A stretch of DNA of 64,000 nucleotides, from positions 1-64,000 of the forward strand of contig JARGFW010000001.1 in NCBI GenBank assembly GCA_029211085.1. Direction: 5' to 3'. The stretch is from Deferrisomatales bacterium (lineage in GTDB: Bacteria > Desulfobacterota > Deferrisomatia > Deferrisomatales > JARGFW01). A program made the position numbers and the translations under genes. This document shows, piece by piece, positions 1 through 64,000 of the stretch (the stretch's first letter is position 1; the number at the start of each line of letters is the position of its first letter). The notes beneath the pieces were generated by a model. It made no database searches. It had not been told where the DNA came from and saw nothing but the letters and a program-made list of their open reading frames with translations.

Positions 1-179
1 CACCAAGGAGGCCCCCCGGGGCGAGCGGCGGGGCACCGCGTTGGGCGGGCCTTGTGACCGGTTCGAGAGGAAGGTCGACCGGGGTTGCCGGGCAGGCCTT
101 GCGCGGATGAAACCAGGACCATGCCCCGGAACCAACGGCGGTATCCAGCCTGTGCCGCTGGGTTTCATGCGGTTCCCCG

Positions 180-209
180 TCTAGCCTCGCGCCAGGATGC
201 GAGGCTAGA
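180..209 (-). terminator. Hairpin at the end of the outer-membrane barrel gene
   Basis: An 11-bp perfect inverted repeat (TCTAGCCTCGC, 8-nt loop, GCGAGGCTAGA) overlaps the stop codon of the minus-strand gene 205-678. No T-run follows on either strand, so it may be an attenuating or RNA-stabilising hairpin rather than a full intrinsic terminator. Confidence 0.45.
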
Positions 210-678
210 AGTGCACCCCGTACCCGAGAGTCGGAACCAGGGTGGTCTCGCCGTCCACGTTCATGAAATGCAGGTCGAAGTCGATGCTTCGGTGGCGATC
301 CATACCCCACTCGGCGCCTACTCCGTAGGCGACGAAGGTTCCCCCCACAACGCCGTAGTCATACGGCGCTTCCAGCCACACTGCGGCAACAGACAGCCGC
401 GGACGAACGGCATGGGCCCGACCCAACGGGAAGACGCGGCCCCCGACTGTCGCCACGACTGCCCCGGGCAGCCCGAAACCAGCGTTCAGGGACAGACAGG
501 GTGCGGGGCTGACCTCAATGCCGAGGCCGAGGATGCCATATGGAATTCCGATGCCGCCACCGATCCGGAACAGCCCCACCGGCCCAGGGGAACCCTCCGC
601 GCGCGCGACCGAGCCGGCTGCCAGGGCCACGAGGAGCACCGACAGCCACACCCGGCCTTGACGAACCCGCCCCTCCAT
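205..678 (-). CDS. Small outer-membrane beta-barrel-like protein
   Basis: I read a 157-residue exported protein. The first ~25 residues (MEGRVRQGRVWLSVLLVALA) form a Sec signal peptide ending near ARA-EG. The mature part alternates hydrophobic and polar residues in short strands with glycine-rich turns and ends in Phe (GYGVHF), the usual terminal residue of barrels recognised by the BAM machinery. The size fits a small barrel of the OmpX/OmpA-N class, but I recognise no specific family. The start was moved from the ORF-track start (768) to the ATG at 678, because a GGAAAGG ribosome site precedes it and the signal peptide begins there. The ligand or function is unknown. Confidence 0.6.
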   Translation of the reverse strand: MEGRVRQGRVWLSVLLVALAAGSVARAEGSPGPVGLFRIGGGIGIPYGILGLGIEVSPAPCLSLNAGFGLPGAVVATVGGRVFPLGRAHAVRPRLSVAAVWLEAPYDYGVVGGTFVAYGVGAEWGMDRHRSIDFDLHFMNVDGETTLVPTLGYGVHF

Positions 679-1138
679 GGAGCATGCCTTTCCAACAGGG
701 GCGCCGCACACCCGGGCCTGCCCGTCCGGAACGCGCCTGTCGTTTGTTGTGATGAGGGGAGGGACCACACCCGAGCCTCCCCAGGGGTTGAACCTTCGGG
801 CTCGCGCCGAGGTCCTCGGACATCCCGGCGGCGCCTCTGGTCCGCACCAACGGCCAGGATCTTGGTCGAACGGCCGGCGGCACGGGAATTGAATGTGGTG
901 TGGCGTGGACTGTCAACAGGCTGTGAGGCGTTCCACCAACCGCCGCTGTCCGTCTGCACTGCAGGAATCGAGGCAACTTCATTACCAATTCGGGATCGCC
1001 CCAGAAGATTGCCTTCTGGCTCGGCGCCCCATGCGCCTCCAGGTCGCCATCCATGGAGGTCTTGGGTTGGCGCTCAGACCCGTGTGTCAATCCGCGCCCG
1101 AACGTTTGTGCCCTGGCCCGTCGGGCAGAGCCTCGATT
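679..1138. other. 460-bp intergenic stretch
   Basis: Apart from the minus-strand promoter at 888-916 I see no supported gene. A minus-strand frame around 950-1090 reads in a moderately protein-like way (FWGDPELVMKLPRFLQ) but has only a TTG start, no ribosome site and runs into Pro/Arg-rich shadow sequence, so I did not call it. Confidence 0.5.
888..916 (-). promoter_or_regulatory. Candidate sigma-70 promoter for the barrel gene
   Basis: Minus strand TTGACA (911-916), 17-bp spacer, TTCAAT (888-893). The -35 is a consensus match and the -10 matches 4 of 6. It lies about 210 nt upstream of the ATG at 678, implying a long leader. Confidence 0.4.
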
Positions 1139-2143
1139 TCACAAGAGCAACGCTTGGATGAAACAGCCCGGACCTATCGAGCCTCCACCTATCAGTGGTG
1201 TATTGGGGGCCTGAACCCCGTCCCCGGGCATCTCGACCACCGGCACGTCAACTTCGATGAAGTTGTTCGACCCGTCGGAATCGGCCGTATCCCTGGCTCC
1301 GACGTCGACGGACACGGTCAGGTGCGTTTGCGCCGGCAGATCGATGTTGGAGGTCACTCGAACCCAAGCCGTACTGTCGGCGGCCATGCTGCCGAGGGCG
1401 CAGGACACCTCCAGCAATTGATCCAGTACCTCCTGGCACTGCAGGTCGGCGCAGGTATCGAGGGCTGAGGAACACGGTCCCTGGCTGCTGGATGCGGAAA
1501 GGTAACTGGCCATTCGAAGTTCCTGTACCCCAACCTTTACGGCCACACTCCCTGCGGGAGCTGGGCCGGTGTTGGCGACTTCGATCACCAACTCCGACGG
1601 CAGACCGGAAAAGGTGGCGGTTGGTAGGATCTGGGGGGCCACGATCAGGTCGGCCGAAGCCCGAAATGCAACGATGCTCAAAGATGCGGTCGCAGCATTG
1701 TTGTCCAGGAACAAGTCGGCCGTGGAAGAGACAACCGTAGCGGCGAGGGAGATATCTGCCACGACGTCAGTGACCATGTCGACCGTCACGCCGGCCCGAT
1801 TGCCAGGGGCGTCCGCGCTTACCTGCCCCAACTGGCAGATCAACGTAGATCCGGGCAGACAAACGCCCTGGGTCGGTGTCGCCGCGGCCAGACTCACCTC
1901 CGCCGGCAGGTTGATCTCCACGGTGACGTCTTCCGCGCTGTCGGGCCCCTGGTTGACCAGGTCGAGGGAAAACCGAAGTGCCTGGTCCACCACCACCGGC
2001 ACGGGGGCCGCCGTCACCACCAGCGCTAGATCGGCTTCGGCCGCGGCCGCCGGCAGCCATGCCGCGCTCAAGAGCAAGACGGCCAGGGATAGGCCCCGGA
2101 GCCAGCCGATCGCGGACCGGGGGACCAACCGGGACCTGTGCAT
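1139..2143 (-). CDS. Secreted DUF11/CARDB-type repeat protein
   Basis: The protein has 334 residues. It has a signal peptide (residues ~12-35, ending AAAAEA) followed by at least two Ig-like DUF11/CARDB-type repeats. The hallmarks are DLVNQGPDSAEDVTVEINLP near residue 60 and VIEVANTGPAPAGSVAV-like text near residue 185, the typical 'N-x-G-P-x-x-A-x-x-V' signature of surface adhesive beta-sandwich repeats. Cysteines are paired (CLPGSTLIC; CADLQC). The tail GGGSIGPGCFIQALLL resembles the start of the CFI-box sorting-type tail (CFIATAAYG) but stops a few residues later. GAGGAG lies upstream of the ATG. It probably functions in the envelope or outside the cell; no ligand can be predicted. Confidence 0.75.
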   Translation of the reverse strand: MHRSRLVPRSAIGWLRGLSLAVLLLSAAWLPAAAAEADLALVVTAAPVPVVVDQALRFSLDLVNQGPDSAEDVTVEINLPAEVSLAAATPTQGVCLPGSTLICQLGQVSADAPGNRAGVTVDMVTDVVADISLAATVVSSTADLFLDNNAATASLSIVAFRASADLIVAPQILPTATFSGLPSELVIEVANTGPAPAGSVAVKVGVQELRMASYLSASSSQGPCSSALDTCADLQCQEVLDQLLEVSCALGSMAADSTAWVRVTSNIDLPAQTHLTVSVDVGARDTADSDGSNNFIEVDVPVVEMPGDGVQAPNTPLIGGGSIGPGCFIQALLL

Positions 2144-2215
2144 TGCGCCGTTCTCCTCGCAACCCTGGAATCCAAGCGGCCCCGATGGCGGCCCGAGCTT
2201 TGACTACTGATTCAG

Positions 2216-2244
2216 TGTATAGGCCTAAAGATGGTTCCCGACAA
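2216..2244 (-). promoter_or_regulatory. Candidate promoter for the DUF11 gene
   Basis: Minus strand TTGTCG (2239-2244), 17-bp spacer, TATACA (2216-2221), each 4 of 6 to consensus, in a locally AT-richer segment about 70 nt upstream of the ATG at 2143. Confidence 0.35.
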
Positions 2245-2594
2245 GAATCATATTAGTATCGTTTGACAGGGGCTGCCGTGTGGACTCAAGCGGCGTGACA
2301 TTCGCTCGGCTTGGTAGGAGGCCCCTGTAGAACCTACACGCAGATCGTGGTGGGTCGCGGACACACATGCACGGGGACATGGGTTTCCCGCCCAGATCGA
2401 GAGTGGTCTCCCAGGAGGGGCCAGGTGAGGTCTCCGTTACCGTGCAAGGGCGGGGGAGGTCGAAGCAGGTGAAGTCGGGCTTCATCAGGCCCGTCCCATC
2501 CCCCGGGTCTCGCCGGTCCCTCGGGTCTGGCGACCCCGCGCTGCGGCCTCCCGTCCCTGGGGGGTGGGCAGCAAGGCTCCTCGGTCCGTGCCGG
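2245..2594. other. 350-bp intergenic stretch
   Basis: This lies between the DUF11 promoter and the end of the first EamA gene. I see no convincing coding frame, RNA or terminator; the listed ORFs here are shadows. Confidence 0.5.
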
Positions 2595-3536
2595 CTAGCC
2601 GGCAGGCGGGGTCTCGGCGAAGGCGCCCCGCACGTGGGCAGGGCTCCGGGGGTCATGCTCGCGGCTGAGCTGGAGCAGGGCCACCCCCAGCAGCACCGCA
2701 CAGGCGCCCACCAGTTGCAGGCCGGCGAAGCCCTCTCCCAGCAGCAGAAACGCCAGCACCCCGGCGGTGATCGGTTCCACGGTGCCGGTGATGCTGGCCC
2801 GGGTGGAGCGCAGATGGTTGACACCCACCAGGTAGAGGCCGAACGGCACGGCGGTGCCGAACACTCCCACGTAGAGCAGCAGGCAAGCCTGGAACAGGGT
2901 CAACGACCGTAGGGAGGGCAAGAACGGGGGGTATCCGAGGTGCAGCGCCACAGCTGCCGCTGCCAGTGCGTAGAACAGCACCGTCCAGGGGTCGTGCCGG
3001 TGCATGCCCCTCTCGCTCAACAGGGAGTAGGCAGCGAAACCGATGGCCGACACAAACCCGGCAACGATGCCCGCGCCGTTCTGCCGCAGCAAGTCCAGGT
3101 CGTTTCCCCCCACCACTAGGTAGCACCCCCCCAGGGCGAACAACAGGGCAGCCACCTTGGGCCAGGTGACCCGTTCGCCCCAGGCCACGAACGCGAACCC
3201 GGCGATCAGCACCGGTGCCATGTACTGCAGCAGGATCGCCGCGGCCACGTGAATATGGTTGATCGCCACGAAGTAGGACACTTGGGTGACGGCCAGCACC
3301 AGGCCCAGCACCGCCAGCGGGGCGACGTCGCGCCAGCGCTGCAGGCAGAAGCGGTAGGGGGCGCGCAGGATAAAGAACCCGGCGAGGGCCGCGACCGCTA
3401 TGAGCAGCCGCAGTTGAACCAGCTGGATGGGGGTGATACCGGTGCCAAACAGGAGCTTGCCGGCAACCCCCGAACCGCCCCACAAAATGGCCGCGGCGAG
3501 CACCGCGGCGTAGCCGCGCAGGGATGGGTCCCGCAT
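2595..3536 (-). CDS. EamA/DMT-superfamily transporter (RhaT/YdcZ-like)
   Basis: The protein has 313 residues with about ten hydrophobic segments arranged as two EamA halves. The first half begins LRGYAAVLAAAILWGGSGVAGK and the second begins near GIVAGFVSAIGFAAYSLLSE. The second-half signature PITAGVLAFLLLGEGF is typical of drug/metabolite transporters that export amino acids or metabolites across the inner membrane. The start was chosen at ATG 3536, with GAGGAG upstream; the ORF-track version extends 349 residues upstream through Gln/Arg-rich shadow sequence. It is divergent from a second EamA gene (3660) with 123 bp between them, suggesting shared regulation or an old duplication. The substrate is unknown. 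Confidence 0.85.
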   Translation of the reverse strand: MRDPSLRGYAAVLAAAILWGGSGVAGKLLFGTGITPIQLVQLRLLIAVAALAGFFILRAPYRFCLQRWRDVAPLAVLGLVLAVTQVSYFVAINHIHVAAAILLQYMAPVLIAGFAFVAWGERVTWPKVAALLFALGGCYLVVGGNDLDLLRQNGAGIVAGFVSAIGFAAYSLLSERGMHRHDPWTVLFYALAAAAVALHLGYPPFLPSLRSLTLFQACLLLYVGVFGTAVPFGLYLVGVNHLRSTRASITGTVEPITAGVLAFLLLGEGFAGLQLVGACAVLLGVALLQLSREHDPRSPAHVRGAFAETPPAG

Positions 3537-3659
3537 GGTCGGAGGCTCCTCGATGGGTGCCGTGGGTGCAGAAGCACGGAAGTGTAGCACAGCCGCATCC
3601 GGGGTTGCCCACGGAACGAGGCCTTGTGCGCGGGCCCCGCGACCGGGCACACTGCCCCC

Positions 3660-4574
3660 ATGGAAACCCATCGCCTGCCGGGGACCACGGTCCTCACCCT
3701 GTTGCTGTTGTGCGTTCTGTGGGGCGGCAACCTGGCCGCGATCAAGATCAGCGCCCGGGGGGTCTCCCCGGTGGCGATGGCCGCGCTGCGTTCCCTGGTG
3801 GCAGCCGCCTGTCTGTGGGGCTGGATGCGGTTGCGAGGGGTGCCGGTGGCCCCGGACCGGCGCACCCTGGCCCACGGGGTTGTCGTGGGGTTGCTGTTCG
3901 GCGTCGAGTTCTGCTGCATCTATAGCGGTCTGCGCTTCACCCTGGCGTCCCGCGGCTACGTGTTCCTCTACACCCAGCCGTTCTTCACCGCCCTTGGGGC
4001 TCACTTCCTGCTCCGCGGCGACCGCTTGAGCCCGGCCCGGGTTGCCGGCCTGCTCCTGGCGTTCTTCGGCGTCGCCGTGCTGTTTGCCGGCAACTGGGGG
4101 GAGACCACGGCGCACACCTTGCCCGGGGACCTGCTGCTGTTGCTGGGCGGCGCCCTGTGGGGGGCCACCACTCTGTACATCAAGCGGTTCCTGGTCCACC
4201 GAGCGGTGGCCCTGCAGACCCTGTTCTACCAGCTGGCGTTTTCGGCGCCGATCTTGGTGCTCCTGAGCCTGGTCCTGGAGGACCGCATGTGGCTCGGGGG
4301 CAGCGGCCCGGTGTTCGCCGCGCTGTTCTACCAGTGCATCGTGGTGGCCTTCCTGAGCTACCTGGTGTGGTTCGAGTTGATCCACCGCCACCCGGTGAGC
4401 CTGTTGGCGGCGTTCACCTTCTTCACCCCCGTGTTCGGGGCGTTGATCAGCGGGGTGGCAATCCTCGGGGAGCCGCTCACAGGGACCATGATGGCGTCCC
4501 TGGCGCTGGTGACCGCGGGGATGTTCCTGGTCAACCGCCCCGGCAGGGAAGCGGCGCGAGCGGATGTGCCGTGA
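3660..4574 (+). CDS. EamA/DMT-superfamily transporter, second copy
   Basis: The protein has 304 residues and ten predicted membrane helices in two EamA repeats (VLTLLLLCVLWGGNLAAIK; GDLLLLLGGALWGATTLYIK). A C-terminal FTPVFGALISGVAILGEPL signature matches the family. The start ATG at 3660 begins just before the first helix; the ORF-track extension (MCAGPATG) adds nothing family-like. It is divergent from the EamA gene at 2595-3536 and only distantly similar to it, so the two are probably paralogues with different substrates. Its stop overlaps the GTG start of yheU (GTGA), so the two are likely co-translated. Confidence 0.85.
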   Translation: METHRLPGTTVLTLLLLCVLWGGNLAAIKISARGVSPVAMAALRSLVAAACLWGWMRLRGVPVAPDRRTLAHGVVVGLLFGVEFCCIYSGLRFTLASRGYVFLYTQPFFTALGAHFLLRGDRLSPARVAGLLLAFFGVAVLFAGNWGETTAHTLPGDLLLLLGGALWGATTLYIKRFLVHRAVALQTLFYQLAFSAPILVLLSLVLEDRMWLGGSGPVFAALFYQCIVVAFLSYLVWFELIHRHPVSLLAAFTFFTPVFGALISGVAILGEPLTGTMMASLALVTAGMFLVNRPGREAARADVP

Positions 4575-4810
4575 CAACCCCACAACTCTACCCCGGCCAG
4601 ACCGTGGTGCCCCACCGCCAGCTGAGTCCGGAGGCCCTGCGCGGGGTGGTGGAGGAGTTCGTGACCCGGGACGGCACCGACTACGGCGATCGCTGGGTGC
4701 CCCTGGAAGACAGGGTCCAACAGGTACTGGACCTGCTGCGGCAGGGAGCGGCGACCCTGCTGTTCGAGCGCGAGACCGGGCGCACCCACCTGGTGGCTGC
4801 CCAGCGCTGA
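4571..4810 (+). CDS. yheU: YheU-family (UPF0270) small protein
   Basis: The protein has 79 residues from the GTG at 4571, which overlaps the upstream TGA. The core VVPHRQLSPEALRGVVEEFV followed by DGTDYG and a VQQVLDLLRQG segment matches the UPF0270/YheU pattern (LSPETL...EFV.REGTDYG). Family members of about 70 residues start at the position equivalent to the in-frame GTG at 4604, so translation may begin there. No biochemical role is established for this family. It is probably translationally coupled to the EamA gene. Confidence 0.75.
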   Translation: MTTPQLYPGQTVVPHRQLSPEALRGVVEEFVTRDGTDYGDRWVPLEDRVQQVLDLLRQGAATLLFERETGRTHLVAAQR

Positions 4811-4880
4811 GGCTGGTCCCGGTCCCCGGTTTGGCCTATCCTTCCCCGCTCTTCCTGCCACCACGAACCGGGAATCCACC

Positions 4881-5174
4881 GTGACCGAACTTACCGGCAA
4901 ACAGAAACGCTACCTCCGCTCCCTGGGTCACCACCTGGAACCCGCGCTGATGATCGGCGCCAACGGGGTCGTCGAGGGGCCGATCGCCGAACTCGACCGC
5001 AGCTTGGCCGTGCACGAACTGGTCAAGGTGCGGGTGGGGCAGGGCTGCGGCCAGGAGAGGAAGGACGTCGCCGCGGCGCTGGCTACCGCCACCGATTCCA
5101 GCGTGGCACAGATCGTGGGCAGGACCGTCCTGTTCTATCGACCCGCCAAGAAGCGCAAGATTCAACTGCCCTAA
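4881..5174 (+). CDS. yhbY: YhbY-type CRM-domain RNA-binding protein
   Basis: The protein has 97 residues and a GTG start. A single CRM domain fills it: LTGKQKRYLRSLGHHLEPAL, then IGANGV with the GxxG loop used for RNA contact, then a LVKVRVG strand and a C-terminal basic tail (RPAKKRKIQLP). YhbY associates with pre-50S ribosomal subunits and is a ribosome assembly factor. The length matches the family. It is convergent with the long gene at 5221-7824, about 46 bp apart. Confidence 0.9.
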   Translation: MTELTGKQKRYLRSLGHHLEPALMIGANGVVEGPIAELDRSLAVHELVKVRVGQGCGQERKDVAAALATATDSSVAQIVGRTVLFYRPAKKRKIQLP

Positions 5175-5220
5175 AGGGCGCCATGGGCGCTGCCGATCGG
5201 GTGTCCCCCAGATCTCCCCG

Positions 5221-7824
5221 TCAGCAGTAGATCCGTACCGTGAGGGTCTCGTGGTCGCGCTCGACGACCTCAAAGCCCATCTTGCGGGCCAGGGACAGCA
5301 TGGCCGTGTTGGTGGCCAGGATCATCCCGTAGATGGTGTCGATGCCCCGGTCCATGGCGATCGCCACGATCTTCTCCATCAGCAGTCGCCCCACGCCGCT
5401 TCCCTGCCAGCCATCGTCCACCACTACGGCGAACTCGTGTTGGCCGTTGTGGGGGTCGTAGGTCAATCGGTTTACACCGATGGTGATCTCCCCCTCCGGT
5501 TGCTCCACCCGGGCAACGATGGCGACCTCTCGGTCGTAGTCGATCTGGGTGAAACGGGCCATCTGCTCAGCACTGATCTCGTTGCGGAAACCGAAGAAGC
5601 GGTTGTACATGGTTTGCGACGACAGGCCGCGCAGGAACGCGTAGTGGCTTTCGCCGTCCTCGGGGCGGATCGGCCGGATCAGCACCGGGGTGCCGTCCTT
5701 GAGGGTTTCCCGGAACTCGTACTGGTTGGGGTACGGAGCCGTAGCCAGGTGGTGGGGGGAGGCGATGCCCCGGTCTTCCAGCACCAGCCGTGATGCCTGG
5801 ACCAGGAACCCGTTCCGGGCCAGGGTCAGGGGGTCGAGCACCAGCTCCCGGATCACCGGGAAATCAACCACCAGCTGCGAGAACCGCACCAAGATCTCCT
5901 CCAGTTGTTCCGCCTCGTCCTCCCGCAGAGCCATGCGCGCGGCCAGCCCGCTGCTGTCGATCAGGCGCCGGGCCAGCAGGCGGTTGAGCGGTGGCAGCAT
6001 CACGGTCTCGTCATCGGGTATCCCGGGCAGCAGGCCGCCGGTTCCCAGGAACAGGTACGGGCCGAACTCCACATCGGTCTGCACCCCCAGCTTCAGCTCG
6101 TAGCGCACGTCGCGCACCATGCGGCGCAGGGTGACGATGGCGCCGTCCCCACCCAGTCGCCGGTATGCTCCCGGCAGCTCGCCCGGGGTCCACACGCTGG
6201 CCGTGCCGGGGCCGGCCGCGAGGCTGACGGCCACCGGGTAGCCCAGTTCACCTCCGGCGGTGGTGACTTCCTGCAGGGTCGCGGCCACCCGGGTGGTGTT
6301 GAGCGGCAGCCCGTAGGCCCCCAACAGGGCCTCCCGGTCCAGGTCGGCGGCCAGGCCGGTACTGCCACGACCCAGGGAGGCCAGCCGCGCGGCGCCCTCC
6401 TCCTGTCGGTAGTTCAGGGTCCGGTCGAAGCGGGGCGGCACGGCGACCACCTTCGCCAGGTTGTCGGCGTACTGCCGGGCATAGCAGTAGGCGGTGGTGG
6501 CTTCTTCCACACTCTGGTAGATCACGTCCCCCTGCCCGATCAGGCGGTGAAGCGTGGCGCTGTGCTCGGCGCTGTGTCTGTGCCATATGTACACCAGTTC
6601 CACGTGGCTCGCGGCCGCCAGGGGCCGCAAACGCTCCGCCACCTGGGCGGGAGAAGAGACCTTGCTCGGGGCCATCACCACCAGCACGGTGTCAACCTCG
6701 CCAGCAGCCAGGAGCAGCTGCAGCACCTGTACGTAGTTCTCGGTGTCCGCGTCGCTGTGGATGCACACCGGGTTGATGCTTCCGCCACAGGTGGTACCAC
6801 AGGGTGACAGGCGTTCCCGCAGGGCAGGGGAGAGATCTGCCAACCGGGCTCCGCGCCGTGCCAGACTGTCGGCCACCAGGACGCCGATGCCGCCGGAGTT
6901 GGTCACCACTCCGAGGCGGTCGCCCCGGGGCAGCGGGCCGCGGCAGAACGCCTCACCGGAGGCGAGCAGTTCGCGGATCGACTCCACCCGGATGATTCCC
7001 GCCCGCCGGAAGGCGGTGTCATACACCCGGTCCTCACCGGAGGGCCGCCCGGTGTGGGTGGCGATCAGCTCCCGCCCCCGGGCACTGCTACCCCCTTTGA
7101 CCGCGACGATGGGTTTGACCCGGGCCGCCGAGCGACAGGCGCTGAGAAACTTCTTCACCGACGCGAGGTTCTCCACGTACAGCAGCAGACAACGCACCTC
7201 GGGCTCCCACGCCAGGTAGTCGATGATGTCGCCGAAGTCGATGTCGAGCAGAGAACCCAGGCTGACCACGTGGCTGAAATCCAGCTGGCGCTCCCGCGCC
7301 ATGTCGAGAATGGTGGAGATCAGCGCGCCGCTCTGGGAAACCAACGCCACCCGCCCGGGACGCGGCTGCACGTCGAACCGGGAGACGTTGATTCCCTCCC
7401 CAGGGGCGATGAGCCCGAAGGAGTTCAGCCCCAGTACGCGGATGCCCGCCGCCCGCGCCGCTCCCGCCACCGCCGCCTCGAGTGCCGCGTCCCCGAGGCT
7501 CCGCCGCTGCTGGGTGGCAACCAGGGTGCGCACCCCCAAAGGTTGGAGGCGCTCCAGCAATCCCGGCATTTCCGCCAGGGGTGTGGTCGATACCACCAGG
7601 TCCAGGTCCGGGGCGAGCCCCTCCAGCGACGAGAGCCAGTGCACCCCCGGGTCCAGATCTGCCGGGCGGGGGGTGCCGTCCAGGTCCACCACGGTGCGTC
7701 CGGCGAGCTCGGAGCGGCACAGGTTCGCCACCAGGGTCCGGTCCCCGGGCGCCGCCGCGCCCAGGCGTGCCACCAGGGCGGCGGTGGTGGGGTGGAACAG
7801 GTGGTCGAGGTTGTGGATGCTCAC
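5221..7824 (-). CDS. Acyl-CoA synthetase (NDP-forming)-like protein fused to a GNAT acetyltransferase
   Basis: The protein has 867 residues. Residues ~1-470 resemble the alpha part of NDP-forming acyl-CoA synthetase: a CoA-binding Rossmann region, VALVSQSGALIS, and GGSSARGRELIATHTG carrying the His equivalent to the phosphohistidine. Residues ~480-690 resemble the ATP-grasp beta part (GYPVAVSL...). Residues ~705-867 are a GNAT domain (IRPIRPEDGESHYAFLRGLS, VVVDDGWQGSGVGRLLMEKI, NTAMLSLARKMGFEVV). This is the architecture of protein lysine acetyltransferases of the PatZ/Pka type, which usually silence acetyl-CoA synthetase. Retention of the THTG histidine leaves open real synthetase activity. 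It is monocistronic as far as visible. Confidence 0.85.
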   Translation of the reverse strand: MSIHNLDHLFHPTTAALVARLGAAAPGDRTLVANLCRSELAGRTVVDLDGTPRPADLDPGVHWLSSLEGLAPDLDLVVSTTPLAEMPGLLERLQPLGVRTLVATQQRRSLGDAALEAAVAGAARAAGIRVLGLNSFGLIAPGEGINVSRFDVQPRPGRVALVSQSGALISTILDMARERQLDFSHVVSLGSLLDIDFGDIIDYLAWEPEVRCLLLYVENLASVKKFLSACRSAARVKPIVAVKGGSSARGRELIATHTGRPSGEDRVYDTAFRRAGIIRVESIRELLASGEAFCRGPLPRGDRLGVVTNSGGIGVLVADSLARRGARLADLSPALRERLSPCGTTCGGSINPVCIHSDADTENYVQVLQLLLAAGEVDTVLVVMAPSKVSSPAQVAERLRPLAAASHVELVYIWHRHSAEHSATLHRLIGQGDVIYQSVEEATTAYCYARQYADNLAKVVAVPPRFDRTLNYRQEEGAARLASLGRGSTGLAADLDREALLGAYGLPLNTTRVAATLQEVTTAGGELGYPVAVSLAAGPGTASVWTPGELPGAYRRLGGDGAIVTLRRMVRDVRYELKLGVQTDVEFGPYLFLGTGGLLPGIPDDETVMLPPLNRLLARRLIDSSGLAARMALREDEAEQLEEILVRFSQLVVDFPVIRELVLDPLTLARNGFLVQASRLVLEDRGIASPHHLATAPYPNQYEFRETLKDGTPVLIRPIRPEDGESHYAFLRGLSSQTMYNRFFGFRNEISAEQMARFTQIDYDREVAIVARVEQPEGEITIGVNRLTYDPHNGQHEFAVVVDDGWQGSGVGRLLMEKIVAIAMDRGIDTIYGMILATNTAMLSLARKMGFEVVERDHETLTVRIYC

Positions 7825-8341
7825 GGGGTTCGCTCCCTGCCGGGGTGGCGGCGGCCAAGGGGGCAGCCTACCCCAGCTGCGCCCGAAAAGTAGGGGGTCT
7901 GTGGCGCGGAACCTTGACCTCCAGCGAAGCGTCCCCGGTGCAACGGCGGTGGCGGTTCAGCTGCGCCGTGTTCAGGCGGGGGGAAAGGAGGCATGCCCGG
8001 TGAGATTTTCCAGAGTGCAACAGGTGGAGTCAAACCGGCACTGCTGCGCGGACGGGCTCCAGGCCCTGGGACAGAAGATCGCCGTGGGGTGCAAGGTCGA
8101 GGAGGGCAAGGGGGACTTCCTGCTGCCGGCAATCGCTACCGCGAAGCCCTCTCCAACAGGCGCATTCGCGGGGCGTTGTGCACGCCCATCAGGGCATGTG
8201 CCGGCGGCGCATGCAGCGGCTGGAGCCGTTCCGCGGGTTCGGAGGTGCCAATGCCCGCGGCCCCGGATGACACCGCGGTTCGAAAAACGCCCCGCGGATC
8301 ACATCCGTGGACCATCGGGTTCGAACGCTCGGGGAAGCCCC
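7825..8341. other. 517-bp stretch without a confident gene
   Basis: A strong GGGAAAGGAGG lies on the plus strand (7981-7991), followed by GTG at 8000 and a frame that begins MRFSRVQQVESNRHCCADG and stays open to 8593. It then runs antisense to the small gene 8342-8545 and becomes low-complexity, so it is at best a decayed or short gene. On the minus strand just after the small gene there is a weak hairpin (CGGAT GTG ATCCG) followed by CGGGGCGTTTTT, a possible terminator. Confidence 0.35.
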
Positions 8342-8545
8342 TCAGTGCACGCGCTGGTCGGCCCCGTCCCCCAGGGAGAGGAACGTGGCCCGCACGGCAT
8401 CTTCTGCGGCCTGCTCCACCAATCGGCTGTGGAGCTGGTCGATGTAGGCGAGCAGGGAGCGGATGTCGCGAAACATCTGGTAGTCCGACACCCCGCACAC
8501 CACGTCGTCGTACCGCCCGCTGATTTCCTTGAATTTCTGGTCCAT
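8342..8545 (-). CDS. Small helical protein of unknown function (67 aa)
   Basis: I do not recognise the family. The peptide MDQKFKEISGRYDDVVCGVS continues through a predicted helix (MFRDIRSLLAYIDQLHSRLV) to a short Ala-rich end. A clean ribosome site (GGAAGGAG, about 8 nt from the ATG) supports translation and fixes the start at 8545, well inside the longer ORF-track frame. There is no signal peptide or membrane segment, so it is probably a small cytoplasmic protein. It lies 154 bp downstream of pcnB on the same strand and could be co-transcribed with it. Confidence 0.6.
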   Translation of the reverse strand: MDQKFKEISGRYDDVVCGVSDYQMFRDIRSLLAYIDQLHSRLVEQAAEDAVRATFLSLGDGADQRVH

Positions 8546-8699
8546 GGGCCGACTCCTTCCCTGGTGGTGGTTGCCGTCCCATCCCTGGCGTGAACATCCC
8601 GCTGAGAATACCTGTAGAACAGATCGGCGGCGGCGGGGCAGACCATGAGCCGTGAGGGAAGAACTGCGTCGGCCCGGCAGGGTGGAGATGCGGATCGCT

Positions 8700-9986
8700 T
8701 CAGCCCCCCGGCCCCGCGCCGGTGGGGGCACCCCGGTGGCGCGGCCGGCGGCGCCGCTTGCGGCCACTGCCCGGGATTGCGGTGGCCGGGGCATCTTCTC
8801 CGGCCAGGTAGGCTTGCCAGTAGGCCACGGCTTCTGCGGCGGTGCCGCTGGCCTCGGCCCAGACCTGGAAGAACTCCCACGCCTCGGCGAAATCGGGCCG
8901 GCGCACGAACTTGCCCTTGGTGCGATACGCCTTGCCCCGGGCCAGGCGGTAGCAGGACAGCAACAGGTCCTTGGCCTGGTGGCGGATATGGGCGGAGATC
9001 TGGTAGCGCTGGGTGAGGGGGTCGAGGACCCGGGCGACGGCCCGTTGGGCGTCCTCCAGGGTGGCGTTGACGGCCAGCGGGTAGGCGTCGGCCACGGTAG
9101 GCAGAGCCAGGGCCGCCAAGTAGTGGGACTCGTGGGCCGGCGTCCCGTCGCGGCTCACCGCGTCGGCGGCCGCCAACAGGGGGAACAGCCCGTCGGTGAC
9201 CCTCACTTCGGGAAGCAGCGGCGTCAGCAGCCCCAGCCGGTGACACTCGGCCAGGACGGGGGCGAGGATGCCTCGGCGCTGCAGCTCGCGCAGTTCATCG
9301 CGCAGCCGGGCGGGCGACCCCTGGGCGATCAGCTGGGCGTGTTTGCGAATGCCGGCGGCGGTGTTCTTCTCGATGGAAAACTCCAGGCGCGCGGCGAACT
9401 CCACCGCCCGCAGCATGCGCACGGGATCCTCGGGGAAACGCTCGTCGGGGTCGCCGATAAGCCGGATCAGCCCCGCGTCCAGATCGTCGAGCCCGCCGAC
9501 ATAGTCCAGCACCGTGAAATCCGCGATGTCGTAGAACAGGCCGTTGACCGTGAAGTCCCGCCGCTGGGCGTCCTCCTCGGGGGTACCGAACACGTGACCG
9601 CTCAGATCCAGATCCTGGGGGGGGATGCCGTCGGCCTCGTCCCATTTTTCACGACTGCGAAAGGTGCTGACCTCGATGATGTTCTCCGGCTGGCCGCGGC
9701 GCCGGAAGTACACGTGGGCCAGGCGGAAGCGGCGGCCGATCAGGCGGCAGTTGCGGAACAGGCGCCGCACCTCGCTGGGGCGGGCGTCGGTGCCGAGGTC
9801 GAAGTCCTTGGGAGCGTCTCCCAGCAGCAGGTCGCGCACGGCGCCTCCAACCAGGAACGCGAGGTAACCCTCGCGACGCAGGCGCCGCATGATCCACAGG
9901 GCGTCGGGGTCGATCAGGGCGCGGCTGATGGGGTGGTCGGGGCGGGGGAGGACGATAGGGAGGGAGTTTGCTTGTTCTTCTTCCAT
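8700..9986 (-). CDS. pcnB: Poly(A) polymerase I (PcnB-type nucleotidyltransferase)
   Basis: The protein has 428 residues. The N-terminal class II nucleotidyltransferase domain has FLVGGAVRDLLLG, the catalytic KDFDLGTDA acidic pair and RNCRLIGRRFRLAHVYF, the last typical of PcnB rather than CCA-adding enzymes. It is followed by the RNA-binding segment RDFTVNGLFYD...DYVGGLDDL and GDPDERFPEDPVRMLRAVEF. The C-terminus is a basic tail (GRKRRRRPRHRG), as in other PcnB proteins. The enzyme adds poly(A) tails that promote RNA decay. The CCA-enzyme alternative is less likely given these signatures. Confidence 0.9.
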   Translation of the reverse strand: MEEEQANSLPIVLPRPDHPISRALIDPDALWIMRRLRREGYLAFLVGGAVRDLLLGDAPKDFDLGTDARPSEVRRLFRNCRLIGRRFRLAHVYFRRRGQPENIIEVSTFRSREKWDEADGIPPQDLDLSGHVFGTPEEDAQRRDFTVNGLFYDIADFTVLDYVGGLDDLDAGLIRLIGDPDERFPEDPVRMLRAVEFAARLEFSIEKNTAAGIRKHAQLIAQGSPARLRDELRELQRRGILAPVLAECHRLGLLTPLLPEVRVTDGLFPLLAAADAVSRDGTPAHESHYLAALALPTVADAYPLAVNATLEDAQRAVARVLDPLTQRYQISAHIRHQAKDLLLSCYRLARGKAYRTKGKFVRRPDFAEAWEFFQVWAEASGTAAEAVAYWQAYLAGEDAPATAIPGSGRKRRRRPRHRGAPTGAGPGG

Positions 9987-10122
9987 GACCTCGTTTCACT
10001 TCCTGGGGTGGGTACCACCTTCTAGCACGGCAACCCACCGTTGGGAAGCAAAAACCCTGTTTCGAGGGGTAGAAACCGCCGTCGGGAGGCGGCGGCCGCT
10101 TTCCGAGCCGTTGGTCCGGCCC

Positions 10123-12606
10123 CTACGTCCCCTGCTCGGGGGTCGGCGGCCGGGGTGGTGTGTCGTCCGGCCCGCCACGGGCATCCTTGTCCCTGCCCGG
10201 GGCGCCCTTCCCCCTCCGGCCCCCGTCGCGGTCGCGCAGGCGGCGGTCGATGCGGTTGAGGGCAGCCTCGACGAGACCGTTGACCGTACCCTTCTGCCCG
10301 GGTTTTCCGGCGGGCAGACCGGTGAGCACTTCCATGCCCTGGTCCACGTCGGCCACGGGGTAGATATGGAAGTCGCCGGCTGCCACGGCGTCCACCACCT
10401 CGGGGTGCAGCACCAGGTGTCGCACATTGGCCTCCGGGATGAGCACCCCCTGGCTGCCGGTGAGCCCCACCTCGCGGCAGACCCGGAAGAAACCCTCGAT
10501 CTTCTCGTTCACGCCGCCGATCGCCTGCACCTCGCCGATCTGGTTCATCGACCCGGTGACGGCGATGTCCTGGCGCAAGGGGATGTCGCCGAGCCGCGAC
10601 AACAGTGCGTAGAGTTCGGTGGAGGAAGCGCTGTCCCCGTCGATGCCGGAGTAGGATTGTTCGAACGCCACCGAGGCGGAGAACGCCAGGGGGCGCTTCT
10701 GGCCGAAACGGTTGCGCAGGAACCCGGTAAGGATCAGCACGCCCTTGTCGTGGGTGGAGCCGGAGAGGTTCGCCTCGCGCTCGATGTTGACGATTCCCGC
10801 CGAGCCCATGCCCAGGCTGGCGGTGACCCGGGAGGGTCGGCCGAACGCGTACTCCCCCATGGCCAGTACCGCGAGGCCGTTGACCTGGCCCACCTTGACC
10901 CCCGCCACGTCCAGCAGGATGGTGCCGTCGCGGATCAGCTCCCGCAACTTCTCCTCGACCCGGTTCCAGCGGAAGTACCGGTCCTCCAGGGCTTGCCGCA
11001 CGTGGGCCGCACCCACCACCGGGGCGTCTGCGTCGGCGGCGAAAAACCCGGCCTCGCGCACCAGGTCGTCCAGCTCCTCGAGGATTGCCGAGAGTTTCTG
11101 TTTGTGCTCCACCCGGCGGGCGCCGAAGCGCACCAGGTCGGCCACTGCTGCGCGGTCGAACGGAGGCATCCCCTCGCTGCCGGCGATGTGGGCGATGCGC
11201 TGGGCGTAGGCGAGCACGCCGTCGTCGTCCCGGTCGGTCTCGTACCCGAAGTCGGCCACCACCTTGAAAAGCTCGGCGACCTCTGGATCCCAGTAGCGCA
11301 GCATCTGAAACAGCAGGGGGGTGCCGTACACCACCACCCGGGTGTCCACCGGGATCGGTTCGGGCACCAGGCCCGCCACCGCGAAGAACGACAGCGGTTG
11401 GTAGTTGTCGACTGAGATCAGCCCGCTGCGCAGCACCCGCTTGAGGCTCTTCCACACCAGGGGCTCGGTGATCGCATCCTCCAGGTTGAACACCAGGAAA
11501 CCGCCGGAGGCCTGGAGGATCTTGCCCCCCTTGATGCGGGTGAAGTCGGTGACCAGCTTGCCGGTTTCGTCCACCACCCGCTCCACCGCGCCGAACAGGT
11601 TGCGGTAGGTGGGGCTCTCCTCCACCAGCACCGGCACGCTGTCGGTGTCGCCGTTGTCGACCACCACGTTGACTCGGTACTCCAGGAAACGGTCGACGCC
11701 CCGTACGCCCCCGGCCGCTTCGGACTCCTCGCTTTCCTCTCGAAACCGCTCCAGGACGTCCAGGGTGTGCTCGCGCAGTTCCTTCAGGTACTCCCCGACC
11801 CGCGGGTTGTCGTAGCCCGCGGCTATGGCTTCCACCAGGGGGTCGATGATGCGCCCGGCGTAGAGCCGCACCACCTCCTGCACCTCCTTGCCCATCTGCT
11901 CCACCAGGGTCTTCTGCTTCTTGAACATCTCGCGGGCTTCCTTGCCCAGGGCCTCCTGATTCTCCTCGAACGCCGCCTTCTCCTCGGCGGAGAGGGCTTC
12001 GTACTGGGCCGAGTCCTCGATCGGTTTGCTGTCGATCATCGGCACGAACAGCAGCTGGTTGTGGGGGGTGGGCTGGATGTGGAGGTTCTTCTCCGACGCC
12101 GAGGCCTCGAACGCCTCCTTGAGCGCCTTGCTCTTGGTTTCGTACTTCTTGGAGAGCACCTCCTTTTCGTGCTCGAAGGTCTCCTCGCGGAACGCCTCGG
12201 GGATGCGGCGGCGCAGCTCCGCCACCAGGTCGTCCATGTGCTTGCGCAGGCCCCGGGCCTGACCGGGCTCCAGGCGCACCGCCCGAGGCCGGTCGGGGTC
12301 CCGGAAGTTGAACAGGTAGGCCCAGTCGGGTGGGGTCGGCAGCTTCGGGCGGTGGCTCTTGACCAGGTCGCGCAGCAGGGCCTCCTTGCGGTTGCCGGTG
12401 AGCCCCACCACGAACACGTTGTAGCCGGGGGCGCGCATGCGCACCCCCAGGCGGATGGAGCGCAGGGCGCGCTCCTGGCCCAGGGGACTGCGCAGGGGGG
12501 CTACGTCGGCGGTGGTATCGAATCGAAACTGCCGGGGGTCGATGGCGGGGCCCAGTTCCTGCGCCCCCAGCTCCCGCGGCTGCGGCTGCGGCGTCTTGGG
12601 CGTCAT
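10123..12606 (-). CDS. Lon-related ATP-dependent protease (AAA_32/Lon_C type)
   Basis: The protein has 827 residues. The N-terminal ATPase region (LGQERALRSIRLGVRM, VFVVGLTGNRKEALL) carries a long charged coiled insert (residues ~150-270, with EKEVLSKKYETKSKALKEAF). The C-terminal Lon-type peptidase has the catalytic serine in DGDSASSTELYALLSRL and the lysine in GGVNEKIEGFF. This is the Lon-like family distinct from classical LonA: it lacks the LonA N-domain and the Walker A is altered to GLTGNRKE. A Pro/Gly-rich tail ends the protein. ATG 12606 overlaps the hsp20 stop (ATGA) and has AGGAGG upstream, so the two genes are translationally coupled and likely act together in protein quality control. 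Confidence 0.88.
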   Translation of the reverse strand: MTPKTPQPQPRELGAQELGPAIDPRQFRFDTTADVAPLRSPLGQERALRSIRLGVRMRAPGYNVFVVGLTGNRKEALLRDLVKSHRPKLPTPPDWAYLFNFRDPDRPRAVRLEPGQARGLRKHMDDLVAELRRRIPEAFREETFEHEKEVLSKKYETKSKALKEAFEASASEKNLHIQPTPHNQLLFVPMIDSKPIEDSAQYEALSAEEKAAFEENQEALGKEAREMFKKQKTLVEQMGKEVQEVVRLYAGRIIDPLVEAIAAGYDNPRVGEYLKELREHTLDVLERFREESEESEAAGGVRGVDRFLEYRVNVVVDNGDTDSVPVLVEESPTYRNLFGAVERVVDETGKLVTDFTRIKGGKILQASGGFLVFNLEDAITEPLVWKSLKRVLRSGLISVDNYQPLSFFAVAGLVPEPIPVDTRVVVYGTPLLFQMLRYWDPEVAELFKVVADFGYETDRDDDGVLAYAQRIAHIAGSEGMPPFDRAAVADLVRFGARRVEHKQKLSAILEELDDLVREAGFFAADADAPVVGAAHVRQALEDRYFRWNRVEEKLRELIRDGTILLDVAGVKVGQVNGLAVLAMGEYAFGRPSRVTASLGMGSAGIVNIEREANLSGSTHDKGVLILTGFLRNRFGQKRPLAFSASVAFEQSYSGIDGDSASSTELYALLSRLGDIPLRQDIAVTGSMNQIGEVQAIGGVNEKIEGFFRVCREVGLTGSQGVLIPEANVRHLVLHPEVVDAVAAGDFHIYPVADVDQGMEVLTGLPAGKPGQKGTVNGLVEAALNRIDRRLRDRDGGRRGKGAPGRDKDARGGPDDTPPRPPTPEQGT

Positions 12607-13010
12607 CTCATCCCTCCTGGCGAGCGGCGGGGAATCTCCACGGTGAGCACCCCGTCCGCGCACGTGGCCCGCAGCCCGGCGGCGTCGGCGTCGGCTGGCA
12701 GGCGCAGGGAGCGGGCGAAGCGGCCGTAGCGCAGCTCCTCCAGCAGACCCCGGGTGTGGGGGCCGCGGCCGCGGCGCTGGCGCTGCCCTTCGATGTGCAG
12801 CACCCCGGCCTGGGCCACGACGTTGACCTCCTCGGCAGGGACCCCGGGCAGCTCCAGCTCCACCCGATAGCGGTCCGGCTCGGCGGTCACGTCCACCGGC
12901 GGGCACAGGCACGCCACCGTTCGGGTGCCGCCCCAGGCGGTGTGCACCAGGTGGTCGAACAGTCGGTCGACTTCATACCGGAGGGAACCGGAAAACGGGT
13001 CGCGCTTCAT
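12603..13010 (-). CDS. Hsp20/alpha-crystallin small heat-shock protein
   Basis: The protein has 135 residues. The alpha-crystallin domain is visible from PPVDVTAEPDRYRVELELPG through EVNVVAQAGVLHIEGQR to the closing strands ADGVLTVEIPRR. The ATP-independent holdase role follows from the family. The I-x-I-type C-terminal tail is only approximate (VEIPRRSPGGMR). ATG 13010 has CAGGAG 7 nt upstream; the ORF-track start at 13034 is a GTG lacking a comparable site. Its stop overlaps the Lon-like start, forming a chaperone-protease operon. Confidence 0.88.
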   Translation of the reverse strand: MKRDPFSGSLRYEVDRLFDHLVHTAWGGTRTVACLCPPVDVTAEPDRYRVELELPGVPAEEVNVVAQAGVLHIEGQRQRRGRGPHTRGLLEELRYGRFARSLRLPADADAAGLRATCADGVLTVEIPRRSPGGMR

Positions 13011-13144
13011 GCGGATGCTCCTGAATCGAGTCACGGCTGCCTGGAAAACATAACCCCACCCATGGGGGGCGTCAAAAGACCTTCGGTGGCGGCTTGCCGC
13101 GCTCCGCGGCTTTCAGTAGGCTTCCGGGTACGCGAAGGAGGGCC

Positions 13145-14527
13145 ATGGGCACCTGGGAGATCTGGAGCATCATCGCCTCCCACCTGGGAGACATCCTCTC
13201 GGTGGGACTGGTGCTCGCCATCCTGTCCGGCAAGAAGGAGGCCCGGGCCACCCTGGGGTGGGTGCTGCTGGTGCTGTTCCTGCCCTACGTGGGCGCGTTG
13301 CTGTACCTGGTGTTCGGACGTCTGCCGTTTCCTTTCCCCGAGCGCAAACCTGCCGAGCCCCCCTACTGTCCCTTGCCCCCCGAGGGGCTCCCCCCCGCGA
13401 TGGAGCGCAGTGCCAAGCTGTTGGCCCAGAGCCCGGTGCCGTGCCGGACCCTGGAGTTGCTTCCCGGGGCGGCCCATAAGTATCGGGCCCTGGAGCGGGA
13501 TCTCGCCGGCGCCCGCCGCCGCATCCTGATGAGCTACTACGTGTTCCGTCACGACCGCACCGGTCGCCGCTTCCTGGACCTGCTGGCGCGCAAGGCGGCC
13601 GAGGGGGTGGAGGTGCGGCTGCTCTACGACGGCTGGGGAGCGTTCGGGCTGGGACTGCCCTGGGTGCTGCGGCCGTACCTGCGCAGCGGCCTGCTGGCGC
13701 GGCCGTTCCACCCGGTGTCGGACCCGATGCAGATGTCGCGCATCAACTTTCGCAACCACCGCAAGGTGGTGGTGGTCGACGGCGGAATCGCCTACACCGG
13801 CTCCATCAACATCGGCGACGAGTACCTGGGACGCCACCCCCGCTTCGGCATCTGGAAGGATGCCCATGCGCGGCTGGAGGGAGCGGCAGCCCAGGCCCTG
13901 GAGGAGGTGTTCCGGGCCGACTGGGTGCTGGCGGGTGGAGATGTATTCGACCCCAGCCCGCTGCCCGTGGAGCCCGGGCGAGAGTGGGTGCAGGTGATCT
14001 CGTCGGGGCCCAACGAGGGGGAGGACAGCGTGTTGCCGCTGTTGTTCGCCCAGTTCGCCGCCGCCCGGAACAGCATCGACATCCTCACCCCGTATCTGAT
14101 GCCGGACTACGGCTTGGTGACCGCCCTGCGCATCGCCGCCCGCCAGGGGGTGGCGGTGCGGATCTTGGTGCCAGGCAAGAGCAACCACCCCCTGGTGGCG
14201 GCCGCGGGGCGCTCCTACTACGAGGAGCTGCTGGAGGGCGGGGTGCAGATGTTCGAGCTGACCGGCGGCATGCTCCACGCCAAGGGGGTGCTGATCGACG
14301 GCCACTGGGCGATGGTGGGCTCCACCAACCTGGACAACCGGTCATTCCGCCTCAACTTCGAGATCAATCTGGCGACCTCCAGCGTGGCGTTCTGTACCGA
14401 CCTGGGCCGTCTGTTCGATAGCTGGCTCGGAGGGGCCCAACCGATCACCGCCTCAGCCTTGGCCGCCCGGCCCCTGAGCCGCCGCTTGGTGGAAGGGGCT
14501 TGCCGCACCCTGTCCCCCGTCCTGTAG
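13145..14527 (+). CDS. cls: Cardiolipin synthase (phospholipase D superfamily)
   Basis: The protein has 460 residues. Two N-terminal membrane helices (GDILSVGLVLAIL; ATLGWVLLVLFLPYVGALLYL) are followed by two PLD domains with HKD motifs: NHRKVVVVDGGIAYTGSIN and LHAKGVLIDGHWAMVGSTN. It joins phosphatidyl groups to make cardiolipin in the inner membrane. ATG 13145 directly follows AAGGAGGG. The length is close to the ~480 residues usual for bacterial ClsA. The next gene (DsbC-like) follows after 64 bp. Confidence 0.92.
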   Translation: MGTWEIWSIIASHLGDILSVGLVLAILSGKKEARATLGWVLLVLFLPYVGALLYLVFGRLPFPFPERKPAEPPYCPLPPEGLPPAMERSAKLLAQSPVPCRTLELLPGAAHKYRALERDLAGARRRILMSYYVFRHDRTGRRFLDLLARKAAEGVEVRLLYDGWGAFGLGLPWVLRPYLRSGLLARPFHPVSDPMQMSRINFRNHRKVVVVDGGIAYTGSINIGDEYLGRHPRFGIWKDAHARLEGAAAQALEEVFRADWVLAGGDVFDPSPLPVEPGREWVQVISSGPNEGEDSVLPLLFAQFAAARNSIDILTPYLMPDYGLVTALRIAARQGVAVRILVPGKSNHPLVAAAGRSYYEELLEGGVQMFELTGGMLHAKGVLIDGHWAMVGSTNLDNRSFRLNFEINLATSSVAFCTDLGRLFDSWLGGAQPITASALAARPLSRRLVEGACRTLSPVL

Positions 14528-14591
14528 AATCGGTGGATGGAGGCTTTTCCCGAGAATCGTTTCTGCCACCCCGTCGAGAGGAAGATCCAAC

Positions 14592-15389
14592 ATGTTCCGA
14601 CGCTTTGCGCTGCTCGCTTTCGTGCCCACTGCCCTGCTGCTCACCCCGCGGGTCGTCCCCGCCTCGATGTCCCCGGGGTGCGCCGACAAGCCCTGCGCGG
14701 AGTGCCACACCCTGGACCGGGCCGAGGCGGAGAAACTGCTGCTGGGCCTCGTGGACCGCGTGGTGGCGGTGCGCAACGGCGCCGTACCGGGCTTCTATGA
14801 GCTGGATCTGGAGAAGGGCGGCCGCAAGCTGCCGGTGTACCTGCACTACTCCAAGCGCTACCTGGTCACCGGTGACGTGGTGGACCTCAAGACCCAGCAG
14901 AGCCTGACCAACGAGCGCATGATCGACCTCAACCGGGTGGACGTGGCTACCATCCCCCTGGACGACGCGGTGGTGATCGGCGACCCGAACGCGGCGGTGA
15001 AGATCATCGTGTTCGACGACCCGGAGTGCCCGTTTTGCCAGAAGATCCACCCGGAGATGAAGGCGGTGGTGGCGCAGCGCCCGGATGTGGCGTTCTGGAT
15101 CAAACTGCTGCCGTTGAAGATTCACCCCAACGCCCGCAAGAAAGCCGAGGCGATCATCTGCGCCAAATCAGCCCAGATGTTGGAGGACAGCCTGGCCGGC
15201 AAGGAGCTGCCCGAGCCATCCTGCGAAACCGATCAGGTCGACAAGAACGAACGGGAGGCGAGCCGCCTCGGGGTGCGCTCCACTCCCACCCTGATTCTCC
15301 CCGACGGCCGGGTGATGCCGGGCTATAAACCCGCCGCGAAGATCCTGGGGCTGCTTGCCGAGGGAAAGGGGGAGCAGGCGAAGAAGTAG
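14592..15389 (+). CDS. DsbC-family thiol:disulfide interchange protein
   Basis: The protein has 265 residues. It has a signal peptide (FALLAFVPTALLLTPRVVPA), then a DsbC-N-like segment (PGFYELDLEKGGRKLPVYLH; YLVTGDVVDLK). A thioredoxin-fold catalytic domain follows, with VFDDPECPFCQKIHPEM and the cis-proline loop STPTLILPDGR. The active site is CPFC. An extra CADKPCAECH stretch just after the signal peptide holds four cysteines and looks like an additional redox or metal site. It is predicted to be periplasmic and to isomerise or reduce disulfides. It is convergent with chaN, with only 4 bp between the stops and a small GTAG-CTTT-CTAC hairpin there. Confidence 0.8.
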   Translation: MFRRFALLAFVPTALLLTPRVVPASMSPGCADKPCAECHTLDRAEAEKLLLGLVDRVVAVRNGAVPGFYELDLEKGGRKLPVYLHYSKRYLVTGDVVDLKTQQSLTNERMIDLNRVDVATIPLDDAVVIGDPNAAVKIIVFDDPECPFCQKIHPEMKAVVAQRPDVAFWIKLLPLKIHPNARKKAEAIICAKSAQMLEDSLAGKELPEPSCETDQVDKNEREASRLGVRSTPTLILPDGRVMPGYKPAAKILGLLAEGKGEQAKK

Positions 15390-15393
15390 CTTT

Positions 15394-16284
15394 CTACCGC
15401 AGCTCCAGTTCCAGCCCCAACCAGAAATAGTCGGCGTCTTCGGGCCGCACCTCGACCTGCTGAAATGCGTCGGGCAGCTTCGGCACCAGCACCTGCATCG
15501 GCACTGCCGAGCGCTGGGACACCCGGGCGGGGATGCCCCCCTTCCAGGCGTGGCCGCGGCCGGCCACCACCGCCACGGTCATCCCCGGGTTCTCGTCCAG
15601 ATACGCCAACAGGTGGATCGCCATCACCGTGTCCCACAGGAGCTGGGCTTCGCAAAAGTTGGTGAACGCCGGCCCACCGGTGCCGTGCATGCCCATGGCC
15701 CGGCGGATGAAGGCTTCGTACTCCTCGTCCACCACGCACTGCACCGTCGGCACTTGCTGCAACTGCTCCGGGCCCAGGGAACCGAAGCCGCGGCGCGCCA
15801 CCTGCTGCACCAACTCCGGAGACAGGTTCAGACCCACCAGGGGAATGCGGTGCTCCCGGGCGTACAGCAACATGTCGCTGTAGAGTGCCCACGGAAAGTT
15901 CCAGTTGGCGTAGTACACCGATAAGAACTCCTCCAAGGGCAGCGTTCCCTCCACCCAGCGGTCCAGGGCCTGCTGATCGTCGGCCCGGAACATCTCCATC
16001 CCCACTGCCACCGGGTGGCCGGCCTCGTGCAGAGCGCGGATCACCGCGAGCTGGGCGCGGTGGTGGGCCGGCTGGTCGTGGAACTCCCCCAGGAACAGCA
16101 GCCGGGCCGCGGCCAGTGCCGGGAGGGCTTCGTCCAGCGCCAGTTCCCGACCGTCGGAGACCCGCAGCAAGCGCTCTGGCCCGGGGGCCGGTAGCCGCCG
16201 CCAGGTGATCGCGGCATGGATGGCCAACAGCGCCAGGCCCAGGGCCAAGGCGATGCGGGTGCGCCGGGTCAAGGGCTCAGCCAC
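15394..16284 (-). CDS. ChaN-family haem-binding (DUF399-type) protein
   Basis: The protein has 296 residues and a GTG start. An N-terminal membrane anchor (IALALGLALLAIHAAITW) precedes the ChaN core: RLLFLGEFHDQPAHHRAQLA, VGMEMFRADDQQALDRW, FLSVYYANWNFPW, VVAGRGHAWKGGIP. ChaN proteins bind haem in the envelope and are linked to iron uptake. There is no lipobox, so it is probably anchored by the N-terminal helix rather than lipidated. The start lies 16 bp inside the upstream small membrane gene, giving a three-gene overlapping operon with the histidine kinase. Confidence 0.82.
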   Translation of the reverse strand: MAEPLTRRTRIALALGLALLAIHAAITWRRLPAPGPERLLRVSDGRELALDEALPALAAARLLFLGEFHDQPAHHRAQLAVIRALHEAGHPVAVGMEMFRADDQQALDRWVEGTLPLEEFLSVYYANWNFPWALYSDMLLYAREHRIPLVGLNLSPELVQQVARRGFGSLGPEQLQQVPTVQCVVDEEYEAFIRRAMGMHGTGGPAFTNFCEAQLLWDTVMAIHLLAYLDENPGMTVAVVAGRGHAWKGGIPARVSQRSAVPMQVLVPKLPDAFQQVEVRPEDADYFWLGLELELR

Positions 16285-16436
16285 TGGCAGAGCCGGGCGA
16301 TACCCCAGGTGAGGCCATAGAACAGGGCTGTCCAGAACAGCACATGTCCGAGCTTGCCGAGGCGGGTCGCGGGTGCCCAGCGGCTGCCGCGGGGTTCCGT
16401 TGCCGCCGGATCGTTCTGCGGGAGCGGGCCGCTCAT
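16269..16436 (-). CDS. 55-aa single-pass membrane protein
   Basis: The protein has 55 residues: a polar N-terminus (MSGPLPQNDPAATEPRGSR) followed by one hydrophobic helix (GHVLFWTALFYGLTWGIARL). I recognise no family. Its ATG overlaps the stop of the kinase gene (ATGA) and its 3' end overlaps the chaN start by 16 bp, so translational coupling on both sides is likely. It may be a membrane partner of the kinase or of ChaN; that is inference from position only. Confidence 0.6.
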   Translation of the reverse strand: MSGPLPQNDPAATEPRGSRWAPATRLGKLGHVLFWTALFYGLTWGIARLCQWLSP

Positions 16437-17320
16437 GGGTTTCCTTTGGGGATTGGGCTTGGCGAGTGCTCTTGGTCCACGGTCACCAGGGGCAGCTCCA
16501 GGGAGAACTCGGCGCCGCCCCCCGGGAGATTGCGGGCCGTCACCCCACCCCGGTGCAGGCTGGCCACTTCGCGGCAGATGAACAGGCCCAGACCGGCGCC
16601 GCGATCCTCGGAACGGCGCCGACGCCCCTGGGTAAGACGCTCGAACAGCTGCGGAAGGGCTTTGGGGTCGATGCCGGGGCCGGAGTCGCGCACCCGGAAG
16701 CACAACCGTCCCTCCTCGCGGCTCACCACCACCTCCACACGCCCCCCTTCAGGGGTAATGCGCACCGCGTTCTGCACCAGGTTGCCGAGGGCCTGGGCGA
16801 TGCGGTCCGGGTCGAACACCGCCGACACCGGGCAGCCCGGATCAACCCGGGACTCCAACGCGACTCCGCGCTGGCGGGCGGCTTCGCGCTGGAAGCTGAG
16901 CACGTCGCCCATAAACCCTTTTAGCTCCACGGCCGCGGGGCGAATGGACAGACGCCCCTCCTCCAGGCGTCGGGCGGTGCGCAGATCCTCCACCAGCCGG
17001 TTCATCTGCTGGGCCGCCTGGCGGATGCGATCCACATACTCCCGCTGCTTGTCGGCCAGGCCAAAGCGCTCGGCACTGAGTTGGAGCAACTGCACGAAGC
17101 CCTGGATCGCGACCAGTGGCGTGCGCAGATCGTGGGCCACGGTGCTGAGCAGCTCGTCCTTCTCCGCCTGCAGCTCGGTCAGGTGCTGGTGTCGCTGGCG
17201 CAGCGCCGCACCCAGTGCCCGCAGCCGCTCCGGACCCGGGATGGTCTGGGCCCCGGGAACACCCTCCCCCAGGGCCTCCTCCAGTTCCACCAGTGCCTGT
17301 AACCAATCGGTTTCGCCCAC
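16433..17320 (-). CDS. Soluble sensor histidine kinase
   Basis: The protein has 295 residues from the GTG at 17320, which has GAGGAGG 9 nt upstream; the ORF-track start at 17377 is a TTG. A short N-terminal coiled region (~residues 20-55) leads to the HisKA motif LLSTVAHDLRTPLVAIQGF and a HATPase_c domain (ALGNLVQNAVRITPEG, VRDSGPGIDP, GAGLGLFICREV). There is no membrane helix or recognisable sensor domain, so it probably senses through partners, and no response regulator is adjacent. It leads an overlapped operon with the 55-aa membrane protein and ChaN, hinting at a haem or envelope signal. Confidence 0.85.
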   Translation of the reverse strand: MGETDWLQALVELEEALGEGVPGAQTIPGPERLRALGAALRQRHQHLTELQAEKDELLSTVAHDLRTPLVAIQGFVQLLQLSAERFGLADKQREYVDRIRQAAQQMNRLVEDLRTARRLEEGRLSIRPAAVELKGFMGDVLSFQREAARQRGVALESRVDPGCPVSAVFDPDRIAQALGNLVQNAVRITPEGGRVEVVVSREEGRLCFRVRDSGPGIDPKALPQLFERLTQGRRRRSEDRGAGLGLFICREVASLHRGGVTARNLPGGGAEFSLELPLVTVDQEHSPSPIPKGNP

Positions 17321-17497
17321 CTCGGACGCCCTCCTCGCCACCCCGGGGTTTCTGCCCTCCGCGGCCCACCCTAACAAAGCCCGGGACTTTGTGAAGGGGA
17401 AAACAGCAGAGTGCCCCCGGGTGGCCCGGAACTGCTACACTCCCGGCCCGAGATCCACCCGCCAAGCGGTTTCGGCGGCAGCGACGGAAGGGGAAAG

Positions 17498-18991
17498 ATG
17501 GCCAAGATCTTGATGTTGCAGGGCACGGGGTCCGACGTGGGGAAAAGTATACTGGTGGCCGGCCTGTGCCGGGTGCTGCGCGACGACGGGGTGCGGGTCG
17601 CTCCGTTCAAGCCACAGAACATGGCGCTCAACTCGTACATCACCGCCGACGGTGGTGAGATGGGCCGGGCCCAGGTGGTGCAGGCCGAAGCCGCCGGGGT
17701 TGCCCCCCATGTGGACATGAACCCGGTGCTGCTCAAACCCACCACTGACGTGGGTGCCCAGGTGATCCTGCAGGGCCGGGTCCACGGCAACATGAAAGCC
17801 CTGGAGTACCACGCATTCAAGAAGATCGCCAGGGACACCGTCTTCGACAGCTTCCATCGCCTGGCCGGCCAGTACGACGTGGTGCTGGTGGAGGGGGCGG
17901 GGAGTCCGGCGGAGATCAACCTGCGTGAGGGAGACATCGCCAACATGGGCTTCGCCGTGGAGGCGGAGTGTCCGGTGCTGCTGGTAGGAGATATCAACAA
18001 GGGGGGGGTGTTCGCCTCCCTGGTGGGTACCCTGGAGCTGATTGCGCCGGAGGAGGCAGAACTGGTCAAGGGCTTCATCATCAACAAGTTCCGCGGCGAC
18101 GCCAGCCTGCTGGACTCGGCCTACCAGCAGATCAGCGCCCGCACCGGCAAGCCGTTTTTGGGCACCGTGCCGTGGTTCCGGGACATCTTTCTGCAGGAGG
18201 AGGACGGCATCCACACCGATGTGGTCGCTGCTCGCAGCGGCGGTCGCCAGGTGCGGGTTGCGGTGGTGGTGCCCAACCGTATCAGCAACTTCACCGACTT
18301 CGATCCGCTGATCGGCGAAGCGGGGGTGCATCTGGAGTTCGTACGCCCCCCCCAGGAGCTGGGCCCCGTCGACATCGTGATCCTGCCCGGATCGAAGAAC
18401 ACCATCGACGACCTGGACGCCCTACACGCCTCGGGCCTGGCTGCCGAGATCCTCGACGCCCGGCGGCGGGGAGCACTGGTGGTGGGGGTTTGCGGCGGCT
18501 ACCAGATGCTGGGCCGCCTGGTGCGCGACCCCCACCGGGTGGAGAGCTCCCGGGAAGAGACCCGCGGGCTGGGACTGTTGGATGTGGTCACGGTAATGGA
18601 ACCCGACAAGGTCACCACCCAGACCCGGGGCCGGGTGCAGCCCGGCGCATTGTCTTGGTGTCCCGCCGGCGAAGAGCTGGAAGGCTACGAGATCCACATG
18701 GGCCGCACCACCCTGGGCCCGGCGGCGCGGCCCCTGCTCACCCTGGAGCGCCGCTCCGGCGGGGAGCCACACCCCGACGGGGCGGTGAGCGACGACGGCC
18801 GTGTGCTGGGCACCTACTTGCACGGCCTGTTCGACAACGACGGCTTCCGCCACGCCCTGCTCGCCCCGTTTCGCGACCCGGGCGCCGTGACGGCATCGTT
18901 CGCCGAGCGCAAGGAGGGGGGCTACAACAAGTTGGCCGAGCTGCTCCGCGGCTGCCTTGACCTGGAAGGGATCTATCGGATCCTCGGGTAG
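17498..18991 (+). CDS. cobQ: Cobyric acid synthase
   Basis: The protein has 497 residues. The N-terminal dethiobiotin-synthetase-like ATPase has the P-loop LQGTGSDVGKSILVAGLCRV and PFKPQNMALNS. The C-terminal class I glutamine amidotransferase has the nucleophile region VVGVCGGYQMLG and the histidine in GTYLHGLFDNDGFR. It amidates four carboxylates of adenosylcobyrinic acid a,c-diamide using glutamine. No other cobalamin genes are in the window. ATG 17498 follows GGAAGGGGAAAG; the 29-residue ORF-track extension is not family-like. Confidence 0.95.
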   Translation: MAKILMLQGTGSDVGKSILVAGLCRVLRDDGVRVAPFKPQNMALNSYITADGGEMGRAQVVQAEAAGVAPHVDMNPVLLKPTTDVGAQVILQGRVHGNMKALEYHAFKKIARDTVFDSFHRLAGQYDVVLVEGAGSPAEINLREGDIANMGFAVEAECPVLLVGDINKGGVFASLVGTLELIAPEEAELVKGFIINKFRGDASLLDSAYQQISARTGKPFLGTVPWFRDIFLQEEDGIHTDVVAARSGGRQVRVAVVVPNRISNFTDFDPLIGEAGVHLEFVRPPQELGPVDIVILPGSKNTIDDLDALHASGLAAEILDARRRGALVVGVCGGYQMLGRLVRDPHRVESSREETRGLGLLDVVTVMEPDKVTTQTRGRVQPGALSWCPAGEELEGYEIHMGRTTLGPAARPLLTLERRSGGEPHPDGAVSDDGRVLGTYLHGLFDNDGFRHALLAPFRDPGAVTASFAERKEGGYNKLAELLRGCLDLEGIYRILG

Positions 18992-19036
18992 GCGTCGGGC
19001 ATCGACTTCACCGAATGCTTGGGGCAGGATAGGCCC

Positions 19037-19525
19037 ATGACTGAGACGCGGCAAAGGGGAGCGAGCCGGGGGATCGGAGGGGCCGGCGTTGGCAGCCCGG
19101 AGCCCGCTTTGCGCTGGGCGCGCAGGGGTCCGGTTGCGCCGGTACGCGGAGCGCGCCCCCGCCGCCGGGCCGGGCAAGCGTCGCCGGAGTTGCCAGAAGG
19201 GCGGGTGCATTGTCGGGCTTGCGGAGCTCCGATCACCTCCGAAGCCTATCTGTTGGCCGTGGAAGGACAAGAGGTGCACGACCGCACCAACCCCTTCGGC
19301 GTGGCGTTTACCTTTGGTTGCTTCACCGAAGCCCCGGGGGCGGAGCCGGTGGGAGAAGCGACGACCAGGCACAGCTGGTTCGCGGGGCAGGCCTGGCGAC
19401 TGGCCCTGTGCCGGGCCTGCGGCATCCACCTGGGCTGGCAGTTCGAAGGAGATGCTCCGGGGTTCTTCGGCTTGATCCTGGACCGTCTGACCACTTGCTG
19501 CAGCACGGCGGGGGAGGGCGCCTAG
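19037..19525 (+). CDS. Cereblon-type CULT-domain protein
   Basis: The protein has 162 residues. Residues ~57-151 form a CULT domain. Zinc ligands are paired as C59xxC62 and C125xxC128. NPFG is at 85-88, and HSWFAGQAW at 112-120 supplies W114 and W120. HLGWQF at 131-136 supplies W134 and F136, followed by GFFGLILDRL. These are the aromatic-cage positions with which human cereblon and bacterial CULT proteins bind cyclic-imide (glutarimide, aminoglutarimide) groups. The His after NP in cereblon is Phe here. The first ~55 residues are Arg/Gly-rich and dispensable-looking; a GTG at codon 57 is an alternative start. Its TAG stop is immediately followed by the bpt ATG. Confidence 0.85.
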   Translation: MTETRQRGASRGIGGAGVGSPEPALRWARRGPVAPVRGARPRRRAGQASPELPEGRVHCRACGAPITSEAYLLAVEGQEVHDRTNPFGVAFTFGCFTEAPGAEPVGEATTRHSWFAGQAWRLALCRACGIHLGWQFEGDAPGFFGLILDRLTTCCSTAGEGA

Positions 19526-20362
19526 ATGGCCGTGCGCCACCCCGCGCCTTGGGACGGGGTCCTTTCTACCCACTCTCCCGCAGCTGTGGACCCGGAGCCC
19601 CCGCCCCAGCGCATGAGCTTTTACCCAACTCTGCCGATCCCCCTGGGGTTGAGTACCACGCTCACCCCTCCCCACCCCTGCGCCTACCTGGCCGGCCGCA
19701 CCAGCGTCAGTCGGGGTTTTCGCTGCGGGCAGGTGCCGGACTGGTCGTACCAGACCCTGATGGACGCCGGTTTTCGGCGCTCCGGAGATGTGTTCTACCA
19801 GATGCTCTGCAGCCACTGCCGACGCTGTGTGCCCCTGCGGGTGCCGGTGGCCCGGTTTTGCCGCAGCCGCAGCCAGCGCCGGGTGTGGCGCCGCAACCAA
19901 GATCTGCGGGTCAGCTATGGCCCGCCGGTGGCCACCACCGAGAAGCACCAGCTGTACTGCCGCTACCTGGAAGCGCGCCACGACGGCAGCATGAGCGGGA
20001 GCTGGCAAGAGATGGAGGCGTTCCTGTTCCGCTCCCCCACCGAAACCCTGGAGGTGTGCTACCGGGACCCGTCAGGGCAACTGCTGGGGGTGGGCATCTG
20101 CGACCTGACCGGCACGGCCCTGAGCACGGTGTACTTCTTTTTCGAACCCACCGCCTACCGGCGCGGGTTGGGGACCTTCAGCAGCCTCACCGAGATCGAG
20201 GTGGCTCGCAAGCTGGGCCTGAAGTTCTACTACCTGGGATACTGGGTATCGGGCTGTCCGCGCATGGAGTACAAGAGCGCGCTGCGACCTGCCGAAGGCC
20301 TGTGCACCGACGGTCGCTGGCGACCCCTGGTCGCGGCGGCACCGGTCGACGGGAAACGCTGA
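19526..20362 (+). CDS. bpt: Aspartate/glutamate leucyl- (arginyl-) tRNA-protein transferase
   Basis: The protein has 278 residues. Signatures of the bacterial ATE/Bpt family are HPCAYLAGRTS, GFRRSGDVFYQMLCSHCRRC and RFCRSRSQRRVWRRNQDL, with the C-terminal GNAT-like part (SGQLLGVGICDLT, LSTVYFFFEP, FYYLGYWVSGCPRMEYK). It transfers Leu (or Arg) from charged tRNA to proteins with N-terminal Asp/Glu, marking them for ClpS/ClpAP in the N-degron pathway. GGGAGGG within the end of the CULT gene is its ribosome site, so the two are co-translated. A shorter form from the ATG at 19613 is closer to usual family starts but lacks a ribosome site. Confidence 0.92.
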   Translation: MAVRHPAPWDGVLSTHSPAAVDPEPPPQRMSFYPTLPIPLGLSTTLTPPHPCAYLAGRTSVSRGFRCGQVPDWSYQTLMDAGFRRSGDVFYQMLCSHCRRCVPLRVPVARFCRSRSQRRVWRRNQDLRVSYGPPVATTEKHQLYCRYLEARHDGSMSGSWQEMEAFLFRSPTETLEVCYRDPSGQLLGVGICDLTGTALSTVYFFFEPTAYRRGLGTFSSLTEIEVARKLGLKFYYLGYWVSGCPRMEYKSALRPAEGLCTDGRWRPLVAAAPVDGKR

Positions 20363-20364
20363 GG

Positions 20365-20622
20365 GTGGAGATCCGTGCCGGTGAGATTTACACCCTGGTG
20401 GTACGCTTTCCCTGGGGAGAGCGCCGCCAGGGGCGAGTTGAGGCCTTGGCCCGGGACGCCGACGGCACCGTGCGCTGGTGCCGCTGCGAGCAACTGGGGG
20501 TGGAGCCGTACCTGGACAACCCGATGGCGGAGGAGGAGTACTGGATGTCCGGCTGGGTGGGCGGCGGTTGTGACGTAATCGCTGTGCTCTCGGTGCCCGG
20601 GGCCGCCGCCCCCGAGCCCTGA
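20365..20622 (+). CDS. Small protein of unknown function downstream of bpt (85 aa)
   Basis: I do not recognise the family. The GTG start lies 2 nt after the bpt stop. The protein VEIRAGEIYTLVVRFPWG continues with ARDADGTVRWCRCEQLG and EEEYWMSGWVGGGCDVIAVL. The regular beta-strand pattern and absence of membrane segments suggest a small beta-rich cytoplasmic domain. It is the third member of the CULT-bpt operon by position. No alternative ATG exists in this frame, so the start is provisional. Confidence 0.55.
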   Translation: MEIRAGEIYTLVVRFPWGERRQGRVEALARDADGTVRWCRCEQLGVEPYLDNPMAEEEYWMSGWVGGGCDVIAVLSVPGAAAPEP

Positions 20623-20786
20623 CCCCACGCCTCTACCGCTCCGACAAGGCAGCACTCACGATCTTCTAATCAAAAACTAAGTATTTTCTCAGCGGAGTGG
20701 TGTATCCTTCTCAACTGCTCAGCGCTTGGCCCCTCTCCGAAGAGGGTACAGGCATTCCAATCACACTGTGCGAAAGGAGCACTCCC

Positions 20787-21587
20787 GTGAAACATACCCT
20801 CCCCTTGGCGGCCCTGGTTGTAGCCGCCGGTCTGGCCCTGTGGGGCTGCAACAAGGAAGAAGCCCCCGTCACCGAAAACGTCCCGGCCGCCGCTCCGGTG
20901 GCGAGCGCCCCTGCACCCCAGCCCGCCGCCCCCGGCGGATACACCGGCAAGGTGCTGGAGACCATGGACGCCAGCGGCTACACCTATGTACAGGTGGACA
21001 CCGGCAGCGAGAAGATCTGGGCGGCGGCTCCCAAGTTCGCCGTGGCGGTGGGTGACGAGGTGACCGTGCCACCGTCGGCGCCGATGGCCAACTACCACAG
21101 CAAAACCCTCGACCGGACGTTCGACGTGGTGTACTTCGCCGGCTCCATCTACCCCGCCGGCAGTGCGCCGAGCCCCGCCTCGGCGATGCCCGCCGGCATG
21201 GGCGCCGACGGCGCAATGCCCGCCGGCCATCCGGGCGGCCAGGTCGCCCCGGCTGCCACGGACGTGGACCTCACCGGGATCGCCAAGGCAGAAGGCGGCA
21301 ACACGGTGGGTGAGTTGCTCGGCGCCACGGCGACGTTCGGTGGCAAGGAGGTGGTGCTGCGCGGCAAGGTTGTGAAGTACAACAGCGGCATCATGGGCAA
21401 GAACTGGCTGCATGTGCAGGATGGCACCGGAGAGGCCGGCGCCAACGACCTGACCGTCACCACCCAGGCCGCCGCCCAGGTCGGCGACACCGTGCTGGTC
21501 AAAGGCATCGCCGTCATCGACAAGGACTTCGGCTACGGCTACAAGTACGCGTTCATCATCGAAGACGCCCAGGTGACCGTGGAGTAG
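20787..21587 (+). CDS. Lipoprotein with OB-fold-like region
   Basis: The protein has 266 residues from a GTG with AAAGGAG 7 nt upstream. It has a lipoprotein signal with lipobox LALWGC, then an Ala/Pro-rich linker. A first beta module follows (GKVLETMDASGYTYVQVDTG, ending in VTVPPSAPM), then a second linker. The second module is OB-like (GKEVVLRGKVVKYNSGIMGK, NWLHVQDGTGEAGANDLTVT, VGDTVLVKGIAVIDKDFGYG). Both modules look like the GxVxxxxxxxxYTYVxV pattern of periplasmic OB-fold proteins. It is predicted to be lipidated in the envelope; the partner is unknown. The upstream ~40 bp (20665-20700) is notably AT-rich and probably holds the promoter, and an intrinsic terminator follows. Confidence 0.72.
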   Translation: MKHTLPLAALVVAAGLALWGCNKEEAPVTENVPAAAPVASAPAPQPAAPGGYTGKVLETMDASGYTYVQVDTGSEKIWAAAPKFAVAVGDEVTVPPSAPMANYHSKTLDRTFDVVYFAGSIYPAGSAPSPASAMPAGMGADGAMPAGHPGGQVAPAATDVDLTGIAKAEGGNTVGELLGATATFGGKEVVLRGKVVKYNSGIMGKNWLHVQDGTGEAGANDLTVTTQAAAQVGDTVLVKGIAVIDKDFGYGYKYAFIIEDAQVTVE

Positions 21588-21620
21588 CGTCAACCGCTTC
21601 TCTCGGATCAACCGAGCATA

Positions 21621-21660
21621 GACAGCAAATGGGCCCGCGCATGCGGGCCCTTTTGCTGTC
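21621..21660 (+). terminator. Intrinsic (bidirectional) terminator
   Basis: GGGCCCGC-GCAT-GCGGGCCC followed by TTTT, extended to a near-perfect palindrome GACAGCAAA...TTTGCTGTC. It lies 34 nt after the lipoprotein gene. Confidence 0.9.
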
Positions 21661-21762
21661 TAGAGCCATGCCCGAGGCAACACACCCCGGCACGGAGCTA
21701 GATGGGCAATGGTCTGCAGGTCAGAACTCACGCAATGGGTAGCGCTGCCAGGTCGGACCGGT

Positions 21763-22065
21763 TCATGGAGGGTTCCGAGTCCGTCCAGGATGCCCAAAGG
21801 CTTCCTCCAGGAACTTCCGCGCCGTCGGTACACCCCCGTTTTCCCCGCACGCCTCGGCCAGTTGCAGTCCCTGGGCGAACGTCTCTCTTACCTTTTCAGG
21901 GTCATTTGCCTGCCAGTACGCGTCTCCCAGGCAGCCCGTAACACCCACCTCGGGAAATTTGTACGCCGTGGCTCGCATCATCGCAACCGTCCGTGCCAGC
22001 GTCGCGATGGCAGCTTCCGGCTCTTCGGCAGATCGGTGTGCCCGACCTCTGTCGCCCGGGAACAC
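21763..22065 (-). pseudogene. Truncated TPR-protein remnant
   Basis: This 100-codon frame reads like one and a half tetratricopeptide repeats (EAAIATLARTVAMMRATAYK, GCLGDAYWQANDPEKVRETF, GLQLAEACGENGG) but has no N-terminal partner repeats. It starts only at a GTG shortly after an in-frame TAA and has no ribosome site, so it is probably the 3' relic of a longer TPR gene. The rest of the 709-bp interval between the terminator and porB (21661-22369) holds nothing else I can support. Confidence 0.45.
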
Positions 22066-22369
22066 CCGCAGCTCAGCGCGCGTGACCGGGGGTAATGACC
22101 CTTACGTGGTTACGCGGAGGCCCCCCGCACCTCCACGGGATCGAAGATCGCACGAATCCCGAACCGTGGCGGCAGAGTCCACACGAAAGGGAAACCGCCT
22201 CGCCGCCGGCGCAGGGTTGCCGAGGTCGACCGGGCGAAAATATGGGCTTTTGGGGCCGTTGTTCTTGGCAGGGGCACACGCGGGACGCTGCGGCGGGTGC
22301 AGGCTGGAGCTATCGGTCTGAGCAACTGAATCCGGCGTGCGGCCCGTGCAGACACGGCATGCGGCTACC

Positions 22370-23242
22370 CTACCCCTCCGACAGCTTCTCCATGCGCTTC
22401 CACTGGGCATCCACCTCCTTCTGGATGCGCTCCAGGTCCCCCGGTGACAGGTGTTTGAAGCGCCCTTGCAGCTTGTAGTACTCGTCCACCAAGTAGCCCA
22501 CCGGGCGTTGATTGAGGGTGTAGCGCACCCCGTCTTCCACTTCGTAGAGCGGGAAACTGTTGCACTGCACCGCCATACGCGCCAGTTTCACGCTGATCTC
22601 GCTGGGCACCTTCCAACCGGTGGGACAGGGGGCGTAGATGTGCAGGAACTTGGTGCCGCGGATGCGGGCGGCCTTCTGCACCTTGTGCACCAGATCCTCC
22701 GGGTAGGCGATGGAGGCGGTGGCCGCGTAGGGGATGCGGTGGGCCGCGAGAATCTGGATGATGTCCTTCTTGCGCGTCTGTTTGGGGCGGGAGGTGGGGG
22801 TGGTGGTGGTCCAGGTGCCCCGTGGGGTGGCACCGGAGCTCTGCACCCCGGTGTTCATGTACGCCTCGTTGTCGTAGCAGACGTAGAGGATGTCCTCGTC
22901 GCGCTCGGCGGCGCCAGAGAGGGACTGAAGGCCGATGTCGAAGGTGCCGCCGTCACCGGCCCACGCCACCACGGTGGTCTCGTCGTCGCCCTTGGCGGCC
23001 AGGGCCCGGCGCACCCCACTGGCCACCGCCCCGGCGGTCTCGAACGGCACGTGGAGGACCGGCACCTCCAGGGCGGTGTTTGGGTAGGGGCCGCCGATGA
23101 TCGACCAGCAGCACGCCGGGATCACCACGATCACCCGCTCGCCGAGGCCCTTGAGCAGGAACCGCATGGCGATGACCGCCCCGCAACCCGGACACGCAAG
23201 GTGCCCGGAGTAGACCCGTTCTGAGTGTGGCAGTTCAATCAT
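22370..23242 (-). CDS. porB: 2-oxoacid:ferredoxin oxidoreductase, beta (TPP) subunit
   Basis: The protein has 290 residues. CPGCGAVIAMRFLLKGL near the N-terminus and the thiamine-diphosphate/Mg motif GDGGTFDIGLQSLSGA...YVCYDNEAYMNTG identify the PorB-type subunit, which carries TPP and a [4Fe-4S] cluster for decarboxylating pyruvate or a related 2-oxoacid. The ATG at 23242 overlaps the porA stop (ATGA). It is last in the operon regulator-porG-flavoprotein-porA-porB. Pyruvate is the default substrate; other 2-oxoacids cannot be excluded. Confidence 0.9.
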   Translation of the reverse strand: MIELPHSERVYSGHLACPGCGAVIAMRFLLKGLGERVIVVIPACCWSIIGGPYPNTALEVPVLHVPFETAGAVASGVRRALAAKGDDETTVVAWAGDGGTFDIGLQSLSGAAERDEDILYVCYDNEAYMNTGVQSSGATPRGTWTTTTPTSRPKQTRKKDIIQILAAHRIPYAATASIAYPEDLVHKVQKAARIRGTKFLHIYAPCPTGWKVPSEISVKLARMAVQCNSFPLYEVEDGVRYTLNQRPVGYLVDEYYKLQGRFKHLSPGDLERIQKEVDAQWKRMEKLSEG

Positions 23243-24414
23243 GGCGCTTTCCCGGTTTCCTTCAGATCCACCCACAGCAGGTCTCCCGGGGGCTCGTCCC
23301 CCAGGGCCCGCTCCACCACGGAGCAGATGATGGCTGGAGTGATGTCCCGACCCCCCAGCCCGGCCACGAAGGGGTACACCACGGGACGCTGCTCGAGACT
23401 CGACAAGGCCGAGCGTATCTCCTGGGCGAAGATGCCCCCGGCGCCGAAGGAAAGATCCCGGTCGATCACTGCGACCCGCCGGTAGGGGCCCAGCAGGCGG
23501 CGCACCTCGTCTTGGGGGAAGGGCCGGAACAGTTTCAGCTTCACCAGGTCGAACGGGGTGCCGGCAGCCGCCGCTTGCGCCTGGGTGGCGCGGGCGGTGC
23601 TGGTGGTGGTGCCGGTTGTCACCAGGGCCAGGGGCGCCTGCTCCCCCGGCCGCGTGGGCACCCGCTCGCAAGCTCCGTAGGAGCGACCGAAACGCTCACC
23701 GTATTCGCGGTCGATGACCCCATACTCCTCCAGCGCCTTCTCCATGGCCCGCTGCATCTTGTGGCGGAACTCGGTGTACACGTCCGGGGCAGACAACTGG
23801 TTGAACGCCCGGGGGTCGGTCGGGTCGAGCACGTGGTCGGGCTGCCAGGGGGGCAGGAACGCGTCCACCGCGGCCTGCTCCGGAAGATCCACGGGCTCGT
23901 AGGTGTGGCTGAGGAAGAATGCGTCCAGATTCACCATCATCGGCAGCCGCACCCGTTCCGCCAGTTTGAACGACATCAGGGTTGTGTCCACCACCTCCTG
24001 CACGTCCTCGCAGTACACCTGCATCCAGCCGGTGTCCCGCTGGGCTAGGCTGTCGGTCTGGTCGGCCCAGATGTTCCATCCGGGGCCCAGCGCCCGGTTG
24101 ACGTTGGCCATGACGATGGGCAACCGGGAACCGGCGGCCCAGTGCAGCACCTCGTGCATCAGCACCAGACCCTGGCTCGAGGTGGCCGTGAACGCCCGCA
24201 CCCCGGTTGCGGACGCCCCGATCACCGCCGCCATGGCCGAGTGCTCGCTTTCTACCTGGATGTACTGGGCGTCCATGGTGCCGTCGGCCACCATCTCGGC
24301 CAGCAGTTCCGCCACGTGGGTAGCCGGCGTGATCGGGTACGCTCCGATCACCTTCACCCGCGCGAGCCGAACCGCCCAGCTCACCGCGTGGGCGCCCTCC
24401 ATCACCCGCTTCAT
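23239..24414 (-). CDS. porA: 2-oxoacid:ferredoxin oxidoreductase, alpha subunit
   Basis: The protein has 391 residues. It has VIGAYPITPATHVAELLAEM, ESEHSAMAAVIGASATGVRAF and FTATSSQGLVLMHEVL, all typical of PorA domain I. It continues with the C-terminal PFOR domain II (PFDLVKLKLFRPFPQDEVRR, VAVIDRDLSFGAGGI). It forms the catalytic heteromer with PorB and PorG. Its ATG overlaps the preceding flavoprotein stop and its stop overlaps the porB ATG, so the subunits are translationally coupled. Confidence 0.92.
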   Translation of the reverse strand: MKRVMEGAHAVSWAVRLARVKVIGAYPITPATHVAELLAEMVADGTMDAQYIQVESEHSAMAAVIGASATGVRAFTATSSQGLVLMHEVLHWAAGSRLPIVMANVNRALGPGWNIWADQTDSLAQRDTGWMQVYCEDVQEVVDTTLMSFKLAERVRLPMMVNLDAFFLSHTYEPVDLPEQAAVDAFLPPWQPDHVLDPTDPRAFNQLSAPDVYTEFRHKMQRAMEKALEEYGVIDREYGERFGRSYGACERVPTRPGEQAPLALVTTGTTTSTARATQAQAAAAGTPFDLVKLKLFRPFPQDEVRRLLGPYRRVAVIDRDLSFGAGGIFAQEIRSALSSLEQRPVVYPFVAGLGGRDITPAIICSVVERALGDEPPGDLLWVDLKETGKAP

Positions 24415-26156
24415 CGCGGCTCCTCCTCCAGCACCATGGCGTTGCGCGGGCACTCCACCACGCACACCCCGCAACCCTTGCAGTAGTCGTAGTTGATGTC
24501 GCGCTCGCCCTCCCGGAGGTCGCGCAGCACCGACATGTCGGGGCAGAACAGGAAGCAGTTGTCGCACTGATCGCACAGGCCGCAGTGGAAGCAGCGCTCG
24601 GCGGCACGGGCCGCCATCGACTCGGACATGCGCAGGCGGATCTCGTCGAACCCTTCGACCCGCTCCTCCAGGGTCATGCGCGGCTCGGGACTGCGGGCCG
24701 CGTAGGCGAAGTACGTGGTGGCCAGCTCGTCGTAGCCCACCACGTGCTGCTGCCGGCCGCTGCGGTCGCCCCCGGCTGCCCGGTTGAGGGAGAACCCCCC
24801 CTGGTTTCCCACGCTGGCCTGGCGCCAACGGTCCCCAACCTCTTGACCTTCCAGCAGGGCGCCGATGACGAACGCGGCTTCCTTGCCCGAGGCCACGGCG
24901 TTGACCACGGTGCGGCGCTGCGCCACGAGATCACCGCCCAGGAACACCGGCGGCCGCTCGGCCCACACGCCCTCGGGCACCACCCGGCGCAGGTGCAGTC
25001 CCGCCGGCTGCAGGGCGCCGTCACCCCGCAACAGCCCCGCCACGGCCGGGTCGGGTGCGGTCCCCGTGGCGGCGTATACCGCCGACACCCGGACCTCCAG
25101 GGGTGCCCCTGCCGCCGGCACGACCCGGGCGCGCTCCCCCTCGGGCGTAACGGTCACCTGCATGGCCTGCAGGCTGAGCTTCAGGGTTCCGTCGGCCAGC
25201 TTCTCCACCCCCACCGGGGCCAGCAGGGGCTGCAAGCGCACGCCCTCTTCCCGGGCCTCGCGGAGCTCCCCTTCCCAGGCCGGCATGTCCTCCACCCGCC
25301 GCCGGTAGTACACGGTGGGGGCGGCTCCCAGCCGCACCAGGGCCCGCGCCACGTCCAGGGCCGTGTTGCCGCCGCCGAGCACCGCCACCGGGCCTTCCAC
25401 CCGGGGGGTGTCACCGCGGCGCAGGGCCTCCAGCAGGGCCAGGCCATCGTCCATCTCCGCCTCCCCGCTCACCCGCAGCGGGCGTGGCTGCCAGGCGCCC
25501 ACGGCCACGAACACCGCGTCGTACCCCGCCAGATCCTCCCACCTCAGGGTCTCCCCCAGGCGCCGTCCCGGGTGAAACGCCACCCCCTCGCCCAGGGCGA
25601 GGGCCAGTTCCCAGCGCAGTAGGGACAGGGGCAGGCGGTAGCCGGGGATCGCGTAGCGCAGCAGGCCTCCTGGTTCCTCCCGGGCATCGTAGAGATCCAC
25701 CTCGTGCCCGCCCCGCCCCAGGAAGTGGGCCGCGGTGATCCCCGCGGGCCCGGCGCCCACCACCGCCACCCTCTTGCCGCTGGGAGCGGAGTCGGCCACC
25801 GGGGACAGGGCGTCGGCGCGCCGCGCCCGGTCGGCCAGGAAGCGTTCGATGGCGTTGATCGCCACCGGTTCGTCGTACTCGCCCCGGTTGCACGCCGCCT
25901 CGCACGGGTGGAAACACACGCAGCCACAGACGCCGGTGAGGGGATTTTCCTCCCGCAGCCGCAGCCACGCCTGCTCGAAGTCGCCCCGGCCGGCCAGCAA
26001 CTGCGCCCGGGCGATGTCCGCGCCCGCCGGGCACGCCTCGGCGCAGGGCGCGGTCTTGTCCTGGTAACGGGGTCGCAGGAAGCGCCACGAACCGGTCTTG
26101 TTGACCAGCATGGTCCCCGAGGAGCGCACCATCTCGGGCCCGGGGGAGGTCGTCAT
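24411..26156 (-). CDS. GltD-like NAD(P)-flavoprotein fused to a PorD-type ferredoxin
   Basis: The protein has 581 residues. The N-terminal Fer4_20-type cysteine region (APCAEACPAG at ~37; GVCGCVCFHPCEAACNRG at ~75) leads to an FAD-binding domain (VAVVGAGPAGITAAHFLGRG) and an NAD(P)-binding domain (VAVLGGGNTALDVARALVRLG). The tail carries a cysteine cluster CFHCGLCDQCDNC and a 4Fe-4S motif CKGCGVCVVECPRNAM, as in PorD. It thus combines the delta ferredoxin subunit with a glutamate-synthase-small-subunit-like module, giving a plausible electron path between ferredoxin and NAD(P)H. It overlaps its neighbours by ATGA at both ends. Confidence 0.88.
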   Translation of the reverse strand: MTTSPGPEMVRSSGTMLVNKTGSWRFLRPRYQDKTAPCAEACPAGADIARAQLLAGRGDFEQAWLRLREENPLTGVCGCVCFHPCEAACNRGEYDEPVAINAIERFLADRARRADALSPVADSAPSGKRVAVVGAGPAGITAAHFLGRGGHEVDLYDAREEPGGLLRYAIPGYRLPLSLLRWELALALGEGVAFHPGRRLGETLRWEDLAGYDAVFVAVGAWQPRPLRVSGEAEMDDGLALLEALRRGDTPRVEGPVAVLGGGNTALDVARALVRLGAAPTVYYRRRVEDMPAWEGELREAREEGVRLQPLLAPVGVEKLADGTLKLSLQAMQVTVTPEGERARVVPAAGAPLEVRVSAVYAATGTAPDPAVAGLLRGDGALQPAGLHLRRVVPEGVWAERPPVFLGGDLVAQRRTVVNAVASGKEAAFVIGALLEGQEVGDRWRQASVGNQGGFSLNRAAGGDRSGRQQHVVGYDELATTYFAYAARSPEPRMTLEERVEGFDEIRLRMSESMAARAAERCFHCGLCDQCDNCFLFCPDMSVLRDLREGERDINYDYCKGCGVCVVECPRNAMVLEEEPR

Positions 26157-26722
26157 GGGGCCACCTCCTCTGCCATGACCACCCGCTCGAACGCCTCCCG
26201 GGCAGCCTCGACGTTCGCCTGGTGGTGGGACGGCACTTCCTCGCGGATCGCCTCGCACACGGCATCCAGGGAGACGACCCCGGTGGCCCGGGCAAACGCT
26301 CCCAGGATGGCGGTGTTGACGATGGGGTGGGTGCGGGACCCCAGGCGGTGCGCCTGGGCGATGCGGCTCGCGTCCACGGCGCACAACCGGTACCCGGCGA
26401 ACTGCCCGGCAAAGCTCTCCGGAGCCTTGTCGGAGTTGAGCAGCAAGGTGCCCCCTCGCTTCAGGCCCCGGGTGACCTCGACCACCTGGATCAGGGTCGG
26501 ATCCAGCACCACCACATGGTCCGGCTGGTACACGTTAGTGCGCAGCAGCACCTTCTGTGCATCGACCCGGATGTAGGCCTCCACCGGCGCCCCGCGGCGC
26601 TCCACCCCGAACGCGGGAAACGCCTGGACGTGTTGGTCTTCCTTGAAACAGGCCACCGCCAGGATGGTGGAGGCGACTACCGCCCCCTGACCGCCGCGGC
26701 CGTGAAAGCGGATCTCGATCAC
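26153..26722 (-). CDS. porG: 2-oxoacid:ferredoxin oxidoreductase, gamma subunit
   Basis: The protein has 189 residues from a GTG at 26722, only 4 nt after the regulator stop. [40 protein letters not shown] and [11 protein letters not shown]-like helices define the PorG family. The ORF-track start is 25 residues further upstream in shadow sequence. Its stop overlaps the flavoprotein ATG. Confidence 0.92.
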
Positions 26723-26726
26723 CGCC

Positions 26727-27329
26727 TCACCCCTTTCCTCCGGTGAACACCGTGTGCATCGCCGTGGCCGGCGCCTGGCCCAGGCTGCGGAACGCATGGG
26801 GCACCTGGCAGTTGAAGTACAGGCAGTCGCCCGGGTTCAAGGTGATCCGGCGATCGGGGGTGCGAAACTCCACCTCCCCCTCCATCACGTACACACACTC
26901 CTCCCCGTCGTGGCTGTAGAACTGCATGTCCTCCCGGGTCATGAGGTCGTAGGTGACCATCAAGGGCTGCATCGATTTGTCGGGCTTGTGGATCTCCAGA
27001 GACTGGTACTGGTAGCCGGGACCGCCGCGGCCGTGGTGGGGCCGCTGGGAGAACTTCTCCCGGTCCTCCACTCGGGTCACGGCCACGTCCTGTTCCAGTT
27101 CCCCCTCCTGGATCAGGAACGAGATGGACACCTCCAGGGCCGACGAGATCTTCATGAGCGCCGCCACCGGAGGCTCCCCCTCACCGCGTTCGATCAGCGA
27201 CAGATCTTCCTTGGACAGCCCTGTCTTCCCCGCCAGGTCCTGCAGGGTGTACTGGCGTTTCTTGCGAAGCCCGCGGATCTTGGCCCCGATGCCGACCTGC
27301 CGGCCCTCGGCTGGTGTGCTCCCGCTCAT
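26727..27329 (-). CDS. XRE-family regulator with C-terminal cupin
   Basis: The protein has 200 residues. The N-terminal helix-turn-helix (GIGAKIRGLRKKRQYTLQDL, TGLSKEDLSLIERGEGEPPV) is followed by a cupin domain (FYSHDGEECVYVMEGEVEFR, LNPGDCLYFNCQVPHAFRSL). In this family the cupin senses a small metabolite. It is the first gene of the por operon, 4 nt before porG, so it is very likely the operon's own regulator and autoregulated. The effector could be a 2-oxoacid or acyl product, by inference. Confidence 0.88.
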   Translation of the reverse strand: MSGSTPAEGRQVGIGAKIRGLRKKRQYTLQDLAGKTGLSKEDLSLIERGEGEPPVAALMKISSALEVSISFLIQEGELEQDVAVTRVEDREKFSQRPHHGRGGPGYQYQSLEIHKPDKSMQPLMVTYDLMTREDMQFYSHDGEECVYVMEGEVEFRTPDRRITLNPGDCLYFNCQVPHAFRSLGQAPATAMHTVFTGGKG

Positions 27330-27495
27330 GTTCCTCGTCTCCTCGCTTCCTGTGGACTCGGCCTCCCGCCCGTCGGGTGCCAGTGTGCCACGCCGCCGGC
27401 CATCGGCAAGGGGACCAACGCCGGCATTGCCATCGGCACCATATGCCGTACATTGGCAGGGTCAAAAGGGGGTTCCGGGAACCGGGAGGTGCACC

Positions 27496-27927
27496 ATGCA
27501 AGAACTTCGCTTTCGCAAGATCCTGTTGCCCGTGGACGGTTCCGAGGCATCCGCCAGGGCGGCCGAGGTGGCCGGCGGAATGGCCTTGGCGTCGGGGGGA
27601 GAACTGCTGCTGCTGCACAGCCACAAGCACATCGCCGACTTCATCGGCGAGCCCTACTACCAGCACCTGCTGGATCGCCTACGGAGCGAAACCCGCGCCC
27701 TGCTGGCACCCTACCGCGAGCGCCTGGACGCCGCGGGGGTGCCTTACGACGAGCGGGTTATGGACGGCGACCCGGCCCAGGACATCTGCACCGTCGCCCA
27801 GGTGGAAGACTGCGACCTCGTCGTTATGGGGCGCCACGGCGCCGCCGGGGTGGCCGGCCTGTTGCTGGGCAGCGTGAGCCACAAGGTCGCGGGTCGCGCC
27901 CCGTGTCCGGTGCTGACGGTGCGGTGA
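27496..27927 (+). CDS. Universal stress protein (UspA family)
   Basis: The protein has 143 residues: ILLPVDGSEASARAAEVAG opens the fold. The ATP-binding motif G-2x-G-9x-GS is intact in GRHGAAGVAGLLLGSVS, so this is an ATP-binding type. SHKVAGRAPCPVLTVR closes it. The ATG is preceded by GGGAGGT. It is divergent from the por operon regulator (166 bp). Decayed copies of this gene occur downstream at 28901-28999 and 29943-30093. Confidence 0.92.
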   Translation: MQELRFRKILLPVDGSEASARAAEVAGGMALASGGELLLLHSHKHIADFIGEPYYQHLLDRLRSETRALLAPYRERLDAAGVPYDERVMDGDPAQDICTVAQVEDCDLVVMGRHGAAGVAGLLLGSVSHKVAGRAPCPVLTVR

Positions 27928-28086
27928 CGTACCGCCGTCCGGCATGGGGCAGGGGGATGAAAGAGGCGATGCGCCTGGCCATTGCTCCGGATTCTCCACG
28001 GCTTGTGGAGCAAGAGCTCGGGGGTGCTTCGCGTCTTGCGCGGCGCTTCAGCATAGGCATCCGTGTCCGTTGAGAAGGAAATCTTT

Positions 28087-28115
28087 TTGACGGTTCTGTG
28101 CTCCACTGATAGATG
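28087..28115 (+). promoter_or_regulatory. Candidate promoter of the exported peroxiredoxin gene
   Basis: TTGACG (28087-28092), 17-bp spacer, TAGATG (28110-28115), in a locally AT-rich segment 53 nt before the ATG at 28169. Confidence 0.3.
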
Positions 28116-28168
28116 GCAGCGGGAGGGCTGTAAGGGCTCTGGCTGCCCTCCCCACCTTGGAGGAAACC

Positions 28169-28786
28169 ATGCTTGCCTTTTCCCGCGGGACCCTAGTCAC
28201 CATGCTGCTGGGCGTGATCGCGCTGTCCATCCCGTCCCCCGGAAACACGGGAGATGCGGGTCTGGAAGACTGTATCTACGATGTTGGAAAACTGTCAGCA
28301 AGGGATAGTCAGGCAACGCTGAAGGTTGGTGAATCCGCACCTGAGTTCAGTTTGCCTGAGCTTTCCGGGGAGAGCGTTTCGCTCAGCAAGTTTCGTGGCA
28401 AGAAGAACGTGGTGATCTCCTTTGTCCCCGCTGCGTGGACCCCCGTGTGTTCGGCGCAGTGGCCCCAATACAACGATGCTCGAAAGGTTTTTGAAGAGCA
28501 TGACGCTGTCCTGCTCGGTGTGACCGTCGACAACATCCCAACCCTTTATGCGTGGACAAAGCAGCTGAGCGCAGACGGCGCCGGATTCTGGTTTCCCGTT
28601 CTCTCTGACTTCTACCCACACGGTGCCGTGAGCGAGCGGTATGGGGTGCTGCGTTCCAACGGCACCAGCGAGCGAGCGTTGTTCGTGATCGACAAGGAAG
28701 GGGTGATCCGCTACCTGGAGGTGATGGATATAAACCGCCTCCCCCATTTCGCCCGTATCGAGAAAGCACTCGCTGGCCTCCATTGA
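28169..28786 (+). CDS. Exported AhpC/TSA-family peroxiredoxin
   Basis: The protein has 205 residues. It has a signal peptide (MLAFSRGTLVTMLLGVIALS), then a peroxiredoxin fold: VGESAPEFSLPELSGESVSL, the peroxidatic Cys in FVPAAWTPVCSAQWPQYND (PxxxTxxC form), and GVTVDNIPTLYAWTKQL, with a RYLEVMDI strand near the end. The pattern is closest to AhpE/PrxQ-type enzymes reducing H2O2 or organic peroxides, but the location here should be periplasmic. There is GGAGG ahead of the ATG; the ORF-track start at 28157 is a TTG. Base composition is less GC-rich than the neighbours, suggesting acquisition. Confidence 0.82.
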   Translation: MLAFSRGTLVTMLLGVIALSIPSPGNTGDAGLEDCIYDVGKLSARDSQATLKVGESAPEFSLPELSGESVSLSKFRGKKNVVISFVPAAWTPVCSAQWPQYNDARKVFEEHDAVLLGVTVDNIPTLYAWTKQLSADGAGFWFPVLSDFYPHGAVSERYGVLRSNGTSERALFVIDKEGVIRYLEVMDINRLPHFARIEKALAGLH

Positions 28787-28900
28787 GCACTCCCGTACAC
28801 ACTCTCTCAGTACCCCGATTCAGCAATGGCCGCAGAGGGATTGTGAAGCACGCTTTTCCAACCCCCACCGAACGCAGTGGAAAGACAGATAGACAGGTTG

Positions 28901-28999
28901 GGCCGCCAAGGCGCCGCCGGGGTCACCGGACGGTTGCCGGGCAGCGTGAGCCACAAGGTATCGGGGCGCACCCCGTGTACGGTGCTGACAGTGCGGTAA
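28901..28999 (+). pseudogene. 3' fragment of a UspA gene
   Basis: Thirty-two in-frame codons plus TAA read GRQGAAGVTGRLPGSVSHKV then SGRTPCTVLTVR, closely matching the last 32 residues of the intact UspA gene (GRHGAAGVAGLLLGSVSHKV). DNA similarity continues ~35 bp past the stop. No 5' part is present, so this is a truncated duplicate. Confidence 0.8.
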
Positions 29000-29113
29000 A
29001 CGACTGCCGTCCGACGTGGGCCAGGGGGAGAGGGAGTGGGAGGCCACTTCCCCAAGCTGAGGACCACGTGCGCCCGGGCCCACGGGAATCGGTCTGGCTC
29101 CACGGAGACCAGG

Positions 29114-29680
29114 TCAGTCCATCCAGCCCTTTCCGATCGCCGTGAACGGCAGCTCCAGGCCCAGTTCCGGAACCTGTTGAGCCACCCAGGCGGTGAAGGT
29201 GTTGCTGTTGGGGCCGGGCCACACCCTGTAGGTGTCCGCCCACGGGTAACTCCGTGCGGCAGAGTCCACCGCCTCGATCAGACCGTCGACACCTTCTCCC
29301 CGGCGGTCCAGCAGCAGTTCAGGGCGCTCGCCAAACCAGTAACGGTCCGGGTGGTCTCGCGCGATCCGCACCACCGCCAGCCCGCGCCGTTTCCGCCAGC
29401 CGATCACCTCGTAGACCGTGTACTCCCGCTCATCGGTGTGCTTGGTGGCGATCCAGGTGTGGACCGCGAACCAGCCGCGCCACCCGTAGGCCGGCGCTCC
29501 GTAGACCTGCAGCACAGCTTCCGAAATCCTTTGGGGGTCCGGTGCGATCCCCGCCGGCTCACGGCTGGCTGTTCGCCAGTCGCTGGAGTTGCAGGCGCAG
29601 GTGAGCAGGGCGACCACGATCACCACGCCAAACCTACAGCCCCCTGATCTCCACCACCTCTCGGGCATTCCCGACAGCAT
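29114..29680 (-). CDS. DUF3750-family lipoprotein
   Basis: The protein has 188 residues. The lipoprotein signal ends in the lipobox LLTCAC. The mature region has AVHTWIATKHTDEREYTVYE, GWRKRRGLAVV, PDRYWFGERPELLLDRRG, and the strongly conserved YRVWPGPNSNTFTAWVAQQV with LELPFTAIGKGW. These are the DUF3750 hallmarks; the function is not known to me, though the conserved block looks enzymatic. ATG 29680 is chosen because TGGAGG precedes it; the ORF-track start is 17 codons upstream. It sits between UspA remnants. Confidence 0.8.
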   Translation of the reverse strand: MLSGMPERWWRSGGCRFGVVIVVALLTCACNSSDWRTASREPAGIAPDPQRISEAVLQVYGAPAYGWRGWFAVHTWIATKHTDEREYTVYEVIGWRKRRGLAVVRIARDHPDRYWFGERPELLLDRRGEGVDGLIEAVDSAARSYPWADTYRVWPGPNSNTFTAWVAQQVPELGLELPFTAIGKGWMD

Positions 29681-29942
29681 CTGTGCCTCCAGTTCGTGTT
29701 TTTTGATTCGAGCGCTCAACAATGGTAGCAACGCCTGGCGGCGTTGTCATACCAGGGCAAGCCGATCGCCTGGGAGAAGAACGCCACCCGGCGGAAAGGG
29801 ACCAGGATGCACAGGCCATGGGGAGTGGGTCTGGCAGTGTACGACCGACAAACGCATCGGAGAGGACACGAGTATCGGCGCTGCAACCGGAAGAGTACCT
29901 CAGGCAGAGGTGAGAGATGGAATGCAGATCACGACGTACAAC

Positions 29943-30093
29943 ATGGCGAAGCTCCACTTGCGCAGAATACAGCTACCAACGGACCTGGCTCCAAGGCATC
30001 TTTCCGCGCGGCCGAAGCGGCCGGCTGGCAGGCCCTGGCGTACAGCGGGGAAGTGCGGGGGCACGTCCCGTGTCCGGCGCTGAAGCTGCGGTG
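29943..30093 (+). pseudogene. Internally deleted, frameshifted UspA pseudogene
   Basis: It begins MAKLHLRRIQLPTDLA, parallel to MQELRFRKILLPVDGS of the intact gene. It shifts frame by one, continues GSKASFRAAEAAGWQALAYS and jumps straight to GHVPCPALKLR, matching the UspA C-terminus (GRAPCPVLTVR). About 90 central codons, including the ATP-binding motif, are missing and the stop codon is lost. Confidence 0.75.
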
Positions 30094-30423
30094 CGCACGG
30101 AACCGGGGCGACGATCGGCACCCCCTGGGACCCCGGCGGTTATCGGGTGCCGGCTTGACCCTTCACCTGCGCGGGAGGTAAGACTAGCGGCGTTGGGCTG
30201 GCCCATGGACCACAGGTGGAAAATGCCTCAGCCGGAGGGAAGACAACCGCGCCGCCGCCCTCTCGTCAATGGGGTGCACCTCGCTGACGGCAGCACCCGG
30301 CCGCAGGTTTCCATGGGCCCGCCACCGTAACGCGGAGCGAGGCAGTGCTCGCAGGATCGGGTCCGACAATCGCCCGCGAAATGCCTGCACGCTGCCTGTC
30401 TTGGCTGCTGCTGCACGCAGGAG

Positions 30424-30499
30424 GCGCCTTGCAGTATCCTGCAAACGGGTATCCGCGCAGACAGGGCACTCGACCCCGTCGGCGCTGAAGTTGCACGGC
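30424..30499 (+). other. Possible third, more decayed UspA 3' remnant
   Basis: GGCGCTGAAGTTGCACGG here resembles GGCGCTGAAGCTGCGG of the remnant at 29943-30093. Translation (LAVSCKRVSAQTGHSTPSAL) loosely parallels LGSVSHKVAGRAPCPVL. The surrounding 30094-30579 holds nothing else I can support. Confidence 0.25.
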
Positions 30500-30579
30500 C
30501 TCCCGAATGCTGATGGCAGGAGTTCTTTGGGTCATGGCAACCGAGCAGCGTGCACCCTTGCGGGGTGAAGAAGGATCCC

Positions 30580-31389
30580 ATGCGCCTTAGAGGCTCCCTG
30601 GCAGTGTTCGCTGTGCTGCTCTCCATCGGCATCTTCGGGTTCATGTCCGTGGAGAACTTTTCGCTGATAGATGCGATCTATTTTTCCATCGTGACCATGG
30701 CAACCGTTGGATACGGAGACATCCACCCGCAGACCGACATCGGCAAGCTGCTGGCCCTGATCATCATCGTAGGTGGTGTCGGAACCTTTCTGGGGGTGAT
30801 CGCCAGCATTACGGATGTGTTGGTCAATCGCCGAGAGGAGACGCGCAGACGCCAGAAGCTCGACATGGTCACGGGTCTGTTCTTCAGCGAAATGGGGAAT
30901 GAACTGCTGAAACGCTTCACCCATATGGACCCGGAAACGGAAACGCTCCACCACATTCTCGAGATTTCGTCGGAATGGAAGAGTCGGGACTTCGAAAAGG
31001 CTCGCAAGGCCCTGAGGAAGTACCACCTTGTCGTGGATTCCCGCCGTGGAGATATGCCCGCGCTGAGGGACTATCTGCAGCAGAAGGCAGAGTTGCTCTT
31101 ACGATTGATCGAAAACCCCGCGATTCAGGAACATGAGAACTTCACGGATCTGCTCCACGCGGTCTTCCATCTGCGCGACGAATTGATGCATCGCAAGGGT
31201 TTGCCGGCGTTGGCGGACGCCGACCGGAAACATCTTGAAGGAGACGTTGCGAGAATCTACAAGCTGTTGATCTTCGAGTGGTTGCGATACATGCAGTATC
31301 TGAAGGGAAGTTACGGGTACCTCTTTTCTTTGGCGCAGCGCACGAACCCGTTCGATCCGGAGGCAGATGCCGCCGTCGAAGAACCTTGA
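30580..31389 (+). CDS. Two-helix potassium channel with large cytoplasmic domain
   Basis: The protein has 269 residues. Membrane helix 1 (GSLAVFAVLLSIGIFGFMSV) is followed by a pore loop with selectivity filter TVGYGD at residues 42-47, then helix 2 (LLALIIIVGGVGTFLGVIAS). The ~190-residue C-terminus is largely helical, with charged segments (EETRRRQKLDM; LHHILEISSEWKSRDFEKAR). It is not an RCK/TrkA-N domain, so the gating ligand is unknown. ATG 30580 follows GAAGAAGGA; the ORF-track start (30550) is a GTG. Lower GC than the neighbours and isolation among remnants suggest an acquired gene. Confidence 0.85.
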   Translation: MRLRGSLAVFAVLLSIGIFGFMSVENFSLIDAIYFSIVTMATVGYGDIHPQTDIGKLLALIIIVGGVGTFLGVIASITDVLVNRREETRRRQKLDMVTGLFFSEMGNELLKRFTHMDPETETLHHILEISSEWKSRDFEKARKALRKYHLVVDSRRGDMPALRDYLQQKAELLLRLIENPAIQEHENFTDLLHAVFHLRDELMHRKGLPALADADRKHLEGDVARIYKLLIFEWLRYMQYLKGSYGYLFSLAQRTNPFDPEADAAVEEP

Positions 31390-31583
31390 GGGGCGGCCGT
31401 ACATCGGCTGTCGACCCGACCGGTTCCCTCTGACGCGGATACTTGACCGTCACGGTCATCGCGTAGCCGTCCACCCGAGCTTCCCCAGAATCCCTCCCAA
31501 GTGCAACAACCGATCTTGCAGGCCCCACCAAATCCACCCGCCGGACTCCCCGTAAGGCCCCGCCCCCGCTTGCCCGGAGTTGC

Positions 31584-32252
31584 TCACTCGAACTGGCCCC
31601 TGAACGCCGCCATCTCCTCCCGCAGCCCGCGCAGTTCCTGTCGCAGCTCGGCCACCTCCTGCTCCAGGTGCTCGATCCGCTGGTCCTCTGCCCGCACCTG
31701 GAGGGTGGCGGCTTCGGGGGTGACGTCTGGCGCCGGGGGCGTGAGTTCGGGCTCTCCGCTCAGCAGGTGGGCGTAGCGGTGCTCCTTGCGCCCGGGCTGG
31801 CGCGGCAGCTTCGCCACCAGGGGCGGTTCCATCCCCAGCAGCTCTGCCAGCACCTCCTCCACAGCGGCCAGGTCGGCGAAGCGGCACATGCGGTCGGCCC
31901 GGGCACGCAGCTCCCCGAGGGTCTGGGGGCCGCGCAGCAGCAGTTCGGCGAGCACCGCTACCTCGGGGGGTTCCAGAAGCAGCTTGCCGGGCAGGGTGTG
32001 CATGTACTTGGGCACCCGACCCCCGGTGTCGTCCAGCACCGCCAACCCCAGGGAACGCAGCCGGTCCAGACCGCGAACCACGTCCGTGTCCTCCAGGGTC
32101 AAGACCGGGTCGCGGTTGGTCTTCTGGTTGCAGGCGTTGGTCAACGCGTTCAGGGAGAGGGGGTAGTACTCGGGTGTGGTGAACTCCTTCTCCACCAGAC
32201 ACCCCAGCACCCGCATCTCCACACCGGTGAGGGTGGGCAGTTCCTGTGCCAT
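31584..32252 (-). CDS. yceH: YceH/DUF480 family protein
   Basis: The protein has 222 residues. The hallmark N-terminus LTGVEMRVLGCLVEKEFTTP, then YYPLSLNALTNACNQKTNRD and LRGPQTLGELRARADRM, define two winged-helix units of the DUF480 family. The C-terminus forms a coiled coil (EDQRIEHLEQEVAELRQELR). It is probably DNA- or nucleoprotein-binding; the physiological role is poorly known. It is divergent from hslO with 115 bp between starts. Confidence 0.9.
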   Translation of the reverse strand: MAQELPTLTGVEMRVLGCLVEKEFTTPEYYPLSLNALTNACNQKTNRDPVLTLEDTDVVRGLDRLRSLGLAVLDDTGGRVPKYMHTLPGKLLLEPPEVAVLAELLLRGPQTLGELRARADRMCRFADLAAVEEVLAELLGMEPPLVAKLPRQPGRKEHRYAHLLSGEPELTPPAPDVTPEAATLQVRAEDQRIEHLEQEVAELRQELRGLREEMAAFRGQFE

Positions 32253-32300
32253 CGGCGATCTTCCTTTCGACTCCCAGCTGTGGCGCGCCGGTGAAGGTCC

Positions 32301-32329
32301 TTGTGGTCGGCGTCCCCACACAGTACAAC
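32301..32329 (+). promoter_or_regulatory. Candidate hslO promoter
   Basis: TTGTGG (32301-32306), 17-bp spacer, TACAAC (32324-32329), 38 nt upstream of the hslO ATG. Modest matches to consensus. Confidence 0.3.
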
Positions 32330-32367
32330 CGACAGCGGATGCAAACCAATACCAGGGAGGCCCGCAG

Positions 32368-33258
32368 ATGACACAAGCAGCGACCGGCGATCACCTGGTC
32401 CGTGGCCTGGTGGAGGGGATCAACGCCCGCGTCGTGGCCTGTGTGACCACGGAACTGGTGCACGAGGCCTGCCGGCTGCAGGGGACCCTGCCCAGCGCCA
32501 CGGTGGCACTGGGCAGGGCGCTGTCGGCGGCTGCGCTGATGGTGGCCCTGCTCAAGGACAAGCAGCGGGTGTCCCTGAAGTTCGAGGGCAGCGGGCCCCT
32601 GCGCAAGGTGATCGCGGAGGCCGACGCCGACGGGGCGGTGCGGGGCACGGTGGGGGACCCCCAAATTGACCTGCCCCGCAGTGGCGACGGCATCGCCGTG
32701 GCGCCGGCCCTGGGCCGGGCAGGGTTCCTCACCGTGCGTAAAGACCTGGGTCTCAAGCAACCCTACAGCGGGACCGTGCAACTGTGGAACAGCGAGATCG
32801 CCGCCGACCTGGCCTACTACTTCACCGAGTCCGAACAGCTGCCCTCGGCGGTGGGGCTTGGGGTGTTCCTGGATGGAAAAGGGGGGGTGGCCGCGGCCGG
32901 GGGATTCCTGCTCCAGGCCCTCCCACCGTCCGACCCCGAGGCCGTCGAGGCCCTGGCCCACCACGCAGATGCAGCCCCGCCCCTGTCTGAGCTGCTGCTA
33001 CAGGGCATGGACGCAAAGCAACTGCTGGCACAGATCCTCGGCGCCCTGCCGTTCCGGGTGCTGGAACGGCGCCCCCTGCGCTTCCGGTGTTCCTGTAGCC
33101 GCGAGCGGGTGGAACAGGCCCTGGTTTCCCTGGGACCGGAGCAGCTGGGGGAGATGATTGCCGCGGGCGAAGACGGCGACATCGGGTGTGAGTTCTGCAG
33201 ACGACACTATGTGATCGCCGCTGCGGACTTGGCGCGGCTGCTGCACCGGCGCCACTAG
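32368..33258 (+). CDS. hslO: Redox-regulated chaperone Hsp33
   Basis: The protein has 296 residues. The substrate-binding core (TVALGRALSAAALMVALLKD, FLTVRKDLGLKQPYSGTVQL) leads to the C-terminal zinc centre CSCSRERV...CEFC, with the CxC and CxxC pairs whose oxidation activates the holdase. The length matches the family. GGGAGG lies before the ATG. Its TAG stop lies within the left inverted repeat of the element at 33255-33412. Confidence 0.93.
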   Translation: MTQAATGDHLVRGLVEGINARVVACVTTELVHEACRLQGTLPSATVALGRALSAAALMVALLKDKQRVSLKFEGSGPLRKVIAEADADGAVRGTVGDPQIDLPRSGDGIAVAPALGRAGFLTVRKDLGLKQPYSGTVQLWNSEIAADLAYYFTESEQLPSAVGLGVFLDGKGGVAAAGGFLLQALPPSDPEAVEALAHHADAAPPLSELLLQGMDAKQLLAQILGALPFRVLERRPLRFRCSCSRERVEQALVSLGPEQLGEMIAAGEDGDIGCEFCRRHYVIAAADLARLLHRRH

Positions 33259-33412
33259 CAGGCTGCTGAAAAACCACTTTGGACCGCCCAGAGTTGCTCG
33301 AATGCGTCCACATACTTGCCAGAAAATCCAGTCCGAGTGTTTTTCTGCAAGATCTGGTAACAGGTTTCACTCCGCGAGAGGTGGTTCCCGGACTTTTTCA
33401 GCAGCCTGCTAG
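33255..33412. mobile_element. MITE-like element with 19-bp perfect terminal inverted repeats
   Basis: CTAGCAGGCTGCTGAAAAA at 33255-33273 is perfectly inverted at 33394-33412 (TTTTTCAGCAGCCTGCTAG), bounding a 158-bp non-coding unit. GGCTGCTGAAAAA-type termini are, from memory, seen at ends of some IS families in proteobacteria. No transposase lies within it or in the window. The left repeat supplies the stop codon of hslO. Confidence 0.8.
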
Positions 33413-33540
33413 CGTGGGAACTGGTTGACGGCCCCCCGCGCGGATTGCGCGTAAGGACCGTGAGGGACGTCCGACCAACCCTCGAACGACAAAAGCTCAG
33501 AAACCCCGACAGCCGGCCGGTACCGCGGAAAGGATTTTCG

Positions 33541-34260
33541 ATGCCCGGAGGGACAGAACAGGCAACTCCCAAGTCGGGAAACAGCCGCTGGAGGCTGGTG
33601 GTGTTCGCTGTGGCGGTGGTCGCCGTGCTGGCGGCGGCCCGGTATCTCAACGCGCAGGAGCTTCTGACCCGGGCCCTGGGCTGGATCGAGGCCCAGGGTG
33701 CACTGGGTGCGGCGGTGTTCGTGGGCCTCTACGTACTGGCCTGCGTGTTCCTCATCCCGGGCTCGGTGCTTACCCTGGGGGCCGGCGCTGTGTACGGGGT
33801 GTTGCAGGGCTCCCTGTTGGTGTCGCTGGCGTCCACCCTGGGTGCCACGGCGGCGTTCCTGGTGGGGCGCTACCTGGCCCGGGATTGGGTGGCCCGCAAG
33901 ATCGCGGGCAACGAGAAGTTCGGCGCCATCGACGAGGGGGTGGCCCGGGAAGGCTGGAAGATCGTCGGCCTCACCCGCCTCTCCCCGGTGTTCCCGTTCA
34001 ACCTGCTCAACTACGCCTACGGCCTCACCCGGGTGAGCCTGCGCGCTTACCTGTTGGCCTCCTGGATCGGCATGATGCCCGGCACGCTGCTGTATGTGTA
34101 CCTGGGTTCCCTGGCCGGCAGCCTGGCCACCCTGGGCAGCGGCGGGGGCGAGCGCTCCCCGGCCCAGTGGGCCCTGTACGTGGTGGGCCTGGCCGCCACC
34201 CTGGCAGTGACCGTGTACATCACCCGCATCGCCAAGACGGCCTTGGCGAAGAAGGTGTAA
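33541..34260 (+). CDS. TVP38/TMEM64-family membrane protein
   Basis: The protein has 239 residues and about six hydrophobic segments. The family core is VFLIPGSVLTLGAGAVYGVL, then TLGATAAFLVGRYLARDW and GLTRLSPVFPFNLLNYAYGL. These are SNARE-associated/DedA-like inner-membrane proteins implicated in lipid or solute movement. ATG 33541 has AAAGGA upstream and 32 codons of the ORF-track frame were dropped. It lies 70 bp before the flavin disulfide reductase gene, a pairing suggestive of function together. Confidence 0.88.
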   Translation: MPGGTEQATPKSGNSRWRLVVFAVAVVAVLAAARYLNAQELLTRALGWIEAQGALGAAVFVGLYVLACVFLIPGSVLTLGAGAVYGVLQGSLLVSLASTLGATAAFLVGRYLARDWVARKIAGNEKFGAIDEGVAREGWKIVGLTRLSPVFPFNLLNYAYGLTRVSLRAYLLASWIGMMPGTLLYVYLGSLAGSLATLGSGGGERSPAQWALYVVGLAATLAVTVYITRIAKTALAKKV

Positions 34261-34330
34261 CGAAAAGCAAAGGCAAAGAAATGGTTTTGCCCTTCGCCGA
34301 ATGAACTTCTCGGCAGTCAGGAGACGCACC

Positions 34331-35818
34331 ATGGCCAGCTACGACTACGATATCGGCATCCTGGGGGGCGGCGCGGCGGGCCTCACGGTGGCCTCGGGCG
34401 CCGCCCAGTTCGGCGCCAAGACCCTGCTGATCGAGAAGGCGGACCGGCTCGGTGGGGACTGCCTGCACTTCGGCTGTGTGCCGTCGAAGACCCTGATCCG
34501 CTCGGCAGGGGTGTGGGCCCAAGCGCGCCGGGCGGTGGAGTTTGGGCTGCCGGCCCTGGCCCTGCCAACCGTGGATCTGGGGGCGGTGATGGACCGGGTG
34601 GCCGGGGTAATCGCACAGATCCAGGACCACGACTCCCCGGAGCGGTTCTGCAAACTGGGTGCGGCGGTGCGCTTCGGAACGCCGGTGTTTGCCGATGACC
34701 ACGTGGTGGAGGTTGACGGCGAACGGATCTCGGCCCGCACCTGGGTGGTGGCCACCGGCTCGGGCCCGGCCCTGCCGCCCGTGCCGGGCCTGGGGTCGGT
34801 CGCCCACTGGACCAACGAGAACGTGTTCCAGCAGCGCAGCTTGCCGGAGCGGCTGTTGGTGCTGGGCGGTGGGCCGATCGGCCTGGAGCTGGCCCAGGCG
34901 TTCGCGCGCCTCGGCTCCCGGGTCACCGTGGTGGAGTTCCTCGACCAGATCCTGGGCCCCGAGGACGCAGACCTGGCCGCGGTGGTCCGGGCCCGGCTGG
35001 AGGCCGAGGGGGTCACGGTGCGCACCGCCACCAAGGCGGTGCGGGCCGCCCAGTCCGGCACGACCGTGCGGCTGACCGTGGCCCCGGCCCAGGGACACGG
35101 TGGGGAGCAGGTGCTCGAGGCCGACGCCCTGCTGGTGGCCACCGGACGCAAGCCCAACGTGGAAGGGCTGGGGTTGGAAAACGCCGGGGTGGAGTACGGC
35201 CCCCGGGGGGTGCCCGCTGACGCTCGCCTGCGCACCAACGTCAAACACATCTACGCCTGTGGGGACGTCAACGGGAAGCTGCCGTTCACCCACGTGGCGG
35301 GCTACGAGGGCGGCATCGCGCTGACCAACGCCGTGCTGCACCTGCCCCGCAAGGCCGACTACACAAAGGTGCCGTGGTGTACCTACACCGACCCCGAGGT
35401 GGCCAGCGTGGGCCTCAACGAGAAGCGTGCCCGCGAACAGGGAGTGGAGTGCCGGGTGCTCACTGAGGCCTTCGCCGACAACGACCGTGCCCTGGCCGAA
35501 GCTGAATCGGCAGGCAAGATCAAGGTTCTGGTGGACCTCAAGGGGAAGGTGCTCGGCGCCCAGATCGCCGGCGCTCACGCCGGGGAACTGATCCACGAGT
35601 GGATCGCCGCGTTCAACGGCGGGGTGAAGCTCTCCACCCTGGCGGGGGCGATCCACATCTATCCCACCCTGGCCGAGATCTCCAAGCGGGCGGCGGGTTC
35701 CTACTTCTCGGAGAAGCTGTTCGGCGACCGCACCAAGAGCGTGCTGCGGCTGCTGTTCCACCTCAAGGGGCGCGCCTGCCAACCGGACGGTGAGGGTGCA
35801 CCCGGCGAGCCAATTTAA
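34331..35818 (+). CDS. FAD-dependent pyridine nucleotide-disulfide oxidoreductase (mercuric-reductase-like)
   Basis: The protein has 495 residues. It has the FAD-binding GILGGGAAGLTVASGAAQFG, the redox-active disulfide GGDCLHFGCVPSKTLIRS, the NAD(P)-binding LVLGGGPIGLELAQAFARLG, a second FAD contact IYACGDVNGKLPF and a C-terminal dimerisation domain with HIYPTLAEISKRAA. It lacks the N-terminal HMA domain and C-terminal vicinal cysteines of true mercuric reductase, so the electron acceptor is unknown. ATG 34331 has AGGAGA upstream; the ORF-track start (34301) is less supported. Confidence 0.9.
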   Translation: MASYDYDIGILGGGAAGLTVASGAAQFGAKTLLIEKADRLGGDCLHFGCVPSKTLIRSAGVWAQARRAVEFGLPALALPTVDLGAVMDRVAGVIAQIQDHDSPERFCKLGAAVRFGTPVFADDHVVEVDGERISARTWVVATGSGPALPPVPGLGSVAHWTNENVFQQRSLPERLLVLGGGPIGLELAQAFARLGSRVTVVEFLDQILGPEDADLAAVVRARLEAEGVTVRTATKAVRAAQSGTTVRLTVAPAQGHGGEQVLEADALLVATGRKPNVEGLGLENAGVEYGPRGVPADARLRTNVKHIYACGDVNGKLPFTHVAGYEGGIALTNAVLHLPRKADYTKVPWCTYTDPEVASVGLNEKRAREQGVECRVLTEAFADNDRALAEAESAGKIKVLVDLKGKVLGAQIAGAHAGELIHEWIAAFNGGVKLSTLAGAIHIYPTLAEISKRAAGSYFSEKLFGDRTKSVLRLLFHLKGRACQPDGEGAPGEPI

Positions 35819-35918
35819 ATCCGTTCAAGACTCATCCCGCAGGCATTTGGAGCCGATGTAGGTGGTTGTCCCCTGCAACGGGAGACACGACCCAGACATC
35901 GACATCCGGAGGCCCACC

Positions 35919-37442
35919 ATGACCATCTCAGCCCGCATGAGCCTGTTCCTCGCCGTGATCTTTCTCGGGGTGGCGGGCGGGTCGGGGTTGTCCGTGTACC
36001 GCACCCTGGACCTGCTGCATGACACTCGGGTGATCAACCAGACCGGCGTCCTGCAGGGGGCGACCCAACGGCTGGTCAAACTGGAGCTGCAGGGCCAACC
36101 CCAGGGCGAGCTGCGCGGAACCCTCGATGCCCTGCTGACCGGCCTGCTCGAGGGGAGCACCGCCCTCGATTTGCCGGCGGCTCGGGACCCTGAGTTCCGG
36201 GAGAAACTGGAGGCGGTGGGCGTGGCCTGGACCGAGCTGAAGCGTGGCGTCGAGCAGGCGCGCGGCGATCCGTCCCTGCGCCCGGGGGTGCTCGCGGCCA
36301 GCGAAGCGTACTTCCGGAAGACCAACGCCGCCGTCGTCGCCGCCGAAGCCCTCGCCCGGAGCAAGGTAACGCAGTCGACCCTGATCATCACGGGCGGCAC
36401 GCTGCTTGTGCTGATCATTCTCGCGGCGGTGTGGTACACCCTGAACTCCCGGGTGGCCCGACCCATCGCTACGATCTCCCGCCGCCTGGCGGAAGTGGCC
36501 CAGGGGGATCTGACGGTGAACGTACCCGGCGGCGGCCAGGACGAGATCGGCGAGCTCGTGCGGGCGGCGAACTCGACCATCGAGAGCGTACGTCAAATGG
36601 TGACCGAGGCCAGCACCGCGAGCCTGGAGATGGCCTCGGTGGCCGAGGAGATGTCCGCATCGACCATCCACATCGCGAAGAGCAACGATCACGTTTCCGC
36701 CCGGGTAGGGGATGTCGCCACCGCGGCGGAGCAGATGAACGCCACCGTCGCCGACACGGCTCGCAATACCGCCGAGGTCGACCGAGCGGCGGTCCGAGCG
36801 CGGACCGTGGCCACCGAGGGCGCCACCGTCATCGCCCAGACCGTGCAGGCGGTGCAGGAGATTGCCCAGGTGGTGGAACAGGCGGCGGTGACCGTGCGCT
36901 CCCTCGGCGACGAGTCGGAGAAGATCGGGGTGGTGATCCAGGTGATCGAGGACATCGCCGACCAGACCAACCTGCTGGCACTCAACGCTGCCATTGAAGC
37001 GGCGCGGGCCGGGGAACACGGACGGGGGTTTGCGGTGGTGGCCGACGAGGTGCGCAAGCTCGCCGAGAAGACCGTCACGGCGACCAAGGAGATCTCCAAG
37101 ACCATAGCGGCAATCCAGGGAGAGAGCGGCCGTGTCGCGGCAGCCATCGACGACGGCATGCAGTCGGTCAGCCGCGGCCGAGAACTGGGGGCCAGGGCCG
37201 GGGTGGCGATCCGTGACATCGAGACGGAGGTCGGGCGAGCCACCGAGCAGACCCGTCAGATCGCTACCGCCACCGAGCAGCTGGCGGCCACGACCCGCGA
37301 TGTCAGCTCCAATTTGGAGGAAATCGCCCAAGCCGTGCAGGCCAACTCCTCCGCAACCTCAGAACTGGCACACACGGCCGAATCGGTGGCCCTGCGGGCC
37401 GAGGAGTTGAAGGCACTGACCCGGCGGTTCCGGATCGACTGA
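35919..37442 (+). CDS. Methyl-accepting chemotaxis protein
   Basis: The protein has 507 residues. It has a first membrane helix ([20 protein letters not shown]), a periplasmic sensing region of ~140 residues of four-helix-bundle appearance, a second helix ([19 protein letters not shown]) and a HAMP domain ([20 protein letters not shown]). The signalling hairpin has the conserved tip [20 protein letters not shown]. There is no C-terminal CheR-docking pentapeptide. No che genes are nearby. GGAGG precedes ATG 35919. The ligand cannot be inferred. Confidence 0.92.
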
Positions 37443-37598
37443 TCTCTCGGGCCGCCCCGACGGCAACCGTTGGCGCCCCGTTGGGGGTTTCCCCGCGGCC
37501 GGCGCCTGCAGGCGGTTTCCCGTGCGCGGATTCCTCCGGTACCATAGGCGTATGGCCCAGCGCAGACCGAATCCAGGGCGACTCAAGACAAGACCTTG

Positions 37599-38318
37599 AT
37601 GTCCGACTCCACAGCCAACGCCAGCGACCGCATCCTCATCCCGAACCGGCGCCTGCTGGTGCCCTACGCCGCGCCGTACTTCGCCTACGTAGCTCTAGGC
37701 TCGCTGCTGGGCGACCACCTCGCCGTGGAGTGGGTCTACGGCTTGCGTCTGGCATTGGTGCCCGCCCTCCTGTGGTGGGGCCGGCGCTGGTACCCTCCCG
37801 TCACCGGACCGCGCAACCCCTGGGGTTCGGCCGCGGTGGGGGCCGCGACGGGCCTGGTGGCCATCGGCGCGTGGATCACCCTGCTGACCCCGTTTGCCTC
37901 AAACGACGTCGCGGCCTGGGACCCCACGACGTTCATCCTGCGTCTGCTGGCTGCGGGGTTCGTGGTGCCGGTGTTCGAGGAGTTGTTCGCGCGGGGCTAC
38001 GTGCTGCGGCTCGCCTACCAGTGGGACGCCCTACGCCGCGAGGGGGAGCACCAGGCCCTGGCCGCGGCCCTGGATGAACACACGGTTTCCGACGTCGCTC
38101 CGGGCGCCTGGAGCGGCTGGGCGGTGGCGATCTCCACCCTGGTGTTCGCTGCCGGACACAACCCTTCGGAGTGGCCTGCGGCGGTGGTCTACGGGCTGTT
38201 CATGGCGTGGCTGTGGATCACGCGCCGGGATCTGCTCTCCTGCATCGTGGCTCACGCGGTGTCCAATCTGGCCCTGGGGGGATACGTGCTCGCCACCGGC
38301 GCGTGGGGCTTGTGGTAG
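37599..38318 (+). CDS. CPBP (CAAX-like) intramembrane metalloprotease
   Basis: The protein has 239 residues and about seven hydrophobic helices. Catalytic motifs are visible: FVVPVFEELFARGYVLR (EExxxR), VFAAGHNPSEWPA and CIVAHAVSNL. The length and N-terminus (RRLLVPYAAPYFAYVALGSL) resemble the CPBP subgroup found with exosortase systems, but no exosortase is in the window. The start is ATG 37599, since the preceding codon (TTG) is the ORF-track start; the ribosome site is weak. DUF547 follows after 51 bp. Confidence 0.85.
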   Translation: MSDSTANASDRILIPNRRLLVPYAAPYFAYVALGSLLGDHLAVEWVYGLRLALVPALLWWGRRWYPPVTGPRNPWGSAAVGAATGLVAIGAWITLLTPFASNDVAAWDPTTFILRLLAAGFVVPVFEELFARGYVLRLAYQWDALRREGEHQALAAALDEHTVSDVAPGAWSGWAVAISTLVFAAGHNPSEWPAAVVYGLFMAWLWITRRDLLSCIVAHAVSNLALGGYVLATGAWGLW

Positions 38319-38369
38319 GGGGCCTTCGTCGCCCGTCCCCCATCCACCTCTGCGGAAAGGCGGTATCCC

Positions 38370-39185
38370 ATGCTGCGCCGGGTTCTTCTCCTTTGCATCA
38401 CCCTCTCCCTGGCCGTCCCCGCCCTGGGGGCCCCCAAGCCCGACCTCTGGCCTCGCTGGCAGGCCCACAACCCGGCTAACACGGCGCGGGTGGACCACGC
38501 CAACTGGCAGGGGTTCCTCACCACCTACCTGAACGCCGACCACCCCTCGGGAATCTACCGGGTGCGCTACGCCCAGGTCAGCGATGTGGATCGCCGGGCC
38601 CTCGGCGAGTACCTGGGCGCCCTGCAGGCCACCCCCGTCTCCACCCTGAACCGGTCGGAGCAGAAGGCCTACTGGATCAACCTGTACAACGCCGCCACGG
38701 TGTGGGAGATCCTCGAACACTACCCGGTGCAGAGCATCCGGGAGATCAGGTCAGGATGGTTCAGCGCCGGTCCCTGGGACAGGAAGCTCGTCACCGTGGA
38801 GGGGGAGAAAATGAGCCTCAACGACATCGAACACCGGGTTCTGCGTCCGATCTTCGCCGACAACCGGGTGCATTACGCCGTCAACTGCGCCAGTCTCGGC
38901 TGCCCCAACCTCCAGCCCGCGCCGTTCACGGCGGCCAACACCGAGGCCCTGTTGGAGCGCGCCGCCCGGGCCTACGTCAACCACCCCCGGGGTGCCCGGC
39001 TCGAGGGCGGCTCGCTCCACCTGTCGAGCATCTACGACTGGTTCCAGGTGGACTTTGGCGAATCCAGAACTGGAGTACTCGACCATCTGCGTCGATACGC
39101 AGAAGGAGCCCTGGCCGCACGCCTGACCCACGCCCTCGGGGTGCCGGCGTTCGAGTACGGCTATGACTGGGCCCTCAACGAGTAG
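38370..39185 (+). CDS. Exported DUF547-domain protein
   Basis: The protein has 271 residues. It has a signal peptide (MLRRVLLLCITLSLAVPALG), then the DUF547 core: NRSEQKAYWINLYNAATVWE, EKMSLNDIEHRVLRPIFADN, VHYAVNCASLGCPNL. The invariant Cys pair and the W-x-N-L-Y-N-A signature are present. The function of DUF547 is not established; the fold suggests a papain-like or lipid-related enzyme. GGAAAGG lies before the ATG. Confidence 0.85.
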   Translation: MLRRVLLLCITLSLAVPALGAPKPDLWPRWQAHNPANTARVDHANWQGFLTTYLNADHPSGIYRVRYAQVSDVDRRALGEYLGALQATPVSTLNRSEQKAYWINLYNAATVWEILEHYPVQSIREIRSGWFSAGPWDRKLVTVEGEKMSLNDIEHRVLRPIFADNRVHYAVNCASLGCPNLQPAPFTAANTEALLERAARAYVNHPRGARLEGGSLHLSSIYDWFQVDFGESRTGVLDHLRRYAEGALAARLTHALGVPAFEYGYDWALNE

Positions 39186-39359
39186 TTCGTGCCGGGTGCG
39201 CCGCCCCGCCATCGCCCTCGGCTGCGGTGCAGGGGCCCCCTCCGGCACCCCGCTCGCAGGAAAAAGAGGGGGCGTGAAGGCTCGTGGTCTGCGTGTTACC
39301 ATGACACAAATGGTCAGCAATCGGGTCGACGAGAAACACCTCCGGCAGAAGGGTGAAAC

Positions 39360-39689
39360 ATGAAGCGGACAGGGTTGCTCCTGGCCACCGTGCTGGTGGC
39401 GAGCGCGGCGGCATTTGCCGGTCAGAGCCTTACCCCCACCAATTACGGCGAGATGGAACCCGTCGTGTTCAACCACACGGCACACGCCGGGAGGGGGGAT
39501 TGCGCCACCTGCCACCACACCAAGACCCAGGAGCACCGCTGCGGGTATTGCCACAAAGCGGAGGCGACCGAAGGCGTTCCGTCCCTGGAGGACGCGGCCC
39601 ACCGGGAGGGCGCCGGCAAGTGCTGGGCCTGTCACCTCAAGGAGAAAGCGAAACAGGCCCTGGACTGCGAGGACTGCCACAGCGGCTGA
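39360..39689 (+). CDS. Tetrahaem c-type cytochrome (class III-like)
   Basis: The protein has 109 residues. A signal peptide ([16 protein letters not shown]) precedes four CxxCH haem sites: CATCH, CGYCH, CWACH and CEDCH. Upstream and interspersed histidines ([15 protein letters not shown]) are potential sixth ligands. The spacing resembles cytochrome c3/c7 proteins that shuttle electrons through the periplasm of anaerobic metal- or sulfur-respiring bacteria. GAAGGG precedes the ATG. A GCCCCCTC/GAGGGGGC inverted repeat lies ~90 nt upstream. Confidence 0.9.
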
Positions 39690-40105
39690 CGCAGAACCAC
39701 CCCTCCAAGGCACCCCGCGCGAAGCGGGATCGACCCGCGACCCTCCCGTCCAGAGCAGCAGGCCCGCTCCACACCGACCGGTGCCCGTCCGGCAAGACGT
39801 GGGGAAGCAGCGGTCCATCCCCCCGGTGGCGGTGCCCCTCCACCGGCTGCGCGCCGCGGCACCGGCGACGCTGCGGGTGGGCGGCGAAACCCGGACCCTC
39901 ACCCTGGGTCCAAGCTACCGGCACCCTCTCCGCCCGGGTTGAACACGGCCCGACCCTAGTCCCGGTAGTCACCTGCTGGGTGGCGTGGCAAGCCTTGTAC
40001 CCGGGCACGCAACGGGCGAGCCCGCGCCTTGATCCCAGGCTCCGGTTGTGGCGCCCCGGCGTCCGGGCTAGGATGGGGCCTACCGTCCACCTGCAGGCAG
40101 GTCCC
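39690..40105. other. 416-bp intergenic stretch
   Basis: I see no coding frame with a start and ribosome site. Two segments (around 39720-39790 and 39880-39930) have tRNA-like runs such as GGGATCGACCCGCGACC, but no complete cloverleaf forms. A promoter for queF lies at its 3' end. Confidence 0.4.
40046..40074 (+). promoter_or_regulatory. Candidate queF promoter
   Basis: TTGTGG (40046-40051), 17-bp spacer, TAGGAT (40069-40074), 31 nt upstream of the queF ATG. No preQ1-riboswitch-like fold was evident. Confidence 0.3.
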
Positions 40106-40957
40106 ATGACCCGTTCGCCTCCCAACCGTCGCCCCTCCCCGCTGAACCACCTGGACCTGGGGCGGGACACCGGCTATCCGGACCGCTATGATCCGGCACT
40201 GTTGCAGGGCGTTCCCCGCAGCCTCAACCGGGATGACCTCGGGCTCACCGGGGCGCTGCCGTTCCACGGCGCCGATGCCTGGACGGCGTTCGAGCTCTCC
40301 TGGCTCGACCCGCGCGGCAAGCCACAAGTGGCGATCGGGCAGTTCGTGTTTCCCTGCACCAGCCCACAGCTGGTGGAGTCCAAGTCCCTGAAGTTGTACC
40401 TGAACGGCTTCAACCAGGTGCGCCTGCGCTCCGCTGGTGCAGTGCAGGAGCGCATCACGGAGGACCTGACCGCGTGTGCCGGGGCAGGGGTAACGGTGGA
40501 ACTGCTGCTGCCGAACGAGTGGCATCGGGAGGGCATCGCGAGCCTGCCCGGGGAGTGCATCGATGATCTGCCCGTCGCGATCGATGTGTATGGCCTGAAT
40601 CCGGAGCTCCTCGACGGGGCGGCCTCCGGGCCGGTGGTCACCGAGACCCTGCACAGCAACCTGCTCAAGTCCAACTGCCTAGTCACCAACCAGCCGGACT
40701 GGGGCAGTGTGCTGATCCGCTACCGCGGCTCGCGGATAAGCCGGGAGGCGTTGCTGCGCTACCTGATCTCCTACCGCCAGCACAGCGAGTTCCACGAGCA
40801 GTGCGTGGAGCGCGTGTTCTGTGACATCATGCACCACTGCCGGCCCACGCAGCTCACCGTGTACGCCCGCTACACCCGCCGAGGCGGTCTCGACATCAAC
40901 CCATTCCGCAGCAACTTCGAGACCCCGCCTGGAAATGCACGGCTGGCGCGGCAGTAG
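40106..40957 (+). CDS. queF: NADPH-dependent 7-cyano-7-deazaguanine reductase, long form
   Basis: The protein has 283 residues. The N-terminal half carries the NADPH-site segment [14 protein letters not shown]; the C-terminal half has the catalytic cysteine C191 in [16 protein letters not shown] with Asp198, and [13 protein letters not shown]. It reduces preQ0 to preQ1 for queuosine in tRNA. The bimodular length matches the type II (YqcD-like) subfamily. No other queuosine genes are nearby. Confidence 0.95.
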
Positions 40958-41028
40958 CGGGGGGTGGTGACGGGGTCGGGAAAGAGCATGGGCAATAGAT
41001 GTGGAATTGGCCACTGGCTCTCGGTCGA

Positions 41029-41058
41029 TTGCCCGGGACCGTTCCGCGTTGCTAGAAT
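41029..41058 (+). promoter_or_regulatory. Candidate promoter of the diadenylate cyclase gene
   Basis: TTGCCC (41029-41034), 18-bp spacer, TAGAAT (41053-41058; 5 of 6 to consensus), 93 nt upstream of the chosen start. Confidence 0.4.
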
Positions 41059-41151
41059 CCCGCGAACCATTCTCCACGCGCGGCGGGCACCGGGTACGGT
41101 CCGGAGCTTGCCCCTGGCTTGACCCCTCATCGTGTCTTTTCGAGGCCCCTC

Positions 41152-42330
41152 TTGACGGAACTCCTCCTCACCCTGTCGTGGCGCGACGTCGCCGACATCC
41201 TCCTCGCCAGCACCCTGTTCTGGGGCGCCATCCTATGGTTGCGGCGCACCCGCGCCCTGCCGGCGTTCCTCGGCCTGGCCATCCTGGGAGCAGTATACCT
41301 GGGGGCGTGGCAGCTCGGCCTGCAGCTTACCGCACGGATCTTCCAGGGATTTTCGGCCGTCCTGTTGGTGCTGGTGGTGGTGGTGTTCCAGGAGGATCTG
41401 CGCCGACTGCTGGAGCGCATCGGCTCCTGGGGAATGCGCCGCCGGGCGCCGCCCCGGGGAACCAGCGCGGCCGCCGCCCTGGTGCGGGTGGTCACCCGCC
41501 TGACCCAGACCCGCACGGGGGCGCTGGTGGTGCTGCCCGGGCGCGAGCCCCTGGAGCGACACCTGGAGGGCGGGCTGCCCCTCGGTGGGCAGCTCACCGA
41601 GCCACTGCTGTTGAGCCTGTTCGACGCCTCCTCGCCAGGGCACGACGGGGCGGTGGTGGTGATGGGAGACCGGGTGACCCGGTTCGCGCTGCGCCTGCCT
41701 CTTTCCACCGATCAGGACCAGCTGCAGGATGTGGGGACCCGGCACGCCGCCGCCCTGGGGCTGTCGGAACGCAGCGATGCCCTGGTGATCGTGGTCTCCG
41801 AGGAGCGCGGGGAGGTCTCGGTGGCGCGGGCAGGGGTTCTCACCCGCCTGGCCGGCGCGCAGGATCTGCCCGCAGTGCTCGCCGCGTTCCAGGACGAGGT
41901 GACCCCCGCACCGGGGCAACGGCGCTCGCCCTGGCAGGTGCTGAACCACCAGTGGCGGCCGGCGCTCCTCGCGGTGGGGCTCTCCCTGCTGCTCTGGGGC
42001 CTGCAGGGGCCAGGGTCAACGGTCGTGGAGGCCGAACGGGAAGCCGCGGTGATGGTGTCCAACCTGCCGGCGGAGTTCAACTTGGAGTCGATCACCCCCG
42101 AACGGGTGACCGTGGTCCTGCGCGGCTCCCAGCGGCGGGTGCTGCTGGCGCCCGCCGAACTGCTCCCGGTGCGGGTGGACGCCGTCCTGGCCCAGCTCGG
42201 CCGGCGCACCTTCCAGCTCGACCCCAACGAGGTGGAGGCCCCCCGGGGTACGGAGGTGGTGGCCGTGCGGCCCTCCACGGTCAAACTCTCCCTGCAACCC
42301 ACCTCGAAAGGGGCACCGCGGACCCCCTGA
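41152..42330 (+). CDS. cdaA: CdaA-type diadenylate cyclase fused to a YbbR-like domain
   Basis: The protein has 392 residues. Three N-terminal helices match CdaA, then a DAC domain: TGALVVLPG, the HDGAVVV motif (DGA at 165-167), GTRHAAALGLSERSDALVIV. After a linker a further helix (PALLAVGLSLLLWGLQGPG) and one or two YbbR-like repeats (VSNLPAEFNLESITPERVTV) follow. The enzyme would make c-di-AMP from ATP. The usual RHR motif is RHA here. In many genomes cdaA and ybbR are separate adjacent genes; here they are one frame. TTG 41152 aligns with CdaA starts and has CGAGG upstream. Confidence 0.85.
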   Translation: MTELLLTLSWRDVADILLASTLFWGAILWLRRTRALPAFLGLAILGAVYLGAWQLGLQLTARIFQGFSAVLLVLVVVVFQEDLRRLLERIGSWGMRRRAPPRGTSAAAALVRVVTRLTQTRTGALVVLPGREPLERHLEGGLPLGGQLTEPLLLSLFDASSPGHDGAVVVMGDRVTRFALRLPLSTDQDQLQDVGTRHAAALGLSERSDALVIVVSEERGEVSVARAGVLTRLAGAQDLPAVLAAFQDEVTPAPGQRRSPWQVLNHQWRPALLAVGLSLLLWGLQGPGSTVVEAEREAAVMVSNLPAEFNLESITPERVTVVLRGSQRRVLLAPAELLPVRVDAVLAQLGRRTFQLDPNEVEAPRGTEVVAVRPSTVKLSLQPTSKGAPRTP

Positions 42331-42343
42331 GGTCCGCCGTGAT

Positions 42344-42574
42344 CTACACGAGCAACTTTGCGAGCTCCGCCGGCTTCGGCACCTTGCCCGCTATCTTGAT
42401 CGCTCCGTCCACGGCCAGTGCCGGAGTGACCATGACGCCCCGCTTCATCAACTCGGCCAGGTCGGTTACGTGGGTTACCTCGGCCTGGATGCCGGCCTGG
42501 GACACCGCCTCCTTCGCCGCCTCGTAGAGCTTGTTGCACTTGGCGCAGCCGGTTCCGAGCACTTCGATCTTCAT
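42344..42574 (-). CDS. Small thioredoxin-fold protein (redox-active disulfide protein 2 type)
   Basis: The protein has 76 residues: IEVLGTGCAKCNKLYEAAKE has the CAKC active site and GVMVTPALAVDGAIKIAG the cis-proline loop. It is cytoplasmic, with no signal peptide. It is the last gene of the arsR1 operon. Such mini-thioredoxins often accompany ArsP-like permeases and ArsR regulators. Confidence 0.9.
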   Translation of the reverse strand: MKIEVLGTGCAKCNKLYEAAKEAVSQAGIQAEVTHVTDLAELMKRGVMVTPALAVDGAIKIAGKVPKPAELAKLLV

Positions 42575-42598
42575 CTCGAGCCTCCTCGTTCCGTCATT

Positions 42599-43303
42599 CT
42601 AGGTTGCGCTCCACAGCACGAACAGTCCGACCCCGGCGATGAGCGCGCCCGCCAGCGTCTTGAAGGCTCTGTTCACCCTCTCCAGCCCCCTCGACTGCAC
42701 CAGATCCTTCGCCACCCCCACGCTGGTGCCGGCGAGAGCGATGAGCAGGCAGTGGCCCACGGCGTAGGTCCACAACAGCGCCAGGCCGTACACCATGTTG
42801 CCCTTGGCCGCGATGAAGGTGAGGACCACCACCAGGATGGGGGCGGCGCACGGCGCGGAGATCAGGCCAAACAGCAAGCCCAGGGTGAACGCGCCGATCA
42901 ACCCGGCGTGTTTTGGCCGGTAGCGGGCCAGGCTTTCGGGCACCGAAAAGGTCCACAGATCCCACAGGTGGGCGGCCATGGCCAGGCACACCGCGGCGAT
43001 CACCCACGGCCAGAGCTCCCCCACATCGCCAAACAGGCGCCCCAGGGTGATGGCGATAACCCCCATGGCGGTGAAGCTCACCGCCAGCCCGAACACGAAC
43101 ACCAGGGAGAAGCCCAGGCTGCGCCTCCAACCCGACACCCCCGCGTAGCCGCCGACAAAACCGATGACCAGGGGGATCATGGCCAACACACAGGGGCTCG
43201 CCGCGGTGAGAGCCCCACCCACGAACACCGCGGCAAACGCCAGCCAGGGGTTGGTCTGGATGTAGACTTGGGCATTACCGAGGAATGCATCGAGACCGGG
43301 CAT
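42599..43303 (-). CDS. ccdA: CcdA/DsbD-type transmembrane thiol electron transporter
   Basis: The protein has 234 residues and six hydrophobic helices. The two conserved cysteine-proline motifs are ALTAASPCVLAMIPLV and GLISAPCAAPILVVVL. CcdA passes reducing equivalents from cytoplasmic thioredoxin to periplasmic thiol proteins. Its neighbours include several exported thioredoxin-like proteins that could be its recipients. It starts 1 bp after the permease stop. Confidence 0.92.
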   Translation of the reverse strand: MPGLDAFLGNAQVYIQTNPWLAFAAVFVGGALTAASPCVLAMIPLVIGFVGGYAGVSGWRRSLGFSLVFVFGLAVSFTAMGVIAITLGRLFGDVGELWPWVIAAVCLAMAAHLWDLWTFSVPESLARYRPKHAGLIGAFTLGLLFGLISAPCAAPILVVVLTFIAAKGNMVYGLALLWTYAVGHCLLIALAGTSVGVAKDLVQSRGLERVNRAFKTLAGALIAGVGLFVLWSAT

Positions 43304-43304
43304 G

Positions 43305-44495
43305 TCAGCCTCCGGCGACGGTTAGATGGGGGAACAGGGCGCCGAAGATCATCCCGGCAGCCGTCGACAGCAGCACCACGTAGACAACGAACGCGGCGGT
43401 CTTCCGGGTGCCCAGCACGCTGCGGATCACCAGCATGTTGGGCAGCGACAACGCCGGTCCCGCGAGGAGGAGGGCCAGGGCCGGTCCGCTGCCCATGCCG
43501 CTGCCCACCAGGCCCTGGAGGATCGGCACTTCGGTGAGGGTCGCGAAATACATCAGCGCCCCGGCCACGGAGGCGAACAGGTTTGCCCCCAGCGAGTTGC
43601 CCCCCACCCACTCGGCCACCCAGGTGCTGGGGACCAGCCCCGCGTCGCGGCCCGGCATGCCCAGCAGGAAGCCGGCGACCAGCACCCCGGCGAACAGCAG
43701 GGGCAGGATCTGCTTGGCAAACCCCCAGGTGGACTCCATCCACTCGCCCACCTCGTCGCGGGAGAACCACGCCCACACCATGCCCAGGGTGCCCAGCAGA
43801 CCGGCGCCGGCCAGCCACCACTTGACCTCGAACACCGCGCTGGCCCAACCCACCGGCTCCCGGGGCTTGCCCCAGGCGCCGAACACCAGCACAGCGACCA
43901 TGGCCAGCAGGTACACGGCGTTCTTCCACAGGGGTCGGGCCGGCGCATCCTCGGGAACGGCGGCGAACTGGGCCTGGCGCTCGGCTTCCGAGGTGCGGAA
44001 GGTGAACGCCATGGCGAGGCCTAGGGCGTAGGCGAACACCACCGCTCCCACGGCCCGAGCAATGCCCAACTCGGGGCCCAGTACCTTGGCGGTGAGCACG
44101 ATGGCCAACACGTTGATCGCGGGTCCGGAGTAGAGGAACGCCGTGGCCGGGCCGATGCCCGCCCCCCGGGCATAGATGCCGGCGAACAGGGGCAGCACGG
44201 TACAGGAACACACCGCCAGCACGGTGCCCGACACCGCTGCCACGGTGTAGGCCACCAGCCGTTTGGCCTCGGCCCCGAGGTACTTGAGCACCGCACCCTG
44301 GCTGACGAACACTGCAATCGCCCCGGCGATGAAGAACGCGGGGACCAGACAGGTGAGCACGTGGGCCCGGGCGTAGTCCTGGAGCATGAAGAACGCTTCG
44401 AGGATCGCCGACTGCACCCGGGGGTGGTCCACCGGCAGGTAGTAGGCGGCCAGGAACACTCCGACGATCAGCAGTAGAACTCTGCGCTCGCTCAT
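43305..44495 (-). CDS. Permease of the ArsP/DUF318 family
   Basis: The protein has 396 residues in two halves of about four to five helices. The signature GTVLAVCSCTVLPLFAGIYA, with its CSC, then GPATAFLYSGPAINVLAIVL and TLTEVPILQGLVGSGMGSGP are typical of the PF03773 permease family, which includes the organoarsenical exporter ArsP. The substrate here could be methylated arsenic, another thiophilic species or a sulfur compound. It is flanked by a thioredoxin and CcdA. Confidence 0.85.
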   Translation of the reverse strand: MSERRVLLLIVGVFLAAYYLPVDHPRVQSAILEAFFMLQDYARAHVLTCLVPAFFIAGAIAVFVSQGAVLKYLGAEAKRLVAYTVAAVSGTVLAVCSCTVLPLFAGIYARGAGIGPATAFLYSGPAINVLAIVLTAKVLGPELGIARAVGAVVFAYALGLAMAFTFRTSEAERQAQFAAVPEDAPARPLWKNAVYLLAMVAVLVFGAWGKPREPVGWASAVFEVKWWLAGAGLLGTLGMVWAWFSRDEVGEWMESTWGFAKQILPLLFAGVLVAGFLLGMPGRDAGLVPSTWVAEWVGGNSLGANLFASVAGALMYFATLTEVPILQGLVGSGMGSGPALALLLAGPALSLPNMLVIRSVLGTRKTAAFVVYVVLLSTAAGMIFGALFPHLTVAGG

Positions 44496-44499
44496 CGGT

Positions 44500-44895
44500 T
44501 CAGCCCCCCGCCGCTGCGCCCAGGAGGCCGGCCTTGCGCAACTGGGCTTCCAACTGGGCCGGGTCCAGGTACCCGACGTGGCGGAACATCTCGCTGCCGG
44601 CTCGGTCGAAGAACAGCACCGTGGGGACCAGCAGCACCCCGTACTGACCGGCCATCTCCTCTTCCCTGCCGATGTGCACGAAGCGGAACGTCATCTCGCC
44701 TCGGACCGTGGGCTCCAGGGCGTCGAATGCCTGGCCTTGCCGGATGCACTGCAGGCAGCGCTCCAGGCCGAAGCGCACGATCAGGGGTTTGCCCGATTCC
44801 CGGGCGGCATCCTCCAGGGGGCCCGCGTGGGCGAGCGCAGCCAAGGCCAGACCGGCGGCGAGAGTCAGTGCGAAGATGCGCAGCGCGTGGTGCAT
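44500..44895 (-). CDS. Exported thioredoxin-like protein (CLQC)
   Basis: The protein has 131 residues. Its signal peptide is MHHALRIFALTLAAGLALAA, the active site is RFGLERCLQCIRQ, and the cis-proline is in GVLLVPTVLFFDRAG. ATG 44895 is preceded by GAGAGGG; an upstream in-frame ATG at 44919 overlaps the TauE stop and is an alternative. It is probably periplasmic and reduced via CcdA. Its stop lies 4 bp before the permease start. Confidence 0.85.
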   Translation of the reverse strand: MHHALRIFALTLAAGLALAALAHAGPLEDAARESGKPLIVRFGLERCLQCIRQGQAFDALEPTVRGEMTFRFVHIGREEEMAGQYGVLLVPTVLFFDRAGSEMFRHVGYLDPAQLEAQLRKAGLLGAAAGG

Positions 44896-44915
44896 GGGCC
44901 CTCTCCCGGCGGCGC

Positions 44916-45710
44916 TCATGCGCCGCGCACGACGGAAACGATCATCCAGGCAGAGATCGCGATCATCAGTACCCCGAACGCCCGCTTCAGGGAGCGCTTG
45001 TCCACCGCCAGGGAGACCCGGGGACCGAGTTGCGCGCCGACGAAGCCCGCGGCGGCCAGGGGGAGCGTCAGCCCCGGGTCGAAGTGGCCCGCCAGGCCGT
45101 GTCCCAGAAACCCGGTGAGCGCCGTGAGGCCGATCATCGCGGAACTGGAACCCACCGCCACCTTCAAGGGGATGCGGCATACGAATACCATGAGCGGCAC
45201 CTTCAAGATGCCGCCGCCGATGCCGAGCATTCCGGCAAAGAAACCGGCCACCGCCATCAGGGGCTCGGCCACCAGCCAGTTGACCGTGTATGACTCACCA
45301 TTCAGGCTGCGGGTCCAGTAGGCCCGGCCGCGCCGGGGTGGCCCTTTTTGTTCGACCAACGGGCGCAGCATGAAGAACGCGGCGACCACGACGACGCACG
45401 CGAAGACGAGCTTGCCCGCTTGCGCCGGCACGTACTGGGAGAGGTACCCGCCCAGCAAGGCGCCCAGGTTGGTGGCCGGTTCCACCAGCAGCACCAGTTT
45501 CCAGTCCACGAACCCGGCACGATGGAAGATCAGCAAGGACGAGAGGGAGACGGCCATGATCACCGCCTGACTCGTTGCGGCGGCCTGGTGGAAAGGAACA
45601 CTGGCCGCCAGCAGGAGCGGCACGTAGAACGCCCCGCCCCCCTGGCCCAGCGCCGAAAAGGCGACGGCGACCCCGAAAAAGATCGCCACCAGAACCAGGG
45701 TCGTGGTCAC
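44916..45710 (-). CDS. TauE/SafE-family anion exporter
   Basis: The protein has 264 residues from a GTG start, eight hydrophobic helices. The family signature appears twice, as FGVAVAFSALGQGGGAFYVP and FFAGMLGIGGGILKVPLMVF. The family moves sulfite, sulfoacetate and related anions. It starts 3 bp after the stop of the upstream thioredoxin gene, so it belongs to the same operon. In this context it may export sulfite or an oxyanion, by inference. Confidence 0.88.
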   Translation of the reverse strand: MTTTLVLVAIFFGVAVAFSALGQGGGAFYVPLLLAASVPFHQAAATSQAVIMAVSLSSLLIFHRAGFVDWKLVLLVEPATNLGALLGGYLSQYVPAQAGKLVFACVVVVAAFFMLRPLVEQKGPPRRGRAYWTRSLNGESYTVNWLVAEPLMAVAGFFAGMLGIGGGILKVPLMVFVCRIPLKVAVGSSSAMIGLTALTGFLGHGLAGHFDPGLTLPLAAAGFVGAQLGPRVSLAVDKRSLKRAFGVLMIAISAWMIVSVVRGA

Positions 45711-45713
45711 CGG

Positions 45714-46142
45714 CTATTCCACCCCCATCTTCGCCAGCACCGCCAGGACCTGATCCTCGGGGAGGTAGCCTTCGTGGCGGAAGAACTCGGTGCCATCCGC
45801 GCGCAGGAACACCTGGGTGGGAATCAGCCGCACGCCGTACTGACCGGCGACGGCGGGAATCTTGCGGACGTCGTGGAAGGTCACCTCGACCCGGTCGGGA
45901 AATTTCTCCCGCACCGCCTGCATCACCGGCTTCATCGCCTCGCAGGGTTTGCAGCCCTCGCCGCCCAACTCTAGGAACACCACCTTCCCGCCCGCCGCAA
46001 GGGGGGGCAAGGGCGCGGGCCGCTCGACGGCGGGAGGGGCGATGGGTTGTTGGCTCCCGCTCGAGATGGCGGGGGCGAGCCCGAGCCGTAGACCACCGGC
46101 AACGACTGCCACCGCAGCCATCCCCAGGAAGGTCTTCCTCAC
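45714..46142 (-). CDS. Membrane-anchored thioredoxin-like protein (CKPC)
   Basis: The protein has 142 residues from GTG 46142, which overlaps the previous stop (GTGA). An N-terminal hydrophobic helix (KTFLGMAAVAVVAGGLRLGL) is followed by a Pro-rich linker and a thioredoxin fold with GGEGCKPCEAMKPVM and RLIPTQVFLRADG. It resembles the CLQC protein at 44500 in its C-terminus (FFRHEGYLPEDQVLAVL versus MFRHVGYLDPAQLEAQL), suggesting duplication within the operon. Confidence 0.85.
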   Translation of the reverse strand: MRKTFLGMAAVAVVAGGLRLGLAPAISSGSQQPIAPPAVERPAPLPPLAAGGKVVFLELGGEGCKPCEAMKPVMQAVREKFPDRVEVTFHDVRKIPAVAGQYGVRLIPTQVFLRADGTEFFRHEGYLPEDQVLAVLAKMGVE

Positions 46143-46549
46143 GGCCGCCCCTCCCGGCGGGTGCGGTGTTGCTGCCACACAGCCGCCAGTTGGTCTTCGG
46201 TGAAGAAGCTGTCGAAGCGGGCGATCTCCGCGCCGGCCCCATCGAACAACAGCACCACCGGCAGGGTCACCGCACGGTAGGTCTTGCCGGCGTCCGGATC
46301 CTTCGCCAGGTCGACGCGCTCATAGCGCAAGCCCTCCCCGCTGCCACCCAGGAAGTTCAGCACCTCCTGCTCTCCTGCGACGCACAGATTGCGCACACAT
46401 TCGCAGGCGTCGCTCTGGGTTACGAAGACCAGGGACTCGCTTCCCTTCGGGGCGATGGTCTCGGCCGATGCAACGACGGGGACCAGCAGCATCGCGCACA
46501 GTGCCGCCAGGAGCAGGAAGCGGATACCCAGGGTTCGGGGCTTGCACAT
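46139..46549 (-). CDS. Exported thioredoxin-fold-like protein with CEC-C motif
   Basis: The protein has 136 residues. It has a signal peptide (FLLLAALCAMLLVPVVASAE), then a predicted thioredoxin fold: VFVTQSDACECVRNLCVAGE with cysteines at CxC and C further on, not a standard CxxC. KTYRAVTLPVVLLFDGAGAE resembles the cis-proline strand. It may be a metal- or arsenic-binding relative rather than a disulfide reductase. ATG 46549 has GGAGG 8 nt upstream. First structural gene after arsR1. Confidence 0.7.
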   Translation of the reverse strand: MCKPRTLGIRFLLLAALCAMLLVPVVASAETIAPKGSESLVFVTQSDACECVRNLCVAGEQEVLNFLGGSGEGLRYERVDLAKDPDAGKTYRAVTLPVVLLFDGAGAEIARFDSFFTEDQLAAVWQQHRTRREGRP

Positions 46550-46599
46550 GACTGCTACCTCCATTGATAACGAAGAGCTTATGACCGGACGGCCGACGC

Positions 46600-46911
46600 T
46601 CAACCCACAGCACGCATTCTTGCGCGGTGTTCCCGGCGCACCATTTCGTCCACCAGCTCCAGGATCTCGTACACCCGGGTGTCCACCACCCGATAGAAGG
46701 TCATGGTGCCCTCCTGGCGGGACTCCAGGATGCCAGCGGCCTTCATCGTCGCCAGGTGTTTGGAGGTGTTGGGCTGGCTGCCCTCCAGCTCGGGGCAGAT
46801 CCGGCACACGCACTCCTCCCCCCGGCGCAGGAGCTCCAGGATGGCGATGCGGGTGGGGTGGGCGATGGCCTTCAGGATCTCGGCACGGCGGGGCTCTGCG
46901 GAAGCGTCCAT
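46600..46911 (-). CDS. ArsR/SmtB-family repressor 1
   Basis: The protein has 103 residues. The winged helix-turn-helix core is KAIAHPTRIAILELLRRGEE, GSQPNTSKHLATMKAAGILE and QEGTMTFYRVV. The sensor-like EECVCRICPEL supplies three cysteines in the alpha3 region, comparable to As(III)-binding ELCVC sites. It heads the thioredoxin/permease operon and is divergent from the second arsR at 47115. GGAGGAG precedes ATG 46911, and the 29 upstream codons of the ORF track are promoter sequence. Confidence 0.9.
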   Translation of the reverse strand: MDASAEPRRAEILKAIAHPTRIAILELLRRGEECVCRICPELEGSQPNTSKHLATMKAAGILESRQEGTMTFYRVVDTRVYEILELVDEMVRREHRARMRAVG

Positions 46912-46939
46912 GGGCTCCTCCGGTTCAGTTGATAACGGG

Positions 46940-46968
46940 ATAGTAATAGAGGTACTTCCGAATGGCAA
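46940..46968 (-). promoter_or_regulatory. Promoter of the arsR1-thioredoxin-permease operon
   Basis: Minus strand TTGCCA (46963-46968; 5 of 6), 17-bp spacer, TACTAT (46940-46945; 4 of 6), 28 nt from the arsR1 ATG. An imperfect palindrome GAATCTATATTC at 47000-47011, between the two divergent promoters, is a possible ArsR operator. Confidence 0.55.
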
Positions 46969-47052
46969 GCTGGAATTACCCACTATATGCGCAGGCAACG
47001 AATCTATATTCAGCGGTCACTGCCGTCTCATCCCTATTTACAAATACGGAAG

Positions 47053-47081
47053 TTGACATTCCTGGTGCGCGCGGATAGGGT
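47053..47081 (+). promoter_or_regulatory. Promoter of the arsR2-arsC-acr3 operon
   Basis: TTGACA (47053-47058; consensus), 17-bp spacer, TAGGGT (47076-47081; 4 of 6), 33 nt upstream of the arsR2 ATG. Confidence 0.6.
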
Positions 47082-47114
47082 CACAAATCGCCACCAAGCG
47101 ATATGGAGGGCCGT

Positions 47115-47468
47115 ATGAAGACCTTGGCCGGTTTGCTCAAATCCACTGCCGACGAATCGCGGCTGCGCATCCTGTTCCTGCTGGAAGCAGGGGAGTTGTG
47201 CGTGTGCGATATCCAGGAGGTGTTGGGGCTCGCCCAGTCCACGGTGAGCCGGCACCTGCAGGTGCTGGAGGAAGCGGGGCTGATCCAGGCGCGCCGTCAG
47301 GGCCTGTGGAAATACTACCGGTTCTGCGAACTACCCCGGCCCGCCGCCCAGGCACTGCTGGGCCTGGTGCGCCAGGAGGGGGCGAGGCTGCCGGAGGCTG
47401 CCGAGGTGCGGGTGAAGTTGGAGGCCGTGGCCACCCGCGGCACCTGCGGCGCCGCCGTGGCCGTGTAG
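47115..47468 (+). CDS. arsR: ArsR-family arsenic-responsive repressor 2
   Basis: The protein has 117 residues. The winged helix starts STADESRLRILFLLEAGELC and has the As(III)-sensing GELCVCDIQEVL motif, SQSTVSRHL-like recognition helix (GLAQSTVSRHLQVLEEAGLI) and GLWKYYRFCEL wing. The C-terminus holds another cysteine (RGTCGAAVAV). ATG 47115 follows GGAGG; the ORF-track start is four codons upstream. It leads arsC and acr3. Confidence 0.93.
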   Translation: MKTLAGLLKSTADESRLRILFLLEAGELCVCDIQEVLGLAQSTVSRHLQVLEEAGLIQARRQGLWKYYRFCELPRPAAQALLGLVRQEGARLPEAAEVRVKLEAVATRGTCGAAVAV

Positions 47469-47478
47469 GGCAGTGCAG

Positions 47479-47901
47479 ATGAAGCAGCGGGTGCTGTTCC
47501 TGTGCACCGGCAACTCTTGCCGCAGCCAGATGGCCCACGGCTGGCTGGCTCACCTGGCCGGCGACCGCTACGCCGTGTACTCGGCGGGCCTTGAAACCCA
47601 CGGCGTCAACCCCCGGGCGGTGCAGGTGATGGCCGAAGCCGGTGTGGACATCTCCCGTTACACCTGCAACGCGGTGCGTGAATACCTGGCCGAGAGCTTC
47701 GACCTGCTGGTCACGGTGTGCGGCGGGGCCAAGGAAGCGTGCCCCCTGTTCGCCGGTGAGGTGAAAGAGCGCCTGCACTGGCCGTTCGACGATCCGGCGG
47801 GTGCGACGGGGAGCGAAGAGGAGATCCTGGCGGTGTTCCGCCGGGTGCGCGACGCGATCCGCCAGCGGATCGAGACCTTTTTGGAGGAGGATGCGGCATG
47901 A
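47479..47901 (+). CDS. arsC: Arsenate reductase, low-molecular-weight phosphatase type (thioredoxin-coupled)
   Basis: The protein has 140 residues. The P-loop is [16 protein letters not shown] (C9-x5-R15). The relay cysteines C81 and C88 are in [14 protein letters not shown], giving the complete Cys triad of pI258-type ArsC. It reduces arsenate to arsenite, with thioredoxin recycling the disulfide. Its stop overlaps the acr3 ATG. Confidence 0.95.
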
Positions 47902-48968
47902 GCGGCCTTTCCAAGCAGCTGTCCTTCGTGGACCGCTATCTCACCCTGTGGATCTTCCTGGCGATGTTCCTCGGCGTGGGAAGCGGCTACTTCTTTCCGG
48001 GCGTCAAGGACGGGATCAACTTCTTCCAGGTGGGCACCACGAACATCCCCATCGCCGTGGGGCTCATCTTGATGATGTACCCGCCCCTGGCCAAGGTGCG
48101 CTACGAGGAACTGCCCCAGGTGTTCCGCAACACCAAGGTGTTGGGGCTGTCCCTGGTACAGAACTGGGTGGTGGGACCGGTGCTGATGTTCGCCCTGGCG
48201 GTGACCGTGCTGGGCGACTACCACGAGTACATGGTGGGGCTGATCCTCATCGGCCTAGCCCGCTGCATCGCCATGGTCATCGTGTGGAACGACCTGGCCA
48301 AAGGCGACACCGAGTACTGCGCCGGGCTGGTGGCGTTCAACTCCATCTTCCAGGTGCTGTTTTTTTCGGTGTACGCCTGGTTCTTCATCACCTGGCTGCC
48401 GCCGAAGCTGGGCATCGCCGGAGCCACCGTGGACATCACCATCGGCCAGATCGCCGAGAGCGTGTTCATCTACCTGGGCATCCCGTTCCTGGCGGGCATG
48501 TTGTCCCGCTTCCTGGGCCTGAAACTCAAGGGCCGGGAGTGGTACGAGACCAAGTTCATCCCCCGGATCAGCCCCCTCACCTTGATCGCCCTGCTGTTCA
48601 CGATCCTGGTCATGTTCAGCCTCAAGGGCGAGGTGATCGTCGCCCTGCCGTTCGACGTGGTGCGCATTGCGATACCGCTCACCATCTACTTCCTGGTGAT
48701 GTTCTTCGTGTCGTTCTGGATGAGCCGCAAGGTGGGCGCCACCTACGGCCAGACCGTGACCCTGTCGTTCACTGCCGCGTCCAACAACTTCGAACTGGCC
48801 ATCGCCGTGGCGGTGGCGGTGTTCGGCATCGACTCCGGGGAGGCGTTCGCCGCGGTGATCGGGCCCCTGGTGGAGGTGCCGGTGCTGATCAGCCTGGTCA
48901 ACGTGGCCCTGCGCTTCCGGGGCAGGTACTTCCCCGGTGAGAGTCGGGTCGCAGGGGCCAGGTGTTGA
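47898..48968 (+). CDS. acr3: Arsenite efflux transporter of the ACR3 family
   Basis: The protein has 356 residues and ten helices. ACR3 signatures include [39 protein letters not shown] (with the conserved functional cysteine) and [19 protein letters not shown]. It exports arsenite using the proton motive force. The overlap with arsC (ATGA) supports one transcript. Confidence 0.95.
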
Positions 48969-49055
48969 TCCGGGTCAAGGCAGGGGAGTCGCCGGCGCGA
49001 TAGGGTCGGGTAGTGTGACATCCGATTCCAGACCCCCGGCACCCCACACCCGACC

Positions 49056-50366
49056 ATGACCCAGCCCTCCTCCTCGCCGGCTTTGCGCCCACACCCCACC
49101 AAGCTGTTCGTGGAGACCACCACCCGCTGCAACCTGCGCTGCGCCATGTGCGTGAAGCAGACCGCGGACCACGGGGTGATGGAGGGAGACCTCGCTCCCG
49201 AGACCTTTGCGAGGCTGGCCCCGGCGTTTCCCCACCTGGAAGCCCTGGTGCTGTCCGGCACTGGCGAGCCCCTGCTGCACCCCCAGCTCGGGTCGTTCAT
49301 CCGCACGGCAAAGACGGCCATGCCCCCCGGCAGTTGGGTGGGGTTCCAGAGCAACGGGCTGCTCCTGGACGAGGCGCGGGCGGCCGACCTGGTGGACGCA
49401 GGGCTCGATCGGGTGTGCCTGTCGGTGGACGCGGTGACGCCGGGCACCTTCGCCCGTCTGCGCGAGGGCGGCGAGGTGGGGGCGGTGGACCGGGCCCTGG
49501 CGGCGCTAGCGAGCGCCGAGAGTCGCAACGGCCATCGAGTGGACAAGGGGGTGGAGTTCGTCGCCATGCGCGACAACGTGGCGGAGCTGCCGGACGTGGT
49601 CCGTTGGGCGGCCCGGCGGGGAGCGAGCTTCGCCCTGGTGACCCAGGTGCTGCCCTACGACGAGGGCCTCGTGGCCCAGGCCGCCTACGACCCCAACACC
49701 GACCGGGCCGTGGGGTTCTTCCAGCCCTGGCAGAAGCGGGCCGCGGCTGAAGGGATCGACCTGGACCGCTACTTCCCGGTGCTGTGGAAGTACACGAAGA
49801 CCCCCGAAGAGGAACGCATCATCGCGTTCGTGGAGGAGATGAAGGCGGCCGCCCACCGCCAGGAGATCTTCGTCAACGTCCAGAAGATCCTGGCCCGGGA
49901 CCACGGATGGCTTCAGCGGGTAGAGGAGATCTTCGGCGCGGCGGCCGAGGTGGCTCGGCAGGAGGGGTTGGACCTGCAACTCCCCGAGGTGGTTCCCGCA
50001 GGCGAGCGCACCTGCGCGTTCATCGAAGAGGGGGGCGCGTTCATCAGCTGGGACGGCAAGGTGCACCCCTGCTACTTCCTGTGGCACGGCTACCGGTGTT
50101 TCATCAACGGCCGCGAGAAGTTCGTGCGCCCCAAGGTGTTCGGAGACCTGGCCGAACGGGCCCTGTTGGACATCTGGGGAGATGCCGCATACACGGCGTT
50201 CCGCGCCAGCGTGCTGGGCTACGACTACCCGTTCTGCTCCGACTGCAACCTGGCCAAGTGTTGTGACTACGTGACGGCCGAGGAGTTCGAGCAGGACTGC
50301 TACATCAACCACGAGCCCTGCGGCGACTGCCTGTGGTGCAAAGGGGTGTTCCAGTGCCTGCGGTGA
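49056..50366 (+). CDS. Radical SAM/SPASM-domain protein
   Basis: The protein has 436 residues. The radical SAM CX3CX2C is at 25-32 in FVETTTRCNLRCAMCVKQTA, with SAM-contact LSGTGEPLLHP. The C-terminal part is cysteine-rich: HPCYFLWHGYRC, PFCSDCNLAKCCDYVTAEEF, EPCGDCLWCKGVFQC, consistent with SPASM-type auxiliary Fe-S clusters. The overall pattern recalls putative metalloenzyme maturases of Geobacter-type genomes. It follows the arsenic operon by 87 bp, but I see no obvious ribosome site and cannot tie it to arsenic. The substrate is unknown. Confidence 0.85.
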   Translation: MTQPSSSPALRPHPTKLFVETTTRCNLRCAMCVKQTADHGVMEGDLAPETFARLAPAFPHLEALVLSGTGEPLLHPQLGSFIRTAKTAMPPGSWVGFQSNGLLLDEARAADLVDAGLDRVCLSVDAVTPGTFARLREGGEVGAVDRALAALASAESRNGHRVDKGVEFVAMRDNVAELPDVVRWAARRGASFALVTQVLPYDEGLVAQAAYDPNTDRAVGFFQPWQKRAAAEGIDLDRYFPVLWKYTKTPEEERIIAFVEEMKAAAHRQEIFVNVQKILARDHGWLQRVEEIFGAAAEVARQEGLDLQLPEVVPAGERTCAFIEEGGAFISWDGKVHPCYFLWHGYRCFINGREKFVRPKVFGDLAERALLDIWGDAAYTAFRASVLGYDYPFCSDCNLAKCCDYVTAEEFEQDCYINHEPCGDCLWCKGVFQCLR

Positions 50367-50376
50367 AGGCGGGCGG

Positions 50377-51270
50377 CTACTCTGCCTCCAGATACTCCCG
50401 CATCCCTTGCAGTGCGTTTCCCGTGAAATAGCTCTCGCGCGCCTGGATGTCGGGGGCCAGGGTGCGCCGGCGCGCGAACATCGGGTCGGTCGCGAGCAGT
50501 TCGGCCACCACCGCCTCGTGCCACGGCGCGGAACCGGCTTCCAGGTGGCGGCGGGCCACCGCTACCCAGTGGTCCAACTGGTCGCGGGCGGCGGCGAAGA
50601 ACGGCGCGGGATCCTCCACCCGGCCCCGGTGGCCCAGGCACACGCTGTGCGCGGGAACAGCCGAGGCCGCTTCGAGGGAGGCGCGGCTCACCTCATACTG
50701 GAACCGCGGCGGGGTGGCCGGGCGCCGGTACGGCCCTTCCGGGGTGTCGAGGCCGATGCCGGCGACCTCCCCGGCGAACAGCACGCCGCCGACCTGGTAA
50801 CACAGGTGGTGGGCGGCGTGTCCGGGGGTGTCGATGGCCACCACGGTGAGTCCGCCCATCCTGCTGTTCTCTGCAAATCCAATCCGGTCCTCCGGCACCG
50901 GGGCGATGGGGCCGTAGGCCTCGGCGACCTTTCCGAGCAACTTGCGGGAGCCCCGCCAGAGTTTCTCCGGGTCCACCAGGTGGGGGATGCCCTTGGAGTG
51001 GCACAGGGCGCGGGCGGCAGGGAACCGCTCCAAAAGCAGGCCCGCGCCGCCGGCGTGGTCGATGTGGATGTGGGTCAGGAGTACGCCGTCCAGCCGTCGC
51101 ACCCCCTGGGCGGCCAGGGCGTCGAGCAGTACCGGGATGGTCGAAGCCGGGCCGGGGTCCACCACCAGGGCGCTGTCCGGCCCGCGGACGATCCAGGCAC
51201 CGATGAACTCCCGGAACCCTTCGAGGGCCGGTTGGTCCAGATCGACGAGGGTGAGCTCGACGGCGGGCAT
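50377..51270 (-). CDS. Metallo-beta-lactamase-fold hydrolase
   Basis: The protein has 297 residues. The zinc-binding HxHxDH is at 67-72 in LLTHIHIDHAGGAGLLLERF, with further metal ligands in TPGHAAHHLCYQVGGVLFAG (H) and CLGHRGRVED. The C-terminal helical extension resembles that of MBL enzymes of the glyoxalase II/lactonase-like group. It is cytoplasmic. The 36 upstream codons of the ORF track were dropped because CCGGAG precedes the ATG at 51270. Convergent with the radical SAM gene. Confidence 0.85.
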   Translation of the reverse strand: MPAVELTLVDLDQPALEGFREFIGAWIVRGPDSALVVDPGPASTIPVLLDALAAQGVRRLDGVLLTHIHIDHAGGAGLLLERFPAARALCHSKGIPHLVDPEKLWRGSRKLLGKVAEAYGPIAPVPEDRIGFAENSRMGGLTVVAIDTPGHAAHHLCYQVGGVLFAGEVAGIGLDTPEGPYRRPATPPRFQYEVSRASLEAASAVPAHSVCLGHRGRVEDPAPFFAAARDQLDHWVAVARRHLEAGSAPWHEAVVAELLATDPMFARRRTLAPDIQARESYFTGNALQGMREYLEAE

Positions 51271-51400
51271 GGAATCTCCGGTGCGGGGAGCGGCAATCCG
51301 GACTCTAGGCAGCGGGGCCGGCGGTGTCAATCCGCGACGACCACGGTCCCCGCCCCCTTCGGCTGCGTTCCACGGCATGTGGCGGGGCCTGGAGCGCGGA

Positions 51401-52228
51401 CTACCGGAACGCCGGGACGGTGGTCGGCAGGGCTGGAGAGACGCTGCAGCCCAGCCGGGTTTCCAGGTACGCCAGGAGTTCCGGGGAGAGCTGGGTGAAC
51501 TCGAGGCCCATCCCCATCTCCCCGGCGGAGGTCCGCAACCAGCGCACCACCCCCTGGGCCTGGGCCGGGCCGAAGGTGGCGCTGACGATCATCCGTAGGG
51601 GGGTACCGGGGGGCTGCAACTGGTCGGTGCGCAGGAACACCCCGCCGGACGACAGGTTCTCCAGGGTGGCCCGGGTGCCGCCGGGGAGAAGGAACGCAAG
51701 GCACTCCACGGTCAACCGGCCCTGCCGGCGCCGTTCCTCCCTCTCTTCCTCTCCGGGGCAGGGGCGCAACCGCGGCCCGGCACGCGCGGACGACTCCCAG
51801 GCTTTTCCGAGGGCGTGCGGCGGGGAGTCCCCTGGCGGTCCAGCCGCCGCGGTCGCCGCGCCCCCCGGCGGGCAGGCCGAGCCGCGGGGCAGCAACGGCA
51901 GCGGTGGCCGCCGCAGGACGATCTGCTCGGCCGCCTCGTCCTTGCAGGTCTGGAGCATCGTCAGCAGGGAGGAGGGCAGCGGGGTGATCTCTGCCAGCCG
52001 GCGCTCCTCGTAGGGCATCAGCCGCGCCACCGATTCGATCGCCACGTCGCACAGGGCGAGTTGGAACTCCGGATCCTTGGCGTGGCGCACGTGGTCCAGG
52101 GCCTGGCGCACGTGCGCCAGTTTCACCGCGATCTCCTCCTGGATCCCTTGGCGGCAGGCGCGGCAAAGCCCCGCGGCGTCCGTGCGCACGGCCCAACCCC
52201 GCTGGGAACAATACCTGCACCTCGCCAC
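51401..52228 (-). CDS. PilZ-domain protein with N-terminal zinc finger
   Basis: The protein has 275 residues from GTG 52228, which has GCGGAGG upstream. The N-terminus has two CxxC pairs (ARCRYCSQRGW and GLCRACRQG), probably binding zinc. A helical region and a long Pro/Gly/Ala-rich linker follow. The C-terminal PilZ-like domain has ATLENLSSGGVFLRTDQLQP and GVVRWLRTSAGEMGMGLEFT. The usual RxxxR c-di-GMP motif is only partly matched (EEREERRRQGR), so nucleotide binding is uncertain. Divergent from the PhnD-like gene. Confidence 0.75.
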   Translation of the reverse strand: MARCRYCSQRGWAVRTDAAGLCRACRQGIQEEIAVKLAHVRQALDHVRHAKDPEFQLALCDVAIESVARLMPYEERRLAEITPLPSSLLTMLQTCKDEAAEQIVLRRPPLPLLPRGSACPPGGAATAAAGPPGDSPPHALGKAWESSARAGPRLRPCPGEEEREERRRQGRLTVECLAFLLPGGTRATLENLSSGGVFLRTDQLQPPGTPLRMIVSATFGPAQAQGVVRWLRTSAGEMGMGLEFTQLSPELLAYLETRLGCSVSPALPTTVPAFR

Positions 52229-52535
52229 GTGCTCGCCTCCGCTTCGATGGTTCCCCGACCGGTGCACCGCCAAGCACCGGAGAGCTGCTCCGGTACTGAT
52301 CGGCAAGAACCAGGCACAGGCTGATTTTGGCAGCGGTATCCCGCAAGCGGCTAGCCGGCGGCGCCCTCTCGCTGCCGACCCTGTTGACCGGAGGCGGCAG
52401 CAACCCTATCCTGCCGGGGCGCTCTCCCACCGGCGGCAGCGCCTGGGTGGGTGGGGGGCACACGGCCGGCCCACCGCCGCCAAGCCCGGGGCTGACCGAC
52501 GGGGGGACGGGGGTGACACGGAGGCACACCTCTCG
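52229..52535. other. 307-bp divergent intergenic region
   Basis: This lies between the PilZ and PhnD-like starts. It is rich in CCGGCGG/GGGG tracts and holds no gene I can support; promoters for both directions are presumably here but no clear hexamers stand out. Confidence 0.4.
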
Positions 52536-53417
52536 ATGACGACCGCCCATTTCCTGCGCCGAGTTGCCGGAGCGGCGCTTTGGCTGGCGGCCCTGGCGCC
52601 GGCCTACGCTGCCGAACCCGCGCCGACGGTGCGGTTCACCGTGATCCCCCGCTACAACCCCCTGCTGATGGTCCAGTCCTACCAGCCCATCATGGATTAC
52701 CTCAGCGCCCGCACCCCCTACCACTTCGAGCTCAAACTAGCCCGGGACTACGCGGAGGCGGTGCGCCTGCTGGCAGACCGCGAAGTCGATCTGGCCAGCC
52801 TGGGGGGTGTCACCTTCATCAAGGCGTACCGCACCTTCGGCGCCGTGCCCCTGGTGCGGCCGCGCAACGCCGCGGGCCAGGCCCACTACCGCAGCGTTGT
52901 CATCGTGCGGGCCGACAGCGACATCCGGTCCCTGGAGGATCTGCGCGGACGCAGTTTCGCGTTCGGCTCCCACCACTCCACCTCCGGCAACCTGGTGCCC
53001 CGCACCTACCTGTTCCGCCACGGCATCGGCCTGGACGACCTGGGTTGGTACAAAAACCTGGGCAAGCACGACTCGGTGGCCAAGGCGGTGCTCAAGGGCA
53101 ACGTCGATGCGGGAGCCGTGAAGGACGTGATCGCCGAGCGCTACCGGGAGCACGGACTGCGCTTCCTGGCCGAGTCCGACCCGATCCCGGCGGTACCCAT
53201 CGTGGCCCATCCGGAGACCCCCGAGGGGGTGCGCCGGGCCGTGACCCGGGCCCTGCTGGCCCTGGATCCGGTGGATGCGGAGCAACAGCGGATGATGGCT
53301 TCCTGGGATCCAGAGTTCCGCCACGGCTTCGTGCCCGCCACCCTGGAGGACTACCGCCCGATCGTGGAGATGCTGGACGCCGTGGGCAACGGTTGCGGCG
53401 AGGGCTGTCACCGGTGA
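52536..53417 (+). CDS. PhnD-like periplasmic substrate-binding protein
   Basis: The protein has 293 residues. It has a signal peptide (FLRRVAGAALWLAALAPAYA), then a PF12974-type fold: VIPRYNPLLMVQSYQPIMDY, LKLARDYAEAVRLLADREVD, LGGVTFIKAYRTFG, SLEDLRGRSFAFGSHHSTSG. No ABC permease or ATPase is adjacent, and the next gene (GTGA overlap) is a histidine kinase. The protein is therefore probably the kinase's periplasmic sensor partner rather than a transporter component. The ligand may be an oxyanion, by family analogy. Confidence 0.85.
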   Translation: MTTAHFLRRVAGAALWLAALAPAYAAEPAPTVRFTVIPRYNPLLMVQSYQPIMDYLSARTPYHFELKLARDYAEAVRLLADREVDLASLGGVTFIKAYRTFGAVPLVRPRNAAGQAHYRSVVIVRADSDIRSLEDLRGRSFAFGSHHSTSGNLVPRTYLFRHGIGLDDLGWYKNLGKHDSVAKAVLKGNVDAGAVKDVIAERYREHGLRFLAESDPIPAVPIVAHPETPEGVRRAVTRALLALDPVDAEQQRMMASWDPEFRHGFVPATLEDYRPIVEMLDAVGNGCGEGCHR

Positions 53418-54883
53418 GACAGCCCCTCCACGCGCGGCTCGGCATCGCCGTCAAGTTTTCGGTGTTGGCCACCCTGTTGGCGCTGCTCACCACCGCCGTG
53501 TGGGGTAGCTGGGTGTGGCAGCGGGAGCGCAGCCTGCTGGAAACCCAACTGCGCCAGAAGGGCCGCATCCTGCTCTCCTCCATGGCCATTCCGTTCATCA
53601 ACGCCCTGCTCTACGAAGAGCTTGGGATCGTGGAGGAAGGGGGCCTGCTCGACAACTTCATCGCCGAGATCATGGGCCAGAGCGAGGTGGCGCCGGTGTA
53701 CGCCATGGTGCTGGATCCCAACGGGGTGGTGCTGGCCCACAACGATTTCGCCGAGTACCGTCGGGTGTACGACGACCCGTTCAGCCGCGCGACCCTGAAG
53801 GCGGCGGAGTTCAGCATCACTCCGACCCAGCGCGGTGAAGAGCCGATCTGGGATCTGGCCCAGCCGCTGGCGGTGCACGGCCGACACTGGGGCGTGTTGC
53901 GGGTGGGCCTCTCCCTGGAACCCCTCAACCACTCCTTGGCGCAGTTGGCACGCCAGCTTGCGGTGTTCGGCGCCGCGTACACGGCGCTGGCCATGGCGTT
54001 GTCCATCCTCATCGGAACCCGGCTGGCGCGGCCCCTGCTACAGCTCGGCGAGAACATGGAGTCGGTGGGCGGCGAGTTGCCCGAACCGGGCCCCCCGTCC
54101 CAACGCAAGGACGAGATCGGCGACCTGGAGCGGGCGTTCAGCGCCATGGTCGAGCGCCTGCAGCGCAGCGAGGCCGAGCGCCGCGCCGCGGTGGACCGGC
54201 TGATCGAGGACGAGCGCCTGGTAGCGGTGGGGGAGACCGTGGCCGGGGTAGCCCACGAGGTGAACAACCCCCTGGCGGCCATGGAGGGCGCGGTGTACCG
54301 CCTGGAGCAGGGCGCCGACGCGGAAGACGGGCGCTACCTGCGGATCCTCAAAGACGGGTTGGAACGCATCTCGCGGGTGATGGGGCAACTCCTGGACCTG
54401 TCGCGCTCTGGTGAACTGCAGTTGGCCCAGGTGGATCTCCCCCAGTTCTGCCGCGACACCGAGCTGTTCGCCAAGGTGGCCGTGAAGAAGAACGCGCGGT
54501 TCGTCCCCAGTCGCGAAGTGCCCGCCCTGCGGGTGGGCCTGGATCGGATCAAGATACACCAGGTGCTGCTGAACCTGTTCGTCAACGCCTCGGACGCCGC
54601 CGGCGCGGGTGGCACGGTGCAGTTCGCGTGCGCCGTGGACGCCGCGACCCTGCGCTTCACGGTCTGCGATGATGGCCCCGGGGTTCCCAGGGAGATCGCC
54701 GAGCAGATTTTCGAGCCGTTTTTCACCACCAAGCCAGCGGGCCAGGGCAGCGGCATGGGCCTGTCGGTTTCCCGACGCATCGCCGAGAACCACGGCGGCA
54801 GCCTCACCCTGGAGCCCTGTTCCCAGGGCGCCTGTTTCCTGTTGATCCTGCCCCTCCGCATCGGCGCCGCGGTGGTGGGGTAG
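53414..54883 (+). CDS. Membrane sensor histidine kinase paired with the PhnD-like protein
   Basis: The protein has 489 residues, GTG start overlapping the previous TGA. It has helix 1 (FSVLATLLALLTTAVWGSWV), a periplasmic domain of ~150 residues, helix 2 (AAYTALAMALSILIGTRLA) and HAMP-like linker (RPLLQLGENMESVGGEL). The HisKA motif is VAGVAHEVNNPLAAMEGAVY and the ATPase has LLNLFVNASDAAGA, CDDGPGVPREI and GSGMGLSVSRRIAE. Its likely response regulator survives only as the pseudogene at 55405-55736. It may now be orphaned or use a distant partner. Confidence 0.88.
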   Translation: MRQPLHARLGIAVKFSVLATLLALLTTAVWGSWVWQRERSLLETQLRQKGRILLSSMAIPFINALLYEELGIVEEGGLLDNFIAEIMGQSEVAPVYAMVLDPNGVVLAHNDFAEYRRVYDDPFSRATLKAAEFSITPTQRGEEPIWDLAQPLAVHGRHWGVLRVGLSLEPLNHSLAQLARQLAVFGAAYTALAMALSILIGTRLARPLLQLGENMESVGGELPEPGPPSQRKDEIGDLERAFSAMVERLQRSEAERRAAVDRLIEDERLVAVGETVAGVAHEVNNPLAAMEGAVYRLEQGADAEDGRYLRILKDGLERISRVMGQLLDLSRSGELQLAQVDLPQFCRDTELFAKVAVKKNARFVPSREVPALRVGLDRIKIHQVLLNLFVNASDAAGAGGTVQFACAVDAATLRFTVCDDGPGVPREIAEQIFEPFFTTKPAGQGSGMGLSVSRRIAENHGGSLTLEPCSQGACFLLILPLRIGAAVVG

Positions 54884-54908
54884 CCACCGTGCGAAGAGGC
54901 CTTTTCCC

Positions 54909-55340
54909 ATGACCCTGGTGGAGTTCTTCGAGGTCCGCGGGCCGCGCTGGCAGTCGGTGCTGTGCGCCCAGGTGGAACAGGCGGTCGCGGCTGGCGAGCG
55001 GGTCTATCTGTTGGCCGACGGTGAGGCCGGGGCGCGCCACTTCGACGAACTGCTGTGGACCTTCCGAGACGACAGCTTCGTGCCCCACGCCCTCTGGCAG
55101 GGGGAGACCGCGGTGCCCGAGCCGGTGGCGGTGGGCTGGCAGGAGGGCAACCCCAACGACGCCCACGTTCTGGTGCTCGCTCGACCGACGGTGCCCGAGC
55201 GGATCGACGGCTTCGCCCGGGTGATCGACCTGGCGCCGGTGGACCTGCCGGAGCTGCGCGAAGACGCCCGGGCCCGGTTCCGGGAGTTCCAGAGCCGCGG
55301 CCTGCGGCCCACGTTCCATCGGGCGCCCCCTTCCCCCTGA
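54909..55340 (+). CDS. holC: DNA polymerase III chi subunit
   Basis: The protein has 143 residues. The HolC pattern is visible: EFFEVRGPRWQSVLCAQVEQ, GERVYLLADGEAGARHFDEL, LWTFRDDSFVPHAL, then NDAHVLVLARP and LREDARARFREFQSRG near the C-terminus. Chi links the clamp loader psi subunit to SSB. The length is as usual. AGAGG precedes ATG 54909 and the kinase gene ends 26 bp earlier. Confidence 0.85.
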   Translation: MTLVEFFEVRGPRWQSVLCAQVEQAVAAGERVYLLADGEAGARHFDELLWTFRDDSFVPHALWQGETAVPEPVAVGWQEGNPNDAHVLVLARPTVPERIDGFARVIDLAPVDLPELREDARARFREFQSRGLRPTFHRAPPSP

Positions 55341-55404
55341 CTGCCCCCGGCGCTGCCGAGGCTCTTTTTCCGATCCCTTGCCCAGGACATGCCCCCCACG
55401 AGCC

Positions 55405-55736
55405 CCGGGCCAGCCGTTCGGCGAAGGAGAACGGTTTGGCCAGGTAGTCGTCTCCCCCCCGGCGCAATCCCTCCACCCGTTCATCCACCGAGGCAACGCG
55501 CTAAGAATGAGTACCGGGGTCCGCACGCCCTGGGCGCGCCTCTGCTCGATGAGCGACAAGCCGTCCCGGCCCGGCAGCAGGATATCGACCGCTGCCGCTT
55601 CGTAGACTGGGTGGAGGGCCATTTCGAGCCCGGTTGCACCGTCGGCGGCCCGATCGACCACGGAGCCAGCCTGTTCGAGCCCGCGGGACACGAACGCAAG
55701 AAGCTGGGGGTCGTCCTCGACAACGAGGATCTTCGT
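55405..55736 (-). pseudogene. Broken OmpR-type response regulator
   Basis: Reading from an ACG codon at 55736, TKILVVEDDPQLLAFVSRGL leads to the phospho-acceptor region AAAVDILLPGRDGLSLIEQR and PVLILSA. A single-base frameshift then occurs, after which VDERVEGLRRGGDDYLAKPF completes the receiver fold (invariant Lys present). Similarity ends at ERLAR, so the whole DNA-binding domain is missing. The position where ATG is expected after GGGGGATCGTGG is ACG. It is thus start-less, frameshifted and truncated. It lies just after the kinase/holC genes on the opposite strand. Confidence 0.8.
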
Positions 55737-56024
55737 CCACGATCCCCCGATGAGAGGTTCTACTCCGTGGCCAAAGATACCGCGCCGGTTCGGCGGTCTC
55801 TCCTTTTCCCTCCGGGAAGGGGGCACGGGTCTTCCCTCACCTGCCGGTGTGGAACCGGCTACAGCGCCGCGCGCGACGAGGAACCCGGGCTCCGGACTCG
55901 GCAAGGCCCCTCTCCCCGCGCAACTTCTAATTCCCGATTAATCCCCGCTTCATCTTCCGGTGCCATGGTGGGGCGCTGCCGGTTCCGCGACCGTTGGGAG
56001 CCAACCTGCCGGCCGGAGGAGACC

Positions 56025-56960
56025 ATGATCCAAGCGCAGAACCTGACCAAGCGGTTCGGGGAGATCCGGGCCCTGGACGGGGTGTCGTTCCACGTGGAGA
56101 AGGGAGAGATCGTCGGCCTGCTGGGGCCCAACGGCGCCGGCAAGAGCACGGCGATGAAGATCCTCACCTGCTTCATGTCGCCCTCGGCGGGCACCGCCAC
56201 GGTGGCCGGCCACGAAATCTTCGACGCACCCCTGGCGGTGAAGCGCCAGGTGGGCTACCTGCCCGAGAACCCGCCCCTGTACCCCGAGCTGACGGTGGAC
56301 GAGTACCTGGAATATGCCGGCCGCCTCAAGGGCTTGGGGGGAATGGCACTGCGCACTGCCAAGGGCGCGGTGCAGGAGCGCTGCGGACTGGCCGCGATGG
56401 GGAGGCGGCGCATCGGCAACCTGTCCAAGGGCTACCGGCAGCGGGTGGGTCTGGCCCAGGCACTGATCCACAACCCGCCGGTGCTGATCCTCGACGAGCC
56501 CACCGTAGGTCTGGACCCGGCGCAGATCTTGGAGATCCGCACCCTGATCCAGGAACTGGCCGCCGACCACACCGTGGTGCTCTCCACCCACATCCTCCCC
56601 GAGGTCACCGCCACCTGTCAGCGCATCGTGATCATCAACGACGGCCGCATCGTGGCCGTCGATACCTACCAGAACCTCTCCGAGCAGATGGACAGCAGCC
56701 GACAGGTGAGGCTGCGGGTGGCCCGGCCGGATCCGCAACTGGCGGCCCGGCTGCTGGCCCTGGACGGAGTGCTGGCGGTGTACACCGAAGCCGACGGCGG
56801 CTACCGGGTGGAGTCGGGCCGCGAGCGCGACCTGCGGGAGGAGGTGGCCCGGGTGGCTGTGGAGAGCGGCGCCGGCTTGCTGGAGCTCGCCGGAGTAGCG
56901 GTGAGCCTGGAGGAGGTGTTTCTGCGGCTCACCACCGTGGAGAGGGAGGCCGCCGCATGA
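56025..56960 (+). CDS. gldA: ABC transporter ATPase (GldA/NosF-like)
   Basis: The protein has 311 residues. Walker A is GLLGPNGAGKSTAMKILTCF, the signature NLSKGYRQRVGLAQAL, Walker B VLILDEPTVGLDP and the switch His VVLSTHILPEV. A C-terminal domain of ~90 residues follows. GGAGGAG precedes the ATG. The stop overlaps the permease ATG (ATGA). With the next three genes it forms a module resembling the Gld-type ABC exporter, which in many non-gliding bacteria has an unassigned envelope substrate. Confidence 0.92.
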   Translation: MIQAQNLTKRFGEIRALDGVSFHVEKGEIVGLLGPNGAGKSTAMKILTCFMSPSAGTATVAGHEIFDAPLAVKRQVGYLPENPPLYPELTVDEYLEYAGRLKGLGGMALRTAKGAVQERCGLAAMGRRRIGNLSKGYRQRVGLAQALIHNPPVLILDEPTVGLDPAQILEIRTLIQELAADHTVVLSTHILPEVTATCQRIVIINDGRIVAVDTYQNLSEQMDSSRQVRLRVARPDPQLAARLLALDGVLAVYTEADGGYRVESGRERDLREEVARVAVESGAGLLELAGVAVSLEEVFLRLTTVEREAAA

Positions 56961-57721
56961 CGGTCACACTCACCATCGCGGCCAAGGAACTGCGCTCGTA
57001 CCTGCTTTCGCCGGTGGCGTGGGTGGTGGCCACGGTGTTCCTGGGGGTCACCGGGCTGCTGTTCTACAACCTGGTGAACTGGTACAGCCTGCAGAGCTTC
57101 CAGATGATGCAGCTCCCGGGTGCCGGGAGCGAGCTCAACGTGAACCGGCTGGTGTTCGAGCCGGTCTTCCACAACGTGGCGGTGACCCTGCTGCTGCTGG
57201 TGCCGATCGTCACGATGCGCCTGCTGGCCGAGGAGCGGAGGAGCGGAACCCTGCAGCTGCTGTTCACTTCGCCGGTGCGGTTGGGGGAAGTGGTGCTGGG
57301 CAAGTACCTGGCGGTGGTGCTGCTGCTTGCGGGCATCCTGCTGCTGACCCTGTACATGCCGCTGTTGGTATGGAGTTACGGCACCCTGGAGTGGGGCCCG
57401 ATCGGGTCGGCGTATCTGGGTCTGGTGTTGTTGATGGCGGCGTTTGCCGCGTGCGGGCTGTTCGCCTCCAGCGTCACCGAGAGCCAGATCGTCGCCGCGG
57501 TGCTCACTTTCGGCCTGCTGCTGGGGTTCTGGATGCTGGGCTGGGCCGGCCAGGGGGGGGGAGGCGTCGGTGCGGTGCTGGAGCAGTTGTCGGTGATCTC
57601 CCATCTCGACGGCTTCCTGCGCGGGGTGGTGGAGACCCGCGACGTGGTCTACTACCTGTCGGTGTGCGCCTTCGGGCTGTTCCTGACCCATCGCGTGCTC
57701 GAATCGAGCCGCTGGAAGTGA
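56957..57721 (+). CDS. gldF: ABC transporter permease (GldF-like)
   Basis: The protein has 254 residues and six hydrophobic helices. The pattern AKELRSYLLSPVAWVVATVF, MRLLAEERRSGTLQLLFTSP and VRLGEVVLGKYLAVVLLLAG is typical of ABC-2 type permeases of the GldF group. It overlaps the ATPase gene and precedes the GldG-like gene by 5 bp. Confidence 0.9.
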   Translation: MTVTLTIAAKELRSYLLSPVAWVVATVFLGVTGLLFYNLVNWYSLQSFQMMQLPGAGSELNVNRLVFEPVFHNVAVTLLLLVPIVTMRLLAEERRSGTLQLLFTSPVRLGEVVLGKYLAVVLLLAGILLLTLYMPLLVWSYGTLEWGPIGSAYLGLVLLMAAFAACGLFASSVTESQIVAAVLTFGLLLGFWMLGWAGQGGGGVGAVLEQLSVISHLDGFLRGVVETRDVVYYLSVCAFGLFLTHRVLESSRWK

Positions 57722-57726
57722 CCCGC

Positions 57727-59274
57727 ATGTCGGCCAACCCCCCTGCCTCGCGGACCATGGCCCCGCGCAACAAACTGGCCGGACTGCTCGGTGTCCTGCT
57801 GGTGCTGGCGGCGCTGTTCGCCACTGCCTACTATCCGGCACAAGGGGCGTTGGCCTGGATCCTGGGTGGGCTGGGAGCGGCGGCGATCGGCCACTTCCTC
57901 TATCGGGAGCGACCCAATCTGCGGCGCGGCGCCGGCAGTCGCGGCGCGAGGCACGGCGCCAACGCGGCGGTGATCACCGCCGCGTGTTTGGGCACTCTGG
58001 CGCTGCTCAACGTCCTGGCGGTGCGCCACAACGGCACCTGGGACCTCACTGGGGACCGGCGCTTCACCCTCTCCGAACAGACCCGCAAGGTGCTGCGGGA
58101 GTTGGAGCAGGAGGTGAAGGTCACGGCGTTCTTTGCCGAGGGCACCGAAGAACAGGCGCAGATCAAGAGCCGCCTGGAGCAGTATCGGGAGCAAAACGCC
58201 CGGTTCCGCCTGACCCTGGTGGATCCGGACCGCAATCCGGCCCTGGCGCGCCGGTATGGAATCCGCACCTACGGAACCACGGTGTTCGAGAGCGCGGAGC
58301 AGAGTTTCCGCACCCACGAGCTCTCCGAAGAGGCCCTCACCAACGCCCTGATACGGGTGACCCGGGAGGGCAAAAAGACCGTGCGCTTCCTCTCCGGTCA
58401 CGGCGAGCACGGCCTGGAGGACACCCAACGCGGCGGCTACTCCGCGGCGCAGCAGGCCTTGACCGACCAAGGCTTCGCGGTTGGGGAGTCGTTGCTGCTG
58501 CGCGACGGCGCCGTTCCGGAGGGGTGTGCCGTGCTGGTGGTGGGCGGCCCCACCAAGCCCCTGCTGGAACCGGAACTGGCCGCGCTGCGCAGCTACCTGA
58601 ACCAGGGCGGGCAACTGGTGCTGCTGCTCGACCCGGGGACGGAGACCGGGCTGGAAGCGCTCGCCGCAGAATGGGGGGCCGTGTTGCGACCCGATGTGAT
58701 CGTCGACCCCATGAGCCGGCTGTTTGGAGGCAGCTACACCACGCCGATCCTCACCGACTACCCGGCCCACGCACTGACCCGGGGCTTCGAGCTGGCCACC
58801 TTCCTGCCCCTGGCCCGGAGCATCGAACTGGCCGCGGTGGCACCAGACGGCATAGCCACCCACCCCCTGGCCCGCACCACCCCCCAGTCCTGGGGAGAGA
58901 CCGATCTGAACAACGCCGAGGCATCCTTCGACCCCACGGTCGACTTCAAGGGGCCACTCACCGCAGCGGCGCTGTTGGAACGCACGGCCGGTGAGGGCGG
59001 TACGGGGGCGCGCATCCTGTTGGTGGGGGACTCGGACTTCGCCGACAACGGGAACTTCCGTCTTTCGGGCAACGGCGACCTGCTCCTGAACGCCGTGAGC
59101 TACTTGGCCCGGGAAGAGGATCTGGTCGCTATCCGGCCCCGGGACACCAAACCCTCGCCCTTGGTGCTGACCCGCGCCCAGGGCGCCACCCTCCTCTACA
59201 GCAGCGTGGTGCTCGCACCCCTGGTGCTGATCCTTAGCGGCCTCATGATCTGGTGGAAGCGGCGGAACCTGTAA
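57727..59274 (+). CDS. gldG: GldG-like ABC-2 accessory protein
   Basis: The protein has 515 residues. It has N-terminal membrane helices (LAGLLGVLLVLAALFATAYY; VITAACLGTLALLNVLAV). A large extracytoplasmic domain follows, with LTGDRRFTLSEQTRKVLREL, KVTAFFAEGTEEQAQIKSRL, KKTVRFLSGHGEHGLEDT and ILLVGDSDFADNGNF. The C-terminal helix is LLYSSVVLAPLVLILSGLMI ending in a WKRR positive patch. This is the Gldg/DUF4350-type subunit of the exporter. Confidence 0.88.
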   Translation: MSANPPASRTMAPRNKLAGLLGVLLVLAALFATAYYPAQGALAWILGGLGAAAIGHFLYRERPNLRRGAGSRGARHGANAAVITAACLGTLALLNVLAVRHNGTWDLTGDRRFTLSEQTRKVLRELEQEVKVTAFFAEGTEEQAQIKSRLEQYREQNARFRLTLVDPDRNPALARRYGIRTYGTTVFESAEQSFRTHELSEEALTNALIRVTREGKKTVRFLSGHGEHGLEDTQRGGYSAAQQALTDQGFAVGESLLLRDGAVPEGCAVLVVGGPTKPLLEPELAALRSYLNQGGQLVLLLDPGTETGLEALAAEWGAVLRPDVIVDPMSRLFGGSYTTPILTDYPAHALTRGFELATFLPLARSIELAAVAPDGIATHPLARTTPQSWGETDLNNAEASFDPTVDFKGPLTAAALLERTAGEGGTGARILLVGDSDFADNGNFRLSGNGDLLLNAVSYLAREEDLVAIRPRDTKPSPLVLTRAQGATLLYSSVVLAPLVLILSGLMIWWKRRNL

Positions 59275-59307
59275 AGCTGGAAGGCTAGGAAGCCGGGAAG
59301 CCGAAAC

Positions 59308-59335
59308 CTTGAACATCGAACGTGGAACCTCGAAC
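59308..59335. repeat. Four tandem 7-bp NNNGAAC units
   Basis: CTTGAAC-ATCGAAC-GTGGAAC-CTCGAAC, directly between the GldG-like and DUF4340 genes. The preceding bases carry looser GGAAGCC repeats (59288-59303). Confidence 0.7.
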
Positions 59336-59343
59336 CCCGTCCC

Positions 59344-60273
59344 ATGAAATTCAAAGCCACCTGCGGTTTTCTCGCCGTGTTCGCCACCCTGGCCGCGTAC
59401 CTATTCCTGGTGGACGAGCCCAGACAACAGGCCCGGCAGCACCAGCTGGAACGCCGGGGTCTGGTCCTGCCCGAACTGGAACCCGGGGCCGTGACCGCGG
59501 TCACGCTGCACAGCGCCAAGGGCACCGTGCGGGTGGAGCGTGGGGAAGGGGATGTCTGGAACGTGACCGCGCCGGTGCCGGACCGGGGCAACACCAACCG
59601 GGTGCGCTCCCTGCTGGCCGACATCGGCACCCTCAGGGCCGAGCGCGCGGTGGCGGGGGCCGATGCCAACCTGGAGCCGTACGGACTGGTCGATCCGGAG
59701 CTGCTGGTGGCCCTGGAGGGACCCGCCCTATCCCTGGCGGTGGGCGGCGTGACCCCTGCGGGCGATGCCCGCTACCTGCGCGCCGGGAACGGTCCGGTGC
59801 TGGTGGTGAAGAGCCAGCAGGTGACCTCCCTGTTGCTCGATCCCGACGCCCTGCGGCGCCGCAAACCATTGCTGGTGGGTGCCTGGCCAGTGCGCGGAGT
59901 GGAGGTGATTCGGGGCCAGGAATCCCGGTCGTACGACCAGATCGGCGGCGTCTGGAGGCGTGGAGGAGAAGCGCTGGAGACCGCGGAGGGGGCTGCCCTG
60001 CAAGCCCTGGTGACAGTCCTGGAGACCACCGCCGCCGACCAGGTCATCGACGCGCCGGACGCTGCCGCCTACGGTCTGGAGCCCATGGCCATCAAGCTGG
60101 CCGTTGCGCTGGACGGGGGTTCCCGCCAGGAGATCGCGCTCGGCCAGTTGGGGTCGCAGCGCTACGCCCGGGCGGGGGACGGTACCGGCCCGGTGTACGC
60201 CTTGCCGATAGCGTTCGGGGAGACGTTGGAGGCGCTGCTGTCAGCACCGGAAACCACCGCACCGGGCCGCTGA
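59344..60273 (+). CDS. DUF4340 lipoprotein-like/membrane-anchored partner of the Gld-type exporter
   Basis: The protein has 309 residues. An N-terminal helix (FLAVFATLAAYLFLVDEP) anchors a beta-rich extracytoplasmic domain with two DUF4340-like repeats: AVTAVTLHSAKGTVRVERGE, WNVTAPVPDRGNTNRVRSLL, EPYGLVDPELLVAL and YGLEPMAIKLAVAL. DUF4340 genes are regularly found beside GldG-type genes, as here. The ATG lies 69 bp after the GldG-like gene, beyond the GAAC repeat. Function unknown. Confidence 0.85.
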   Translation: MKFKATCGFLAVFATLAAYLFLVDEPRQQARQHQLERRGLVLPELEPGAVTAVTLHSAKGTVRVERGEGDVWNVTAPVPDRGNTNRVRSLLADIGTLRAERAVAGADANLEPYGLVDPELLVALEGPALSLAVGGVTPAGDARYLRAGNGPVLVVKSQQVTSLLLDPDALRRRKPLLVGAWPVRGVEVIRGQESRSYDQIGGVWRRGGEALETAEGAALQALVTVLETTAADQVIDAPDAAAYGLEPMAIKLAVALDGGSRQEIALGQLGSQRYARAGDGTGPVYALPIAFGETLEALLSAPETTAPGR

Positions 60274-60435
60274 CCCACGAGCCCTTGTCTCGCCCCGGCG
60301 AAGGGCACCATCGCGGGCGGGTCTACCAGGAACAGCGTGAAGGCCAGGACGGAAATCCCTCTGGCCACCGTGTGCGGGGGGTGACCGCCCGGCCCCACCT
60401 GTGCGCTTCGGTCCCGGTCGTGTATAACACGGGTC

Positions 60436-61254
60436 ATGATCGGGGAAAGAGAACCACACGGAGCGCAGCCGGCCGCCCCCGGCCGGGTATTCCTGGGGCT
60501 GGACCTGGGAACCTGCTGGTGCCGGGGCGCAGCCGTCGATCGAGCCGGCGGTCTTTTGTGGCACGGGCAACACCCCACCGGGACCGACTACCGGGCCGCC
60601 GGCCGCACCCTGGCTGACCAGTTGGCAGTACAGCCGCGGGGGCCGGTGGCCAACCCCGCCGTGGTGACCGGCGAGGGTCGGCACCACGCCGGGCCGGAGC
60701 TGCAGCGCCGCACCGAGATCTCGTGTCTCGCCCGCGCCGCCCACCATTGGTTCCCCCAGGACCTGGATGTGTTGGCCGTGGGGGGCCGCGGCTGCGTCGC
60801 GGTGCGGGTGACGGCCGCAGGGCGGGTGCAGCACTTCCTGCAGCAGCGCCGCTGCGCCGCCGCCACCGGCTTCTTCCTGGAGGAGCTGGCCCGGCGCCTG
60901 GCGCTGGCACCCCGGGAGCTGGGCGACCTGGCCGCGTCGGGCGCCCCGACCGCGCGGCTGGAGGCGGAGTGCGGCCTGTTCGCGGTCGCCGAGGCGACGG
61001 AGCGCGTACGGGGGGGGGAGCCCCTGGCCGACTTGTGCCGGGCGGCGCTGGTCGCCGTGACCGAACGCCTGTTGGAACAGGGCCCCCTGGGGAAGTTCGT
61101 GGTGCTGGCCGGGGGGGTCCCCGAGCACTTCCCCCTCCTCGGTCCCCTGCTGGCGGACGCCACCGGGGCCCGGGTAGTGATTCCACCCCATGCCGGCAGC
61201 GTTGGCGCCCTCGGCGCGGCGCTGATCGCCCGCGACGCCGTGGGATCCCCGTAG
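60436..61254 (+). CDS. BadF/BcrAD-type CoA-dehydratase activase-like ATPase
   Basis: The protein has 272 residues. It has the ASKHA phosphate motif LGLDLGTCWCRGAAVDRAG, then RTEISCLARAAHHWFP, the cluster-cysteine motif RRCAAATGFFLEELARRL, AECGLFAVAE and a C-terminal VLAGGVPEHFPLLGPL. These match activators of 2-hydroxyacyl-CoA dehydratases and benzoyl-CoA reductase, which use ATP and a bridging [4Fe-4S]. The usual GGQD segment is VGGRG here, so the target may differ. No dehydratase is adjacent. There is no ribosome site; TATAAC lies 9 nt before the ATG, suggesting a leaderless transcript. Confidence 0.8.
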   Translation: MIGEREPHGAQPAAPGRVFLGLDLGTCWCRGAAVDRAGGLLWHGQHPTGTDYRAAGRTLADQLAVQPRGPVANPAVVTGEGRHHAGPELQRRTEISCLARAAHHWFPQDLDVLAVGGRGCVAVRVTAAGRVQHFLQQRRCAAATGFFLEELARRLALAPRELGDLAASGAPTARLEAECGLFAVAEATERVRGGEPLADLCRAALVAVTERLLEQGPLGKFVVLAGGVPEHFPLLGPLLADATGARVVIPPHAGSVGALGAALIARDAVGSP

Positions 61255-61305
61255 CAACCCATCCACCGCCAGCGGCGTAGGGTTGCCGCGCCGTGGGTCT
61301 CCCCG

Positions 61306-61333
61306 TTGACACCCGCCTGGCCTCCGGTATGCT
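61306..61333 (+). promoter_or_regulatory. Promoter of the citrate synthase gene
   Basis: TTGACA (61306-61311; consensus), 16-bp spacer, TATGCT (61328-61333; 4 of 6), 60 nt upstream of the ATG. Confidence 0.55.
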
Positions 61334-61392
61334 GTCAGCCACCCACAAAAACAAGAGCATTTCGGTTCGCTTTACGGAACGAGGAGGAACCC

Positions 61393-62583
61393 ATGGCCGG
61401 TGAGGTGTGTTTTCCCAGGGTGAAGAACGTGGGGCTGCGGGGCATCCCAGTGGCCGACACCAAGGTCAGTTACATCGACGGCGCCAAAGGGGAGCTGCAG
61501 TACCGCGGTTTCAAGATCCAGGATCTTGCGCAGTACTCCACCTTCACCGAGGTGATCCACCTGCTGCTCTACGGTGAGCTGCCCGGCAAGACTCAGCTGG
61601 AGCCCCTCTCCCGGCGGCTGGCCGCCGCTCGGGCGGTGCCGGAGGCGGTGATCGCGTCCCTGCGCCACCATCCCAAACACGCCTCTCCCATGGACGTTCT
61701 GCAGGGAGCGGTGCCGTTCCTGGCCGGCCACGACGCCGACCTCGTGCTCACCGACAAGGCCGCCGTGCAGCGCCAATCCGAGCGCCTCATCGCCCGGCTG
61801 CCCACCGTGGTGGCGGCCTGGGAGCGCATCCGCACCGGCCAGCCGGTGCTGGCGCCCAAGGCGGAGCTGGGGCATGCGGCGAACTTCCTGTACATGCTCA
61901 CCGGGAAGGAACCGTCGGAGAAGGCCGCCCACATCTTCGACGTGTGCCTGGTGCTGCACGCCGATCACACCTTCAACGCCTCCACCTTCGCCGCCCGGGA
62001 GGTGGCCAGCACCCGCGCGCACCTGTATGCCTCGGTGGCGGCAGGGGTCGGGGCCCTCTCCGGCGAGCTCCACGGCGGGGCCAACACCCAGGTGATGGCG
62101 ATGCTGCAGCAGATCGACGGAGTGGACGACGCGGCGCGCTTCGTGCGCGCCCGTCTGGACGCTGGGGAGCGGGTGATGGGCATGGGCCATGCGGTATACA
62201 CGACCCTGGACCCCCGGGCCGCGATCCTCAAGGAACTGGCCCTGGGCCTGGATACCGCCGACAGCACCTGGGTGGAGATCGCAGAGCGGGTGCGGGAGAC
62301 CACCCAGGAGGAGTTCCGCAAGCGCAAGGGCAAGGACATCTACCCCAACGTCGACTTCTACTCCGCCGCCGTGTACTACCAGCTCGGCATCGCCCCCGAT
62401 CAGTTCACCCCGGTGTTCGCCCTCGGCCGCATCGCCGGCTGGTGCGCCCACGTGGTGGAGGAGAAGTTTGCCGAGGCCCAGGAGAAGCCGGAGCTGTACC
62501 GGCCCCAGGCCGAGTACATCGGCGACTACTGTGGCCCCCAGGGCTGCGCCTTCGTGCCCCTGGGAGAGCGCGGGGGGGCGTGA
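61393..62583 (+). CDS. gltA: Citrate synthase
   Basis: The protein has 396 residues. Catalytic signatures are HADHTFNASTF, GELHGGANTQVMAMLQ (His), MGMGHAVYTTLDPRA (second His) and NVDFYSAAVYY (Asp). It condenses acetyl-CoA and oxaloacetate. The length and absence of an N-terminal regulatory domain fit the shorter citrate/2-methylcitrate synthase type; methylcitrate synthase cannot be fully excluded. GAGGAGG precedes the ATG; the ORF-track start is 29 codons upstream. An icd gene follows in the same direction. Confidence 0.92.
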   Translation: MAGEVCFPRVKNVGLRGIPVADTKVSYIDGAKGELQYRGFKIQDLAQYSTFTEVIHLLLYGELPGKTQLEPLSRRLAAARAVPEAVIASLRHHPKHASPMDVLQGAVPFLAGHDADLVLTDKAAVQRQSERLIARLPTVVAAWERIRTGQPVLAPKAELGHAANFLYMLTGKEPSEKAAHIFDVCLVLHADHTFNASTFAAREVASTRAHLYASVAAGVGALSGELHGGANTQVMAMLQQIDGVDDAARFVRARLDAGERVMGMGHAVYTTLDPRAAILKELALGLDTADSTWVEIAERVRETTQEEFRKRKGKDIYPNVDFYSAAVYYQLGIAPDQFTPVFALGRIAGWCAHVVEEKFAEAQEKPELYRPQAEYIGDYCGPQGCAFVPLGERGGA

Positions 62584-62923
62584 AGCCGGCAACCGGCCCA
62601 CAGAGACAAAGGACGCAAGCGCTTGGGGGCGGGAGGGAAAGACGCACCCTGGGTTCGTTGCGCCCTTGGGATTCTAGCCACTCGCGAATATCGGTCCTGT
62701 CCATGGGAAGCGCTGCTGCTCCTCCGCGGCTGGGGCGCCGCGGGCTGGCTGATACGAGAACAGTGCACGGGATCTTCTTTCGGGAAGACGGACTGTATAG
62801 CCGCGTGGAGAGACAGCCCCTGAGCCGCAGGGGCTCAGGGGTTTCATCCTGTCCATCCCGTTCATGCTGTCAAAGGGAGGGTTCTAGGCTTTCGCCACGG
62901 TCCCTCCGCAGGAGGACACCGTG
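62584..62923. other. 340-bp intergenic stretch between gltA and icd
   Basis: It contains the hairpin at 62817-62841 and, after it, CATCCTGTCCATCCCGTTCA with a partly repeated TTCAT(C/G)CTGTC unit (62844-62871), a short direct repeat. No gene is supported. Confidence 0.5.
62817..62844 (+). terminator. Hairpin between gltA and icd
   Basis: CCCCTGAGCC, 5-nt loop GCAGG, GGCTCAGGGG, followed by TTT. A perfect 10-bp stem with a short T-run; possibly terminates gltA or attenuates into icd. Confidence 0.6.

Positions 62924-64000
<1,077 letters not shown>

Follow-up and report, generated by a model that had tools for sequence, protein, structure and literature searches.

The inverted repeat that directly follows hslO in the DNA analysed here (the window, 64,000 nucleotides from a Deferrisomatales bacterium) very probably marks a non-autonomous IS5-type MITE of 150 bp, with 15-bp terminal inverted repeats (TIRs) and a 4-bp CTAG target-site duplication (TSD), that entered the CTAG at the end of hslO and left the Hsp33 protein unchanged. 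Taken alone, the hslO element is an ordinary new MITE; the wider result is that elements of this class are found in excess at stop codons.

The original prediction described a perfect 19-bp inverted repeat around a non-coding unit at 33255-33412, and an inverted-repeat search of the window confirmed it, with two 19-nt arms (33255-33273 and 33394-33412) that are 100% complementary and have 120 nt between them, while the ORF list contained no frame of at least 60 aa wholly within the unit. We dismissed a chance origin of the repeat, since its 15-bp inner arm, allowing up to 2 mismatches, occurs twice in the window against 0.06 expected occurrences, and since further copies of all 158 bp, 99-100% identical, are present in the genome. 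The hslO stop codon was likewise correctly placed at bases 2-4 of the left arm (Table 1). The extent of the unit, in contrast, had to be revised: the repeat is exact, but the 4 bp at the outer end of each arm are the TSD and lie outside the element proper, which is therefore not a 158-bp unit with 19-bp terminal repeats but a 150-bp element whose TIRs are perfect over 15 of 15 bp, with a palindromic CTAG outside them. Because CTAG is palindromic, copies flanked by CTAG on both sides cannot separate repeat from duplication. One copy in the host genome (G000:C65:5814), however, carries CTAT as a direct repeat on both sides, which fixes the element at the boundaries given in Table 1 with CTAG as its target, and rules out a simple 19-bp TIR.

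Table 1. Features at the 3' end of hslO, in window positions
Feature	Position	Strand	Basis
hslO (Hsp33 redox chaperone, 296 aa)	32368..33258	+	PF01430, NF001033; native stop TAG 33256-33258
Left TSD CTAG, its TAG being the hslO stop	33255..33258	.	Flanks compared across copies
150-bp MITE, non-coding	33259..33408	+	Copy comparison
Left terminal inverted repeat CAGGCTGCTGAAAAA	33259..33273	+	Arm search, copy comparison
Right terminal inverted repeat, reverse complement of left	33394..33408	-	Arm search, copy comparison
Right TSD CTAG	33409..33412	.	Flanks compared across copies
VTT/TVP38-type membrane protein gene, not part of the element (ATG 128 nt beyond the right TSD)	33541..34260	+	PF09335 6.1e-32

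A search of the genome for further copies had been proposed, and the host assembly (5.78 Mb in 470 contigs, 96.9% complete, 8.5% contamination) was found to hold 7 full copies and 2 contig-end halves, located on 9 contigs and 99-100% identical. Over its 150 bp, the hslO copy is matched exactly by five other full copies and, with a difference of 1 nt, by the sixth; CTAG flanks six of the full copies on both sides, and CTAT the remaining one. A pattern search of the host genome with up to 3 mismatches returned only the ends of known copies and 3 chance-like sites. As the dispersed copies are near-identical, the element has multiplied recently in this genome. The copy at G000:C65:5814 splits rmlD, the two parts of which match PF04321 at 2-119 and 111-283, and removal of 150 bp and one CTAT gives an empty site (...FDGTKQSPYTEQDLP... 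/ ...VFDGTKQSPYTEQDLPAPQSAYGRSKLAGE...) in which a conserved motif is restored. Near-identical copies also lie in 3 ORFs besides rmlD, and one of the in-gene copies falls within a lipoprotein-like signal peptide. The original description of the unit as MITE-like is upheld by these near-identical copies, the perfect TIRs, the TSDs and the restored motif of the rmlD empty site.

The body of the element appears to be private to the host genome, as far as we searched: among 395 genomes of the phylum the 150-bp body had no full match, matches being confined to the ends or to one weak 44-nt internal stretch, and no copies were detected in the plasmid collection (distant mode) or in a pattern scan of viral contigs. 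In each of the two half copies (G000:C12:1-53 and G000:C278:7403-7455) the contig stops 53 nt into the element, the two approaching it from opposite sides; these may represent one insertion split by assembly, or the ends of a longer unassembled relative.

The target CTAG at hslO is made up of the third base of the terminal His codon and the TAG stop, and the reconstructed empty site, ...CAC TAG CGT, retains this TAG; the unoccupied site reads CGCCACTAGCGTGG and is expected in a wider form as ...CGCCACTAGCGTGGG... The hslO product matches PF01430 (5.8e-85) and NF001033 (8.1e-86), with the Pfam domain complete (1-272 of 273), and a C-terminal alignment (n=4) placed the end of Hsp33 within a few residues of the ends in four relatives of the same order, in which the hslO stop is TGA and the inverted repeat is absent downstream. 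Since CTAG is the duplicated target, the reconstruction indicates that the stop predates the insertion and was duplicated by it, and that the protein was neither truncated nor extended. The suggestion that the terminal repeat supplies the hslO stop is thus not borne out. As for the two outcomes originally offered for the C-terminus, that it was redefined by the insertion or precisely preserved, the empty site and the relatives lacking the element lead us to reject the former and support the latter.

Two other accounts of the repeat were weighed. An insertion could have created the hslO stop if only TA was duplicated and the element started with the G of TAG, in which case a longer Hsp33 would have been truncated. 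The YTAG/CTAR flanks of related ISs agree with a duplication of TA next to an element whose first base is G, but under this model too the empty site reads CAC-TA-G-CGT, with a G after the right TA, so that TAG would have pre-existed; the 4-bp and TA duplication models give the same hslO empty site, with the TAG predicted to be already there. The CTAT/CTAT copy fits 4 bp, and the C-terminus of Hsp33 agrees with those of its relatives, leaving a newly created stop very improbable. The other account, in which the repeat serves hslO as a terminator or as a hairpin for 3'-end processing and its likeness to a MITE is incidental, draws on the position of the repeat directly after the stop and on the fold of the full element RNA, which is far better than that of shuffles (z -5.7). 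This fold is, however, due to the 19-bp stem of the terminal repeats, and for the inner 120 nt the fold is like that of shuffles (z -0.27). A promoter/terminator scan gave no terminator-like site at the element, no U-tract follows the stem as it would the GC-rich hairpin of an intrinsic terminator, and the element had no Rfam match. Identical copies interrupt other genes, rmlD and the one with the lipoprotein-like signal peptide among them, and the repeat is not conserved after hslO, being missing in the four order relatives. The proposed terminator hairpin between hslO and the TVP38 gene is therefore unsupported, and the pattern named beforehand as the mark of a terminator, namely a repeat without other copies that is conserved after hslO, is the reverse of what was found. 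We consider a hairpin origin extremely improbable and rejected it on the copies in other genes, the absence in relatives and the lack of a terminator site.

Returning to the MITE, its likely mobiliser was sought through its ends. A scan of bacterial genome contigs with CTAGCAGGCTGYTGAAAAA returned at least 117 stretches, and among the matches listed were Acidobacteria, Nitrospira, several proteobacterial classes, Planctomycetes, Chloroflexi, Myxococcales, Rokubacteria and others. Most of the pairs among the matches listed are short non-coding units of ~100-230 bp and some are ISs of 1.28-1.33 kb; two transposases tested from such ISs, which share the same 15-bp ends in other bacteria, match NF033581 (IS5 family) at 1.8e-82 and 4.6e-72. 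A transposase with the same ends was also to be looked for in the host genome, and none was found in the 470 contigs, an absence that the fragmentation of the assembly makes weak evidence; the sole IS5-like trace there is a 44-bit profile match to a fragment with an internal stop, near which no TIR was found. Partners can be lost or unassembled, and we do not treat an autonomous partner in the same genome as a required feature of a MITE. The hslO element is short and non-coding, has TIRs and a TSD and occurs in several dispersed copies with the same ends, and its derivation from IS5 is indicated by ends common to an IS5-family IS and by a 4-bp YTAR-type target (CTAG, but CTAT in one copy). We infer that it owes its mobility to an IS5-family transposase acting in trans and recognising CAGGCTGYTGAAAAA ends.

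By anatomy, the nearest described element is MITEPsy1 of Pseudomonas syringae pv. phaseolicola, which, according to the available text of its report, is non-coding, 100 nt long, with 18-nt TIRs and a TSD of CTAG or YTAA, is attributed to the IS5-like ISPsy2 and has been demonstrated to transpose (PMC3189936). The terminal repeats of the two elements share the string CTGAAAAA, but the MITEPsy1 TIR given in that text (GGAAGGTCTGAAAAAGCC) differs from that of the hslO element, as do length and body, which places the latter outside the MITEPsy1 family; the same text reports no stop-codon pattern (PMC3189936). IS5 of E. coli uses a 4-bp Py-T-A-Pu target, most commonly CTAG (15/24 listed sites), and the under-representation of CTAG was noted alongside these targets (PMC5493358). 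Its likeness to the hslO element lies in the target sequence, whereas IS5 is autonomous and encodes its own transposase, which the hslO element lacks. ISs of the IS5 family that end in CAGGCTGYTGAAAAA (L048 from Methylophaga, L075, L076 and L103) have the 15-bp end in common with the hslO element and are likewise flanked by CTAG or YTAR, but are coding, 1.28-1.33 kb long and found in other organisms rather than in the host assembly. The exact TIR strings were not found in the literature searched.

Within 384 kb of the host genome, CTAG shows the strongest under-representation of all tetranucleotides (observed/expected 0.39), and of 150 CTAG sites free of the element 15 fall at the stops of called genes, compared to 4 of 7 or 4 of 8 CTAG insertions (p 0.004-0.008; the two half copies are possibly one insertion, hence the two denominators). 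These four are at hslO, at a gene on contig C64 with a PF01663 match, on C122 and at the C278 half copy. The C122 insertion (L182:13250-13407) lies at a single CTAG that forms the stops of two convergent ORFs of 154 and 147 codons, both of which are intact after the insertion. The C64 copy (L184:2487-2644) separates two genes, the second of which starts 9 nt past the stop of the first in the empty site, and the ribosome-binding region of this downstream gene was probably displaced.

The excess at stops holds for the class in other genomes. Among the matches listed, a called gene ends in the TAG of the flanking CTAG on 43/119 flanks (36%) compared to 54/854 background sides (6%; OR 8.4, p 1.7e-17). 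A second set, taken from whole genomes in the phylum after three duplicates had been dropped, gave 18/62 (29%) compared to 9/156 (6%; p 1.1e-5), and elements with CTAG on both sides gave 18/37 compared to 110/542 sites (p 2e-4), in a list in which the hslO copy is counted and one IS appears twice. All these stop figures depend on heuristic ORF calls, an unrefined background and loci some of which are related. The enrichment persisted in three GC classes and upon stratification by the base before CTAG (Mantel-Haenszel OR 4.5). An extended target consensus around CTAG is weak, with fewer G and more T at -1. No description of a stop-codon bias was found in the literature searched, in which subscription journals are thinly covered, and its novelty is thus provisional.

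Such a bias could be purely one of survivorship, with random insertion over CTAG sites followed by loss of insertions in genes or promoters, and we give this account about an even chance. In-gene insertions are indeed depleted among the matches listed (14/119 compared to 448/854 background sides), but the bias remains when in-gene sites are left out (43/104 compared to 52/392), and insertions at stops also exceed those at CTAG sites 1-100 nt downstream of stops (OR 5.0, p 3e-6, both among the matches listed), differences that uncalled background genes could inflate. Moreover, the near-identical host copies include both in-gene and at-stop insertions, and those in 3 ORFs besides rmlD argue that purging in the host genome is incomplete, though the numbers are small. 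We regard as possible rather than probable that CTAG-targeting IS5-type elements and their MITEs prefer TAG stops across bacterial phyla by a real insertion preference at gene ends and not by survival alone. If so, the TSD would rebuild the stop, and convergent genes sharing one palindromic CTAG would have both stops rebuilt.

At hslO, the MITE sits in the CTAG spanning the final His codon and the stop, and the duplication leaves an intact TAG upstream of the element, so that Hsp33 is unchanged; a regulatory role is unnecessary to explain its position. For this class of CTAG-targeting elements, stop codons would be safe landing sites, since genes contain few CTAG sites, TAG stops provide recurrent ones, and formation of the TSD rebuilds the stop. 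A transposon that both targets and duplicates CTAG can thus occupy a stop codon with the protein unaltered, and, with CTAG so infrequent within genes, stop codons would offer a neutral refuge, which would explain the persistence of such elements in a testable way. For annotation, where an inverted repeat overlaps a stop codon, the cause may be target duplication and not a terminator.

Other elements with these ends vary in their surroundings. In full-length ISs (L196, L199, L200 and others) the two flanks frequently differ (TTAG/CTAG or CTAG/CTAA), a pattern that hints at duplication of TA alone, with the adjacent G belonging to the element, rather than at a strict 4-bp TSD. At L035, L055, L090 and L125, elements lie at CTAG beside or within a recurring AAAATGCTCTAG, and one side of L035 reads ...CTAG-AGCATTTT, as though the element had inserted into the middle of a different palindromic repeat. 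In a second, asymmetric family, a conserved stretch resembling CATCTGC..CGTTG comes after the left end CAGGCTGYTGAAAAA, and the right ends resemble TTTTTGAGCAGCCTG; its loci (L079, L081, L089, L102, L160, L161, L164, L165 and L171) belong to widely separated hosts, namely Rokubacteria, Proteobacteria and genomes of the window's phylum.
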